In this document: positions 1 to 41,925 of the stretch, piece by piece
Layout of the letters: each line of letters starts with the position of its first letter
Position numbering within the stretch: position 1 is the first letter of the stretch
From: Rhodobiaceae bacterium
GTDB lineage: Bacteria; Pseudomonadota; Alphaproteobacteria; RS24
Length of the DNA stretch: 41,925 bases
Direction of reading: 5' to 3'
NCBI GenBank assembly: GCA_018660505.1
Contig: JABJKE010000015.1
Location: 1 to 41,925 of the forward strand
Translations under genes and position numbers: made by a program
The notes under the pieces: model-generated
The model's database searches: none
What the model saw: only the letters and a program-made list of their open reading frames with translations
Told to the model about the DNA's origin: nothing

Positions 1-68
1 ATATATCTAGTGGCTCCGTCTTTCCTTTCTACTAAATCTAGGGGGTCTCGGGAATCAGATTTTGCTGC

Positions 69-77
69 TTATCCACA
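69..77 (+). promoter_or_regulatory. DnaA box (perfect 9-mer)
   Basis: The nonamer TTATCCACA, the strongest consensus site for the replication initiator DnaA, lies in the non-coding leader at the left edge. It directly touches the palindrome at 77-90. One site alone does not make an origin; a role in DnaA-linked transcription control, or chance, are the alternatives. The sequence match is certain, the function is inferred. Confidence 0.5.
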
Positions 78-90
78 TGATTCGAATCAT
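77..90. promoter_or_regulatory. 14-bp perfect palindrome with two abutting GANTC sites
   Basis: ATGATTCGAATCAT is its own reverse complement. It contains GATTC (79-83) and GAATC (84-88) back to back, and a further GAATC lies at 52-56. GANTC is the target of the alphaproteobacterial cell-cycle methyltransferase CcrM. With the DnaA box at 69-77 this looks like a methylation-sensitive control region or an operator for a dimeric regulator. Symmetry and sites are seen directly; the role is inferred. Confidence 0.45.
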
Positions 91-143
91 ATTTTCTTCA
101 TCGGGCCCGCTCACGAGGGTTTTTGGAAGCTTTCAAACTTCGC

Positions 144-171
144 TTGATATGACGCCAAATTGGCCTATTCT
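144..171 (+). promoter_or_regulatory. Candidate sigma70 promoter giving a leaderless mRNA
   Basis: TTGATA (144-149) and TATTCT (166-171) are separated by 16 bp. The expected transcription start, about 7 bp beyond the -10, falls on or next to the ATG at 179, and no Shine-Dalgarno sequence precedes that ATG. This fits a leaderless transcript for the ABC permease. It is a by-eye match only. Confidence 0.35.
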
Positions 172-178
172 CTGCCCC

Positions 179-1027
179 ATGAATGTAAATAGCGAAATCA
201 ACTCATCTGTCTCCGCCTCCGCGAAATCGGCCTATCCTGAGCTTGGGGTGCGCCATTTTGGCCGCTTCAACCATCTCGGCCTGTGGACGCTGTACCGAAA
301 AGAAGTGCGGCGCTTTTTGAAAGTCTGGATGCAGACGTTAATGGCGCCCATCATCACGACGCTTTTGTTTCTGGCGATTTTCTCATTAGCGCTGGGCGGC
401 CTGCGCCCCGACATCAATGGCGTCCCCTTTGTTAATTTTCTGGCGCCGGGCCTGATTATGATGGCGGTGGTGCAAAATGCCTTTGCCAATGCCTCGTCGT
501 CCCTCTTGGTGGCGAAAGTGCAGGGCAATGTGGTTGATTTTCTCATGCCGCCTTTATCGCCGCTCGAGCTGAACGTCGGCATTACCATGGGCGGCATCAC
601 GCGCGGGCTATTTGTCGGCGGCGGCACTTTTATTGCTATGTCTCTGTTTATCGACCTCACGATTTACAATCTTTTCGCGGCGTTATTTTATGCTGGGCTG
701 GCCTCGGCGCTCTTGGCACAAATTGGCCTGCTGGGCGGTATTTGGGCCGAGAAATTTGACCATTTGGCCACCATTAGCAACTTCATCATCACGCCGCTCT
801 CCTTTTTGTCGGGCACGTTTTATTCGGTCAGCCAATTGCCTGATTTTGCTTATGTGATTACCCAATATAATCCGTTCTTCTATATGATTGACGGCTTCCG
901 CTATGCGCTGACGGGCAATGCCGAGGGCTCGCTTTGGTTTGGGGCTGGCTTGTTGATTGTCCTGACGTTGCTGACCTCGGCCCTGTGCCAATATGTTTTG
1001 GCCAAAGGGTGGCGCATCAAAAGTTAA
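179..1027 (+). CDS. ABC-2 type transporter permease
   Basis: This is the membrane subunit of an ABC exporter (drug, lipid or polysaccharide type), which would pair with a separate ATPase to move substrate out across the inner membrane. From the ATG at 179 it is about 282 residues. A soluble N-terminus of about 50 residues is followed by KEVRRFLKVW, the usual amphipathic entry of ABC-2 permeases, and then about six hydrophobic segments spread to the C-terminus. The motif LSFLSGTFYSVSQLP is typical of the ABC-2 family. The open frame continues upstream to 62 through a TTG, but that stretch looks like leader sequence. No ATPase gene is visible in the window; the usual position is just upstream, outside it. 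The substrate is unknown. A hairpin terminator follows at 1083, so it seems to end its transcript. Confidence 0.85.
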   Translation: MNVNSEINSSVSASAKSAYPELGVRHFGRFNHLGLWTLYRKEVRRFLKVWMQTLMAPIITTLLFLAIFSLALGGLRPDINGVPFVNFLAPGLIMMAVVQNAFANASSSLLVAKVQGNVVDFLMPPLSPLELNVGITMGGITRGLFVGGGTFIAMSLFIDLTIYNLFAALFYAGLASALLAQIGLLGGIWAEKFDHLATISNFIITPLSFLSGTFYSVSQLPDFAYVITQYNPFFYMIDGFRYALTGNAEGSLWFGAGLLIVLTLLTSALCQYVLAKGWRIKS

Positions 1028-1082
1028 GCCGATAAGGAGCCTTGCCCCAAATCCCTATTTTGGTGTAAAACTCATCCTCAGC

Positions 1083-1117
1083 AAGCCGCCTTCGCTGAAA
1101 TGTAAGGGCGGCTTTTT
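1083..1117 (+). terminator. Intrinsic terminator after the ABC permease
   Basis: AAGCCGCC (1083-1090) pairs with GGCGGCTT (1107-1114) across a 16-nt loop, and the 3' arm runs into a T tract. It separates the permease from argD. Confidence 0.7.
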
Positions 1118-1147
1118 GTCTTTAACTGCACACGCGTAGGAGACACC

Positions 1148-2362
1148 ATGCGGGAGCCAGATAGTCATCCCAAAGGCCATATTATGCCGAGTTACAATCG
1201 GGCAAGCCTGCGCTTTGCCCGCGGCGATGGCGCTTGGCTGACGACCACCGAGGGCGATACATATCTCGATTTTGGGTCTGGCGTGGCGGTAAATACTTTG
1301 GGTCATAGCCATCCAAAACTGGTGCAGGCGATTACTGACCAGGCGCAAAAGCTGTGGCATGTCTCTAATTTATATGAAATTCCCGAGCAAGAAGCCTTGG
1401 CCGATAGGCTGTGCGAGGCGAGTTTTGCCGATTTGGTGTTTTTTGGCAATTCGGGGGCTGAGGCCGCCGAGGGGATGATTAAAACCATGCGGAAATATCA
1501 TGCCAGCCATGGTCACCCTGAAAAAGTAACGCTGATTGGTTTTGCGGGCGCTTTTCATGGCCGCACTTTGGCCGCGCTGGCGGCGGCTGGAAACCAAGCC
1601 TATCTCGAAGGTTTCGGCCCCGCCCCGACGGGCTTTGTGCAGGCCCCCAATTTTGATATCGAAACGCTGGAAGCGCTCATCGACGACACCACGGCCGGTA
1701 TTTTAATCGAGCCCATACAAGGCGAAGGCGGCGTGCGCGATGTCGGCACAGATTTCTTGCGCGCGCTTCGCGCCCTTTGCGACAAGCATAATATCTTGCT
1801 GGGGCTCGACGAAGTGCAATGCGGCATTGGCCGGACGGGAAAATTATTCGCCCATGAATGGGCTGGCATCACGCCAGATGTTATGGCCATTGCCAAGGGC
1901 ATCGGCGGCGGCTTTCCCTTGGGGGCCGTATTGACCACACGCCAGGTGGGCGCGGTGATGCAACCGGGCACGCATGGCTCGACCTATGGCGGCAACCCGC
2001 TGGCCTGCCGCGTCGGTAGCGCGGTTTTAGACACGGTTTTGCAAGACGGCTTTCTGGCACAGGTGCAAGATATGGCGATTTATTTTCGCCAGCATTTGGC
2101 GCGGATTATCGATGAAAATAAAGATATTTTCACCGACCTGAGAGGGGCTGGGCTGATGGTCGGGTTGCAATGCGTTGTGCCGAATATGGATGTGGTAACG
2201 GCTTTGCGCGAGGCCAAATTATTGAGTGTCGGGGCGGGCGAAAACACGCTGCGTTTGCTGCCGCCTTTGAACATTGAAAAAACGGAGCTGGACACGGCGC
2301 TCGCGGCGATTGAAACCGCTTGTGAGGCCTTGCGGGCGAACCAAAAAGGGGATGCGTCATGA
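1148..2362 (+). CDS. argD: Acetylornithine/succinyldiaminopimelate aminotransferase
   Basis: This is a class III PLP aminotransferase that converts N-acetylglutamate semialdehyde to N-acetylornithine in arginine synthesis and often also serves lysine synthesis; it is cytosolic. The 404 residues match the family length. Visible motifs are the N-terminal PSYNRASLRFARGDGAWL block, FFGNSGAEAAE, the cofactor aspartate in GLDEVQCGIGRTG and the PLP lysine near residue 250 in AIAKGIGGGFP. The ATG at 1148 has the sequence TAGGAGACACC before it, a good ribosome-binding site; an in-frame ATG at residue 13 would also leave the conserved core intact. The 3' end overlaps argF by 4 bp (ATGA), which implies translational coupling. 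The argD-argF-hslO order is a common alphaproteobacterial arrangement. Confidence 0.95.
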   Translation: MREPDSHPKGHIMPSYNRASLRFARGDGAWLTTTEGDTYLDFGSGVAVNTLGHSHPKLVQAITDQAQKLWHVSNLYEIPEQEALADRLCEASFADLVFFGNSGAEAAEGMIKTMRKYHASHGHPEKVTLIGFAGAFHGRTLAALAAAGNQAYLEGFGPAPTGFVQAPNFDIETLEALIDDTTAGILIEPIQGEGGVRDVGTDFLRALRALCDKHNILLGLDEVQCGIGRTGKLFAHEWAGITPDVMAIAKGIGGGFPLGAVLTTRQVGAVMQPGTHGSTYGGNPLACRVGSAVLDTVLQDGFLAQVQDMAIYFRQHLARIIDENKDIFTDLRGAGLMVGLQCVVPNMDVVTALREAKLLSVGAGENTLRLLPPLNIEKTELDTALAAIETACEALRANQKGDAS

Positions 2363-3291
2363 GCCATTTTCTAGACCTAGCCGATTTGCAAGGCGAGGAT
2401 TTGCGCCACTTACTGGATGCGGGCGCGGCCCGAAAAGCGGCGCGCGCGGGCTTGCCCAAAGGCGCGGTAGATGCGGATGCGCCTTTGGCGGGTCATGTTT
2501 TGGCGATGATATTTGAAAAGCCCTCGACGCGCACGCGCCTGTCGTTTGACCTTGGCATGCGCCAGCTTGGCGGGCAGACCATGGTGCTCAATCAATCCGA
2601 TATGCAATTGGGGCGCGGCGAGAGCATTTCCGATACCGCGCAAGTGATATCGCGTTTTGCCGATGTGGCGATGCTGCGCACGGGCCCGCATGAAACGCTG
2701 AGCGAATTGGCGCGCCATGCGCAAATTCCGGTTATCAATGGGCTGACCGCGCATAGTCATCCGTGCCAAATCGTGGCTGATTTAATGACTTTCGAAGAGC
2801 ATAAAGGGCGTTTGAACGGCCAGCGGTTGGCGTGGCTGGGCGATGGCAATAATGTCGCCGTGTCTTTTGTTCATGCGGCCGCTTTATTGGATTTCGAATT
2901 GGCTTTGGCGGTGCCCGACAGCTTTGCGGTGCCGCCCGCCGAGATAGAGGCGGCCCGAGCCAAAGGCGCTAAAATCACGCTTTGCGAGACGGCCGAAGCG
3001 GCGGCGACAGGGGCCAGTGCTTTGATTACCGATTGCTGGGTGTCGATGAGCGATGATCCGGCAACGGCAGAAAAACGCGCCGCCTCTTTTGCCCCCTATC
3101 AGGTGACCCAAGCCCTCATGGATTTGGGCGACGACCCGATATTCTTGCATTGCCTGCCCGCCTATCGCGACAGCGAAGTGAGCGCGCAAGTGATGGATGG
3201 CCCGCGGTCTGTGGTTTTCGACGAAGCCGAAAACCGCGCCCATGCCCAAAAAGCCGTCTTGTTATATTGCATGGGAAAACTTCATGCCTGA
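2359..3291 (+). CDS. argF: Ornithine carbamoyltransferase
   Basis: It joins carbamoyl phosphate and ornithine to give citrulline in arginine synthesis; the active enzyme is a cytosolic trimer. At 310 residues it has full family length. The carbamoyl-phosphate loop STRTR is at residues 56-60, with HPCQIVADLMT in the middle, the ornithine-binding stretch DCWVSMSD towards the C-terminus, and HCLPAYR with the catalytic cysteine from residue 264. The start overlaps the argD stop (ATGA) and the end overlaps hslO by 8 bp, so the three genes are almost certainly one transcript. Assignment to argF rather than the biodegradative arcB rests on the argD neighbour. Confidence 0.95.
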   Translation: MSHFLDLADLQGEDLRHLLDAGAARKAARAGLPKGAVDADAPLAGHVLAMIFEKPSTRTRLSFDLGMRQLGGQTMVLNQSDMQLGRGESISDTAQVISRFADVAMLRTGPHETLSELARHAQIPVINGLTAHSHPCQIVADLMTFEEHKGRLNGQRLAWLGDGNNVAVSFVHAAALLDFELALAVPDSFAVPPAEIEAARAKGAKITLCETAEAAATGASALITDCWVSMSDDPATAEKRAASFAPYQVTQALMDLGDDPIFLHCLPAYRDSEVSAQVMDGPRSVVFDEAENRAHAQKAVLLYCMGKLHA

Positions 3292-4243
3292 GCTATCCAG
3301 CAAGCCTCAAACGGGTGATTATGTGCTGCCGTTTCGCCTTGAGGGGCATAATATAAATGGCCGCGTTGTGCAGCTGAACGATTTGGCGACCCAAGTCATC
3401 ACCCGCCATGATTACCCCGAAGCGGTCAATCGCCTGTTGGGCGAAGCGCTGGTGCTAGTGTCCATGTTGGGCACAATGTTGAAGTTCGACGGGCGGTTTA
3501 TTTTGCAATTGCACGGCAAAGGCGCCATTTCCACGCTGATGGTGGATTATGCCCCCCATAAGGATGGTGTGGGCGAGATGCGCGGCTTTGCGCAATTCGA
3601 TGAGGCCGCCGTGCATCAAGCCCTAAAAGAGGAGAGCTCTTTAATCGGTCTTTTGGGCGCCGGGAGCCACATGGCTTTCACCGTCGACCAAGGTGCCGAT
3701 ATGGAACGCTATCAAGGCATTGTGCCGCTCGCGGGCGAAACTTTGGCCGAAGCGGCTTTGGAATATTTTCAGCGCTCGGAACAAATTGGCACGGCGGTTC
3801 GATTGGCGGCGGCGCCGCTTTTGCTGCCGGGCGGGAAAGTCGAATGGTGTGCGGGCGGCATTGTGGTGCAACAAACCGCGGCCACGGGCGGCATAGATTT
3901 GCCCCCCGAAGGCGACCCCGATTATGAAGACGAAGAATGGAACCGGCTCCAGATTTTACTGGAGACCACCCAAGACACGGAATTATTGGATGCCGATATA
4001 GACCCGCAAACTCTGGCGTTTCGTTTGTTCCAAGAAGAGGGCGTTCGGGTTTTCGATAGGCGTCCCTTGCGGTTTGCCTGCCCGTGTTCGCGCGCGCGGG
4101 TGCAAAATATGTTGCAAGGCCTGCCAGACGACGACCAAAAGGAAATGCAAGCGCAAGAAACGATCGAGATAAATTGCGATTTTTGCAACGAACAATATGT
4201 GTTTCGCCCCGAGGAGGCTTTTGTCGCCGCGCCGCAAGATTAG
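3284..4243 (+). CDS. hslO: Redox-regulated chaperone Hsp33
   Basis: Hsp33 is a cytosolic holdase that switches on when its zinc-binding cysteines are oxidised and then protects unfolding proteins. The protein has 319 residues from the ATG at 3284 (MPELSS). The four zinc cysteines are present as CPC at residues 266/268 and CDFC at 298/301, the standard CxC...CxxC switch. The N-terminal core starts with the usual DYVLPFRLEG block. The frame is open further upstream (a start at 3197 is possible), but that part overlaps argF and is not family-like. It overlaps the argF stop by 8 bp, so it is probably translated by coupling. Confidence 0.93.
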   Translation: MPELSSKPQTGDYVLPFRLEGHNINGRVVQLNDLATQVITRHDYPEAVNRLLGEALVLVSMLGTMLKFDGRFILQLHGKGAISTLMVDYAPHKDGVGEMRGFAQFDEAAVHQALKEESSLIGLLGAGSHMAFTVDQGADMERYQGIVPLAGETLAEAALEYFQRSEQIGTAVRLAAAPLLLPGGKVEWCAGGIVVQQTAATGGIDLPPEGDPDYEDEEWNRLQILLETTQDTELLDADIDPQTLAFRLFQEEGVRVFDRRPLRFACPCSRARVQNMLQGLPDDDQKEMQAQETIEINCDFCNEQYVFRPEEAFVAAPQD

Positions 4244-4345
4244 CGGTGCGCAAAGCTGACTGGTTAATGCGCTTTTGTGCGTTATATAAGAGAGTAGACA
4301 AATGCCATCTCAAAGCAGCAAGAAGTGGCAGGTAACTGGATAGAT

Positions 4346-5554
4346 ATGATGAGCTTATTCGCGAGAAAAAACCGCCCAGTGGCGCCAGGCCCAAAACGCA
4401 AATTGCCTTTGCCGATACCATTTTTGGTTTTGGGCATGGGGTTTTTCGGGTTTGCGCTCTTGGTCTCCACCAAGCCAGAAACCAAACCGGTTGACGCGCA
4501 AGAAGTGGTCTGGTCGGTGGCGGCGCGAACCGTGGCTTATACGATGGTCGAGCCACGAATTACCGCTTTTGGCCAGCTACAGGCCAAAAAACAAGTCAAT
4601 TTGCGCGCCATGGTATCGGGCGAAGTGCTGGCCACGGGGGCTAATTTTCAAGATGGCGCGCGGGTTTCGAAAGGCGAATGGCTGCTGCGCCTCGACCCGT
4701 TTCCATATGAAACCCGTTTGGCCGAAGCCGAGGCGCAATTAAAAGGCGCCAAAGCGCTTTTGGACGAGCGCAAAGCCTCGGTTCGTCTGGCCTATGCTGA
4801 ATTTCAGCGGGCCAAAAAATTAGCCGTCAAAGGCACTGTGTCGCAGAAAGTCTTGGAAGACCGCCGCACCGAGCACACCATTCAAAAATCGCGACGCGAT
4901 CAGCAAAAATCTGTCGTCGAGCGTCTGGCCGTGCAAGTGCAACGCGCCGCCCGCGATTTGAAAAACACCGAAGTCTTGGCCCCGTTCGACGGCTACATCA
5001 GCAATGTGACAGCACGCCAAGGCCGCGTGCTAAACCCCAACGACTTGTTGGGCACTTTGCATGATGCCGATAATTACGAAGTTGTCTTCACCATGACCGA
5101 CGATGAATATGGTCGGTTTTTGCTGCGCAATAGCTCGGTGATTGGCCGCACCATTGATGTGGTTTGGGAGGTCGGCGCCGAGAAAATCACCCTACAGGCA
5201 GAGATTGAGCGCGTCGGGGCGCAAATCTCGCAATCGACCCGCGGGGTTGAGGTCTATGCCGGCGTTCGCGGGAAGATTTCGACAATCTTGCGGGGCGGGG
5301 CTTTCGTGACGGTAGATTTGGTGGCCCAGCCGGTGCCCAATGTGATGGCGATACCCAAAGATGCGATTTATGGCGAAGACCGGATTTATCTCATCCGAGA
5401 TGGCCGCTTGGTGGCCCATCAACTGACCCGGGTGATCGACGATGGCGCGCAAGTTCTGGTGCGCGAAGGGCTGACGCCGGGCGATCAAATTTTGCTGACC
5501 CGCTTTAATGAAGCCGCGCCAGGCGTGGCCGTGAATGTTCTGGAGCAGGGCTAA
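4346..5554 (+). CDS. RND efflux periplasmic adaptor (membrane fusion protein)
   Basis: This HlyD/AcrA-type adaptor would link the RND pump encoded next to an outer-membrane channel. From the ATG at 4346 it has about 402 residues; a GTG at 4325 is an alternative start. A basic N-terminus and one membrane anchor (around residues 23-40) come first. Then follow a lipoyl-like half with GEVLATGANFQDGARVSKGEWLLRLDP, a coiled-coil hairpin with repeated KAxLDERKAS and FQRAKKLAVKGTVS patterns, the returning lipoyl half APFDGYISNVTARQGRVLNPND, and a beta-barrel part. The TAATG junction (1-bp overlap) with the pump shows translational coupling. No TolC-type gene is visible in the window. The substrate is unknown. 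Confidence 0.88.
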   Translation: MMSLFARKNRPVAPGPKRKLPLPIPFLVLGMGFFGFALLVSTKPETKPVDAQEVVWSVAARTVAYTMVEPRITAFGQLQAKKQVNLRAMVSGEVLATGANFQDGARVSKGEWLLRLDPFPYETRLAEAEAQLKGAKALLDERKASVRLAYAEFQRAKKLAVKGTVSQKVLEDRRTEHTIQKSRRDQQKSVVERLAVQVQRAARDLKNTEVLAPFDGYISNVTARQGRVLNPNDLLGTLHDADNYEVVFTMTDDEYGRFLLRNSSVIGRTIDVVWEVGAEKITLQAEIERVGAQISQSTRGVEVYAGVRGKISTILRGGAFVTVDLVAQPVPNVMAIPKDAIYGEDRIYLIRDGRLVAHQLTRVIDDGAQVLVREGLTPGDQILLTRFNEAAPGVAVNVLEQG

Positions 5555-8500
5555 TGTTGCGCCCGTCGATTGAGCTGTTCTCGCGCCATCGCAATGCGGC
5601 GAATCTTTTGTTTTTCGCGATGATTATGTTGGGCTTTTTTGGCCTGAGCAATCTCAACGTGCAGTTTTTCCCGACCACCGATATTAAAACCGTCACGATT
5701 ACCGTGCCTTGGCCGGGCGCCTCGGCGCAGGATATCGATAAAAATATCGTGGCCACCATTCAGCCCGAAGTGCGGTTTATCGATGGGGTTAAAGAATTTT
5801 CGGCCGAATCGCGCCAAAGCGTTGCCGTCATGTCTATCGAGTTTAAACCCGATACAGACATTCAGCGGGCGGTGGCGGATGTGGAAGCGGCGGTCAATGC
5901 GATTGTCACTTTGCCAAAAGATTCGGAAAAGCCGCTGATTTCGCAAGAGACGTTTTTCGAAGCCGCGGTTTCCATTCTGGTGAGCGGCCCCTTCGAGGAG
6001 CGCGCGCTGCGGGCCTATGCCAAACAATTGCGCGATGGATTGTTGGATAAAGGCATCGATAAAATTACCCTCGAGGGGTTTCGCGCCGAAGAAATATGGA
6101 TAGAAGCCAAAGCCGAACAATTACGCCGCTATGATTTAACCCCGGCCGATATTGGCACGCGGGTGGCCAATTCATCGCTCGACGTGCCGGGCGGGGTTTT
6201 GCGCGGCGACGTCGAACGCCAAGTGCGCGCGGTTGGTCTGGCTTTAAGTGCGGAAGATGTGGGCAATATTGCGGTGCGCAGCACGCCCGAAGGCCGACAA
6301 ATAAAAGTGCAAGATGTGGCGCGCGTTACCGATACTTTCGATGCCGATGGCGCCGAAGGGTGGTCGGGCCAAAACCGCGCCATTCGCCTGACCGTGCAGC
6401 GCAGTAAAAATGCCGATGCCTTAAAAATTACCAAAACTGTGCGCGACTATATCGCCGAAGTCGAAAGTTCCTTGCCGCCGACTTTGGAGATTAAAGTTTT
6501 TGATGTGAACGCCGATAAAATTATTCAGCGCATCAATGTGCTGTTGTTCAATGGCGTCACCGGCATGGTGCTGGTTTTGGGCATCTTGTTTTTGTTTTTA
6601 AATGGGCGCATCGCCTTTTGGGTCGCGGCGGGCATTCCCGCCTCGCTGATGGCGACTTTCGGCGTGATGTTCTATCTCGATATGACGATTAATATGTTGT
6701 CTTTATTCGCGCTGATTATGACCATTGGCATTATTGTCGATGATGCGATTGTGGTGGGCGAACATTCCTCCACGCTCATCGAGCAGGGCGCGGGGGCGCA
6801 AGAAGCCGCCGAGGGTGGCGCCATTCGCATGGCCTTGCCGATTACGGCGGCGGCTTTAACCACGCTGGCCGCTTTCATACCAGTGCTGCTTATCGAAGGC
6901 GTGTTGGGACAATTTGTGCGCGCCATTCCTTTGGTGGTTTTGAGCGTGCTCATTGCTTCTTTGATTGAATGTTTTCTGGTTTTGCCAGGTCATTTAAGCC
7001 ACGCCTTGGTGAAGCCGCCCCGCCCGCCCCGCGGGTTGCGCAAACGGTTTTTGGATGGGTTTGATAATTTCCGCGACGGTCGGTTCCGCCGCTTTGTCGC
7101 TGCCGCTTATGACCGGCGCTATACCACGGCCTCGGTTGGCCTGACGGTGTTGGTCATTTGCATCGGCCTCTTGGCCGGCGGGCGTGTGCCGTTTCGGTTT
7201 TTCCCGTCGCCAGAGGGTGAAGTGGTCAATGCTTATGTGTTTTTTCAGCCCGGCACCAAGCGCGCCCAAACGGAAGCGGGAACGCGGCGCATCGAACAGG
7301 CTCTCTTTGAGGCCGAAAAAAATCTGCTCGGCGCGCAAGCCGCGACCGGCGAGAATTTGGTCAGCGTGGTGTTTACCCAAATCGGCCGCACCCGCACCGC
7401 CTTTGGCGACGAGCGTGCCTTGGTCTATGCCGAGCTGACCGCCAGTGAAGCGCGCGAGGTGCGCACGCGCGATATTGTGAAAGAATGGGAAAAGCGTATT
7501 CCCGATATCGCGGGCTTGCGGTACGTCTTCGTGCGCGAACGCCGCGGCGGCCCGCCCGGGCGCGATATCGATATTCGATTGCAAGATGGTGATCCCGATA
7601 CATTGAAACTGGCGGCCATGGAAGTGCGCCATGCGCTCGAGCAATATGCGGGCATCAGCCGCGCGCGCGATGACTTATTTTACAACAAGCAAGAGCTATT
7701 GTTAGAAGTGAACGGACGCGGCCAAGCGCTTGGGTTTACCAATCAGATTGTCGGTAGTTCAACGCGCAGCACCCTGCAAGGGGTAATTGCCAAACGGTTT
7801 GCCCGCGGCGATGAAGAAGTGACCATTCGCGTGTTGCAACCCAGAGATGGCACCAGCCCGAAACAGCTTGGCGATATTGACTTGCCCGTGCCGGGCACCA
7901 ATCCGGTGCGCTATGTGCCGCTAGATGCGGTGGTCGATATTGTCGAGAAACCGGGGTTTGCTTCTATCCGGCGCTCCGATGGCAAAGTTACCGTGAAAGT
8001 GGTCGCCGATTATGACGATACCGCGGGCAACCCAAATGATGTGTTGAGCGATATGGCGAAAACCGTGCTGCCGCAGATTGCTGCCAAATATAATATCGAC
8101 TTTAGTTTTGGCGGCCGCAGCGAAGAGCAGGCGGAAACGCTGGGCTCCTTGCGGGCCGGCGCTTTCATCGGCCTGTCGATGATTTATGTTGTCTTGGCCT
8201 TTGTCTTTGCCAGCTATTCGCGCCCGATTATTATTATGACGGTTATTCCCTTTGGGCTGGTCGGCATGGTGCTTGGCCATTATGTGCAAGGGTTCGATTT
8301 AACCTTCCTCAGCATGGTTGGGCTTTTGGGGCTGTCGGGCATTTTGGTGAATAATTCGATTATTCTGATTAGCCGCATTGAAGAGCGACGAGACCAGGGC
8401 GAAGCCCTTCGCGAGGCCGTCATCAATGGCATTTGCGACCGCTTCCGTGCGGTCACCTTAACGTCGCTGACCACGGTTCTGGGCCTTGCGCCTCTATTGT

Positions 8501-8685
8501 TTGAGACCAGCGTGCAGGCACAATTCCTCTTGCCGATGGTGATTACCATTGCTTGGGGCTTGGCCTTTGCCTCGCTTATCGTGCTGTTTCTCGTGCCGAG
8601 TGTTTTGGGCATGCAGGAAGATTTTCGCGCCCTTATGCTGCGTCGGCGCGCCAAGCGCATGGGGCTTGCCCAAGCCGGTGAGTAA
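5554..8685 (+). CDS. RND family efflux transporter permease (AcrB/HAE1-like)
   Basis: This is an inner-membrane proton-driven exporter. The 1043 residues match the family. The N-terminal FSRHRNAANLLFF segment, the first periplasmic porter domain beginning with VTITVPWPGASAQDID, and TM4 with the proton-relay aspartates in GIIVDDAIVVGE are all clear. The second half repeats the plan, with GLSGILVNNSIILISRIEERRDQG around TM10 and a final hydrophobic pair ending in VLFLVPSVLGM. It is more like the broad efflux group than the metal-exporting CusA group, since no methionine-rich relay is apparent. It is coupled to the adaptor by TAATG and faces trkH convergently with only 5 bp between them; no terminator hairpin is visible in that gap. 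Confidence 0.92.
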   Translation: MLRPSIELFSRHRNAANLLFFAMIMLGFFGLSNLNVQFFPTTDIKTVTITVPWPGASAQDIDKNIVATIQPEVRFIDGVKEFSAESRQSVAVMSIEFKPDTDIQRAVADVEAAVNAIVTLPKDSEKPLISQETFFEAAVSILVSGPFEERALRAYAKQLRDGLLDKGIDKITLEGFRAEEIWIEAKAEQLRRYDLTPADIGTRVANSSLDVPGGVLRGDVERQVRAVGLALSAEDVGNIAVRSTPEGRQIKVQDVARVTDTFDADGAEGWSGQNRAIRLTVQRSKNADALKITKTVRDYIAEVESSLPPTLEIKVFDVNADKIIQRINVLLFNGVTGMVLVLGILFLFLNGRIAFWVAAGIPASLMATFGVMFYLDMTINMLSLFALIMTIGIIVDDAIVVGEHSSTLIEQGAGAQEAAEGGAIRMALPITAAALTTLAAFIPVLLIEGVLGQFVRAIPLVVLSVLIASLIECFLVLPGHLSHALVKPPRPPRGLRKRFLDGFDNFRDGRFRRFVAAAYDRRYTTASVGLTVLVICIGLLAGGRVPFRFFPSPEGEVVNAYVFFQPGTKRAQTEAGTRRIEQALFEAEKNLLGAQAATGENLVSVVFTQIGRTRTAFGDERALVYAELTASEAREVRTRDIVKEWEKRIPDIAGLRYVFVRERRGGPPGRDIDIRLQDGDPDTLKLAAMEVRHALEQYAGISRARDDLFYNKQELLLEVNGRGQALGFTNQIVGSSTRSTLQGVIAKRFARGDEEVTIRVLQPRDGTSPKQLGDIDLPVPGTNPVRYVPLDAVVDIVEKPGFASIRRSDGKVTVKVVADYDDTAGNPNDVLSDMAKTVLPQIAAKYNIDFSFGGRSEEQAETLGSLRAGAFIGLSMIYVVLAFVFASYSRPIIIMTVIPFGLVGMVLGHYVQGFDLTFLSMVGLLGLSGILVNNSIILISRIEERRDQGEALREAVINGICDRFRAVTLTSLTTVLGLAPLLFETSVQAQFLLPMVITIAWGLAFASLIVLFLVPSVLGMQEDFRALMLRRRAKRMGLAQAGE

Positions 8686-8690
8686 TAGCC

Positions 8691-10136
8691 CTAGCGACGC
8701 CAGAAGCTGGGCACGAACATAACTAAAATGGTTAGAAATTCGAGCCGTCCGAGCAACATGCCAAAGCTCAACACCCATTTGGCACTATCGGGCAGGCCGG
8801 CATAAGTCCCCGTGGGGCCAATCTCTGGGCCCAATCCGGGCCCCACATTGGCGATGGCAGCCGCCGAGGCCGATAGGGCGGTCAACGGGTCGAGCCCCAT
8901 CAGGCTCAAGGCGATGGCGATGGCCGAGAACGATAGAATGAAAATCAGAACAAAAGCGACGACGGAATTGGCCACTTCATCGCCGAGCGGGCGGCCATTA
9001 TAGCGGATGACAAAAACCCCATTGGGCAGCGTCAATTGGCGAATATAGCGCCAACCCGCTTTGATGATGACTTGCAGGCGAAAGATTTTTAACCCGCAAG
9101 ACGTTGAGCCCGCGCAACCGCCGATGAAGGTAAGAATGAAAAACAGCGCAATCGCGAACGGCCCCCATTCGCCATAATCTGTGGTGACATAACCCGTGCC
9201 AGTTAAAATAGAAGTGGTGTTAAAGGCTGCCGATAGCAGGGCCGACGTGCCAATTTCCACGCCTTGGCTGAGTTGATAGCCCCACATGGCCAAAGTGGCG
9301 CACAAGGCGATGGCCAAGAAAGTGCGGATTTGCGCGTCTTGCACAAATTTATCGAACTTGCGGTTGACCAATTGCAAATAGGCGACAAAGGGCAGCGAGG
9401 AGGCCAGCATAAACACCACGGCGACGACGGATACCGATGGCGAAAACGCGGCGAAACTCTCGTTATGGGTGGAGAAACCGCCGGTGGCGATGGTGGTCAT
9501 CGCATGGGCGATGGCATCGAAAACACTCATGCCCGCCAAAATATAGGCGGTGACACAAAACAGCGTAATGGCAAAATAAAGCCGCGTAATCGAGCCGGCG
9601 ATTTGCGCCGTGCGCGGCAAAATCTTCTCCGAAGTGTCCGAGCTTTCCAGACGGAACAATTGCATGCCCCCGACATTGAGCATCGGCAAAACCGATATCG
9701 CCATCACAATAATGCCAATACCGCCAAACCATTGCAGCAAGGCGCGCCATAATAAAATGCCTGGCGGCGCGTCTTCCAAATTGGTGATAATCGTGGCTCC
9801 GGTTGTGGTCAGGCCCGACATGGCTTCAAAAAACGCATCCGTATAGCTCAGGTCTAAATCGCCAAAAGCAAAAGGCAGAGCCGCAAAGCCGGTCAGCCCC
9901 AACCACGAGAGGCTGGTCAGCAAAAACGCCTGTTTGACCGAAAGCGGCGGCAGCGTGCCGCGATTGGTGAGAATGAGCGCGCCAGAAATAAATCCGGTGA
10001 CCAAAGCGCTGGCCACAAAAACTTGCCAGCCAGCGTGTCCGCTTGCGGCATCCGCCAAAGCTGGCAATATCATGCCCAAGGCGACCGCAGAGAGCAGCAG
10101 GCCGAGAATGAAAAATATGGTTCGATTGTCGCGCAT
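8691..10136 (-). CDS. trkH: Potassium uptake protein TrkH
   Basis: TrkH is the membrane subunit of a K+ uptake system that normally works with the NAD-binding regulator TrkA (not in this window). Its 481 residues fit the family. Four pore repeats can be followed: EAMSGLTTTGATI, the MTTIATGGFSTHN loop, LLSAAFNTTSILTGTGYVTTDY and the last repeat around AAIANVGPGLGPEIGPTG. The glycines of the selectivity filter are in TTTGAT, IATGGFS, TGTGYV and NVGPG. GCAGSTSCGLKIFR is a family hallmark. It starts 3 bp after the apaG stop, so metZ, apaG and trkH are likely co-transcribed. Confidence 0.93.
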   Translation of the reverse strand: MRDNRTIFFILGLLLSAVALGMILPALADAASGHAGWQVFVASALVTGFISGALILTNRGTLPPLSVKQAFLLTSLSWLGLTGFAALPFAFGDLDLSYTDAFFEAMSGLTTTGATIITNLEDAPPGILLWRALLQWFGGIGIIVMAISVLPMLNVGGMQLFRLESSDTSEKILPRTAQIAGSITRLYFAITLFCVTAYILAGMSVFDAIAHAMTTIATGGFSTHNESFAAFSPSVSVVAVVFMLASSLPFVAYLQLVNRKFDKFVQDAQIRTFLAIALCATLAMWGYQLSQGVEIGTSALLSAAFNTTSILTGTGYVTTDYGEWGPFAIALFFILTFIGGCAGSTSCGLKIFRLQVIIKAGWRYIRQLTLPNGVFVIRYNGRPLGDEVANSVVAFVLIFILSFSAIAIALSLMGLDPLTALSASAAAIANVGPGLGPEIGPTGTYAGLPDSAKWVLSFGMLLGRLEFLTILVMFVPSFWRR

Positions 10137-10139
10137 CAG

Positions 10140-10532
10140 CTAGTGCACTTGCGGGGCATCATAGGGGCTATCGAGCGAGAAAGCGGGCACTTCGACATCG
10201 AAGTCATCGCCGTTTTTACTCTGCATATGATAGCTGCCGCGCATGAAACCACTGGCCGTGTTAAGCGGCGTGCCAGACGAATACGTATAGCTTTCCCCAG
10301 GGGACAAAACGGGCTGCTCGCCCACGACGCCAGCGCCGCGCACTTCTTGTCCGCGCCCCATGGCATCGGTGATTTGCCAATATCGATTGAGCAATTGCAC
10401 GGTTTCCTCGCCAATATTTTCGATGGTGATACGATAGGCCCAGACAAAATATTGCTCGTCCGGATCGCTATCTTTTTCCAGAAAATGGGTTTCTACCGAA
10501 ACCGAAATATTGCGCGTAATCGCTTTCACCAT
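10140..10532 (-). CDS. apaG: ApaG protein
   Basis: ApaG is a small single-domain beta-sandwich protein (fibronectin-III-like); its exact function is unclear, with reported links to divalent cation resistance in enterobacteria. The 130 residues match the family. Typical blocks are [41 protein letters not shown], the loop [15 protein letters not shown] and the turn [10 protein letters not shown]. It lies between metZ and trkH on the same strand, 43 bp after metZ. The apaG-metZ neighbourhood is common in alphaproteobacteria. Confidence 0.93.
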
Positions 10533-10575
10533 GGTTTGCTCTCCAGCCGTGCCTTAGCCTAACGTATTATGAGGC

Positions 10576-11766
10576 CTATGCCAAAACATGAGCCAAAGCT
10601 TGGGCGAAATCATCAACCAGGTCTTGGCCGTCTTCCAGCCCAATCGATAGGCGCAAGACGTTGTCATGGATGCCCAAATCGGCTTTTACGTCGTCGGGCA
10701 ATTTGGCGTGCGTGGTGGTGGCCGGATGGGTGATGAGCGTTTTGGCGTCGCCCAAATTATTGGAAATCAAGGCGATGTCTAACGCATTGGCCAGCGCGAA
10801 GGCTTTTTCTTTGCCGCCCTTTACTTCAAAGGCGATGAGGTTGGAGCCACGGGTCATTTGCTTTTGCGCCAAAGCATATTGCGGATGGCTTTCATGGCCC
10901 GGATAAAACACTTGGCCGATGGCGTCTTGCGCCACTAAAAATTGCGCCACGCGCTCGGCGTTTTGGCAATGCGCCTCGACCCGCAGGGCCAAAGTCTCGA
11001 GCGATTTTAACAATACCCAAGCGTTGAACGGCGCCATTGAGGGGCCCGTCTGGCGAATGAAATTGGCCAGCTCGTCTTTAATGTAAGCTTGGCTGCCCAG
11101 CACAATGCCGCCCAGACAGCGGCCCTGTCCGTCGATATGTTTGGTGGCTGAATAGACCACCATATCGGCGCCAAATTGAAACGGCTTTTGCAGCACGGGG
11201 GTCGCAAAAACATTGTCGACGACCAGTCGCGCGCCCGCCGCATGGGCGATATCGGCCACGCTTTGCATATCGATAATCTCGAGCAAAGGATTGCTTGGCG
11301 TCTCTAGAAAGAACACTTTGGTTTCGGGGCGCACGGCCTGCTGCCAGGCGTCTAAATCTGTGCCATCGACCAATGTGCAGGCGACGCCGAATTTCGGCAT
11401 CAGGGTTTCCACCACATAGCGGCACGAGCCAAAAAGCGCGCGCGCCGCCACAATATGGTCGCCGGCTTGCAATTGGCTCATCAGGCAGGCAGTCACGGCC
11501 GCCATGCCGGTGGCGGTGGCGCGCGCATCTTCGGCGCCCGCGCCTTCCAGCGCCATCATGCGGGTTTCGAAAGCGCGCACGGTCGGATTGCCGAAACGCG
11601 CGTATATATAGCCATCTTCTTCTTCCTTGAAGCGGGCCTCGGCTTGTTCGGCGCTGTCATAAACAAAGCCAGACGTCAGATAGAGCGCCTCGGAGGTCTC
11701 GCCAAAGTGCGAGCGCGACCCACCGCCATGGATAAGCTGCGTTTGCGCTGACCAATTTTTCTTCAC
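10576..11766 (-). CDS. metZ: O-succinylhomoserine sulfhydrylase
   Basis: This PLP enzyme of the Cys/Met metabolism family makes homocysteine from O-succinylhomoserine and sulfide, the direct sulfhydrylation route to methionine. It has 396 residues. The N-terminal TQLIHGGGSRSHFGETSEAL block, YARFGNPTV, TATGMAAVTA, VVDNVFATP and the PLP lysine at about residue 209 in SATKH are visible. The start is GTG, 6 nt after a perfect AGGAG. The leader carries a SAM-II riboswitch, a terminator and a hairpin just before the ribosome site, so expression should fall when SAM is high. It heads the metZ-apaG-trkH group. O-acetylhomoserine as substrate is an alternative that sequence alone cannot exclude. Confidence 0.92.
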   Translation of the reverse strand: MKKNWSAQTQLIHGGGSRSHFGETSEALYLTSGFVYDSAEQAEARFKEEEDGYIYARFGNPTVRAFETRMMALEGAGAEDARATATGMAAVTACLMSQLQAGDHIVAARALFGSCRYVVETLMPKFGVACTLVDGTDLDAWQQAVRPETKVFFLETPSNPLLEIIDMQSVADIAHAAGARLVVDNVFATPVLQKPFQFGADMVVYSATKHIDGQGRCLGGIVLGSQAYIKDELANFIRQTGPSMAPFNAWVLLKSLETLALRVEAHCQNAERVAQFLVAQDAIGQVFYPGHESHPQYALAQKQMTRGSNLIAFEVKGGKEKAFALANALDIALISNNLGDAKTLITHPATTTHAKLPDDVKADLGIHDNVLRLSIGLEDGQDLVDDFAQALAHVLA

Positions 11767-11782
11767 CTTTTGCTCCTATACC

Positions 11783-11803
11783 CCCGCGAGGTTTTCTCGC
11801 GGG
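11783..11803 (-). promoter_or_regulatory. GC-rich hairpin next to the metZ ribosome-binding site
   Basis: An 8-bp perfect stem (CCCGCGAG / CTCGCGGG) with a 5-nt loop sits 5 bp before the AGGAG of metZ. No T run follows it, so it is not a second terminator. It may control access to the ribosome site or protect the processed 5' end. Confidence 0.5.
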
Positions 11804-11806
11804 CAT

Positions 11807-11830
11807 AAAAAAACCGACCCAAAGGCCGGT
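11807..11830 (-). terminator. Intrinsic terminator in the metZ leader (attenuator)
   Basis: On the minus strand ACCGGCC pairs with GGTCGGT (one G-U pair) and the stem is followed by seven T. It lies 12 bp after the SAM-II aptamer and before the metZ ribosome site, the position of a transcription attenuator controlled by the aptamer. Confidence 0.7.
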
Positions 11831-11842
11831 GCCCCGGCGTGA

Positions 11843-11893
11843 TTTAGCGTTTATTTAACGTGGTCGCAAGCCAGCCGGCTCAAATCTCCACAA
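11843..11893 (-). ncRNA. SAM-II riboswitch aptamer (metA motif) upstream of metZ
   Basis: On the minus strand GTGG (11891-11888) opens a stem that closes with CCAC. Between them are AGATTTG and GGCTTGC, and after them come the conserved CACGTTAAATAAA and the terminal CGCTAAA. These blocks, in this order and spacing of about 50 nt, are the conserved core of the SAM-II pseudoknot, which binds S-adenosylmethionine and is largely found before methionine genes in alphaproteobacteria. The position just before metZ agrees. Recognised by eye; a covariance-model search with Rfam RF00521 would settle it. Confidence 0.88.
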
Positions 11894-11901
11894 GTCGGGG
11901 A

Positions 11902-11930
11902 AACATGTCGAAAATTAGCTGTCGCGTCAA
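11902..11930 (-). promoter_or_regulatory. Candidate metZ promoter
   Basis: On the minus strand TTGACG (11930-11925) is followed after 17 bp by CATGTT (11907-11902). Transcription would begin near 11895, immediately before the SAM-II aptamer, which is where a riboswitch promoter should be. The -35 is good and the -10 is weak. Confidence 0.5.
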
Positions 11931-11957
11931 GACATTATGATAATTTGCGCGTAAGAT
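11929..11957 (+). promoter_or_regulatory. Candidate dcd promoter, back to back with the metZ promoter
   Basis: AAGACA (11929-11934), 17 bp, TAAGAT (11952-11957). Its -35 shares two bases with the -35 of the opposite metZ promoter, so RNA polymerase could probably occupy only one of them at a time. Confidence 0.4.
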
Positions 11958-11965
11958 AGCTATCT
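11954..11965. promoter_or_regulatory. 12-bp perfect palindrome at the dcd start region
   Basis: AGATAGCTATCT is fully self-complementary. It begins inside the proposed -10 of dcd and covers the expected transcription start. This is where a dimeric repressor would bind, but no regulator can be named. Confidence 0.4.
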
Positions 11966-12004
11966 GAGATTCGTCTCCCCGCCGTCGCAAACCACGAGAA
12001 GTCC

Positions 12005-13171
12005 ATGAGTGAAGAGCCGCAAACCGAACCGCTTTTTCCCGTTGAGGAAGACGCCAAAATACCTCTCATGACCAAGGGGCAAACCCATGCGGTCGGTATT
12101 TTGCCGGCCCATGGCATTGCCAATATGGTGCGCGAGAAACAAATCTGGGCGTCGGGCGGGGTTTTGGACGAACAAATTCAACCCGCCAGCCTCGACTTGC
12201 GCTTGGGCGAGCAAGCTTATCGTGTGCGCGCCAGTTTTTTGCCTGGCGAAAAAGGCACCGTGGCCGAGAAACTGAAACAATTGGCCTATCATAAAGTCGA
12301 TTTGAAAAATGGCGCCGTGTTAGAAACCGATTGCGTGTATTTGGTACCGCTGATGGAGGCGGTTAATTTACCGACGCGCACCACGGGGTTTGCCAATCCG
12401 AAAAGCTCTACCGGACGCATCGATGTGTTCACCCGCCTGATTACCGATTTCGGCACAGAGTTCGACAAAGTGCCGGCTGGCTATAAAGGGCATTTATATC
12501 TCGAAGTGAGCCCGCGCACGTTTCCTATTTTGGTTCGCACGGGATCGAAATTATCGCAATTGCGGTTTCGCCGCGGCGCCCCCTCGCATTCGGATGCGGA
12601 GCTGAAACGCTTGCACGAAGATATGGGGCTGGTGGATGGCCCGGCCAACATTGATGGCGGCTTGGGACTATCGATTGATTTGCAGGGCGATAAGCAAACC
12701 AGTTTGGTGGGCTATCGGGCCAAGCGCCATGCCGGGCTTATTGATGTAGATAAGCTGGCGGCTTTGCCGATTGCGCAATTTTGGGAGCCGATGTATCGCG
12801 ATGATTTGGGTCATATTATTCTCGACCCCGATGAATTTTATATTCTGGCGTCGCGCGAGGCGGTCACGATTCCGGCCAGTCATGCAGCAGAAATGATGCC
12901 GTTCAATCCTTTGGTTGGCGAGTTTCGGGTGCATTATGCGGGCTTTTTTGACCCCGGCTTTGGCGCCGCCGAGGCCAATGGCAAAGGCTCGCGCGCCGTG
13001 CTTGAAGTGCGCTCGCGCGAAGTACCCTTTATTCTTGAGCACGGGCAAATTATCGGCCGCTTGGTCTATGAACGCCTGACCGATTTACCCGAAACGCTTT
13101 ATGGGGCCGGGCTCAACTCCAATTATCAGGCGCAAGGCCTGAAATTGTCGAAGCATTTCAAGCAGGCGTAA
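12005..13171 (+). CDS. dcd: 2'-deoxycytidine 5'-triphosphate deaminase, long alphaproteobacterial form
   Basis: It deaminates dCTP to dUTP and so supplies dUMP for thymidylate synthesis. At 388 residues it is about twice the classical 190-residue Dcd and corresponds to the long form found in alphaproteobacteria. The N-terminal half has VLDEQIQPASLDLRLG and the catalytic-type block NPKSSTGRIDVFTRL; a second dUTPase-like half contains HIILDPDEFYILASREAVTIP and GFFDPGFG, the C-terminal loop usual in the family. The ATG at 12005 has only a weak GAGAAG before it. Divergent from metZ, and followed after 1 bp by the lrgA-like gene. Confidence 0.92.
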   Translation: MSEEPQTEPLFPVEEDAKIPLMTKGQTHAVGILPAHGIANMVREKQIWASGGVLDEQIQPASLDLRLGEQAYRVRASFLPGEKGTVAEKLKQLAYHKVDLKNGAVLETDCVYLVPLMEAVNLPTRTTGFANPKSSTGRIDVFTRLITDFGTEFDKVPAGYKGHLYLEVSPRTFPILVRTGSKLSQLRFRRGAPSHSDAELKRLHEDMGLVDGPANIDGGLGLSIDLQGDKQTSLVGYRAKRHAGLIDVDKLAALPIAQFWEPMYRDDLGHIILDPDEFYILASREAVTIPASHAAEMMPFNPLVGEFRVHYAGFFDPGFGAAEANGKGSRAVLEVRSREVPFILEHGQIIGRLVYERLTDLPETLYGAGLNSNYQAQGLKLSKHFKQA

Positions 13172-13172
13172 C

Positions 13173-13556
13173 ATGCAGATTATCCTTGGGATTGCCTGGC
13201 TTTGCCTCAGCCTTCTGGCGGGGGAAGCGGTGAAAGATATCGCGCAGCTGGCGATTCCGGCACCGGTTTTGGCGGTGGTTATATTGGTCGCTGTGCTGGG
13301 CCTCTATGGCCGCGTGCCAGAGGGGTTGCGTCTGGTGGCAGAGTTTTTACTGCGCCATATGGCCCTGTTTTTCATTCCGGTTCTCGTGGGCATGCTGGCT
13401 CTGTCGGAAAGGCTCGGCGAGATTTTACTGCCTTTGAGCCTCATCCTTATTGTCTCGACCGTGGTGCCTTTGTTGGTCACGGCGTGGATTTTTCAAAAAC
13501 TGGCGCCGCCGATGGATGCCGCGAAGCCGGAGGAGCCCAAGCATGAGGCTGACTGA
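13173..13556 (+). CDS. CidA/LrgA family membrane protein
   Basis: A 127-residue protein with four predicted membrane segments, starting 1 bp after the dcd stop. The blocks PAPVLAVVILVAVL and ALFFIPVLVGMLAL are typical of LrgA/CidA. In staphylococci this family is compared with phage holins and linked to murein hydrolase control and cell death; in Gram-negative bacteria a role in small organic acid or glycolate transport with LrgB has been proposed. The C-terminal tail is charged and overlaps the start of the lrgB-like gene by 14 bp, so the two are made together. Confidence 0.85.
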   Translation: MQIILGIAWLCLSLLAGEAVKDIAQLAIPAPVLAVVILVAVLGLYGRVPEGLRLVAEFLLRHMALFFIPVLVGMLALSERLGEILLPLSLILIVSTVVPLLVTAWIFQKLAPPMDAAKPEEPKHEAD

Positions 13557-14247
13557 GCTCCCCGCCTGGCCGGGCCTTGAAGGCCTGTTTTGGCTTTTGC
13601 TGACGCTGGCGCTTTATCGCGGCCTATCGATACTGCGGGCGCGCCTGCAAGAAACCGCTTGGGCGCAGCCGTTAATCTGGGGCGCGATTATCCTTTGTGC
13701 CCTATTGCTTGGGTTGGATATTGACTTGGCGCGCTATCAATTGGGCGGCGATTGGTTGATTTACACTCTGGCTTTATCGACGGTCTCCATCGGCGTGCCG
13801 ATTTACGACAATCGCCATGTTATTCGCGCCGCCGCCGTTCCCTTTGTAACGGCCATGGGTTTGGGCTCGGTGCTGGCGGCGGGCTCGGCTGTCGCGATGG
13901 CCGGCTGGCTAGATTTTGATGCGGCTTTGCGCGCCACTTTGGCCACCAAATCGATTACCTCGCCGATGGCCTTTGGCGTGGCCGATGAAATTGGCGGCCT
14001 GCCGGTTCTGGCCATGGGGGTGGTTATTGTCACGGGCAATTTCGGGGTTTTGGTCGCGCCGAAAATTTTTGCCACTTTTGGCCTCACAGACGAGCGCGCA
14101 CAAGGCTTGGCGTTGGGCGTTGTCACCCATGGGATTGGCACGGCCGAAGCGGTGCGCCGCTCGGCCTTGATGGGCAGTTTTGCCGGGCTTGCGATGGGCG
14201 TCAACGGCGTGTTGACCAGCCTTATTTTGCCGTTTGTTTTTTTATAG
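13543..14247 (+). CDS. LrgB family membrane protein
   Basis: The partner of the preceding LrgA-like protein. From the ATG at 13543 it has 234 residues and about seven hydrophobic segments. Diagnostic blocks are LSTVSIGVPIYDN, LATKSITSPMAFGVADEIGG and GVVTHGIGTAEAVRRS. The start has GGAGGAG about 8 nt upstream and lies inside the lrgA-like gene; the longer open frame from 13450 is only a shadow. The 3' end overlaps the convergent glycosyltransferase gene by 26 bp. Plant and bacterial relatives export glycolate or similar acids, but here the function is not proven. Confidence 0.87.
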   Translation: MRLTELPAWPGLEGLFWLLLTLALYRGLSILRARLQETAWAQPLIWGAIILCALLLGLDIDLARYQLGGDWLIYTLALSTVSIGVPIYDNRHVIRAAAVPFVTAMGLGSVLAAGSAVAMAGWLDFDAALRATLATKSITSPMAFGVADEIGGLPVLAMGVVIVTGNFGVLVAPKIFATFGLTDERAQGLALGVVTHGIGTAEAVRRSALMGSFAGLAMGVNGVLTSLILPFVFL

Positions 14248-15634
14248 CCGGCCATCGCGCCCTTTTGTCGGGCAGCTGGCCGGCATAGGGTTGATGGGCC
14301 GACTTAAGCCAAGATAATTGCCCCAACGCCATGCGCTTCATGGCGTTGAGAAAGGCCGGCACCGTCATCAGCCAGTAAATCGGATGACCCAGCCCCAGCC
14401 AAATACGGTTGGCAATACCGCCCGATGGCACGAGGCAAAGCAATACCAGCCATAAGAAGAAATAGCCGAGGAAGGGCACCAAGCCGCTCCAAAAATCCGG
14501 CCCGTGGGCGCTAGGGTGCAAAGCGTTTTGTCCAATCCACAAAAGTGCCAAGGCATGGGTGGGGCCACTGATCAAGCGGCCGCTGAGCACCAACATGCAA
14601 ATCAGCCAACGCCAAAGCGGGATGGCCGCGGCCATTGGCGGGCGGCTTTGCACAATTAACGTTTGAATATGGCCAGACAGCCAGCGGGTGCGTTGGCGGT
14701 ACCAAACGCCCAAACTATCGGGGGCGTTTTCCAGCGTGGGCAGGCTTAGGGTTTGGGTATGAAAATTGGCACGCGCCAATTTGACCCCCAGGTCAGCATC
14801 TTCTGTCAGATTATAACTATCCCATCCTCCCAATTGGCGCAGCACGCGGGTGCGGAAATAATTCGACGTGCCGCCCAAAGGCAAAGCGCGCGAGGCGCGG
14901 CTTAAACACGGCAAGAGGACGCGGAATAACATGGCGTATTCTAAAGCGAACTGAGCTTGCATCCAGCGGCCGGGTTTGGCTTGAATTTCCAGCGGCGCTT
15001 GCACGCATGCCAATTGCCCGTCCCCCGCTTTAAAGCGGGCGGCGGCCTCGCGTAATTGTTGCGGATGCGGTTTATCTTCGGCGTCAAATACCACCAGCAG
15101 GTCGCCCGTGGCGCGCGCAAGCGCCCAATTGCAGGCGCGTGGTTTGGTTTTGGGGCCGCCCGTCGGTACGCTCATAATTTGGCAAAAGCTTGGCCAAGCG
15201 GTCGCAATGGCCGCTTGTGCGGTTTCGCGATCATCCGCTTCGATGAGCAGTAAGGCCTGCAATTTGGCCGCCGGATACTCGAGCGCACGGAGCATTTCAG
15301 CCAATTGCGCCATCATATTGGCCTCTTGATAGACCGGCAGGAGTATCGTGATGCGTGGCAATCTACCCGTTATCGAGGCCAGCACGGGCGGCTCTTGCGG
15401 TTTTGTCCAATGGGCGAAACCAAGCTGTGTTGCGCCCACTAAAATGGGTATCCAAGATATCACCGTCAGACCATAGAGGGCCTGCAGCAGCCAATAATAA
15501 TCTTGCTGCCAAACCAGCCCAAAGCTGATGCCCGCCACGACCAGAAAAATTGGCAAATAGAGGCGTGCGTCTTGGCAGCTTACGGGTGTGAAACTTGAGG
15601 AAAGCTGGGCTTGGGGAGGGGGGAAATTTTGCAT
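14222..15634 (-). CDS. Membrane glycosyltransferase, family 2
   Basis: A processive-type GT-A enzyme of the inner membrane that would transfer a sugar from an activated donor to a lipid or polysaccharide. From the ATG at 15634 it has 470 residues; a TTG at 15679 would add 15. Two membrane helices come first, then the catalytic domain with ITILLPVYQEANM, the DAED metal-binding motif in LLVVFDAEDKPHP, GGTSNYF, the NLTEDADLG catalytic region and YRQRTRWLSG, the QxxRW motif of cellulose-synthase-like enzymes. A group of hydrophobic segments ends the protein. No polysaccharide export genes adjoin it, so the product is unknown. It follows the sterol-desaturase-like gene by about 130 bp on the same strand. 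Confidence 0.85.
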   Translation of the reverse strand: MQNFPPPQAQLSSSFTPVSCQDARLYLPIFLVVAGISFGLVWQQDYYWLLQALYGLTVISWIPILVGATQLGFAHWTKPQEPPVLASITGRLPRITILLPVYQEANMMAQLAEMLRALEYPAAKLQALLLIEADDRETAQAAIATAWPSFCQIMSVPTGGPKTKPRACNWALARATGDLLVVFDAEDKPHPQQLREAAARFKAGDGQLACVQAPLEIQAKPGRWMQAQFALEYAMLFRVLLPCLSRASRALPLGGTSNYFRTRVLRQLGGWDSYNLTEDADLGVKLARANFHTQTLSLPTLENAPDSLGVWYRQRTRWLSGHIQTLIVQSRPPMAAAIPLWRWLICMLVLSGRLISGPTHALALLWIGQNALHPSAHGPDFWSGLVPFLGYFFLWLVLLCLVPSGGIANRIWLGLGHPIYWLMTVPAFLNAMKRMALGQLSWLKSAHQPYAGQLPDKRARWPAIKKQTAK

Positions 15635-15763
15635 ATGCCCCAAGCTGGGGCACGGCGGTTGGGCGAGCAAGCAGCCCAAGGTTGACTGCCTTTAGAACTT
15701 CCCTTGAAGCGCGAGAATAGGGCTGTCAGCCCATTTCATACACATGTTTTTCGACTGGCGGCG

Positions 15764-16594
15764 CTAAGTTTTGCGGGCGCTTGGTTTAAAGGGGCGTTGC
15801 AAAGTCTGCACAAAGCCATCGTCGGGCATATCGTCTAGGCCCAAAGCGATGTCGCTATGCGGGCTATCGGGGTGCGCTTTATAGGAGTTAAAAAGAGTGT
15901 CCCAGCCAGAGAGGAAAAAGCCGAAATTTTTGCGGCTCTCGGTCTCTAGGCGCGAATGGTGCAAACGATGCATGTCTGGCGTTACGATGAGTTTTTGCAA
16001 ATAAGCATCCAGACGCCCAAGCGACCAATTGGCATGGTTGAAAAGCGACGCGGCGTTGAGCAAAACTTCAAATAAAATAATCGCCGCGACCGGCACGCCC
16101 AGCGCCATAATGGCCACGGCTTTCACCGCCAAACTGACCAAAGCCTCGCCCGGGTGAAAGCGCACACCCGACGAAACATTGAGGTTTCGGTCGCCATGAT
16201 GGGCGCTATGAAACTTCCAGAAAAAATCTATCTGATGAAACAGACGATGCTGCCAATATAACACCAAATCCAGCAGCACCAGACAGGCGATGAACTCGAC
16301 AAATGGTGGCAAATTTAGCCAGCCCATCAGACCCACCATGGGGTAGGCCGTTAGAAACCAAATGGCCAGCAAGACCAATCCGCCCGGCAAAGCAAAGCGC
16401 AAAATCACGGCGTTTAAAACGCCAAAAGCTAAATTAGAAATAAAATGACGGGCGCTCACCTGCTGGCGACGGCGCGGGCGCAATCGCTCGAGGGCGAGGA
16501 ATAAAATCAACAGGCCAAAAAACACGCCGCTGCGCAAAGCCCCCTCTTGGCTGGTTAAAAATTGGCTGAACCCTGTCATCCCATCGGGCGTCAT
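15764..16594 (-). CDS. Sterol desaturase / fatty acid hydroxylase superfamily protein
   Basis: A membrane di-iron oxygenase of 276 residues. The histidine clusters that bind iron are visible: HRLFH, HSAHH and MHRLHHS, with four to five membrane segments around them. Bacterial members hydroxylate or desaturate lipids, carotenoids or hopanoid-like compounds; the substrate here is unknown. The start codon overlaps the stop of the TerB-like gene (ATGA), so the two are coupled. An ATG at residue 6 is an alternative start. Confidence 0.87.
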   Translation of the reverse strand: MTPDGMTGFSQFLTSQEGALRSGVFFGLLILFLALERLRPRRRQQVSARHFISNLAFGVLNAVILRFALPGGLVLLAIWFLTAYPMVGLMGWLNLPPFVEFIACLVLLDLVLYWQHRLFHQIDFFWKFHSAHHGDRNLNVSSGVRFHPGEALVSLAVKAVAIMALGVPVAAIILFEVLLNAASLFNHANWSLGRLDAYLQKLIVTPDMHRLHHSRLETESRKNFGFFLSGWDTLFNSYKAHPDSPHSDIALGLDDMPDDGFVQTLQRPFKPSARKT

Positions 16595-17019
16595 GTCAGG
16601 CTCGCGGCGCGGGCTTGCGCGGCGCTATCGAGCGCGGCGCGGGTCAATCGGTCGATGCCAATGGCTTCGCCGAACCGTTGCAAAAACCGCATTTCTTCGG
16701 GGCTTGCCGTGCCGTGAAGGGCGATAAAATCGGCCAGCAACATATACAGCGGCGCGAGGGTGGTCGCGGTCACCGTGGCGGCAATAATATCGAGCACAGC
16801 CTCCAAGCCATCGGCGGCGGTGGCCATTTCGCAAATCAGCGGGTCGAGAAAATCCAGTCGGTCGCCTGCATGTGGCGAAAAAGCGGGGGCCTGGTCGATA
16901 AATTGGCGGACCTGTGCGCCCGTGCCAACCCCCAGCGCGCGCGCCAAAACCAAGGCGGCGAGCGCCCCATCTTGCACGGATAATTCGATCGGCTTGGCCG
17001 AATTGGTTTCAATCGTCAT
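16591..17019 (-). CDS. Small helical protein, TerB-like
   Basis: About 142 residues from the ATG at 17019, which has ACAGGG at a normal distance upstream; the frame is open up to 17076. The composition is alanine-rich and mainly helical. The C-terminal block MLLADFIALHGTASPEEMRFLQRFGEAIGID resembles TerB/DjlA-type domains, where an acidic helix is followed by a second helix after an S/T-PEE turn. The function is unknown. The likeness to TerB is my reading of the pattern, not a search result. Coupled to the following hydroxylase gene. Confidence 0.6.
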   Translation of the reverse strand: MTIETNSAKPIELSVQDGALAALVLARALGVGTGAQVRQFIDQAPAFSPHAGDRLDFLDPLICEMATAADGLEAVLDIIAATVTATTLAPLYMLLADFIALHGTASPEEMRFLQRFGEAIGIDRLTRAALDSAAQARAASLT

Positions 17020-17123
17020 GGTCATGCCCTGTCTTTGGCTTTTAAAACTTATGACGAAGCAAGCTCCGCTTGGCAAGAGGGCAGCTCGGGTGGGTTCAGG
17101 TTTCGGGTTAGGGATATGGCGAA

Positions 17124-17151
17124 TTGACTTTATATTGGGGGCTGATAGTTT
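17124..17151 (+). promoter_or_regulatory. Candidate lysS promoter
   Basis: TTGACT (17124-17129) and TAGTTT (17146-17151), 16 bp apart, in the divergent region between the TerB-like gene and lysS. The -35 is good and the -10 poor. Confidence 0.3.
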
Positions 17152-17190
17152 CGCCAGCAGAAGCGGTAATTAGGTAAGGGTTAAAAATCC

Positions 17191-18771
17191 ATGTCTCTTT
17201 TAGAAGCAGCACAGAGCAGTAAAATTTGGGCTTTTGACGAAGCGCGCAAAGTCGCGAAGCGGGCCGAAAAACTGGCCTTGCAAGAGGTGGTTTTTGAAAC
17301 CGGCTATGGCCCGTCGGGCCTGCCTCATATTGGTACGTTCGGCGAAGTGGCGCGCACCACGATGGTACGCCAAGCCTTTCAGGTGCTGATGCCAGATATG
17401 CCCACCCGCTTGATTTGCTTTTCCGATGATATGGATGGCTTGCGAAAAGTGCCGGATAATTTGCCCAATGGCGAGATTTTGCGCCCGCATTTGGAAAAGC
17501 CGCTGACCCAAGTGCCAGACCCTTTCGGCACGCATGATAGTTTTGGCGCGCATAATAACGCCCGCTTGCAAGCGTTTCTCGATAGTTTTGGCTTTGCCTA
17601 TGAATTCGTCAGTGCCACCCAAATGTATCAATCGGGCGCTTTCGATGCGACTTTGCTCAACGTGCTGGCCAATTACGACAAAGTGCAATCGATTATTCTG
17701 CCGACCTTGGGCGAAGAACGTCGCCAAACCTATTCGCCGTTTTTGCCCCTTTGTCCGCAAACCGGGCGCGTGTTGATGGTGCCCATTGAGCCGGTGGATG
17801 TCGCCGCAGGTCTGGTGCGCTACACGCATCCCGATAGCGGCGAAACCATGGAGACACTGATTACGGGCGGTGCGTGCAAGCTGCAATGGAAAGCCGATTG
17901 GGCGATGCGTTGGGCCGCTCTTGGAGTCGATTATGAAATGGCGGGCAAAGATTTATCGGAATCGGTAAAACTATCGTCGCGCATCACACAAGCGCTGGGC
18001 CATACGCCGCCCGAGGGCTTTTCCTATGAATTATTTTTGGATGACCAAGGCGCGAAAATTTCGAAATCGAAGGGCAATGGTCTGACCATCGAGCAATGGC
18101 TAACCTATGCACCGCCGGAAAGCCTGTCGTTATATATGTTCCAAAACCCGCGCAAAGCCAAACGCCTGCATTTTGATGTCATCCCCAAAGCGGTCGATGA
18201 ATATATTACTTTCGTCGATAAATACGCCGCTATGGACGAGGCGCAACGCCTCACCAATCCGGCGCATCACATCCATAATGGCCAGGTGCCCAGCGCCTTA
18301 TCGCCCGTTAGTTTCGCGCTGCTGCTGAATTTAGTGTCGGCGTCTAACGCGGAAAATAAGCAAGTGCTATGGGGCTTTATCGATACTTATGCCCCGGGCA
18401 CGAGCGCGCAAACGCATCCGTTTCTCGACGGGCTGACCGATTATGCCCTGACCTATTATCGCGATTTCGTGGCACCCCATAAAACCTATCGCGCGGCGAC
18501 AGCGGAAGAAACACTTGCGCTGGAAGAGCTGTTGCAAAAACTCAAAGCCTTACCAGAGACCGCCGATGGCGAGCTTATTCAGACCGAGATTTACGCGGTC
18601 GGCAAAGCCCATTTCGACGAGAATTTACGCGGTTGGTTTCAAGCGCTCTATGAGATTTTGCTCGGCCAATCGCAAGGTCCAAGGTTTGGCTCTTTCGCGG
18701 CGCTTTATGGGTTGGAGAAAACCTGTGCGCTCATCGCCGACGGCTTGGCGGGTGAGCTAGTGTCTCATTAG
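17191..18771 (+). CDS. lysS: Lysine--tRNA ligase, class I
   Basis: It charges tRNA-Lys. The protein is of the archaeal-type class I family, unrelated in fold to the usual bacterial class II enzyme; many alphaproteobacteria use this form. It has 526 residues. The HIGH-like signature is HIGT at residues 46-49 within GYGPSGLPHIGTFGE, and the KMSKS-like loop is KISKSKG from residue 289. The frame begins at MSLLEAAQSSKIWAFDEA, matching the usual N-terminus. Transcribed divergently from the TerB-like gene; the DUF952 gene follows by 21 bp. Confidence 0.95.
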   Translation: MSLLEAAQSSKIWAFDEARKVAKRAEKLALQEVVFETGYGPSGLPHIGTFGEVARTTMVRQAFQVLMPDMPTRLICFSDDMDGLRKVPDNLPNGEILRPHLEKPLTQVPDPFGTHDSFGAHNNARLQAFLDSFGFAYEFVSATQMYQSGAFDATLLNVLANYDKVQSIILPTLGEERRQTYSPFLPLCPQTGRVLMVPIEPVDVAAGLVRYTHPDSGETMETLITGGACKLQWKADWAMRWAALGVDYEMAGKDLSESVKLSSRITQALGHTPPEGFSYELFLDDQGAKISKSKGNGLTIEQWLTYAPPESLSLYMFQNPRKAKRLHFDVIPKAVDEYITFVDKYAAMDEAQRLTNPAHHIHNGQVPSALSPVSFALLLNLVSASNAENKQVLWGFIDTYAPGTSAQTHPFLDGLTDYALTYYRDFVAPHKTYRAATAEETLALEELLQKLKALPETADGELIQTEIYAVGKAHFDENLRGWFQALYEILLGQSQGPRFGSFAALYGLEKTCALIADGLAGELVSH

Positions 18772-18792
18772 GAATCTGGCTACAACTAGCGC

Positions 18793-19152
18793 ATGACGCA
18801 AATCATCTACAAAATTCTAACCCCAGCGGCGCGCGCGCAAATGGCGCAAACCGGAACACTGGTGCCCTCGGGCGCCGATGCGGCTGATGGGTTTGTGCAT
18901 TTCTCAAGCGCCGCGCAAGTGGGTGCGACGCTGGACCGGCATTATAGTGCCGCCAAAGAGTTGGTTTTAGTGGCCGTACAGGCTCGCGGATTGGCCGATT
19001 TGCGCTGGGAAGCGTCGCGCGATAAGGCTTTATTTCCCCATCTTTATGCGCCGCTCACCGAGGATATGGTGGCGCAAGAATTTGCGCTCAATGGCGCGCG
19101 CGACGGCTTTGAGGCTTGGCTGGCCGCTTGCGATGCGCAGGGTCTATCATGA
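18793..19152 (+). CDS. DUF952 domain-containing protein
   Basis: A 119-residue protein of the DUF952 family. Visible blocks are IIYKILTPAARAQM, DGFVHFSSAAQVGATLDRHY and LRWEASRDKALFPHLYAPLT. The family has an ADP-ribosyltransferase-like look in structural classifications, but no role is established. The stop overlaps the pyrD start (ATGA); the DUF952-pyrD pair is frequent in alphaproteobacteria. Confidence 0.9.
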   Translation: MTQIIYKILTPAARAQMAQTGTLVPSGADAADGFVHFSSAAQVGATLDRHYSAAKELVLVAVQARGLADLRWEASRDKALFPHLYAPLTEDMVAQEFALNGARDGFEAWLAACDAQGLS

Positions 19153-20216
19153 GTATCTATCGCGCCCTTCGCCCGCTGCTTTTCACGCTGCCCCCGGAAG
19201 CGGCGCATAAAATTACCTTGCGCGGTTTGCGCGTTTTGTCGAAATTTGGCCGCCCGAAACCAGACAGCCCCCGCCTGTCGCAAACGCTCATGGGGCTGGC
19301 GTTTGACAATCCATTTGGCATGGCGGCGGGGTTTGATAAAGATGGCGAGGCTATTTCTGGCGTCCACCGCATTGGTTTTGGTTTCACCGAAATTGGCACG
19401 CTGACGCCTTTGCCACAAGCTGGCAATCCAGCGCCGCGCGTGTTCCGCTTGGTGCCGCAACAGGCGTTGATCAATCGATTGGGCTTTAACAATCGCGGCC
19501 AAGGGGACGCGCTGGCCAGATTAACGGCGTTTCGCCAGCAGCCTAAAAACGCGCGCGCCCGTATTATCGGTGTCAATATTGGCGCCAATAAACAGGCCCT
19601 CGACCGCATTGCTGATTATGAAACGGGCGCCAAACGGTTTGCCGATGTGGCGGATTATTTGACCGTCAATATTTCGTCTCCCAACACGCCGGGCTTGCGC
19701 GATTTGCAAGGCGGCGAAGCGGTTTTAGAGATTATGCAGCGGGTTCGCCAAGTGGCGCCCAAGACGCCGATTTTAGTTAAAATCGCGCCAGACCTCGCCA
19801 TCGAGCAGGCTTGCGAAGTGGCGCAATTGGCGCTCGACAATCAAATCGACGGGCTGATTATCTCCAATACCACACTGGCGCGCGATGGTGTTGCCGGGTC
19901 GCCCTATGCCAGCGAGGCGGGCGGGGTTTCCGGCCAACCGGTGTTTGATATGTCGACGCAAATGCTGCGCGACGTCTATGGCGCAACCGAGGGTAAATTG
20001 ACCCTCATCGGCGTTGGCGGCGTGGCGACGGCGGCGCAGGCCTATGCCAAAATACGCGCGGGCGCCAGCCTTGTGCAATTATATACGGGTCTGGTTTACC
20101 AAGGGCCGGGCTTGGTGGGGCGCATGAAACGCGATATCGACAGGCAGCTCCAGGCCGATGGCTTCGAACGGATTTCTGACGCCATTGGAGCCGATTATAG
20201 AGAACACCAGAAATAG
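19149..20216 (+). CDS. pyrD: Dihydroorotate dehydrogenase (quinone), class 2
   Basis: It oxidises dihydroorotate to orotate in pyrimidine synthesis and passes electrons to membrane quinones through FMN. The 355 residues from the ATG at 19149 begin with the short membrane-binding helical part (MSIYRALRPLLFTLPPEAAH) that marks class 2. Then come NPFGMAAGFDKDGE, RLGFNNRG, the SSPNTPGLRDLQ block with the catalytic serine, VKIAPDL and the FMN-binding GVGGV near the C-terminus. The start lies within the DUF952 stop. Confidence 0.95.
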   Translation: MSIYRALRPLLFTLPPEAAHKITLRGLRVLSKFGRPKPDSPRLSQTLMGLAFDNPFGMAAGFDKDGEAISGVHRIGFGFTEIGTLTPLPQAGNPAPRVFRLVPQQALINRLGFNNRGQGDALARLTAFRQQPKNARARIIGVNIGANKQALDRIADYETGAKRFADVADYLTVNISSPNTPGLRDLQGGEAVLEIMQRVRQVAPKTPILVKIAPDLAIEQACEVAQLALDNQIDGLIISNTTLARDGVAGSPYASEAGGVSGQPVFDMSTQMLRDVYGATEGKLTLIGVGGVATAAQAYAKIRAGASLVQLYTGLVYQGPGLVGRMKRDIDRQLQADGFERISDAIGADYREHQK

Positions 20217-20230
20217 ACCGGGAGAGCTTT

Positions 20231-20575
20231 ATGTCCGTTACGATTTATCATAATTCAAGATGTTCCAAGTCGCGCCAAGCGCTGGCGATATTAACCGAGG
20301 GCGGCGCCAACCCTGAGGTTGTCGATTATTTGAAAACCCCGCTAGATGCGGCGGCCCTCATCGTTTTGCGAGATAAAATGGGCGTGGAAACGCGCGCCAT
20401 GATGCGCACTGGCGAGGCGGTTTATAAACAGTTGAACTTGCAACAAGAAACCGATGACGCGGCATTAATTCAAGCCATGGCCGAGCATCCGATATTGCTG
20501 GAGCGGCCTGTGGTGGTCTCGGGCGCCCAAGCGCTTATCGCTCGGCCGCCCGAATTGGCCGAGCGGTTTTTATAA
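20231..20575 (+). CDS. ArsC family (arsenate reductase-like) protein
   Basis: A 114-residue thioredoxin-fold protein. The active cysteine is C11 in HNSRCSKSR, with the usual block ILLERPVVV and a following basic loop ARPPE. The CSKSR form is closer to the housekeeping YfgD/Spx-like group than to plasmid ArsC (CGTSR), so real arsenate reduction is not certain. No arsB, acr3 or arsR gene is nearby. It follows pyrD by 14 bp with GGGAG as ribosome site. Confidence 0.85.
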   Translation: MSVTIYHNSRCSKSRQALAILTEGGANPEVVDYLKTPLDAAALIVLRDKMGVETRAMMRTGEAVYKQLNLQQETDDAALIQAMAEHPILLERPVVVSGAQALIARPPELAERFL

Positions 20576-20621
20576 GCCGATATATGGTTTTGTTTTCCCT
20601 TAGGTTTTGTTAGGCTTTCTT

Positions 20622-21260
20622 ATGAATTTAGACAGCCAAGTTTCTTTTGAGCGATTTGACGAAAAGCCTGCCACCAAGCGGGAGAACAATCGCGCGACCA
20701 ATCGAGAGGCAATCTTACAAGCGGCGCGCTTGGTGTTTGCCGAGCTTGGCTATGGCGGAACCACGGTGCGCGATATCATCCGCCGCACGGATTTAGCGAC
20801 GGGGACGTTTTACAATTACTTCGATAATAAAGAGCAGGTCTTCTTAGCGCTGAACACGCAAATCGGGGAAGAGTTGCGCGCGCTTTTGGCGCAAGGGCGC
20901 CAACAAGCCGAAACCTTTGAAGAGCTGATTGCCAATAATTACCTGACTTACTTTACTTATTTCGCCAATAACCCGCAAAATTATGCGCTCACGCGCTCAA
21001 ACCGTGGACGCGATGGCGCCAATGTCAATATGGAAGGGCCGCAAGCCAAAGCGGGTCTGGCTGAGATGCAAGCCGATATCGAACAAGCCATGCAGCTGGG
21101 CCGCGTGTCGCAGGTAGATGTGGCCATGTTGACGGCCGCCATTGGCGGGGTGGCTTTTTCTATTCTCGATGACATGATGCAACGAGACCCCGTGCAGCCA
21201 GAAAAAGCCGCAGAATTTGCTACGCGCTTGTTCATGAGCGGTATTTCGACCTCCGAATAG
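20622..21260 (+). CDS. TetR family transcriptional regulator
   Basis: About 212 residues from the ATG at 20622; the frame is open to a TTG at 20607. The DNA-binding domain lies at about residues 25-75: REAILQAARLVFAELGYGGTTVRDI then the recognition part TDLATGTFYNYFDNKEQVF. The C-terminal ligand domain is not recognisable. It precedes an HSL-type esterase on the same strand by 67 bp, so it may control that gene; a promoter for the esterase lies in this gap. Confidence 0.88.
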   Translation: MNLDSQVSFERFDEKPATKRENNRATNREAILQAARLVFAELGYGGTTVRDIIRRTDLATGTFYNYFDNKEQVFLALNTQIGEELRALLAQGRQQAETFEELIANNYLTYFTYFANNPQNYALTRSNRGRDGANVNMEGPQAKAGLAEMQADIEQAMQLGRVSQVDVAMLTAAIGGVAFSILDDMMQRDPVQPEKAAEFATRLFMSGISTSE

Positions 21261-21273
21261 CGCGCATCAGAGA

Positions 21274-21303
21274 TTGACGTAAGCCCCGAAGAAAGTGTGT
21301 AAT
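21274..21303 (+). promoter_or_regulatory. Candidate promoter of the esterase gene
   Basis: TTGACG (21274-21279) and TGTAAT (21298-21303), 18 bp apart, between the TetR gene and the esterase. The block CCCTCTATTAGGG follows; its outer bases (CCCT/AGGG) are complementary. Confidence 0.5.
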
Positions 21304-21327
21304 CACCCTCTATTAGGGAGATTTAGG

Positions 21328-22350
21328 ATGAGCTTACAAAATTTGATTCTCGGTGTTTTGCGCAATTCGCCAGATTTTTTAAAACGCCGCTTGGCGGGTG
21401 CGCCTGTTGAAATTGACGGCAATGTGATGGACACCAATATTCAAATTGTTGCCAATATGTCGGCCGCCGAAGCTGGCGATCCGCCCACCACGGTCGATGC
21501 TTGGCGCGCCCAGGCAAATGCTTTTGATGCCATGAGCCTGCCGCGTCGCGCGGGCGTGAGCATTGAAGATACGGTTCTCGACTTGGCGGGCCATTCGCTC
21601 AAAGCGCGGATTTATTCGCCGCGCGGAGCCAGCGCAAATGACCCTGCGGTTTTGTTTTTCCACCAAGGTGGCTTGGTGATTATGCATCATTTGACCGATG
21701 ATTATTTTTGCTCGGTTTTGGCCGCTGAATGCGGTGCCAAAGTTATTTCGCTCGATTATCGTCTGTGCCCCGAGGCGGCTTTTCCAGCTGCCATTGACGA
21801 CGGCATGGCGCTTTGGGCCTATGTGCAAGAAAATGCGGCCGCTCTGGGCATTGACCCCAAGCGCGTGGCGCTGTCGGGCGATAGCGCGGGCGGGCTCATT
21901 TCTGCCTCGATGACCCATCTTTTGCGCGACGCGGGCGGCGTGCAACCCGCCGCTCAATGTCTGGCCTATCCTTGGGTCTCGACAGATATGTCGGGAGATG
22001 TTTCGGGCCAGAGCTGCGCGGAATGTTTTCCGTTCAGCACAACGACGATGGATTTTTTCAACGCCACGGTTTTCCCCAATGATGAGAACCTCGACCATCC
22101 TTTGGCCAATCCGGCGAAAAATAAAAATCTGGCTGATTTGCCGCCAGCGGTTATTGGTACCGCCGGCTTTGACCTCATTCGCGACCAAGGCAATGCCTAT
22201 GCCAAAGCCTTAGAAGCGGCCGGCAATAAAGTGACGCATCATTGTTTCACCAGCCTGACGCATAGCTATTTAATCATGGGTCGGGTCAGCCATACGGCGC
22301 AAAAAGCTTGCGTGCAATTGGCGCAAGATTTAGCCGTCTATTTAAAATAA
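21328..22350 (+). CDS. Alpha/beta hydrolase, hormone-sensitive-lipase family esterase
   Basis: About 340 residues from the ATG at 21328, preceded by GGGAG. The oxyanion motif appears as FHQGG (HGGG in most relatives), the nucleophile is S186 in GDSAGG, the acid lies in TAGFDLIRDQG and the histidine in SLTHSYL. SLDYRLCPEAAFPAAIDD is a typical HSL block. It would hydrolyse short acyl esters in the cytosol; the natural substrate is unknown. It lies after a TetR gene and ends 11 bp from the convergent DUF3429 gene. Confidence 0.9.
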   Translation: MSLQNLILGVLRNSPDFLKRRLAGAPVEIDGNVMDTNIQIVANMSAAEAGDPPTTVDAWRAQANAFDAMSLPRRAGVSIEDTVLDLAGHSLKARIYSPRGASANDPAVLFFHQGGLVIMHHLTDDYFCSVLAAECGAKVISLDYRLCPEAAFPAAIDDGMALWAYVQENAAALGIDPKRVALSGDSAGGLISASMTHLLRDAGGVQPAAQCLAYPWVSTDMSGDVSGQSCAECFPFSTTTMDFFNATVFPNDENLDHPLANPAKNKNLADLPPAVIGTAGFDLIRDQGNAYAKALEAAGNKVTHHCFTSLTHSYLIMGRVSHTAQKACVQLAQDLAVYLK

Positions 22351-22361
22351 ATTGGGCTCAA

Positions 22362-22826
22362 TTAATGGGTCAAACTGTGCCAGATGAGCGACGCCATAGA
22401 CAAAATGGCGACGCTCGTCAGCCATAGGCGCAAAGGCGCATACCAGTCGGCCAGCTCGCCGCTTTCGGTGGCCACGAAGTCCAATACGCCTTGGGCGAGA
22501 AACATCACAATCAACAGCGTGAAAGCCTGCGGCAAAGGCAATAGAAAGGCCACTAAGGCCACGAGACTGGGCACGATGGACATCAGCAAATGGCGGGCTT
22601 GGGTTGCGCTCGACTGGTTTTGCATGCTCGCCCCCCAGCGCACACCGCCCAGAAAACTGGCAATCAGCGCGCCATAGGCCAGCACCATAATTGGCAGCGC
22701 AAACCGCAGGTCGCCCAAAATAGGCAGCCAAACGCCCAGCCCGCCGAGTAAAAAGGGAAGCAGTCCCAACAGACCAAGCAGGCGCGCCATAAAGGGCGCG
22801 GAGGAGAAAGCCGCCAATTTTTTCAT
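22362..22826 (-). CDS. DUF3429 membrane protein
   Basis: A 154-residue protein with about five membrane segments; the block MVLAYGALIASFLGGVRWGASM is characteristic of DUF3429. The function is unknown. It is the last gene of the TauE/SafE-TIGR02186-CcdA group. Its ribosome-binding site is part of a tandem 10-bp repeat that fills the spacer to ccdA. Confidence 0.8.
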   Translation of the reverse strand: MKKLAAFSSAPFMARLLGLLGLLPFLLGGLGVWLPILGDLRFALPIMVLAYGALIASFLGGVRWGASMQNQSSATQARHLLMSIVPSLVALVAFLLPLPQAFTLLIVMFLAQGVLDFVATESGELADWYAPLRLWLTSVAILSMASLIWHSLTH

Positions 22827-22830
22827 CTAC

Positions 22831-22876
22831 TATCCTCTATTACCCTCTATTACCCTCTATTATCCTCTATTACCCT
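22831..22876 (-). repeat. Tandem 10-bp repeat carrying repeated ribosome-binding sites
   Basis: On the plus strand the units are TATCCTCTAT, TACCCTCTAT, TACCCTCTAT, TATCCTCTAT and a partial TACCCT. On the coding (minus) strand every unit reads ATAGAGGRTA, so four AGAGG Shine-Dalgarno-like sequences stand in a row before the DUF3429 ATG, and the ccdA stop codon falls in the first unit. Slippage would change the number of sites in steps of 10 bp. Confidence 0.85.
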
Positions 22877-23619
22877 AGGCGCGAAAGAAACGGGAACCAG
22901 TCGAGCAGATAGGTCGCCACTGATTGCAAACTGCCCATCATGATGAGCCCGCCCGTGAGCACCAAAAGCCCTCCCGCACTGCGCTCGATCCAAACCATAT
23001 TGGTTTTCAACCGCTGGCTGGCCGCCATAAATCGACCGACGCCAAGCGCTGCGAAGATGAATGGCAAGCCGAGACCCAAAGCATAAAACGCCAATAATGT
23101 GACCCCTTCGCCCATCGACTCGCGGGCGGCGGCGAGCGCCAGAATGGTTGCTAGAATCGGGCCAATGCAGGGCGTCCACCCAAAAGCGAAAGCCAGCCCC
23201 ATAACAAAAGCCGCCACCAAGGGCGCTTTTGATTTTTCCACGCCGGTGCTTTGCAAGCGTGCCTCGCGCGCCAAAAACGGAATATGAATGAGCCCGCCAA
23301 CATGCAAGCCCAGCGCGATAATAATCACGCCCGCGATTTGCCCCAGCTCGCCCTGATAGGTAATTAACAAGGGATTGATGGCACTGGCGCCCGCCCCCAG
23401 CGCAATGAAGACGCTAGAAAAGCCGCCGACAAAAGCCAAAGCGCCGGGCAAAATGGCGCGTGTGGCTTCGCCCTTTTTATCCAGCTCGCCCAGCTCGGAA
23501 AATTGCAAGCCCGCCGCAAAGCATAGATAGCCGGGCACCAGCGGCAAAACGCAAGGCGATAAAAAACTTAACGCGCCGCCAAAAAACGCCACGATTGCCG
23601 AAGCTAAAAATCCGTCCAT
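22870..23619 (-). CDS. ccdA: Cytochrome c biogenesis protein CcdA (DsbD transmembrane family)
   Basis: CcdA carries reducing power from cytosolic thioredoxin across the inner membrane to periplasmic thiol proteins, for cytochrome c assembly or disulfide repair. It has 249 residues and six membrane segments. The two working cysteines are in LSPCVLPLVPGY (C23) and GWTPCIGPIL. No thioredoxin-like partner (CcmG/ResA) adjoins it. It starts 15 bp after the TIGR02186 gene and belongs to the same likely transcript. Confidence 0.9.
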   Translation of the reverse strand: MDGFLASAIVAFFGGALSFLSPCVLPLVPGYLCFAAGLQFSELGELDKKGEATRAILPGALAFVGGFSSVFIALGAGASAINPLLITYQGELGQIAGVIIIALGLHVGGLIHIPFLAREARLQSTGVEKSKAPLVAAFVMGLAFAFGWTPCIGPILATILALAAARESMGEGVTLLAFYALGLGLPFIFAALGVGRFMAASQRLKTNMVWIERSAGGLLVLTGGLIMMGSLQSVATYLLDWFPFLSRLG

Positions 23620-23634
23620 ATTTCTATCTCCGTT

Positions 23635-24414
23635 TTATCGACGCCTAAAAATAATCGCCACAGCCCAGCCCATAAACACCGCGACCGCCACGCCAAAAAT
23701 CCCGTAGAGGAGTGACATATTATAGGCCGCCTCGTGCAAAATATGTCCGGCCCCGACGATATCTACCGGCAGCTCGCCTTTTTGATAGCCGATGAGCGTG
23801 CCTTTTTGGAAAGCAAAAAATTCGGTCGTATAAGCCCCCACGGGCATGCCGGCGGGCAGGTTAATCTCGGCGCGGAATAATTTTCCGTGAATAATCTCCA
23901 CCGCATCGCTTTGGGCGGCGAATAAATCGGCTTGTTGTTTCAAGCGCAAGAAAGCCGCGACCGCCTCGCTTTCGCCTGGCGTGGGGTGTGGCGTTTTAGG
24001 GTCGAGGTTGCTGGCTTTGAGCACATCGGCGCCAATGCCCAGTTCCGCGCGTCGGGCATTGGGCAGCAAATCGGCGATGGGGCGCGAGCTGGCGACGGCA
24101 TAAAAACTAGGCAAATCGCCAAATGTATAGGCGGGGCCATTGACCCATATTCCGAATTGTTTGTTTTTCTTGCGCAAAATTATATCCTGAGCGGGGCCGC
24201 GCAAGACCACCACCACGCCATCGGCCTCGCCATAAGGCTGGGTGTCAATGGCGCCGAACAATAATAAAGTCTCGCCGCTGTAATTCGAGCGGATGGAAAT
24301 CTGGTCTTTCGAGACGTCGGTTACCAAGACGTTTTGAAACTCAGTAGCAAGGGCAGGGCGGCTCACGAGAAGCGGCATAAGCACCAGCAGAGCGGCTAGA
24401 GTAAATCGCATCAT
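23635..24414 (-). CDS. TIGR02186 family exported membrane-anchored protein
   Basis: About 259 residues from the ATG at 24414; the frame stays open far upstream inside the exporter gene but the signal peptide fixes the start. Residues 1-24 form a signal sequence ending in ALA. The body is a periplasmic beta-rich domain (SIRSNYSGETLLLFGAID, VVVVLRGPAQDIILRKKNK), and a C-terminal helix (LLYGIFGVAVAVFMGWAVAIIF) anchors it, followed by RRR. The family is regularly found next to TauE/SafE exporters and is presumed to help them. The exporter stop overlaps the start (ATGATGA). Confidence 0.85.
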   Translation of the reverse strand: MMRFTLAALLVLMPLLVSRPALATEFQNVLVTDVSKDQISIRSNYSGETLLLFGAIDTQPYGEADGVVVVLRGPAQDIILRKKNKQFGIWVNGPAYTFGDLPSFYAVASSRPIADLLPNARRAELGIGADVLKASNLDPKTPHPTPGESEAVAAFLRLKQQADLFAAQSDAVEIIHGKLFRAEINLPAGMPVGAYTTEFFAFQKGTLIGYQKGELPVDIVGAGHILHEAAYNMSLLYGIFGVAVAVFMGWAVAIIFRRR

Positions 24415-25337
24415 CCGCCCACTCCCATTCGCGTGAGCGAGAATAATTCGTCGGGCTGATTGACCAAGTCGAGCAATAATTTGACGCCAACCCCCAAAAC
24501 GATGAGGGCCAGAAGCGCCCGCAATTGTTCGCCGCGCAGGCGTTGGCCAAGCCGGGCACCCAATTGCGCGCCGAGGACACCGCCAATCATCAGCAGGCCA
24601 GCCAGCACAATATCGACGGTTTGGTTTTCCACCGCGTGGAAAATCGTTACCGAGGCGGTGACGAAAATAATTTGAAATAGCGACGTGCCAATCACCACAT
24701 TGGTTGGCATGCGCAAAATATAAATCATGGCGGGCACCATAATAAAGCCGCCGCCAACGCCCATAATGGCCGACAACACGCCGACAAAATAACCGATAAC
24801 CAGCGGCGGGATGACGCTGATATAAAGTTTGGAACGGCGAAACCGCATCCGAAATGGCAGGCGTAAAATCCAACTATGCTGGCCCGGTCGGCGCGCCTGC
24901 ACGGGGCTTCCTTTGCGCGCGGCGATAATCACCTGAATGCTTTCGCGCAGCATTAAAGTGCCGATGACGCCGAGGAAAACCACATAAGAAAGAGAGATGA
25001 GCAAATCGACTTGCCCCATGGCGCGCAATAATTTGAACAATTGCACGCCGCTATAAGCGCCCGCCAGACCGCCGCTCATCAAAATAAGCCCCATGGGAAT
25101 ATCGATGGCGCGGCGTTGCCAATAAGCCAGCCCGCCCGACACCGAAGAGGCGACAATTTGATTGGCCTCCGAGGCCACCGCCACAGCAGGCGGCACGCCG
25201 ATGAAAATCAACAGCGGCGTCATTAAAAACCCGCCGCCGACGCCAAACATACCCGACATAAAGCCCACCAAGCCGCCCATGCCGATTAGGGTCATGATGT
25301 TGGCGCTCATTTCGGCGATGGGTAAATAAATCAGCAT
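24411..25337 (-). CDS. Sulfite exporter TauE/SafE family protein
   Basis: An inner-membrane exporter of 308 residues from the ATG at 25337 (MLIYLPIAEMSANIM, the usual beginning of this subgroup). It has two homologous halves, each with a glycine-rich repeat: GFMSGMFGVGGGFLMTPLL near the N-terminus and GVLSAIMGVGGGFIMVPAM in the second half. Members move sulfite, sulfoacetate or related organosulfur anions. With the TIGR02186 protein and CcdA behind it, a role in sulfur compound handling is likely but the substrate is not known. Confidence 0.9.
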   Translation of the reverse strand: MLIYLPIAEMSANIMTLIGMGGLVGFMSGMFGVGGGFLMTPLLIFIGVPPAVAVASEANQIVASSVSGGLAYWQRRAIDIPMGLILMSGGLAGAYSGVQLFKLLRAMGQVDLLISLSYVVFLGVIGTLMLRESIQVIIAARKGSPVQARRPGQHSWILRLPFRMRFRRSKLYISVIPPLVIGYFVGVLSAIMGVGGGFIMVPAMIYILRMPTNVVIGTSLFQIIFVTASVTIFHAVENQTVDIVLAGLLMIGGVLGAQLGARLGQRLRGEQLRALLALIVLGVGVKLLLDLVNQPDELFSLTRMGVGG

Positions 25338-25524
25338 GTTTGCGGGCAATTCATTGGAAGCTTATGTTCCTCAAGAAATTTCTGTAAAATAGACCTGCTG
25401 ACTAGCACAAAAACAGGGTCTTGCCTAGGAAGAGCCAAGCTCAGATTTGCCTGATTATGTCGCGTGGCTTGCCTTTTTAAAACCGTGGTGCATATTCCCA
25501 CATAACAAAGTTTGGGAGCCCTTT

Positions 25525-26424
25525 ATGCAAAGATTTGAGTTTTCGCTGCCGCAAGGCGCGCTATCCGTGTGCCAATGGCGCCAAGCCGCAAGCGGGGCCC
25601 CAAAGCCGGTTTTGCATTGGGCCCATGCCAATGGGTTTAACGGCCAAACCTACGCGCCGCTGCTGGAGCCTTTGCAAGATAAGTTTGATATTTATGCTTG
25701 GGATGCGCGCGGCCATGGCCACACCAGCCTGCCCGCCGCGCCCAAAACCATGACCGGCTGGGATATTTATGCCAATGATTTAGAAGCCCTGATTTCTCAT
25801 TTGGCGGGTCAAGCGGGCGAGAAAATTTGGTTGGGCGGCCATTCGATGGGCGGATGCGCCTCTATTTTATTGGCCGCCAAACGACCCGATTTAGTGGCGG
25901 GTCTGATTTTGGCCGACCCTGTGGTGACGCCCAAAATTAATTTTATCCTGCAAGTCGCCATGCGCGTGATGGGAAAAAGGGCCCCCACTTCGGGTCTGGC
26001 CTTGGCCGAGATGGCGGCCAAACGAAAAGCCGATTGGCCCAGCTTGGAGGTCATCCAAAAAGCCTATACGGGGCGTGGCGCCTTTGCCACTTGGGAAGAT
26101 GGATTTCTAGAGGCTTATTTGCGCGGCGGCCTTTTGCCCAAAAGCGCGCGAGAGGAAGACGGGCTAACCTTGGCTTGTGCGCCGCTTTGGGAGGCGGCAA
26201 ATTTTAAAGGGCCGCAAATCGATGTCCGTCGGCCGATTGCGCGGCTGAAAATGCCCGTAACTTTGCTGACGGCTGAGCATGGCTCGACCACCTATCTTCG
26301 CAAGCCATTTGAGAAATTATCGGTCGATAAAAAAATTGAAACCGTGCCCGGCACCAGCCATTTTTTACCGATGGAAGTGCCAGAGCTGCTGCGCGCCGAA
26401 ATTTGTAGTCGGGCCGGCATTTAG
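25525..26424 (+). CDS. Alpha/beta hydrolase
   Basis: About 299 residues from the ATG at 25525, with GGGAG at a good distance; a TTG at 25447 would only add a poorly conserved stretch. The fold markers are LHWAHANGFNGQTY (oxyanion region), WDARGHGHT, the nucleophile S107 in GGHSMGG and the histidine in GTSHFLPMEVP. It resembles the lipase/epoxide-hydrolase/haloperoxidase-like group; the substrate cannot be told. A monocistronic gene, convergent with the thioesterase. Confidence 0.87.
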   Translation: MQRFEFSLPQGALSVCQWRQAASGAPKPVLHWAHANGFNGQTYAPLLEPLQDKFDIYAWDARGHGHTSLPAAPKTMTGWDIYANDLEALISHLAGQAGEKIWLGGHSMGGCASILLAAKRPDLVAGLILADPVVTPKINFILQVAMRVMGKRAPTSGLALAEMAAKRKADWPSLEVIQKAYTGRGAFATWEDGFLEAYLRGGLLPKSAREEDGLTLACAPLWEAANFKGPQIDVRRPIARLKMPVTLLTAEHGSTTYLRKPFEKLSVDKKIETVPGTSHFLPMEVPELLRAEICSRAGI

Positions 26425-26446
26425 AACAAGTATTTAGAATAGGCGC

Positions 26447-27394
26447 CTAGTCGAAAGCCACCATATGGGTTTCGATGGTTTTGCGCACCGCGTCTGGCCA
26501 AGGCTCGGCGCGGCGTGTGGTGAGGTTAAAATTAACCACGCGCAAACGGCCCAAGGCCGATAGGGCGCCCGTCTCGGCGTTGAACAGTCTATGCTCTACC
26601 AAAACGGTTTTTTCGTTTATCTCGCGGATGGTCGAATAGGTCTCCAGCGTGTCGCCTTCTTTGACTTCGCCGATATAGGACACGCAGATTTCGCCAACCA
26701 CCGAGCCGCGCCCTTGGCTGATGCCATCGAGCAAATTCAGCCCCATGGCGTGCCACATATGCGGCGCCGCTTCGGTTAGGCGGCGGACATAGAACATAGT
26801 GTTCATATGGCCAAATTGATCGCATTCCCAACTGTTCACGCCAGCCCCGCCACAGCGCGCAAAGCCTGCTGCTTGGGTTTGCGCGCGCGTGATGGCGCCG
26901 ACGCGGCCATTGCTGGGTAGAAATTTGGGCGCGCCGAAATCGGGTTGGGCAATTTGGTATTTATGCGCCAAGGCAAGCGTGGCCTCACTCCATGGCACAA
27001 GGCGGCGGGCGGCGGTATCGAAATGGCCGATGAGGGTTTTAAATGTGCACAGTAAATTTGCGTCGCTATCGCGAAACTCTTGGTGGATGGTCATGGTTTT
27101 CTCGCCAATCTCAATCGGCGCACTGCGCCCCACCAGGGTGCCGCCAGAGGGCACTTCGCGGTGAAAGCGGACATGTTCCTCAAGCGCTACAGTGCCCCTG
27201 TTTTGCGCCCGCATTTGGCTGGGGCTCATGCCCAAAGCTTGGCGGGTGAAGAACGCTTGGTCAGAAGAGCGGCCAAAATAAAACGACACATTTAAGTGTC
27301 CCATTAAATCGCATTCCCAACTTTGGGCGACCCCTTGATAGCCCGGAATTAATCCATCGAGGAAAGCTTGCAGATTGTCGGTTGGCTGGTTCAT
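26447..27394 (-). CDS. Double-hotdog acyl-CoA thioesterase
   Basis: A 315-residue protein made of two 4HBT hotdog domains, roughly residues 18-140 and 185-310. Each begins with the same active-site pattern: WECDLMGHLNVSFY in the first and WECDQFGHMNTMFY in the second, with the catalytic aspartate-type residue and H in the xGHxN turn. The family hydrolyses acyl-CoA thioesters; double-domain members often act on medium or branched acyl groups. The two halves look like an internal duplication. The msrB gene lies 110 bp upstream on the same strand. Confidence 0.87.
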   Translation of the reverse strand: MNQPTDNLQAFLDGLIPGYQGVAQSWECDLMGHLNVSFYFGRSSDQAFFTRQALGMSPSQMRAQNRGTVALEEHVRFHREVPSGGTLVGRSAPIEIGEKTMTIHQEFRDSDANLLCTFKTLIGHFDTAARRLVPWSEATLALAHKYQIAQPDFGAPKFLPSNGRVGAITRAQTQAAGFARCGGAGVNSWECDQFGHMNTMFYVRRLTEAAPHMWHAMGLNLLDGISQGRGSVVGEICVSYIGEVKEGDTLETYSTIREINEKTVLVEHRLFNAETGALSALGRLRVVNFNLTTRRAEPWPDAVRKTIETHMVAFD

Positions 27395-27504
27395 TTGGCT
27401 CTCGCTTGTTTGCCGCGCCTAACTTGTTTTGAGGGCGCGGTGTTTATCGCGCGCCAGCATGGCGAAAACAGGCGCGTCGCTCAAGCGGATATTTTACCAG
27501 AAGA

Positions 27505-28101
27505 TTAATAGCCAGCTTTTTTAAAGGCTGGCAGAAATTCGCCATAGCCTTGCGCCTTCATATCGGCCAGCGGCACAAAGCGCAGGGCTGCCGAATTAAT
27601 GCAATAGCGCAGGCCTGTCGGCGCCGGGCCATCTTCGAACACATGGCCCAAGTGGCTGTCGGCGGCTTTCGAGCGTAACTCGGTGCGGCGCAGTAAAATT
27701 TTCCAATCGTCTTTTTCTACCAGCGTGTCTTTTACCAAAGGCCGGGTGAAGCTTGGCCAGCCGGTGCCGCTGTCATATTTATCGAGCGACGAGAACAAAG
27801 GCTCGCCCGAAACAATATCGACATAAATGCCGGGCTTTTTTTCGTTCCAATATCGGTTGCGATAGGGCGGCTCGGTGTTGTCTTTCTGCGTCACCGCATA
27901 TTGCATCGGCGAGAGCGATTGTTTTAATTCTTTGTCGGAAGGTTTGGTGAAACCGGCCGAATAGGTTTGCGCCGCCGCGCCAAAAAAACTGAAGCCCAAA
28001 AGCACACTCGCCAGAAGCACGACCAGAAGGCCGTCTTCTAAGCGCGCGGGAGACGTGCGTTTGGAGGGAATCGTCGAGGGGATATTTTTTTCATTTTCCA
28101 T
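27505..28101 (-). CDS. msrB: Peptide-methionine (R)-S-oxide reductase, exported or membrane-anchored
   Basis: It reduces methionine-R-sulfoxide in proteins. The 198 residues start with a charged stretch and a hydrophobic segment at about 25-45 (signal or anchor), so the catalytic domain is expected in the periplasm. That domain shows [39 protein letters not shown] and the catalytic cysteine at about residue 167 in RYCINSA. The usual two CxxC zinc pairs are absent and this is the only cysteine in the protein, so no resolving cysteine exists. Related to the zinc-free PilB-type domains. Confidence 0.92.
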
Positions 28102-28485
28102 GCTCTTAAGCTAGTCGCCAAATATGGCGGCACAATGGCAAGAGCGTGACTTTTTTGGGGAATGTTTTTGCAGGCCTTTTGGCAAAAAAAGCGCCCCAAA
28201 AGAAAAAGGGCCCCCGAAGAGGGGGAGTTTGAGGATAGCGGCTTGGGCGGCGGGCTTTTGACAGCCTCTTATTATTCAGTCGCTTATTATTTTTCTTCTT
28301 CTATCTTCTTGTTATTATCTGGCGACATTTTGAGTATGGCGTCGAAGTCCTAAGTTTTCGTGAACGCGAAGCGGTTTTTTGAAAACCGTGGAAGGACTGA
28401 TTATTCCATTGAAATTTTTTCGCAGCTGGCGCACTATCCGGCCAGTTTTAGACAGATACCAATTTTTAAAGAATGGGAGCATATT
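28102..28485. other. Intergenic region between divergent msrB and thiolase genes
   Basis: 384 bp without a convincing gene. It contains a CTTTTGG/CCAAAAG inverted repeat (28176-28202) and a perfect 5-bp GC hairpin CCCCC-GAAGA-GGGGG (28211-28225), whose minus-strand copy is followed by a C3T5 tract like a terminator. TTGACA at 28258-28263 is a perfect -35, but only poor -10 sequences follow (CGCTTA at 17 bp, TATTAT at 22 bp). The last 130 bp are the open 5' leader of the thiolase frame. A 63-codon frame at 28162-28353 has no proper ribosome site. Confidence 0.4.
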
Positions 28486-29670
28486 ATGAGAGAAGCTGTA
28501 ATCGTTTCGAGCGCACGCACGGGCCTTGCCAAGTCGGGTCGCGGCGGATTTAACATGACACACGGCGCCGCCATGGGCGGCCACGCCATTCAGCACGCGA
28601 TTGCGAAAGCGGGCATTGAGGCGGGCGACGTAGAAGATGTCATCATGGGCTGCGGCACACCAGAAGGGGCGACAGGTCAAAACGTTGGCCGTCTTGCCGC
28701 GCTCTGGGCCGGTTGCCCGGTCACCACGTCGGGTGTGACGGTAAACCGTTTCTGCTCTTCGGGTCTGCAAACCATTGCGATGGCCGCTGGCCGTGTGCAA
28801 AACGAAAATGTTCCCGTGGCCATTGGGGCCGGCGTGGAAAGCATTTCCATGGTTCAGATGCAAGGCGCGAACTATAATAACATCACGGAAGAAAAACTGA
28901 TGGGCACCTACCCAGCGCTTTGGATGCCGATGATTGAAACCGCCGATATCGTCGCCGAGCGCTATAATGTATCGCGCGAAGCGCAAGACGAATATTCGCT
29001 GCAAAGCCAGCAACGCATGGCCGCTGCACAAGAAGCCGGCCTGTTTGCCGACGAGATTGTGCCCATGCAAACCAAAATGAAGCAGGTCAATAAAGAGACA
29101 GGCGAAGAAACCATCGTCGACTACACCGTCGATCGCGATGAGTGCAATCGCCCGACAACGACTTTGGAAAGCCTGGCGGGTCTCAACCCCGTGCGCGGCG
29201 AAGGCCAATTCATTACGGCGGGCAACGCCTCGCAACTTTCCGATGGGGCGGCAGCTGTTGTGGTCATGGAAGGCAAAGAAGCCGAACGTCGTGGCCTCGA
29301 GCCTTTGGGGGCCTTTAAAGGCTATGCAGTTTCTGGTTGTGAGCCGGATGAAATGGGCATTGGGCCTGTTTTCGCCGTGCCGCGTTTGCTGGAACGCGCA
29401 GGCCTTAAAGTAGACGATATCGATTTGTGGGAGCTCAATGAAGCTTTCGCCAGCCAAGCGCTTTATTGCCGCGATAAACTGGGTATCGACAATGAAAAAT
29501 ATAACGTCAATGGCGGCTCCATCGCTATCGGTCATCCATTTGGTATGACGGGTGCGCGTTTGGTCGGTCACGCTTTGATGGAAGGCAAGCGCCGTGGTGC
29601 GAAAAATGTCGTAGTGACCATGTGTATTGGTGGCGGCATGGGCGCGGCAGGCCTGTTCGAAGTTCTGTAA
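28486..29670 (+). CDS. Thiolase (acetyl-CoA acetyltransferase / acyltransferase)
   Basis: A 394-residue thiolase that condenses or cleaves acyl-CoA, in beta-oxidation or in acetoacetyl-CoA formation. The first active cysteine is C90 in [25 protein letters not shown] carries the histidine and [10 protein letters not shown] the second cysteine. The start is at [14 protein letters not shown] with GGGAGC before it; the frame is open 42 codons further upstream but that is leader. No fadB-type gene is adjacent, so the choice between degradative and biosynthetic use is open. A strong terminator follows. Confidence 0.93.
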
Positions 29671-29689
29671 CAACAAGACTTTTATGAGA

Positions 29690-29721
29690 AAGCCGCGAGC
29701 TTATGGCTCGCGGCTTTTTTT
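29690..29721 (+). terminator. Intrinsic terminator after the thiolase gene
   Basis: An 11-bp perfect stem AAGCCGCGAGC / GCTCGCGGCTT with loop TTATG, followed by a run of T. Very strong by eye. Confidence 0.9.
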
Positions 29722-29774
29722 ATGGTTTACTGAAAATAGCTGTCGATGGACGGCGGTTTGAAAGAAACAAGCAT

Positions 29775-30071
29775 ATGAAACGAATCATTGTGGGCCTCGC
29801 AGGCCTGGCCTTTTTGGCTAAATGCATAGAGGCCTATATGCAGGTGGGCTTGAGCGGGTTTGACGCGGTTTTGGCGCAGCCCTGGGGCATGGTTACCCTT
29901 TGGGATGTGTTTTTGGGCGGCGTATGTATGAGCGCGATTATTGTCACTTATGAGAAAAACTGGCGGGTTGCTGCCCTTTGGGCCCTGCTGATTTTTGGTC
30001 TCGGCCATGTGGTGAGCGCCGCCTGGGTGGTGTTTCGGTTTTTGCCGCTGGAAACCACGTCGAAAAGCTAA
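29775..30071 (+). CDS. Small three-helix membrane protein of unknown function
   Basis: 98 residues from the ATG at 29775. Three hydrophobic segments are visible: VGLAGLAFLAKCIEAYM, the TLWDVFLGGVCMSAIIVTY stretch and ALWALLIFGLGHVVSAAWVVF. The pattern (a middle LWDxFLG and a conserved W between helices) is like small DUF1475-type integral membrane proteins, but I would not assign the family firmly. It lies alone between the thiolase terminator and the nrd leader. Confidence 0.65.
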   Translation: MKRIIVGLAGLAFLAKCIEAYMQVGLSGFDAVLAQPWGMVTLWDVFLGGVCMSAIIVTYEKNWRVAALWALLIFGLGHVVSAAWVVFRFLPLETTSKS

Positions 30072-30125
30072 AATTCGTCCCCCAAGGGTTGTTTGGCGGC
30101 AAGTGATTTGCCCAATCTGTCACCC

Positions 30126-30134
30126 TGTGGATAA
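30126..30134 (-). promoter_or_regulatory. DnaA box upstream of nrdAB
   Basis: TGTGGATAA, i.e. a perfect TTATCCACA on the minus strand, 113 bp before the first NrdR-like box. DnaA sites control nrdAB in E. coli; a similar link between replication and dNTP supply is plausible here but inferred. Confidence 0.5.
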
Positions 30135-30246
30135 GTTGGGGGATGGTTTGTCGTTTCGGCCGCCGATTGGGGTGTGATTTTTATCTAATTAAGGGGCTGA
30201 AAAACAATGGTTTTTTGACGCCCCAAAAAAAAGTAAAAAATACCTA

Positions 30247-30262
30247 TAACTATGTGTTGACG
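30247..30262 (+). promoter_or_regulatory. NrdR box 1 (degenerate), over the nrdA -35
   Basis: The core ACTATGTGTTG (30249-30259) matches 9 of 11 bases of the core of box 2, exactly 32 bp away, the same-face spacing usual for paired NrdR boxes. It overlaps the TTGACG at 30257-30262. Confidence 0.55.
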
Positions 30263-30285
30263 CCATGGGGGCAAATAGACACTAT
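30257..30285 (+). promoter_or_regulatory. nrdA promoter with A-rich upstream element
   Basis: TTGACG (30257-30262), 17 bp, CACTAT (30280-30285). A-tracts at about 30222-30241 look like an UP element. Both hexamers are covered by NrdR-like boxes. Transcription from here gives a leader of about 325 nt before nrdA. Confidence 0.55.
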
Positions 30286-30294
30286 ATGTAGTGT
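30279..30294 (+). promoter_or_regulatory. NrdR box 2 (near-perfect), over the nrdA -10
   Basis: ACACTATATGTAGTGT is an almost perfect inverted repeat and matches the NrdR consensus ACACWATATWTWGTGT-type box closely; the symmetry extends to AGACACTA/TAGTGTCT. NrdR is the ATP/dATP-sensing repressor of ribonucleotide reductase genes. Its own gene is not in the window. Confidence 0.85.
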
Positions 30295-30617
30295 CTGTTG
30301 GCATTCTTTGGTCAGTGATTTGGTTCACAAGAGTTCTTCGAAACCGACCCAAAATTGTCATAAGGTCAAACAACCCGTGATAGGCTTTTCTATAGCCTCA
30401 TCAACTATTCAGGGGAGCGCGGTTGCGTGCCCAATGGGAAGACTTGTCTCTAAAGAAACGCATCTTTGGGGCTAAATTTGGATAGGGGCGACCTAAACAG
30501 ACATTTGGGCGCCGAATCGCAAGATTTGGTGGTTAAATGGGAGAAATAGGGCTGATTTTGGCGCTGTTTTAAATCGGTTGCGATTTTATATCGTGGGCAT
30601 AAATCGAGAGAGACAAA
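30295..30617 (+). other. Long untranslated leader of nrdA
   Basis: About 320 nt between the NrdR-controlled promoter and the nrdA start. An open frame of 110 codons (from 30143) runs through it, without ribosome site or family-like composition. A short inverted repeat AGGC/GCCT occurs at about 30380-30400. No known riboswitch motif was recognised. A second promoter closer to nrdA cannot be excluded. Confidence 0.4.
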
Positions 30618-32609
30618 ATGTTTAGAGATACACCAATGGGCGATAGTGCGGTAGCAAACGGGGTCAAAGACCCATCAAAGGACGAGCCAAATAAAATGGA
30701 ACAAGAAGTGCTAAAAAATGAGGCCGCGAAAGCCGCCACCGCTCGTCGTGCCGAAGGTGGGAACACCAGCGAACCGCAGCTCGATTTCGATCGCCAAGAC
30801 CAAGCGGTACAATATGTTTCTCGCCCGCGCGTCAAAACCGACCCGTCGCGCGATGCGCTGCTGACGGCGTTTGGCAAAGCCACGCTGACCGACCGCTATT
30901 TAATGCCCGGCGAGACCTTTCAAGACCTTTTCGCACGTGTGGCGTCTTATTATGGCGATGATGAAGCGCATGCCCAGCGGCTTTATGATTACATCTCGAA
31001 ACTTTGGTTCATGCCAGCGACGCCCGTCCTCTCCAATGGCGGCACCGAGCGCGGCCTGCCCATCTCGTGCTTTTTGAACGAAGCCAATGATAGCCTCGGC
31101 GATATTGTGAATTTGTGGAACGAAAATGTGTGGCTCGCCTCGCGCGGCGGCGGCATTGGTTCCTATTGGGGCAATCTGCGCTCCATCGGCGAGAAAGTCG
31201 GCGAAAACGGCAAGACCTCTGGCATTGTGCCTTTCATTCGCGTGATGGACAGCCTGACTTTGGCCATTTCGCAAGGCTCGCTGCGTCGCGGCTCGGCGGC
31301 GGTTTATCTGCCGATTGACCATCCTGAGATTGAAGAATTTATCGAAATTCGTCGCCCGACGGGGGGTGACCCAAACCGCAAAGCCTTGAACTTGCACCAT
31401 GGGATTCTTATTTCGGATGCCTTTATGCGGGCCGTTGAAAATGATGAAGAATGGGCTTTGCGCAGCCCGAAAGACAATTCGGTGCAGGCGACATTGCAGG
31501 CGCGCGATTTGTGGATTCGTATGCTGACCGCCCGCATTGAAACGGGCGAGCCCTATATGATTTTCAAGGACACGGTGAACAACCTGCGTCCGGAGCAACA
31601 AAAATTGCTCAATCTGGAAATCAAAACCTCGAACCTATGTGCCGAGATTACGCTACCGACAGGGCGCGACCATTTGGGCAATGACCGCACAGCCGTTTGC
31701 TGCTTGTCGTCTCTGAACGCAGAGAATTTCAACGAGTGGAATAAAGAAGAGCAATTCATTCCCGATGTGATGCGCTTCCTCGACAATGTGTTGGAAGATT
31801 TCATCCAGCGCGCGCCAGACGATATGGCCAAAGCCAAATACGCCGCCCAACGCGAGCGCTCGGTGGGTCTGGGCGTCATGGGTTTCCACTCGTTCTTGCA
31901 AGCCAATATGATTCCATGGGAAAGCGTCATGGCGAAAGTGTGGAACAAACGCATTTTCACCCACATCAAAGAAGCCACCGATAAGGCTTCGGTTGATTTG
32001 GCCAATGAGCGCGGCCCTTGTTTGGATGCGGCCGAATGCGGTATCAATGAGCGCTTCTCGAATAAAACCGCGATTGCGCCGACCGCCTCTATCTCGATTA
32101 TTTGCGGCGGCACCAGCCCGGGCATTGAGCCGATTGCGGCCAATAGCTTTACCCATAAAACGCTGTCGGGTTCGTTCAACGTTCGCAATCGTCACCTCGA
32201 TAAAATGCTGAGCGAGAAGGGCCAGAACAATGATGATATTTGGTCATCGATTGTGACCTCTGGCGGCTCTGTGCAGCATTTGGATTTCCTCAGCGATGAC
32301 GAGAAATCGGTATTTAAAACCGCCTTTGAAATGGACCAGCGTTGGCTGATTGATTTGGCGGGCGATCGCGCGCAACTGATTGACCAAGCGCAATCGTTGA
32401 ATGTTTTCTTGCCGGCCAATATCCATAAAAAAGATTTGCATCAAGTGCATTATCAAGCGTGGAAAAAAGGCGTGAAGAGCCTGTATTACTGCCGTTCTCT
32501 GTCTATTCAGCGGGCTGAGAAAGACGGCGGCGACACCAAGGCGATGGAAGATGCCATGGTTAAAGTGGCCGAAGAAAACGAAATGGACGAGTGCCTCGCT
32601 TGCCAATAG
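30618..32609 (+). CDS. nrdA: Ribonucleoside-diphosphate reductase, alpha subunit (class I)
   Basis: The catalytic subunit that turns ribonucleotides into deoxyribonucleotides with the radical made by NrdB. It has 663 residues. The active cysteines lie in PISCFLN, NLCAEITLP and AVCCLSSLN; LRRGSAAVYLPIDHPEIEEFIEIRRPTG (spanning the middle) is typical; TASISIICGGTSPGIEP and the tyrosine pair region SLYYCRSLS follow; the tail DECLACQ holds the redox CxxC. The first 85 residues are low-complexity and show no ATP-cone (no VxKRDG pattern), so the usual dATP overall-activity switch seems missing. GAGAGA lies before the ATG. First gene of nrdAB. Confidence 0.95.
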   Translation: MFRDTPMGDSAVANGVKDPSKDEPNKMEQEVLKNEAAKAATARRAEGGNTSEPQLDFDRQDQAVQYVSRPRVKTDPSRDALLTAFGKATLTDRYLMPGETFQDLFARVASYYGDDEAHAQRLYDYISKLWFMPATPVLSNGGTERGLPISCFLNEANDSLGDIVNLWNENVWLASRGGGIGSYWGNLRSIGEKVGENGKTSGIVPFIRVMDSLTLAISQGSLRRGSAAVYLPIDHPEIEEFIEIRRPTGGDPNRKALNLHHGILISDAFMRAVENDEEWALRSPKDNSVQATLQARDLWIRMLTARIETGEPYMIFKDTVNNLRPEQQKLLNLEIKTSNLCAEITLPTGRDHLGNDRTAVCCLSSLNAENFNEWNKEEQFIPDVMRFLDNVLEDFIQRAPDDMAKAKYAAQRERSVGLGVMGFHSFLQANMIPWESVMAKVWNKRIFTHIKEATDKASVDLANERGPCLDAAECGINERFSNKTAIAPTASISIICGGTSPGIEPIAANSFTHKTLSGSFNVRNRHLDKMLSEKGQNNDDIWSSIVTSGGSVQHLDFLSDDEKSVFKTAFEMDQRWLIDLAGDRAQLIDQAQSLNVFLPANIHKKDLHQVHYQAWKKGVKSLYYCRSLSIQRAEKDGGDTKAMEDAMVKVAEENEMDECLACQ

Positions 32610-32706
32610 GGAAGCGGGCCACACGCTAGATTTAATCTCCTTCAGTCCCGCGGCCTAGAAAACGCCAAGGTCTGAAAATATTATTTGAAAGATAAAGGGT
32701 ACTCAT

Positions 32707-33666
32707 ATGTCTTTGCTAGAAGAACGCATCGCTTACAAACCTTTCCGCTATCCATGGGCCTATGATGCTTGGCTCACCCAGCAGCGCATCCACTGGTTGC
32801 CAGAAGAAGTGCCTTTGGCGGAAGACGTGAAAGATTGGCATAAGAAGCTAACCGGCGGCGAACGCAATTTGCTGACGCAGATTTTCCGTTTCTTTGTGCA
32901 AGCTGATGTGGAAGTGAACAATTGCTATATGAAGCATTATTCGCAAGTGTTTCAGCCGACCGAAGTGCAAATGATGCTGGCTGCTTTCTCGAATATGGAA
33001 ACCATTCATATCGCAGCTTATTCGCATTTGCTCGACACCATCGGGATGCCAGAAATTGAATATGAAGCCTTCATGAAATACGCCGAGATGAAGGATAAAT
33101 ACGACTATATGCAGGAATGGGGCGTAGAGACCAAAGAAGATATTGCCAAAACATTGGCCGTCTTTGGCGCTTTCACCGAGGGTCTGCAATTGTTCGCCAG
33201 TTTCGCGATTTTGATGAACTTCCCGCGCTTCAATAAAATGAAGGGCATGGGGCAAATCGTAACTTGGTCGGCGCGCGATGAGACATTGCACACCAATTCG
33301 ATTGTGAAATTGTTCAATACGTTCACGCAAGAAAATCCAGAAATCTGGAACGATGCGATGAAGCGCGATTTATATAAAGCGTGCGAAACGGTTGTTACCC
33401 ACGAAGATGCCTTTATCGATTTGGCTTTTGAGATGGGGGGCGTGGAAGGTCTGGAAGCGCAAGAAGTGAAGGATTACATTCGCTTTATCGGCAATCGTCG
33501 TCTGATGCAGCTGAACCTAGAGCCGCTTTACGACATTGAGAAAAATCCATTGCCGTGGATGGACGAGATGTTGAACGGTATTGAGCATATGAACTTCTTT
33601 GAAGGCCGGGCCACTGAATATGCCAAAGCCTCCACCGAGGGCACTTGGGATCAAGCTTTCGATTAG
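32707..33666 (+). CDS. nrdB: Ribonucleoside-diphosphate reductase, beta subunit (class I)
   Basis: The di-metal radical subunit of ribonucleotide reductase, 319 residues. Metal ligands can be followed as the acidic residue in VQADVEVNN, E and H in NMETIHIAAYSH, the glutamate in FTEGLQLFASF, and E and H in ARDETLHTN. The radical tyrosine is present at residue 105 (AAYSHL), so this is a tyrosyl-radical enzyme rather than a Tyr-less class Ic. No N-terminal ATP-cone. It lies 97 bp after nrdA with AAAGGG before the ATG, and a terminator follows. Confidence 0.95.
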   Translation: MSLLEERIAYKPFRYPWAYDAWLTQQRIHWLPEEVPLAEDVKDWHKKLTGGERNLLTQIFRFFVQADVEVNNCYMKHYSQVFQPTEVQMMLAAFSNMETIHIAAYSHLLDTIGMPEIEYEAFMKYAEMKDKYDYMQEWGVETKEDIAKTLAVFGAFTEGLQLFASFAILMNFPRFNKMKGMGQIVTWSARDETLHTNSIVKLFNTFTQENPEIWNDAMKRDLYKACETVVTHEDAFIDLAFEMGGVEGLEAQEVKDYIRFIGNRRLMQLNLEPLYDIEKNPLPWMDEMLNGIEHMNFFEGRATEYAKASTEGTWDQAFD

Positions 33667-33701
33667 GCTTTCGACTGAGCTTGCTTTTCAGCCAAACATT
33701 C

Positions 33702-33727
33702 AGGGGCGCTTCGGCGCCCCTTTTTTT
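33702..33727 (+). terminator. Intrinsic terminator after nrdB
   Basis: AGGGGCGC-TTCG-GCGCCCCT, an 8-bp perfect stem with a stable UUCG tetraloop, followed by six to seven T. Confidence 0.92.
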
Positions 33728-33783
33728 GAGCCTCATGAATTGCCAATTTGTCCCCGCGGCTTGGCGTCATTGTATAGTGGGGC

Positions 33784-34188
33784 ATGTTTTCTCTTTTGAC
33801 CAAACCCGCAGCCGAGCCGATAGAGGCGATTGGCAATGTGCTGGATGCTTTATTCACCTCGGATAAGGAGCGGCTAGACAAGAAGGCGGTTCTGGCGCGC
33901 ATTGCCTTGCAGCCAAGTTTGCTGCAGAGCGAAATCAATAAAGTGGAAGCGGGTCACAAAAGCATATTCGTGGCGGGCTGGCGTCCGTTCATCGGTTGGG
34001 TGTGCGGTGTCGCGTTGGCTTATAATTTCGTCTTCCGCGATCTTATGGTCTGGGCGCTGGCCCTCACCTATGCAGAAACCCCGCCACCGCCGCCGCTCCA
34101 CCTAGAGGTTCTCACCACAATTCTTTACGCTCTATTGGGTTTAGGCGGCATGCGCACATTCGAAAAACTGCAAGGCCGCGCCAAATAA
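33784..34188 (+). CDS. Three-transmembrane holin of the gene-transfer-agent type
   Basis: 134 residues. The diagnostic block is SIFVAGWRPFIGWVCGVALAY followed by a second hydrophobic segment (LMVWALALTYA) and the C-terminal LLGLGGMRTFEKLQG, the pattern of the family named holin of 3TMs for gene-transfer release. Such holins open the inner membrane so that an endolysin can release gene transfer agents or phages. Here no endolysin, spanin or capsid gene is near, so it stands alone between nrdB and tRNA-Thr. A -10-like TATAGT at 33773-33778 lies only 5 bp before the ATG (possible leaderless mRNA); GGGG could also serve as a ribosome site. Confidence 0.8.
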   Translation: MFSLLTKPAAEPIEAIGNVLDALFTSDKERLDKKAVLARIALQPSLLQSEINKVEAGHKSIFVAGWRPFIGWVCGVALAYNFVFRDLMVWALALTYAETPPPPPLHLEVLTTILYALLGLGGMRTFEKLQGRAK

Positions 34189-34244
34189 ACGCCATCAAAG
34201 AAGCTGTCAAAGCGAACAAAGAACCGGTGTTGCCGACGCTAAAA

Positions 34245-34272
34245 GTCCTTGGCGGCTTGGCCGCCTTAGGAC
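34245..34272 (+). other. Strong hairpin downstream of the holin gene
   Basis: GTCCT + GGCGGC pairs with GCCGCC + AGGAC around a TTG loop, with a small 1x2 internal bulge (11 pairs). No T run follows, so it may be a Rho-type end, an mRNA stabiliser or part of a small RNA. The rest of 34189-34351 shows nothing recognisable. Confidence 0.5.
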
Positions 34273-34351
34273 GCCTTGCGCACGGCTGTCTCTCACTTTT
34301 CTCTTGCTAGAAACCAAGGCGCAAAATTTTTCTTTTACCCATTTGGAAAAC

Positions 34352-34426
<75 letters not shown>

Positions 34427-34546
34427 GTTTGTTGCCTGCTGTTTGCCATAGGCGGACGGGGGATGCAAGTAACGATTGCGTTTGTGATTTGGCGAGCTAA
34501 TATGTTCGCTCTTTGTTCTTTTGTTGCGTTGAGAGTTGCTGGTTAT

Positions 34547-34816
34547 ATGCGAGATATAGGGCCTTCTCCGGTTCGGTTAAGCTGGTTGGCGACGCGCCAA
34601 TTGCAGGTGTGGATTTGGTGCGAGGGCTGCAGTCATCATAAAAGCCTGCCGGTGGCGCCGCTTTTGGAAAAATTTGGCGATGTGGCGCTTTTAGCCCTGA
34701 AGGCTCATTTTCAGTGTGCCGCGTGTGGCGGGCGGGAGGTGTTTCTTCGCCCCGATTGGCATCGCGCGGGTTGGACGCAAGGCGTGGTGTCGCGGCATGA
34801 AAAATTGCCCGACTGA
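34547..34816 (+). CDS. Small zinc-ribbon-like protein of unknown function
   Basis: About 89 residues from the ATG at 34547 with GAGAG upstream. Two cysteine pairs are visible: CEGC near residue 26 and CAAC near residue 56, 30 residues apart, a likely zinc ribbon, with an amphipathic stretch LLEKFGDVALLALKAHFQ between. Similar small proteins occur in alphaproteobacteria; no function is known. The frame continues upstream through the tRNA-Thr gene, but that part is antisense tRNA read as protein and is not real. Confidence 0.6.
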   Translation: MRDIGPSPVRLSWLATRQLQVWIWCEGCSHHKSLPVAPLLEKFGDVALLALKAHFQCAACGGREVFLRPDWHRAGWTQGVVSRHEKLPD

Positions 34817-34938
34817 AGGGCGCGCCGACACAGAAGAAACATTTCATAATGAGTGCGTCGCGTCTCACCAAACCTGACGAGGGTCGCCGCCCCCTCTTAA
34901 AGCCTCGCCTGCGGGCTATTTTTTAAAGACGTAACACG

Positions 34939-34970
34939 AGCCCCGCCGAGGCATGTCGGCGGGGCTTTTG
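34939..34970 (+). terminator. Intrinsic terminator upstream of the murA cluster
   Basis: An 11-bp perfect stem AGCCCCGCCGA / TCGGCGGGGCT with loop GGCATG, followed by TTTT. It closes the transcript of the zinc-ribbon gene or of an undetected small transcript. A weaker AGCC/GGCT hairpin with T6 lies about 30 bp before it. Confidence 0.85.
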
Positions 34971-35041
34971 ATTGTCTGTTTCGCAGCCATGGTCTTGCGA
35001 CTGTGGCATGACAAATGGGGCAAACAAAGTTAAGAAGAAGC

Positions 35042-35194
35042 ATGAGCAAAGGTCAAAACCCTGCCGTGAAAAACCAAGCGCGTCAGCAAAAACTGGCGGC
35101 GGCTTTGCGCGCCAATCTGAAACGTCGCAAAGAAAGCCGTAAACAGGCCGACCAACCACAAGTGTCAGCCCCGAAGGATGCATCAGATGGATGA
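35042..35194 (+). CDS. Small basic protein upstream of murA
   Basis: 50 residues, too short for most gene callers. It is very basic and helical in the middle ([19 protein letters not shown]) with a flexible C-terminus. The start ATG has AAGAAG a few bases upstream. Similar KLAAALRxNLKRRK-like small proteins precede murA in other alphaproteobacteria as I remember them. It overlaps murA by 8 bp, suggesting coupled translation. The function is unknown; nucleic-acid or ribosome binding would fit the charge. Confidence 0.7.
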
Positions 35195-36458
35195 GATTAT
35201 CATTGAAGGCGGCGTGGCTTTGACCGGCGAGATTGCGATTTCGGGGTCTAAAAATGCCGTTCTGCCGCTGATGGTGGCAGGTCTTTTGAGCGCGGAAAAA
35301 TTGATTTTGCGCGGCACGCCGCGCCTTGCCGATACGCAAACGCTGGCCCGGGTTTTGCGCGAGCTGGGAGCCGAGGTCGAAGAATTTGGCCAGGGACCGG
35401 GCGAGGGGTTGAGTGTCCATACAAAAGATTTGAGCTGCACGCGCGCGCCCTATGAATTGGTCTCTAAAATGCGCGCGAGCTTTTGGGTCTTGGGCCCGCT
35501 GTTGGCGCGCGCCCACGAAGCCCAAGTCTCGCTGCCCGGCGGTTGCGCCATCGGCACTCGTCCGGTCGACCTCTACCTCAAAGGCCTCGAGGCCATGGGG
35601 GCGGAAATTGACGTGGCGAGCGGCTATGTCAATGCCACGGCCAAGGGTGGGCTCAAGGGCGCGCGGATCGATTTGCCCTTCGTCTCGGTCGGCGCCACCC
35701 ATGTATTGATGATGGCGGCAACCCTGGCCAAAGGCACGACGCTCATCACCAATGCCGCCACCGAGCCAGAAGTCGTCGATGTCGGCACCTGCCTGATGGC
35801 GATGGGCGCGAACATAGAAGGCCTGGGAACTCGAAATTTAACCATCACGGGCGTCGATAGATTATCGGGCGCTGAGCATAGCGTCTCGCGCGACCGCATT
35901 GAGGCGGGCGCCTTTGCCTTGGCCATCGCGGCCACCCATGGCGATGCGCGCCTGACGGGCATTCAAGAAGATGTCTTGGGCGCGCTGGCCCCTGCTATGC
36001 GCTTGGCGGGGTGCGAGCTGCACCAAGAAGCCGATGCTATGCGCATTATCGGCCCCAAGGGCCGCGCCATTGCCACGCCGGTGACAACCGAGCCTTACCC
36101 CGGATTTGCCACCGACTTGCAAGCCCCCTTCATGGGGCTGATGTGCGGGGCCGACGGCGTGTCGCGCATTCGCGAGACGATATTTGAAAATCGCTTCATG
36201 CATGTGCAAGAGCTGGTGCGCCTTGGCGCCGATATCACGCTGGAGGGCGACACGGCCATAGTGACGGGCGTCGCGCAATTGCAAGGTGCGCCTGTTATGG
36301 CGACGGATTTACGCGCCTCCGCGACTTTGGTGATTGCCGGGCTGATGGCCAAAGGCCAGACGCGTATCTCGCGGGTCTATCATCTCGACCGCGGCTATGA
36401 GCGGATTGAAGAAAAACTATCGGCGGCCGGCGCCCATATTTGGCGAGAGCGCGTTTAA
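35187..36458 (+). CDS. murA: UDP-N-acetylglucosamine 1-carboxyvinyltransferase
   Basis: The first committed enzyme of peptidoglycan synthesis: it moves enolpyruvate from PEP to UDP-GlcNAc. About 423 residues from the ATG at 35187 (MDEIIIEGG), which has GAAGG 9 nt upstream; an ATG at 35178 is the alternative. The substrate block [11 protein letters not shown] is at the N-terminus and the catalytic cysteine is C120 in [13 protein letters not shown], so the enzyme should be sensitive to fosfomycin as most MurA are. The 3' end overlaps the DUF2948 gene by 1 bp (TAATG). Confidence 0.96.
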
Positions 36459-36907
36459 TGCCGGTCAAACCTCTCAAACTCTATGCCCGCGACGGCGACG
36501 ATATGAAGGTTGTTTCGGCGTGCCTGCAAGATAGCGTGGCGCAAATCGGTGATATGACTTATCTCGAAGGGGCGCGTCGGTTTGTTATCTTGGTCAATCG
36601 GTTCTGCTGGGAGCGCGACGGCGGCGTGCCGATGCGGGTGCGCTCGGCGTTGCAAATTTCTGGTGTCGAGGCAATTCAACAACGGCAGTTAAATTTAACC
36701 CGTCGCGATGGCATTGTGTCGATTTTGGCGGTGCAATTTGAGCCAACAGAGAGCCCGTCGGGGGTTATCTTGTTGGTTTTTTCGGGCGGCGGCGAAATCC
36801 GCTTGGAAGTCGAGGCTTGCGAGGCCATATTAGAAGATGTTACTGCCCCTTGGGCGGCGGCTTCGCGGCCCGCCCATGCGGTTGATACGAAACAAGAGAC
36901 TGAATAG
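36458..36907 (+). CDS. DUF2948 family protein
   Basis: 149 residues from the ATG at 36458. The block LKLYARDGDDMKVVSACLQDSVAQIGDM, then FVILVNRFCWE and a C-terminal LEVEACEAILEDV stretch, identify DUF2948, an alphaproteobacterial family of unknown function between murA and hisD. Its start shares a base with the murA stop; hisD follows after 5 bp. Confidence 0.87.
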   Translation: MPVKPLKLYARDGDDMKVVSACLQDSVAQIGDMTYLEGARRFVILVNRFCWERDGGVPMRVRSALQISGVEAIQQRQLNLTRRDGIVSILAVQFEPTESPSGVILLVFSGGGEIRLEVEACEAILEDVTAPWAAASRPAHAVDTKQETE

Positions 36908-36912
36908 AGATT

Positions 36913-38226
36913 ATGGCTCCATACTTGCGTGCCCACCTAAAAGATGCCGATTTCGCAAGCCGCTTTGGCGAGTTGCAATCGATGAAGCGTGAGCAATCGG
37001 TAGATGTGAACGCCGCCGTGGCACAGATTATCGACGATGTGCGCGCGCGCGGCGACGCTGCCCTTATCGAGCTGACGGCTCAATTCGACCGCCAGACTTT
37101 GCGCCCTGAGAGTTTGCGTATTTCGCAAGCCGAGATAGATGCTGCCTTTGACGCTTGCCCCGAAGCGACGCGCACGGCGCTCGACCTTGCGGCCAGCCGC
37201 ATTCGCGATTTTCACGCCCGTCAAAAACCCCAAGACGAGAGTTTCACCGATACCGCAGGCGTCGAGCTGGGCCACCGTTGGACGCCCGTCGATGCCGCGG
37301 GCCTTTATGTGCCCGGCGGTTTGGCCAATTATCCTTCCTCGGTTTTAATGAATGCCATCCCCGCGCGCGAGGCCGGGGTTCCCCGTGTCGTGATGGTGGT
37401 GCCAACGCCCGATGGCAAGGTCAACCCTCTGGTTCTCGTGGCGGCGCGTTTGGCGGGCGTCGATGAAATATATCGTATTGGCGGCGCGCAAGCGATTGCC
37501 GCGCTGGCCTATGGCACTGACACGATTGCCCCGGTGCATGTGATTGTGGGGCCGGGCAATGCCTATGTGGCGGCGGCCAAGAAACAAGTATTTGGCCAGG
37601 TTGGCATTGATATGATTGCCGGGCCTTCGGAAATTCTCGTGGTCTCTGACACGCAAAATGATCCGGCTTGGATGGCCGCTGACCTGCTCAGCCAAGCCGA
37701 GCATGATGAAGTGGCGCAATCGATATTCATCTGCGACGATGCGAATTATGCGGATGCAGTAGAGCAGGCGGTGGAAACCGCGCTGGAAACGCTGCCGCGC
37801 GCCGCGATTGCGCGCAAGAGCTGGCAAGATTTCGGGGCGATTTTAGTGGTCGATGATTTGGCCCGCGAGGCGCCCGCCTTAATCAATCAATTGGCGCCAG
37901 AGCATTTAGAATTGGCCGTGCAAGACCCCGAAGCCATGGCGGGTGACATTCGCCATGCGGGCGCCATTTTTATGGGACGTTACACGCCAGAGGCGGTCGG
38001 CGATTATATCGCTGGCCCCAACCACGTGCTGCCGACGGCGCGCGCGGCGCGCTATGCGTCGGGGCTTTCGGTGCTGAATTTTATGAAGCGCACGTCCTTG
38101 GTAAAATGCGATGCGGCATCGCTTTCGGCGATTGGTCCGGCGGCCGTGCAATTGGCCGATGAAGAGGGGCTAGACGCCCATGGGCGGTCTATTTCCATCC
38201 GTTTGAATATCGGTCAGGAGAGCTAG
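36913..38226 (+). CDS. hisD: Histidinol dehydrogenase
   Basis: The zinc enzyme that oxidises L-histidinol to histidine in two NAD-dependent steps. 437 residues. Clear blocks are VPGGLANYPSSVLMNAIPA, RIGGAQAIAALAYGT, VGPGNAYVAAAKK, IAGPSEI, the zinc-site region LLSQAEHDE, the catalytic-type LAPEHLEL and GPNHVLPT. Part of the murA-DUF2948-hisD-UPF0262 series; no other his gene is in the window. Confidence 0.96.
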   Translation: MAPYLRAHLKDADFASRFGELQSMKREQSVDVNAAVAQIIDDVRARGDAALIELTAQFDRQTLRPESLRISQAEIDAAFDACPEATRTALDLAASRIRDFHARQKPQDESFTDTAGVELGHRWTPVDAAGLYVPGGLANYPSSVLMNAIPAREAGVPRVVMVVPTPDGKVNPLVLVAARLAGVDEIYRIGGAQAIAALAYGTDTIAPVHVIVGPGNAYVAAAKKQVFGQVGIDMIAGPSEILVVSDTQNDPAWMAADLLSQAEHDEVAQSIFICDDANYADAVEQAVETALETLPRAAIARKSWQDFGAILVVDDLAREAPALINQLAPEHLELAVQDPEAMAGDIRHAGAIFMGRYTPEAVGDYIAGPNHVLPTARAARYASGLSVLNFMKRTSLVKCDAASLSAIGPAAVQLADEEGLDAHGRSISIRLNIGQES

Positions 38227-38228
38227 CT

Positions 38229-38729
38229 ATGGCCGAAGCGATCGCGCAACCGACTGCGGATAAATCGGCGCGCATGGTGCATATTTCCCTGAACGACCCG
38301 GCTTTGGTGGCGCGCAATCCAGATATTGAACACGAGCGTCGGGTGGCGATTTTTGACCTTATCGAGGGCAATCATTTCGCTTTGGTTGAGGGCCCGAAGG
38401 GGCCGTATCGGGTTGTGCTTTCGGTGGTTGACCGAGGCATTTTATTTTCGGTTTCCAATAGCGAGAACGAAAGTCTGGCCGAGATTGAATTGGCCATGAC
38501 GCCGTTTCGGCGCAATATTCGCGATTATTTTATGATTTGCGAAAGCTATTTCGAGGCCATTCGCACGGCGACGCCCGAGCGCATTGAAGAGATTGATCAG
38601 GCGCGCCGCGCTTTGCATAATGAGAGTGCCGAATTGTTAAAAAACCGCCTATCGCCGCATGTCGAGGTGGATGACGATACGGCGCGGCGCTTGTTCACGC
38701 TCATCAGCGTGTTGAAAATGCGTAGCTAA
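38229..38729 (+). CDS. UPF0262 family protein
   Basis: 166 residues, an uncharacterised alphaproteobacterial family. Diagnostic blocks are [25 protein letters not shown]-like [19 protein letters not shown], and the end [15 protein letters not shown]. It begins 2 bp after the hisD stop and is likely co-translated. No function is established. Confidence 0.9.
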
Positions 38730-38747
38730 GATAAAACAGTTGATTTT

Positions 38748-38764
38748 TGGCCAGTTTCTGGCCA
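38748..38764 (+). other. Hairpin in the infA leader
   Basis: TGGCCAG-TTT-CTGGCCA, a 7-bp perfect stem 78 bp before infA. No T run follows on the plus strand. It could mark the end of the hisD-UPF0262 transcript or a feature of the infA leader. Confidence 0.4.
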
Positions 38765-38841
38765 TTGTCCCCGAATTACGTCCGCCACTGCCGCCGCCTC
38801 TTTCCTTGGCGTGCAACGAGCCGACTTTACGAGTGAGATTT

Positions 38842-39060
38842 ATGGCCAAAGAAGAGCTCCTAGAATTTAATGCAACTGTGGTGGAATTACTGCCCAATGC
38901 AACGTTTCGGGTAAAATTAGAAAATGAGCACGAAGTGATTGCTCATACGGCTGGCAAGATGCGCAAAAATCGCATTCGGGTTTTGGCCGGCGACAAGGTT
39001 CTAGTGGAAATGACACCTTATGACCTCACCAAAGGACGTATCACCTATCGCTACAAATAA
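38842..39060 (+). CDS. infA: Translation initiation factor IF-1
   Basis: 72 residues, the normal IF-1 length. An OB-fold protein that binds the ribosomal A site during initiation. The blocks [40 protein letters not shown] and [16 protein letters not shown] are near the universal consensus. The open frame upstream to 38740 is not part of the protein. The 3' end overlaps the maf frame by 41 bp. Confidence 0.97.
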
Positions 39061-39643
39061 GCGGCTGCTGCTGGCCAGTGCCAGCCCGCGCCGCCTTGAT
39101 TTGCTGGCGCAAATTGGGCTCGTGCCCGATGAGATTATTCCTGCAGATATTGATGAAACCGAAAAGCCAACCGAGGCCCCGCGGGCTTTGGCGCAAAGAT
39201 TAGCCATGGAAAAAGCCGAGGCCTTGCGCGCGCAGCTAGATGGGGAGACGCTTATTTTGGCCGCCGATACCGTGGTTAGCGTGGGCCGTCGAATTTTGCC
39301 GAAAACCGAAACGCGAGAGCAAGCGCGTGCCTGTTTGGCTCTTTTGGCGGGGCGCGGTCACCGCGTCCATACCGGATTTAGCGTATTGTCGAAACAGCGA
39401 CAGGTCAGCAAATGTGTGACCAGTCGCGTGCGCTTTAAAAACCTTTCGGCGGGCGAAATAAACGCCTATCTGGCGAGCGACGAATGGCAGGGCAAAGCCG
39501 GAGGCTATGCCATTCAGGGGCGCGCCAGCGCCTTTATCAGCCATCTTGTTGGCTCCTACTCGAATATTGTAGGTTTGCCTTTATATGAAGTCAGCGAAGT
39601 CTTGCGCGGTGCTGGCTATCCGTTTCAATCAGGAAAAGAGTAG
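39020..39643 (+). CDS. maf: Maf-like nucleoside triphosphate pyrophosphatase
   Basis: A house-cleaning enzyme that hydrolyses dTTP/UTP-like or modified nucleotides to monophosphates. 207 residues. [18 protein letters not shown] at the N-terminus, AADTVV in the middle and the C-terminal [13 protein letters not shown]...[13 protein letters not shown] are family signatures. No ATG, GTG or TTG occurs between the ATG at 39020 and the SASPRR motif, so this start is the only standard one; it lies inside infA and overlaps it by 41 bp. RNase G follows after 3 bp. Confidence 0.9.
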
Positions 39644-39646
39644 AAC

Positions 39647-40903
39647 ATGTCCCATGAAATTTTGATGAGTGTCGAAAATGGTTTATTGCGCGTGGCGCAA
39701 ATAGAAGACGCTCAGCTCACCAGCCTGCAAGCCGCCCCCATGGGGCAAACCGCGGGCGAGGGCCCTAGCCTCATCGGGCAAATATACCTCGGCCAAGTCG
39801 AACGCGTGGTGCCGCGCTTGCAAGCCGCTTTTGTGGATATTGGCATGGAGCGCGCCGGATTTTTAGGCGCCCGCGAAGCCCGCGCCCTATTGCCGGGCAG
39901 CGACCGCGAAACCCCGATTGAAGATTGTGTGCAAGATGGCGATACGGTTTTGGTGCAAATTACGCGTCCACCGCATGGCGATAAAGGCGCGCAAATCACC
40001 GCCGATGTCACTTTGCCCGGGCGCGCTGTTGTGTTGGCACCGTGCCGCAGTCGCATTGCTGTGTCGCGCCAAATCGAAGACGAGGCCGAACGCACGCGTT
40101 TGGCAGATTTAGCGGGTGCTATCCGCGATGGCAAAGAAGGCGATGGGCTGGATGTCGAAGGCATGGACGGCCCCGCAGGTTGGGTTATTCGTACCGCCGC
40201 GATTGGTATGCAAGGCGCCGATATGGCCGCCGATATGGCCAGCGTTGCCGCGCAATGGGAAAGCCTTTTGGCGCAGGCTGAGGATTGCGAACCGCCAGCG
40301 GTTTTATATCAAGATTTGGGGCCGATCGAAAAAGCGTTGCGCGATCTCGTGCGTGCGCAAACCACGGCTGTGGTGATGGAAGACGCACAAAGCTTGGCCC
40401 AGGCCAAAGCTTTCGCCGGTGCCCATATGCCCGCCGCTTTGGCGCTTTTGCAAGCCAGCGATAAAGGCGAGATTTTATTCGACCGCTATGACGTCGCGGG
40501 GCAGCTCGCGCAAGCTTTGTCCAATCGGGTCAACTTGGCCTCGGGCGGCTGGCTGATGATTGAGACCACCGAAGCGATGACCACAATTGACGTGAATTCG
40601 GGCTCCGATACGGCAGATGCGCGCGGCGTGAACTTGGCGGCGGCGCAAGCGATTGGCGCTCAATTGCGGTTGCGCGCCCTCGGTGGTTTGGTGGCGATTG
40701 ATTTTATCGATATGAGCGATGCGGCGGATAATGAGGCCGTCTTGGCGGCCTTAGAGGCCAGTTTTGAAGGCGATAAAAATCCGGTGCGCATTGGCCCAAT
40801 GTCGGAGTTTGGCGTGGTCGAGATGACGCGTCGGCGCGATGTGATGAGTTTGGCCGAAGCCATGCGCCAAAGGTCCCAGAGCCGCCAGAGCGATAGCGAG
40901 TAG
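39647..40903 (+). CDS. rng: Ribonuclease E/G family protein
   Basis: An endoribonuclease for RNA processing. 418 residues, the short RNase G type without the long C-terminal scaffold of RNase E. The N-terminal S1-like part has IYLGQVERVVPRLQAAFVDIG; the catalytic region has ASGGWLMIETTEAMTTIDVNSG (first aspartate) and VAIDFIDM (second). The zinc-link CPxC motif of full RNase E/G is not present, so tetramer formation may differ. AGGAAAAG lies before the ATG. yacG follows by 9 bp. Confidence 0.9.
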   Translation: MSHEILMSVENGLLRVAQIEDAQLTSLQAAPMGQTAGEGPSLIGQIYLGQVERVVPRLQAAFVDIGMERAGFLGAREARALLPGSDRETPIEDCVQDGDTVLVQITRPPHGDKGAQITADVTLPGRAVVLAPCRSRIAVSRQIEDEAERTRLADLAGAIRDGKEGDGLDVEGMDGPAGWVIRTAAIGMQGADMAADMASVAAQWESLLAQAEDCEPPAVLYQDLGPIEKALRDLVRAQTTAVVMEDAQSLAQAKAFAGAHMPAALALLQASDKGEILFDRYDVAGQLAQALSNRVNLASGGWLMIETTEAMTTIDVNSGSDTADARGVNLAAAQAIGAQLRLRALGGLVAIDFIDMSDAADNEAVLAALEASFEGDKNPVRIGPMSEFGVVEMTRRRDVMSLAEAMRQRSQSRQSDSE

Positions 40904-40912
40904 AGAGCCCTG

Positions 40913-41113
40913 ATGGCCAACTGTCCGATATGCAAAAAATCTGAGACCGTGCAGGCCTATCGTCCCTTTTGCTCGAAACGCTGTGCGGATATCGATTTGC
41001 ACCGCTGGATGGGCGGCCATTACGCGGTTCCTGCGGTAGAGCCGCCGGATGATTTTGACACGGAAATTGAGCAAGCTTTGGCCGAACAAAGCTCGCCAGA
41101 CGAGTTTCATTAA
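40913..41113 (+). CDS. yacG: DNA gyrase inhibitor YacG
   Basis: A 66-residue zinc protein that binds gyrase in E. coli. Four cysteines as CPIC at the start and CSKRC in the motif PFCSKRCADIDLHRWMGGHY, the usual YacG hallmark. The C-terminal tail is acidic. Last gene of the murA to yacG series; tRNA-Phe follows. Confidence 0.94.
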   Translation: MANCPICKKSETVQAYRPFCSKRCADIDLHRWMGGHYAVPAVEPPDDFDTEIEQALAEQSSPDEFH

Positions 41114-41218
41114 AAACTTTCTTTTGCGCGTCCTATAGCTAGACAGGCGCACTCCCTTCACTTATAAACCAAGCATAATCAAGCGTGCCACTATCCTTTT
41201 CCAGCGGCTTCGTTTAAG

Positions 41219-41293
41219 GCCCGGGTAGCTCAGGGGTAGAGCAGTGGACTGAAAATCCTCGTGTCGGTGGTTCAAATCCGCCCCCGGGCACCA
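41219..41293 (+). tRNA. tRNA-Phe (anticodon GAA)
   Basis: Acceptor GCCCGGG / CCCGGGC, D-loop TAGCTCAGGGGTAGAGC, anticodon loop ACTGAAAAT (anticodon GAA), T-loop GGTTCAAATCC and an encoded CCA. 75 nt. Position after yacG is common in alphaproteobacteria. Confidence 0.97.
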
Positions 41294-41335
41294 TTTTTCA
41301 AAATTAGAAAAAGCTAGAATACCTGAGCAGAAGGC

Positions 41336-41925
41336 TTATTCAGTAGCCATCTCGGCCAGAGGCGGCTGGGTTTCTTCTCCACCAAATCCGTCTGAATTCA
41401 AGATAGCCTTGGCCACTGGAATATGCGTGTCTGGGCCAGCGGCGGAAGCGGCGAATTGTTGCCGCAGTTTTTCCGCCAGGGCTGGTTTTTCGGCTGCGAG
41501 GTTATGGCTTTCGGTCGCGTCTTGGTTGATGTCGTAAAGTTCTAAATCGCCATTTCTGCGCTCGATCAATTTCCACTGGCCGCTGATAAAAGCCGAGCCG
41601 TCCAGTCCCACGGTCACGAAATCCGAAGGGGCTATTTTCGTGTCTTTGATGAGCGCCGGCCACATGCTTTTGCCATCGCTCAATTGCCCCGTTTCAGGCG
41701 TGCCCGTGGCGGCTTCCATAAGGGTCGACAGCACATCGGTGACCTGCATACGGCCCTCATAATTGGCGCTGGCTAATTTTGACGGCCAATGGATAATCGC
41801 AGGAACGCGAATGCCGCCCTCTAAAATAGAGCCTTTGCCGCCCCGCAAGGGGCCATTATCGGCCGCGCCATCGAACATATTGGTGCGCAAAAATTCGACA
41901 AACCGAACGGGAATCGGCACGCCGA
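41336..41925 (-). CDS. Sulfatase, C-terminal part (cut by the window edge)
   Basis: The frame runs open off the right edge; about 196 residues of the C-terminal half are seen. The stretch NGPLRGGKGSILEGGIRVPAIIHWPSKL is the well known sulfatase block after the second metal site, and WKLIERRNGDLELYDINQDATESHNLA is the usual closing part. The catalytic Cys/Ser of the CxPxR motif lies outside the window, so activity and subtype (arylsulfatase, polysaccharide sulfatase) cannot be judged. The apparent GTG start at 41920 is not real. Sulfatases of this kind are frequent in marine bacteria. Confidence 0.88.
   Translation of the reverse strand, partial: GVPIPVRFVEFLRTNMFDGAADNGPLRGGKGSILEGGIRVPAIIHWPSKLASANYEGRMQVTDVLSTLMEAATGTPETGQLSDGKSMWPALIKDTKIAPSDFVTVGLDGSAFISGQWKLIERRNGDLELYDINQDATESHNLAAEKPALAEKLRQQFAASAAGPDTHIPVAKAILNSDGFGGEETQPPLAEMATE

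Follow-up and report, generated by a model that had tools for sequence, protein, structure and literature searches.

The metZ gene occupies the minus strand of the window, by which we mean the whole 41,925-nucleotide stretch that was analysed. Reading this strand from 11930 down to 11764, one meets in turn a probable promoter, a SAM-II aptamer, a terminator, a second hairpin, the AGGAG ribosome site and the GTG start codon (Table 1). The initial annotation spanned 11783-11930, an interval that includes the probable −35 hexamer and omits the ribosome site and the start codon. The metZ product scores 541.2 bits with TIGR01325, exceeding the cut-off of 510.05. Downstream, on the same strand, metZ is followed by apaG (10140-10532, NF003967); its divergent neighbour, on the plus strand (12005-13171), encodes a long 2'-deoxycytidine 5'-triphosphate deaminase of 388 aa (NF005734). 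MetZ is 90-91% identical to that of its closest named relatives, MAGs that carry the label Rhodobiaceae bacterium or Alphaproteobacteria bacterium; for a relative at 78% identity, the label is PS1 clade bacterium.

Table 1. Features of the metZ locus, from the promoter to the gene.
Feature	Position	Strand	Details
Probable promoter TTGACG-N17-CATGTT	11902..11930	-	TTGACG 11930-11925, CATGTT 11907-11902
SAM-II (SAM_alpha) aptamer, RF00521	11822..11901	-	covariance-model search (cmscan), 47.3 bits, gathering score 36
P2 pseudoknot 5' strand CCGGC, in the P1 loop	11874..11878	-	complementarity with P2'
P1 3' strand CCAC	11860..11863	-	partner GTGG at 11891-11888 (RF00521 alignment)
P2' strand GCCGGGG	11832..11838	-	predicted to pair with the P1 loop (SAM bound) or the terminator 5' arm (no SAM)
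Intrinsic terminator ACCGGCC-TTTG-GGTCGGT + T7	11807..11830	-	hairpin 11830-11813, T7 11813-11807; 7 bp, −11.0 kcal/mol
Second hairpin CCCGCGAG-AAAAC-CTCGCGGG	11783..11803	-	GC-rich, 8 bp, core −15.1 kcal/mol; between U tract and ribosome site
Shine-Dalgarno AGGAG	11773..11777	-	6 nt 5' of GTG; identical AGGAGCAAAA in closest relatives
metZ, O-succinylhomoserine sulfhydrylase	10576..11766	-	396 aa, GTG start at 11766, TIGR01325

The initial annotation had recognised a SAM-II core upstream of metZ, with a covariance search as the means of checking it. The search returned a significant match to RF00521 (E 1.1e-7 within the window), and the aptamer is present as a single copy in the genome, which is 94% complete. 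The comparison covered 28 genomes, all of one family, for the order. A match above the cut-off was found in 24 of them, one in each, and these include all 15 genomes of good quality. In all 24, promoter, aptamer, terminator, ribosome site and gene follow one another in the same order.

The ATTTG, CTTGC and GCTAAA blocks of the aptamer are present in the window and invariant across a 19-row alignment of the family. The P1 stem covaries, GTGG/CCAC being replaced on both strands together by GAGG/CCTC in six leaders (L016-L021), and the P2 and P2' strands are complementary in 24/24 family leaders. When own P2 partners were compared with permuted ones over 97 leaders, none of 2000 permutations did as well, in a test in which kinship among loci remains. 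The window has the lowest RF00521 score of its family (47.3 versus 53 to 69 bits), and one base fewer than the family 5' of GCTAAA. This short joint is probably harmless, as equally short joints exist in other leaders with scores above the cut-off. Considering the score above the gathering threshold, the P1 and P2 helices with their covariation, the core segments and the methionine/SAM gene downstream, the leader is, on sequence grounds, an RF00521 SAM-II riboswitch, which would bind SAM.

A TTGAC-N17-CATnTT promoter (−35, 17-nt spacer, CATnTT) is common to 23 of the 24 family leaders. The copy in the window was not called by a generic sigma-70 scan. From its spacing, transcription is predicted to start near 11895. 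An alternative pairing around the aptamer, between CCCCG (11900-11896) and CGGGG, was seen in the minimum free energy (MFE) structure. It was rejected, because the predicted start would leave CCCCG outside the RNA, and because it is absent from relatives outside the subclade.

The aptamer is followed by a predicted attenuator. A terminator scan gave two overlapping sites, one of them the hairpin listed in Table 1, against a mean of 0.5 in shuffled sequences. The GCCGG strand located 3' of GCTAAA has two complementary partners: the aptamer loop, with which it forms P2, and the terminator 5' arm, with which it can form a GCCGG-GGCA-CCGGC antiterminator hairpin of −9.3 kcal/mol. The antiterminator strands are complementary in nearly all family leaders, and P2, P2' and the terminator arm vary in a coordinated manner, as GCCGG/CCGGC, GACCGG/CCGGTC or GGCCGG/CCGGCC. 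Over 97 leaders of the class, the own antiterminator duplex (−12.7) was stronger than with GC-stratified permuted partners (−11.6; 0/2000, kinship among loci remaining) or with shuffled arms (−8.1; 0/200). The U run is just four long in three family leaders (L005, L006 and L012). The leader thus has a GC-rich hairpin with a U tract and, upstream, a pairing that excludes this hairpin, and the attenuator with seven T described in the initial annotation is supported, now with a conserved antiterminator. In MFE folds of the emerging RNA, transcripts of 80 and 86 nt contained the antiterminator, and those of 92 nt or more the terminator. The terminator being somewhat more stable than the antiterminator (−11.0 versus −9.3 kcal/mol), the choice between the two is probably kinetic.

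We consider it very probable that the metZ leader is a transcriptional SAM-II riboswitch, working as an OFF switch. RNA polymerase would start about 4 nt 5' of P1. With SAM bound, the P2 pseudoknot would keep GCCGG in the aptamer loop, so that ACCGGCC could form the terminator stem with GGTCGGT. Transcription would then stop near 11807, within the U tract, and the product would be a short leader RNA of some 90 nt. When SAM is absent, GCCGG would pair with CCGGC in the 5' arm of the terminator, leading to read-through into metZ, and only this read-through mRNA would contain the second hairpin. Such a strand exchange is the standard arrangement of an OFF switch, and the element is essentially ordinary.

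Two metZ leaders are among the closest known systems. That of Sinorhizobium meliloti (PMC9373788) shares with the window a SAM-II aptamer before metZ, a predicted SAM-dependent intrinsic terminator and a short riboswitch sRNA, here a predicted one. S. meliloti differs in having a second SAM-II copy before metA, where one copy is found in the 94% complete genome of the window, and we saw nothing in the S. meliloti paper on a hairpin separating terminator from ribosome site. In the metZ leader of Mycoplana dimorpha (L145), an aptamer of 84.7 bits with RF00521 is followed by AACCGGCC...GGCCGGTTTTTTT and then by metZ, and its P2' strand, GGCCGG, is likewise complementary to the terminator arm. In contrast to the window, its start codon comes shortly after the U tract, and there is no comparable second hairpin.

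According to the initial annotation, SAM-II is usually described as a translational switch, and the metZ leader was set against this norm. The contrast proved mistaken. A terminator, scored within 170 nt as a hairpin of −7 kcal/mol or stronger with a U tract behind it, was found in 98 of the 132 SAM-II leaders located (the family, a class sample and named metZ loci), a count in which some of the scored negatives show visible terminators missed by the scan. Corbino et al. (2005) had reported terminators in many SAM-II representatives (PMC1273637), Barrick and Breaker (2007) agree (PMC2258182), and Scheuer et al. (2022) described for S. meliloti metZ a terminated sRNA of about 100 nt, commoner at high SAM (PMC9373788). 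The translational picture fits the much-studied Sargasso Sea RNA, thought to act purely on translation (PMC9373788), and not the SAM-II class. By analogy with that RNA, the metZ leader could be a purely translational switch whose terminator-like hairpin is incidental. We give this almost no credence: the ribosome site is not part of P2', AGGAG being about 55 nt further downstream, and both terminator and antiterminator are conserved.

Some leaders of the sample may be built otherwise. L116, the second SAM-II leader of genome G304, apparently has two tandem terminators after the aptamer, GGGGGCTTTTTCGTTGG... and then CTGCGGGGGCTTTTTCG. Five SAM-II aptamers (L026, L031, L036, L148 and L150) have no recognisable hairpin and U tract within 170 nt, and may use another expression platform.

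The GC-rich hairpin that the initial annotation placed next to the ribosome site does exist, but it does not contain AGGAG, as its stem ends 5 nt 5' of it. The 29-nt segment of this second hairpin folds at −18.1 kcal/mol (z −4.55 against dinucleotide shuffles). It is the most stable of 86 segments sampled ahead of Shine-Dalgarno sequences in the same genome, from the window and about 150 kb more (mean −4.2, sd 3.3). That it might be a repeated palindromic element was ruled out, since it is unique in the genome, with no other copy within 3 mismatches. A 6-bp hairpin is found at this position in the three closest relatives (L022-L024), and hairpins of different sequence in two other genera. Eight of the other 11 leaders from the genus (L009, L010, L016-L021) and three leaders from another genus (L007, L014, L015) have no hairpin at this position that is significant against shuffled sequences. 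The second hairpin is thus missing in most other members of the genus.

The initial annotation saw in this hairpin a second level of control, SAM terminating transcription and the hairpin hiding the ribosome site in read-through RNA. The hairpin is far more stable than expected by chance, it is predicted to be extendable by pairing of the U tract with AGGAG, and there is precedent in principle for dual platforms (PMC2258182). However, upon folding of the two states, the predicted cost of opening AGGAG was 2.4 kcal/mol in the SAM-bound form versus 3.9 kcal/mol in the SAM-free form, the wrong sign for repression by SAM, and across 24 relatives the shift in accessibility had no consistent direction. 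Neither was there an excess of complementarity between the hairpin/ribosome-site region and the switch strands in the window (L001, z +1.0), and for the ribosome site against these strands, 204 of 1000 permutations were equally good. A first test of own versus permuted partners, between the switch and the ribosome-site region, had given 0/1000. This apparent significance was likely due to the differing GC content between genomes, and with dinucleotide-shuffled controls the excess was small (mean z −0.39).

Known dual platforms are likewise proposed to combine both levels in one leader, but there the terminator stem includes the ribosome site, or the start codon is adjoined by a second aptamer (SAM-V, PMC2704228), and neither is seen in the window. 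Dual platforms have been recognised by a ribosome site within the ligand-controlled structure, or by a terminator no more than 10 nt away from the start codon (PMC2258182). In the metZ leader, no hairpin includes AGGAG, and 46 nt separate the terminator stem from GTG. With AGGAG outside the hairpin, an accessibility change in the wrong direction, no special complementarity and a hairpin missing in most of the genus, a translational SAM level is unsupported, and we regard dual control as very improbable. The transcriptional half of the earlier proposal stands, and the translational half does not.

Pairing of the U tract with AGGAG atop the second hairpin could instead dampen translation of every read-through mRNA, independently of SAM. 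In the MFE structure, UUUU is paired with the ribosome site, outside the second hairpin, and the cost of opening AGGAG rises from 0.8 kcal/mol in the downstream RNA alone to 2.4-3.9 kcal/mol when the U tract is included. This pairing is weak, however, consisting of G-U and A-U pairs, and relatives devoid of the second hairpin have an unchanged U tract and ribosome site, so that such a damper appears unlikely, if less so than control by SAM. Most likely, the second hairpin would act constitutively, for instance by keeping the ribosome site away from the GC-rich leader, by stabilising the message or by a mild damping through the U tract.

Similar hairpins occur in other SAM-II terminator leaders, which could be counted in favour of dual control as well. 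Outside the family of the window, 38 non-redundant leaders of the class have a U tract and a ribosome site that are 14 nt or more apart. Of these, 12 had a hairpin before the ribosome site (p ≤ 0.05), versus 5.8% of ordinary genes in the genome of the window, a crude comparison in which the background is a single genome. Since the tested segment ends at the ribosome site, the latter is itself outside the hairpin. Hairpins of this kind are seen, for example, in L130, L121, L077, L029, L096 and L057. SAM-II attenuator leaders might have repeatedly gained a constitutive hairpin between U tract and ribosome site, an unrecognised second module that would tune or protect the read-through message. 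This we view as speculative and unlikely.

The excess of hairpins before the ribosome site in SAM-II leaders may merit a proper survey. The present comparison provides a compact description of strand exchange in SAM-II leaders and, with a marine PS1-clade/Rhodobiaceae-like lineage, enlarges the set of bacteria in which a terminator-type SAM-II riboswitch precedes metZ.

Follow-up and report, generated by a model that had tools for sequence, protein, structure and literature searches.

A holin gene beside nrdAB in a Rhodobiaceae genome, its probable M15 partner and the scar of a gene transfer agent

The holin gene and its neighbourhood

The window, by which we mean the whole stretch of 41,925 nucleotides analysed, comes from a 1.77 Mb assembly (G000) that is 94% complete; its nearest relatives with a name are MAGs labelled PS1-clade, Rhodobiaceae or unassigned Alphaproteobacteria. 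On the forward strand nrdA (30618..32609) and nrdB (32707..33666) lie directly upstream of an open reading frame at 33784..34188 coding for 134 amino acids. Downstream are a tRNA-Thr (GGT) gene on the reverse strand (34352..34426) and murA on the forward strand (35178..36458). An earlier, sequence-only reading had proposed a holin of the gene transfer agent (GTA) type beside nrdAB, and both the family and the position are borne out.

The product matches PF11351 (GTA_holin_3TM) with E 1.4e-14 and a score of 55.1 bits (cut-off 24.8), residues 13-120 aligning to positions 4-117 of the 123 in the profile. A PHROG search places it in phrog_3427, 'holin', with E 3.4e-29. The WRPFIGW block, earlier picked out as a mark of the family, is invariant across 14 aligned sequences that include the window's copy; three damaged family copies (G011, G014 and G024) were omitted from this alignment. 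The AlphaFold2 model, with mean pLDDT 68, displays two long helices (residues 66-95 and 107-129) after three short ones and is not clearly that of a protein with three membrane helices; it suggests two. Judged from its sequence, this is a real holin-family gene and it is intact.

The PHROG scan of the window covered 39 of the 41 called ORFs, two being left out. The holin is the only lysis-named family among the 25 listed of 35 PHROG families, and neither an endolysin nor a GTA structural gene occurs among them, as the sequence-only reading had stated. The window contains a second holin-like pair, in which LrgB (PF04172, E 4.9e-57; 13450-14247, forward strand) stands behind a 127-residue membrane ORF (13173-13556, forward strand) that resembles LrgA/CidA, a name given from look and place alone.

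Matches to PF11351 were obtained in 16 of the 28 genomes of the family, distributed over four genera, and in 10 of the 12 genomes of the genus; the match in G024 scores below the cut-off. In all 16, nrdB lies 5′ of the holin gene, with a GST gene intervening in some. The tRNA-Thr gene and murA were each seen downstream in nine of the 16; contigs stop early beyond the holin gene in G001, G008, G009 and G010, and genes other than murA follow it in G014 and G018.

Might this be a membrane protein of some other function, linked for example to nrdAB or murA, that merely resembles holins? The constant presence of nrdB and a model with two rather than three membrane helices would suit such a protein. 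Against this, murA is replaced in the two genomes just mentioned, relatives of the protein adjoin endolysins in phages and in chromosomes, and phrog_3427 is a lysis family. In addition, a terminator-like hairpin with a T run (33702..33727, forward strand) and an upstream element of the holin gene's own, conserved in relatives, lie between nrdB and the holin gene. The hairpin, one of three such sites in the region compared with a shuffle mean of 1.6 and so weak when taken alone, may separate the holin gene from the nrdAB transcript. We regard a non-lytic function as very improbable.

An M15 peptidase gene between ftsZ and lpxC

The sequence-only reading had described the holin as an orphan. With respect to an endolysin this does not hold, and the notion of a truly orphan holin was rejected, since G000 encodes an M15 peptidase. 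It has a single PF08291 gene (C36:19260-19583, E 7.1e-20; the gene extends from about 19248 to 19703), the product of which is a phrog_894 endolysin (E 9.4e-42), and the gene sits between ftsZ and lpxC. The same reading had allowed for the absence of a PF11351 match, or for a genome with neither GTA genes nor an endolysin; what was found is a PF11351 match and an endolysin gene. The GH108 profile has no match in G000.

PF08291 is present in 11 of the 12 genomes of the genus. In ten of these ftsZ and lpxC flank the gene on a single contig, and in G009 it adjoins a piece of lpxC. G006 lacks both the M15 and the holin genes, and G002 has the M15 gene without a holin match. Six holin-bearing family genomes of other genera have no PF08291 match, and the M15 enzyme is therefore not an obligate partner of the holin. 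The protein carries no obvious signal sequence, as judged by eye. The M15 gene is frameshifted in G001, and CTG replaces ATG in G004. The M15 protein is probably the partner enzyme of the holin.

Relatives in phages and in other chromosomes

Relatives of the holin number 220 confirmed, of which 80 were fetched, 14 of these from the window's family. In 19 of the 80 an M15 gene belonging to one cluster, two members of which were confirmed by Pfam, directly precedes the holin gene. These pairs occur in Emcibacter, Kordiimonas, Sphingomonadales and other Proteobacteria records, and the common non-phage neighbours (an AI-2E transporter, an AsmA-like protein and a helicase) point to a chromosomal setting for many of the loci. 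A conserved gene of about 200 codons precedes the pair in Emcibacter-type genomes (12 loci, including L089, L090 and L091), directly before the M15 or the holin gene; the one member inspected, a 211-residue Emcibacter protein encoded before M15, received no Pfam, PHROG or NCBIfam name.

In the Methylophilales phages Venkman EXVC282S and MEP301 a phrog_894 endolysin, the M15 protein, is encoded side by side with a holin of the same family, that of Venkman being phrog_3427. The two genes are adjacent in the phages, whereas in G000 they occupy two separate places on the chromosome. The phage relatives are 37-45% identical to the window's holin among the best 20 of 51 records. A profile built from the holin's own group misses the PF11351 holins that stand beside GH108, the family adjoining them, in G039 and G048, although the G039 copy matches phrog_3427. 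By this comparison the holin is nearer to holins of phages and of other bacterial chromosomes than to the GH108-adjacent ones of those two genomes. For the tree, 98 loci were entered against the holin profile and eight had no match; 84 of the 90 matching loci were retained, with L004, L065, L066, L088, L093 and L126 dropped as partial or duplicate. The family's holins fall in one group with support of 96/93, which also encloses a long-branch outsider, L080.

A pair beside tRNA-Thr (GGT) and murA is also seen in another family, in G054 (L304, G054:C1:540000-558000, 7756-8857). It consists of a distant holin and an M15 protein of a different subfamily from that of the window, in a genome without portal, capsid or GTA_TIM match. 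The shared chromosomal spot may reflect common descent or reuse of the site. Within the window's family, G013, of a genus in which no holin match was obtained, has a different M15 gene followed by a 205-residue ORF that is maybe another holin (L190, G013:C3:545000-560000, 7006-8015).

Two alternatives draw on these relatives. The holin gene could be left over from an ordinary prophage, unrelated to any GTA, that had inserted near tRNA-Thr. Transfer RNA genes are usual integration sites, the phage relatives listed reach 37-45% identity, and G054 holds another M15-holin pair at the same place. No other phage gene is seen at the locus among the PHROG matches listed, however, and an isolated insertion does not sit well with nrdB upstream in 16 genomes of four genera, the strong constraint on the holin, the single tree group or the motif that, in the genus, is common to the holin and GTA promoters (see below). 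A prophage origin is accordingly improbable.

The second alternative is a lysis pair of the host, independent of any GTA and serving programmed lysis or the release of enzymes, vesicles or DNA. The M15-holin pairs in seemingly chromosomal neighbourhoods of other Alphaproteobacteria speak for it, as does the G054 pair in a genome lacking portal, capsid and GTA_TIM matches. So does the result for GTA_TIM, which had no match in 20 genomes reached via related holin loci, 15 of them with an M15-holin pair and five reached via holin loci without M15 of the cluster (L082 was left out of 21 loci). GTA_TIM was the sole marker used there and is a narrow one, found in four of 61 genomes, so that none in 20 is weak evidence. 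We return to this alternative after considering selection.

The scar of a gene transfer agent

The sequence-only reading had suggested that a GTA lies elsewhere in the genome. The part of this that stands is an M15 endolysin gene and a GTA scar elsewhere; a whole GTA was rejected, as the profiles for Phage_portal (PF04860), Phage_capsid (PF05065) and GTA_TIM (PF13547) have no match in G000, an assembly that is, as noted, 94% complete. At about position 23,870 of G000:C2, g1 (108 residues) and about 44 residues of terL, the one trace of the terminase, portal and capsid genes that the reading had proposed to search for, are fused to the terminal portion of DUF2793, followed by a nitroreductase gene. 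The frame, read in translation, shifts after the DUF2793 junction.

The scar lies where GTA genes persist in the relatives G008, G012 and G015. In G008, a member of the same genus, the terL terminase gene is complete and a portal gene begins where the contig ends, and G012 has terminase (terL), portal, protease and capsid genes in GTA order; in both genomes the GTA genes adjoin the same ABC transporter and cysI. G015, which is 69% complete and has no holin match, keeps terL, with GTA_TIM on another contig. In G036, a member of another family, GTA genes occur near the same ABC transporter. The contigs of G008 (L240), G012 (L234) and G015 (L301) end inside or close to the GTA genes, and such contig breaks may hide GTA genes in MAG surveys.

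Across the 28 family genomes the GTA site keeps genes in three, carries a scar in 13 and has no trace of a GTA in five; it meets contig ends in five and was not located in two. The trace-free sites comprise a clean junction in G006, G024 and G026, and no match in the stretch read in G017 and G027. Breakpoints of the scars vary, and differ even among the close relatives G000, G001 and G010. G010, listed as 100% complete in three contigs, has no match to Phage_portal, Phage_capsid, GTA_TIM or GH108.

Selection and the timing of loss

Pairwise dN/dS was calculated within four close subgroups at a synonymous difference below 0.6, a rule by which the holin pair G000-G010 was dropped. Holin values are 0.03-0.11 in seven close pairs (0.037 for G000-G001), near the 0.02-0.06 of lpxC. 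Among the genomes in these pairs, G000, G001, G003, G007, G010 and G019 carry scars at the GTA site, which is contig-limited in G004 and G016. The M15 gene, with the frameshifted G001 copy left out, evolves faster at 0.15-0.25.

Constraint on the holin close to that on lpxC, in scarred genomes as well, is what a host lysis pair would be expected to display. However, the GTA remnants are themselves constrained and free of stop codons (g1, G000-G001, 0.116; DUF2793, G001-G010, 0.107). Because these values are low, the GTA would appear to have been under selection for most of the divergence and its deletions to be recent. The losses were probably recent and separate, on this evidence, with nested deletions from one older loss a possible alternative. 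The signal in the holin may then predate them; since the remnants share it, the constraint does not establish a new function, and low dN/dS was rejected as proof of one. Also at odds with a host lysis pair are the faster evolution of M15, with its frameshift in G001 and altered start codon in G004, and the state of the holin in many GTA-free relatives, where it is broken or without a match. It is intact in two of the three GTA-bearing genomes, in six of the 13 scarred ones (one broken, six without match) and in none of the five trace-free ones (one broken). This trend fits decay after GTA loss, with the caution that numbers are small and MAGs incomplete. A host lysis pair independent of the GTA deserves consideration and is, on balance, rather unlikely.

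Promoter layout and a candidate control element

In the genus the holin gene is preceded by TTATCCCCGC and a -10-like box, with some 36-38 nt between the first base of the element and the ATG. The window has the corresponding layout TTGTCCCCGC ... TATAGT-GGGGC-ATG. Here TTGTCCCCGC (33748..33757, forward strand) is the local version of the genus element TTATCCCCGC, or TATMCMCG, with one mismatch to the latter, and TATAGT (33773..33778, forward strand), read from the sequence and by comparison of layouts, is a possible -10 box that ends 5 nt short of the start codon. Its placement suggests that the holin mRNA is leaderless. A sigma-70 consensus scan found no promoter upstream of the holin gene. 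The sequence-only reading had suggested a check for CtrA or GafA-like control sites ahead of the gene. There is no support for the former, TTAA, which we take to be the CtrA half-site, being absent between nrdB and the holin gene. For the latter there is a candidate motif in common with the GTA promoter, of which the window's copy has the one mismatch.

TATMCMCG is rare, with 30 matches in 332 kb of genus fragments counting both strands, and no exact match in the window. It occurs upstream of the holin gene in nine of ten genus genomes tested, of M15 in six of ten and of g1 in five of six. Elsewhere there are 12 background matches in 664,014 positions. This background was drawn from fragments of genomes that are related, and two of the fragments share 1 kb. 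Within one genome a chance occurrence has a probability of about 0.001 for the holin gene, 0.001 for M15 and 0.005 for g1, for a motif derived from these same promoters, and the values cannot be multiplied across genomes because the genomes are kin. In G000 the holin promoter carries TGTCCCCG, one mismatch away, and the M15 and g1 copies are exact. The spacing is 35-37 nt before the holin and M15 starts and 125-162 nt before that of g1. The element is missing upstream of the holins of G016, G018 and G019, and in G002, which has no holin match, TATCCCCG nevertheless persists after nrdB.

Upstream of the G000 M15 gene TTATCCCCGC itself is present, 36 nt from the ATG. The genome has ten sites for TTRTCCCCGC compared with ten for the reversed control, and the motif was rejected as the mark of a larger regulon; among the sites only those of the holin and M15 genes are followed by a -10-like box and an ATG in the 36-nt arrangement. 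The DnaA box consensus is TTATNCACA. TATMCMCG resembles it and is a possible control element. The GTA promoter here has TTGACA, followed in G000 by GCGCCCCGCTGG, which resembles the putative GafZ site of Caulobacter, GCGCCCG-CTGGCGC, given in the available text of PMC11150451.

A probably stranded lysis system

Taken together, these observations lead us to favour, at a probability of roughly 0.6, a phage-type lysis holin of an RcGTA-family GTA in the PS1-clade lineage, with its M15 enzyme encoded elsewhere, that was left stranded when the particle genes were recently deleted. On induction of the GTA, a DnaA-box-like element preceding the holin gene, the M15 gene and the GTA cluster would have let all three be activated together. 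Once the holin had opened the inner membrane, the M15 peptidase would reach and cut peptidoglycan and particles would be released. In G000 the particle genes between terL and DUF2793 have been deleted, which on this reading leaves both lysis genes stranded, each intact by sequence. The sequences themselves establish the family of the holin, the M15 gene, the scar, the synteny and, within the genus, the common motif; the activity of the holin, its pairing with M15, their joint control and the former release of particles are inferred from these.

The known systems offer partial precedents. Within the available text of PMC9638019 and PMC3423380, the RcGTA lysis genes rcc00555 (endolysin) and rcc00556 (holin) lie away from the capsid cluster and GafA acts on both, in agreement with what the sequence-only reading had said of Rhodobacter. 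The former source, in the part available, gives GafA, the RcGTA activator, a DnaA-like DNA-binding domain, and has it bind upstream of g1 and act on rcc00555/6 (PMC9638019). The likeness is that in G000 too the holin and a cell-wall enzyme are coded away from the GTA site; the differences are that they occupy two separate loci, that the enzyme is M15, with GH108 absent, and that the GTA is gone. This comparison is by description, as the distance between holins was measured against G039 and G048 and not against the R. capsulatus proteins.

The available portion of PMC11150451 places the GafY site of the Caulobacter GTA a long way 5′ of its core promoter. The GafYZ system of Caulobacter crescentus is alike, as far as the accessible parts of the sources describe it, in that an activator element stands well ahead of the core promoter and accessory genes are found at other sites in the genome (PMC11150451, PMC13236601). 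The GafY site described there differs in sequence from TATMCMCG (PMC11150451), and lysis is by LypABC, the authors having found no holin-endolysin homologue according to the text available (PMC13236601).

A variant of the preferred reading is that the holin-M15 pair outlasts recurrent GTA loss as stand-alone altruistic lysis, cells bursting on the old GTA signal without producing particles. We consider this unlikely. Recurrent loss of GTAs in Alphaproteobacteria is known, and the source, in the part available, links it to cheating (PMC10883770).

Neither an M15-holin pair in GTA release nor GTA scars in the PS1 clade were found among the literature matches listed, which comprised titles and the starts of abstracts. 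By that measure three things are seemingly new: a holin and an M15 enzyme coded apart from each other, an element common to their promoters and that of the GTA, and a series of scarred genomes in which lysis genes survive. For GTAs outside Rhodobacter and Caulobacter they provide a candidate split lysis pair together with a candidate common control element. GTAs kill the cell that produces them, and how they come to be lost matters for the unsettled question of why they are maintained. Here is a clade in which particle-gene deletions with varied breakpoints occur beside relatives that keep the GTA, and in which the lysis genes range from intact to gone.
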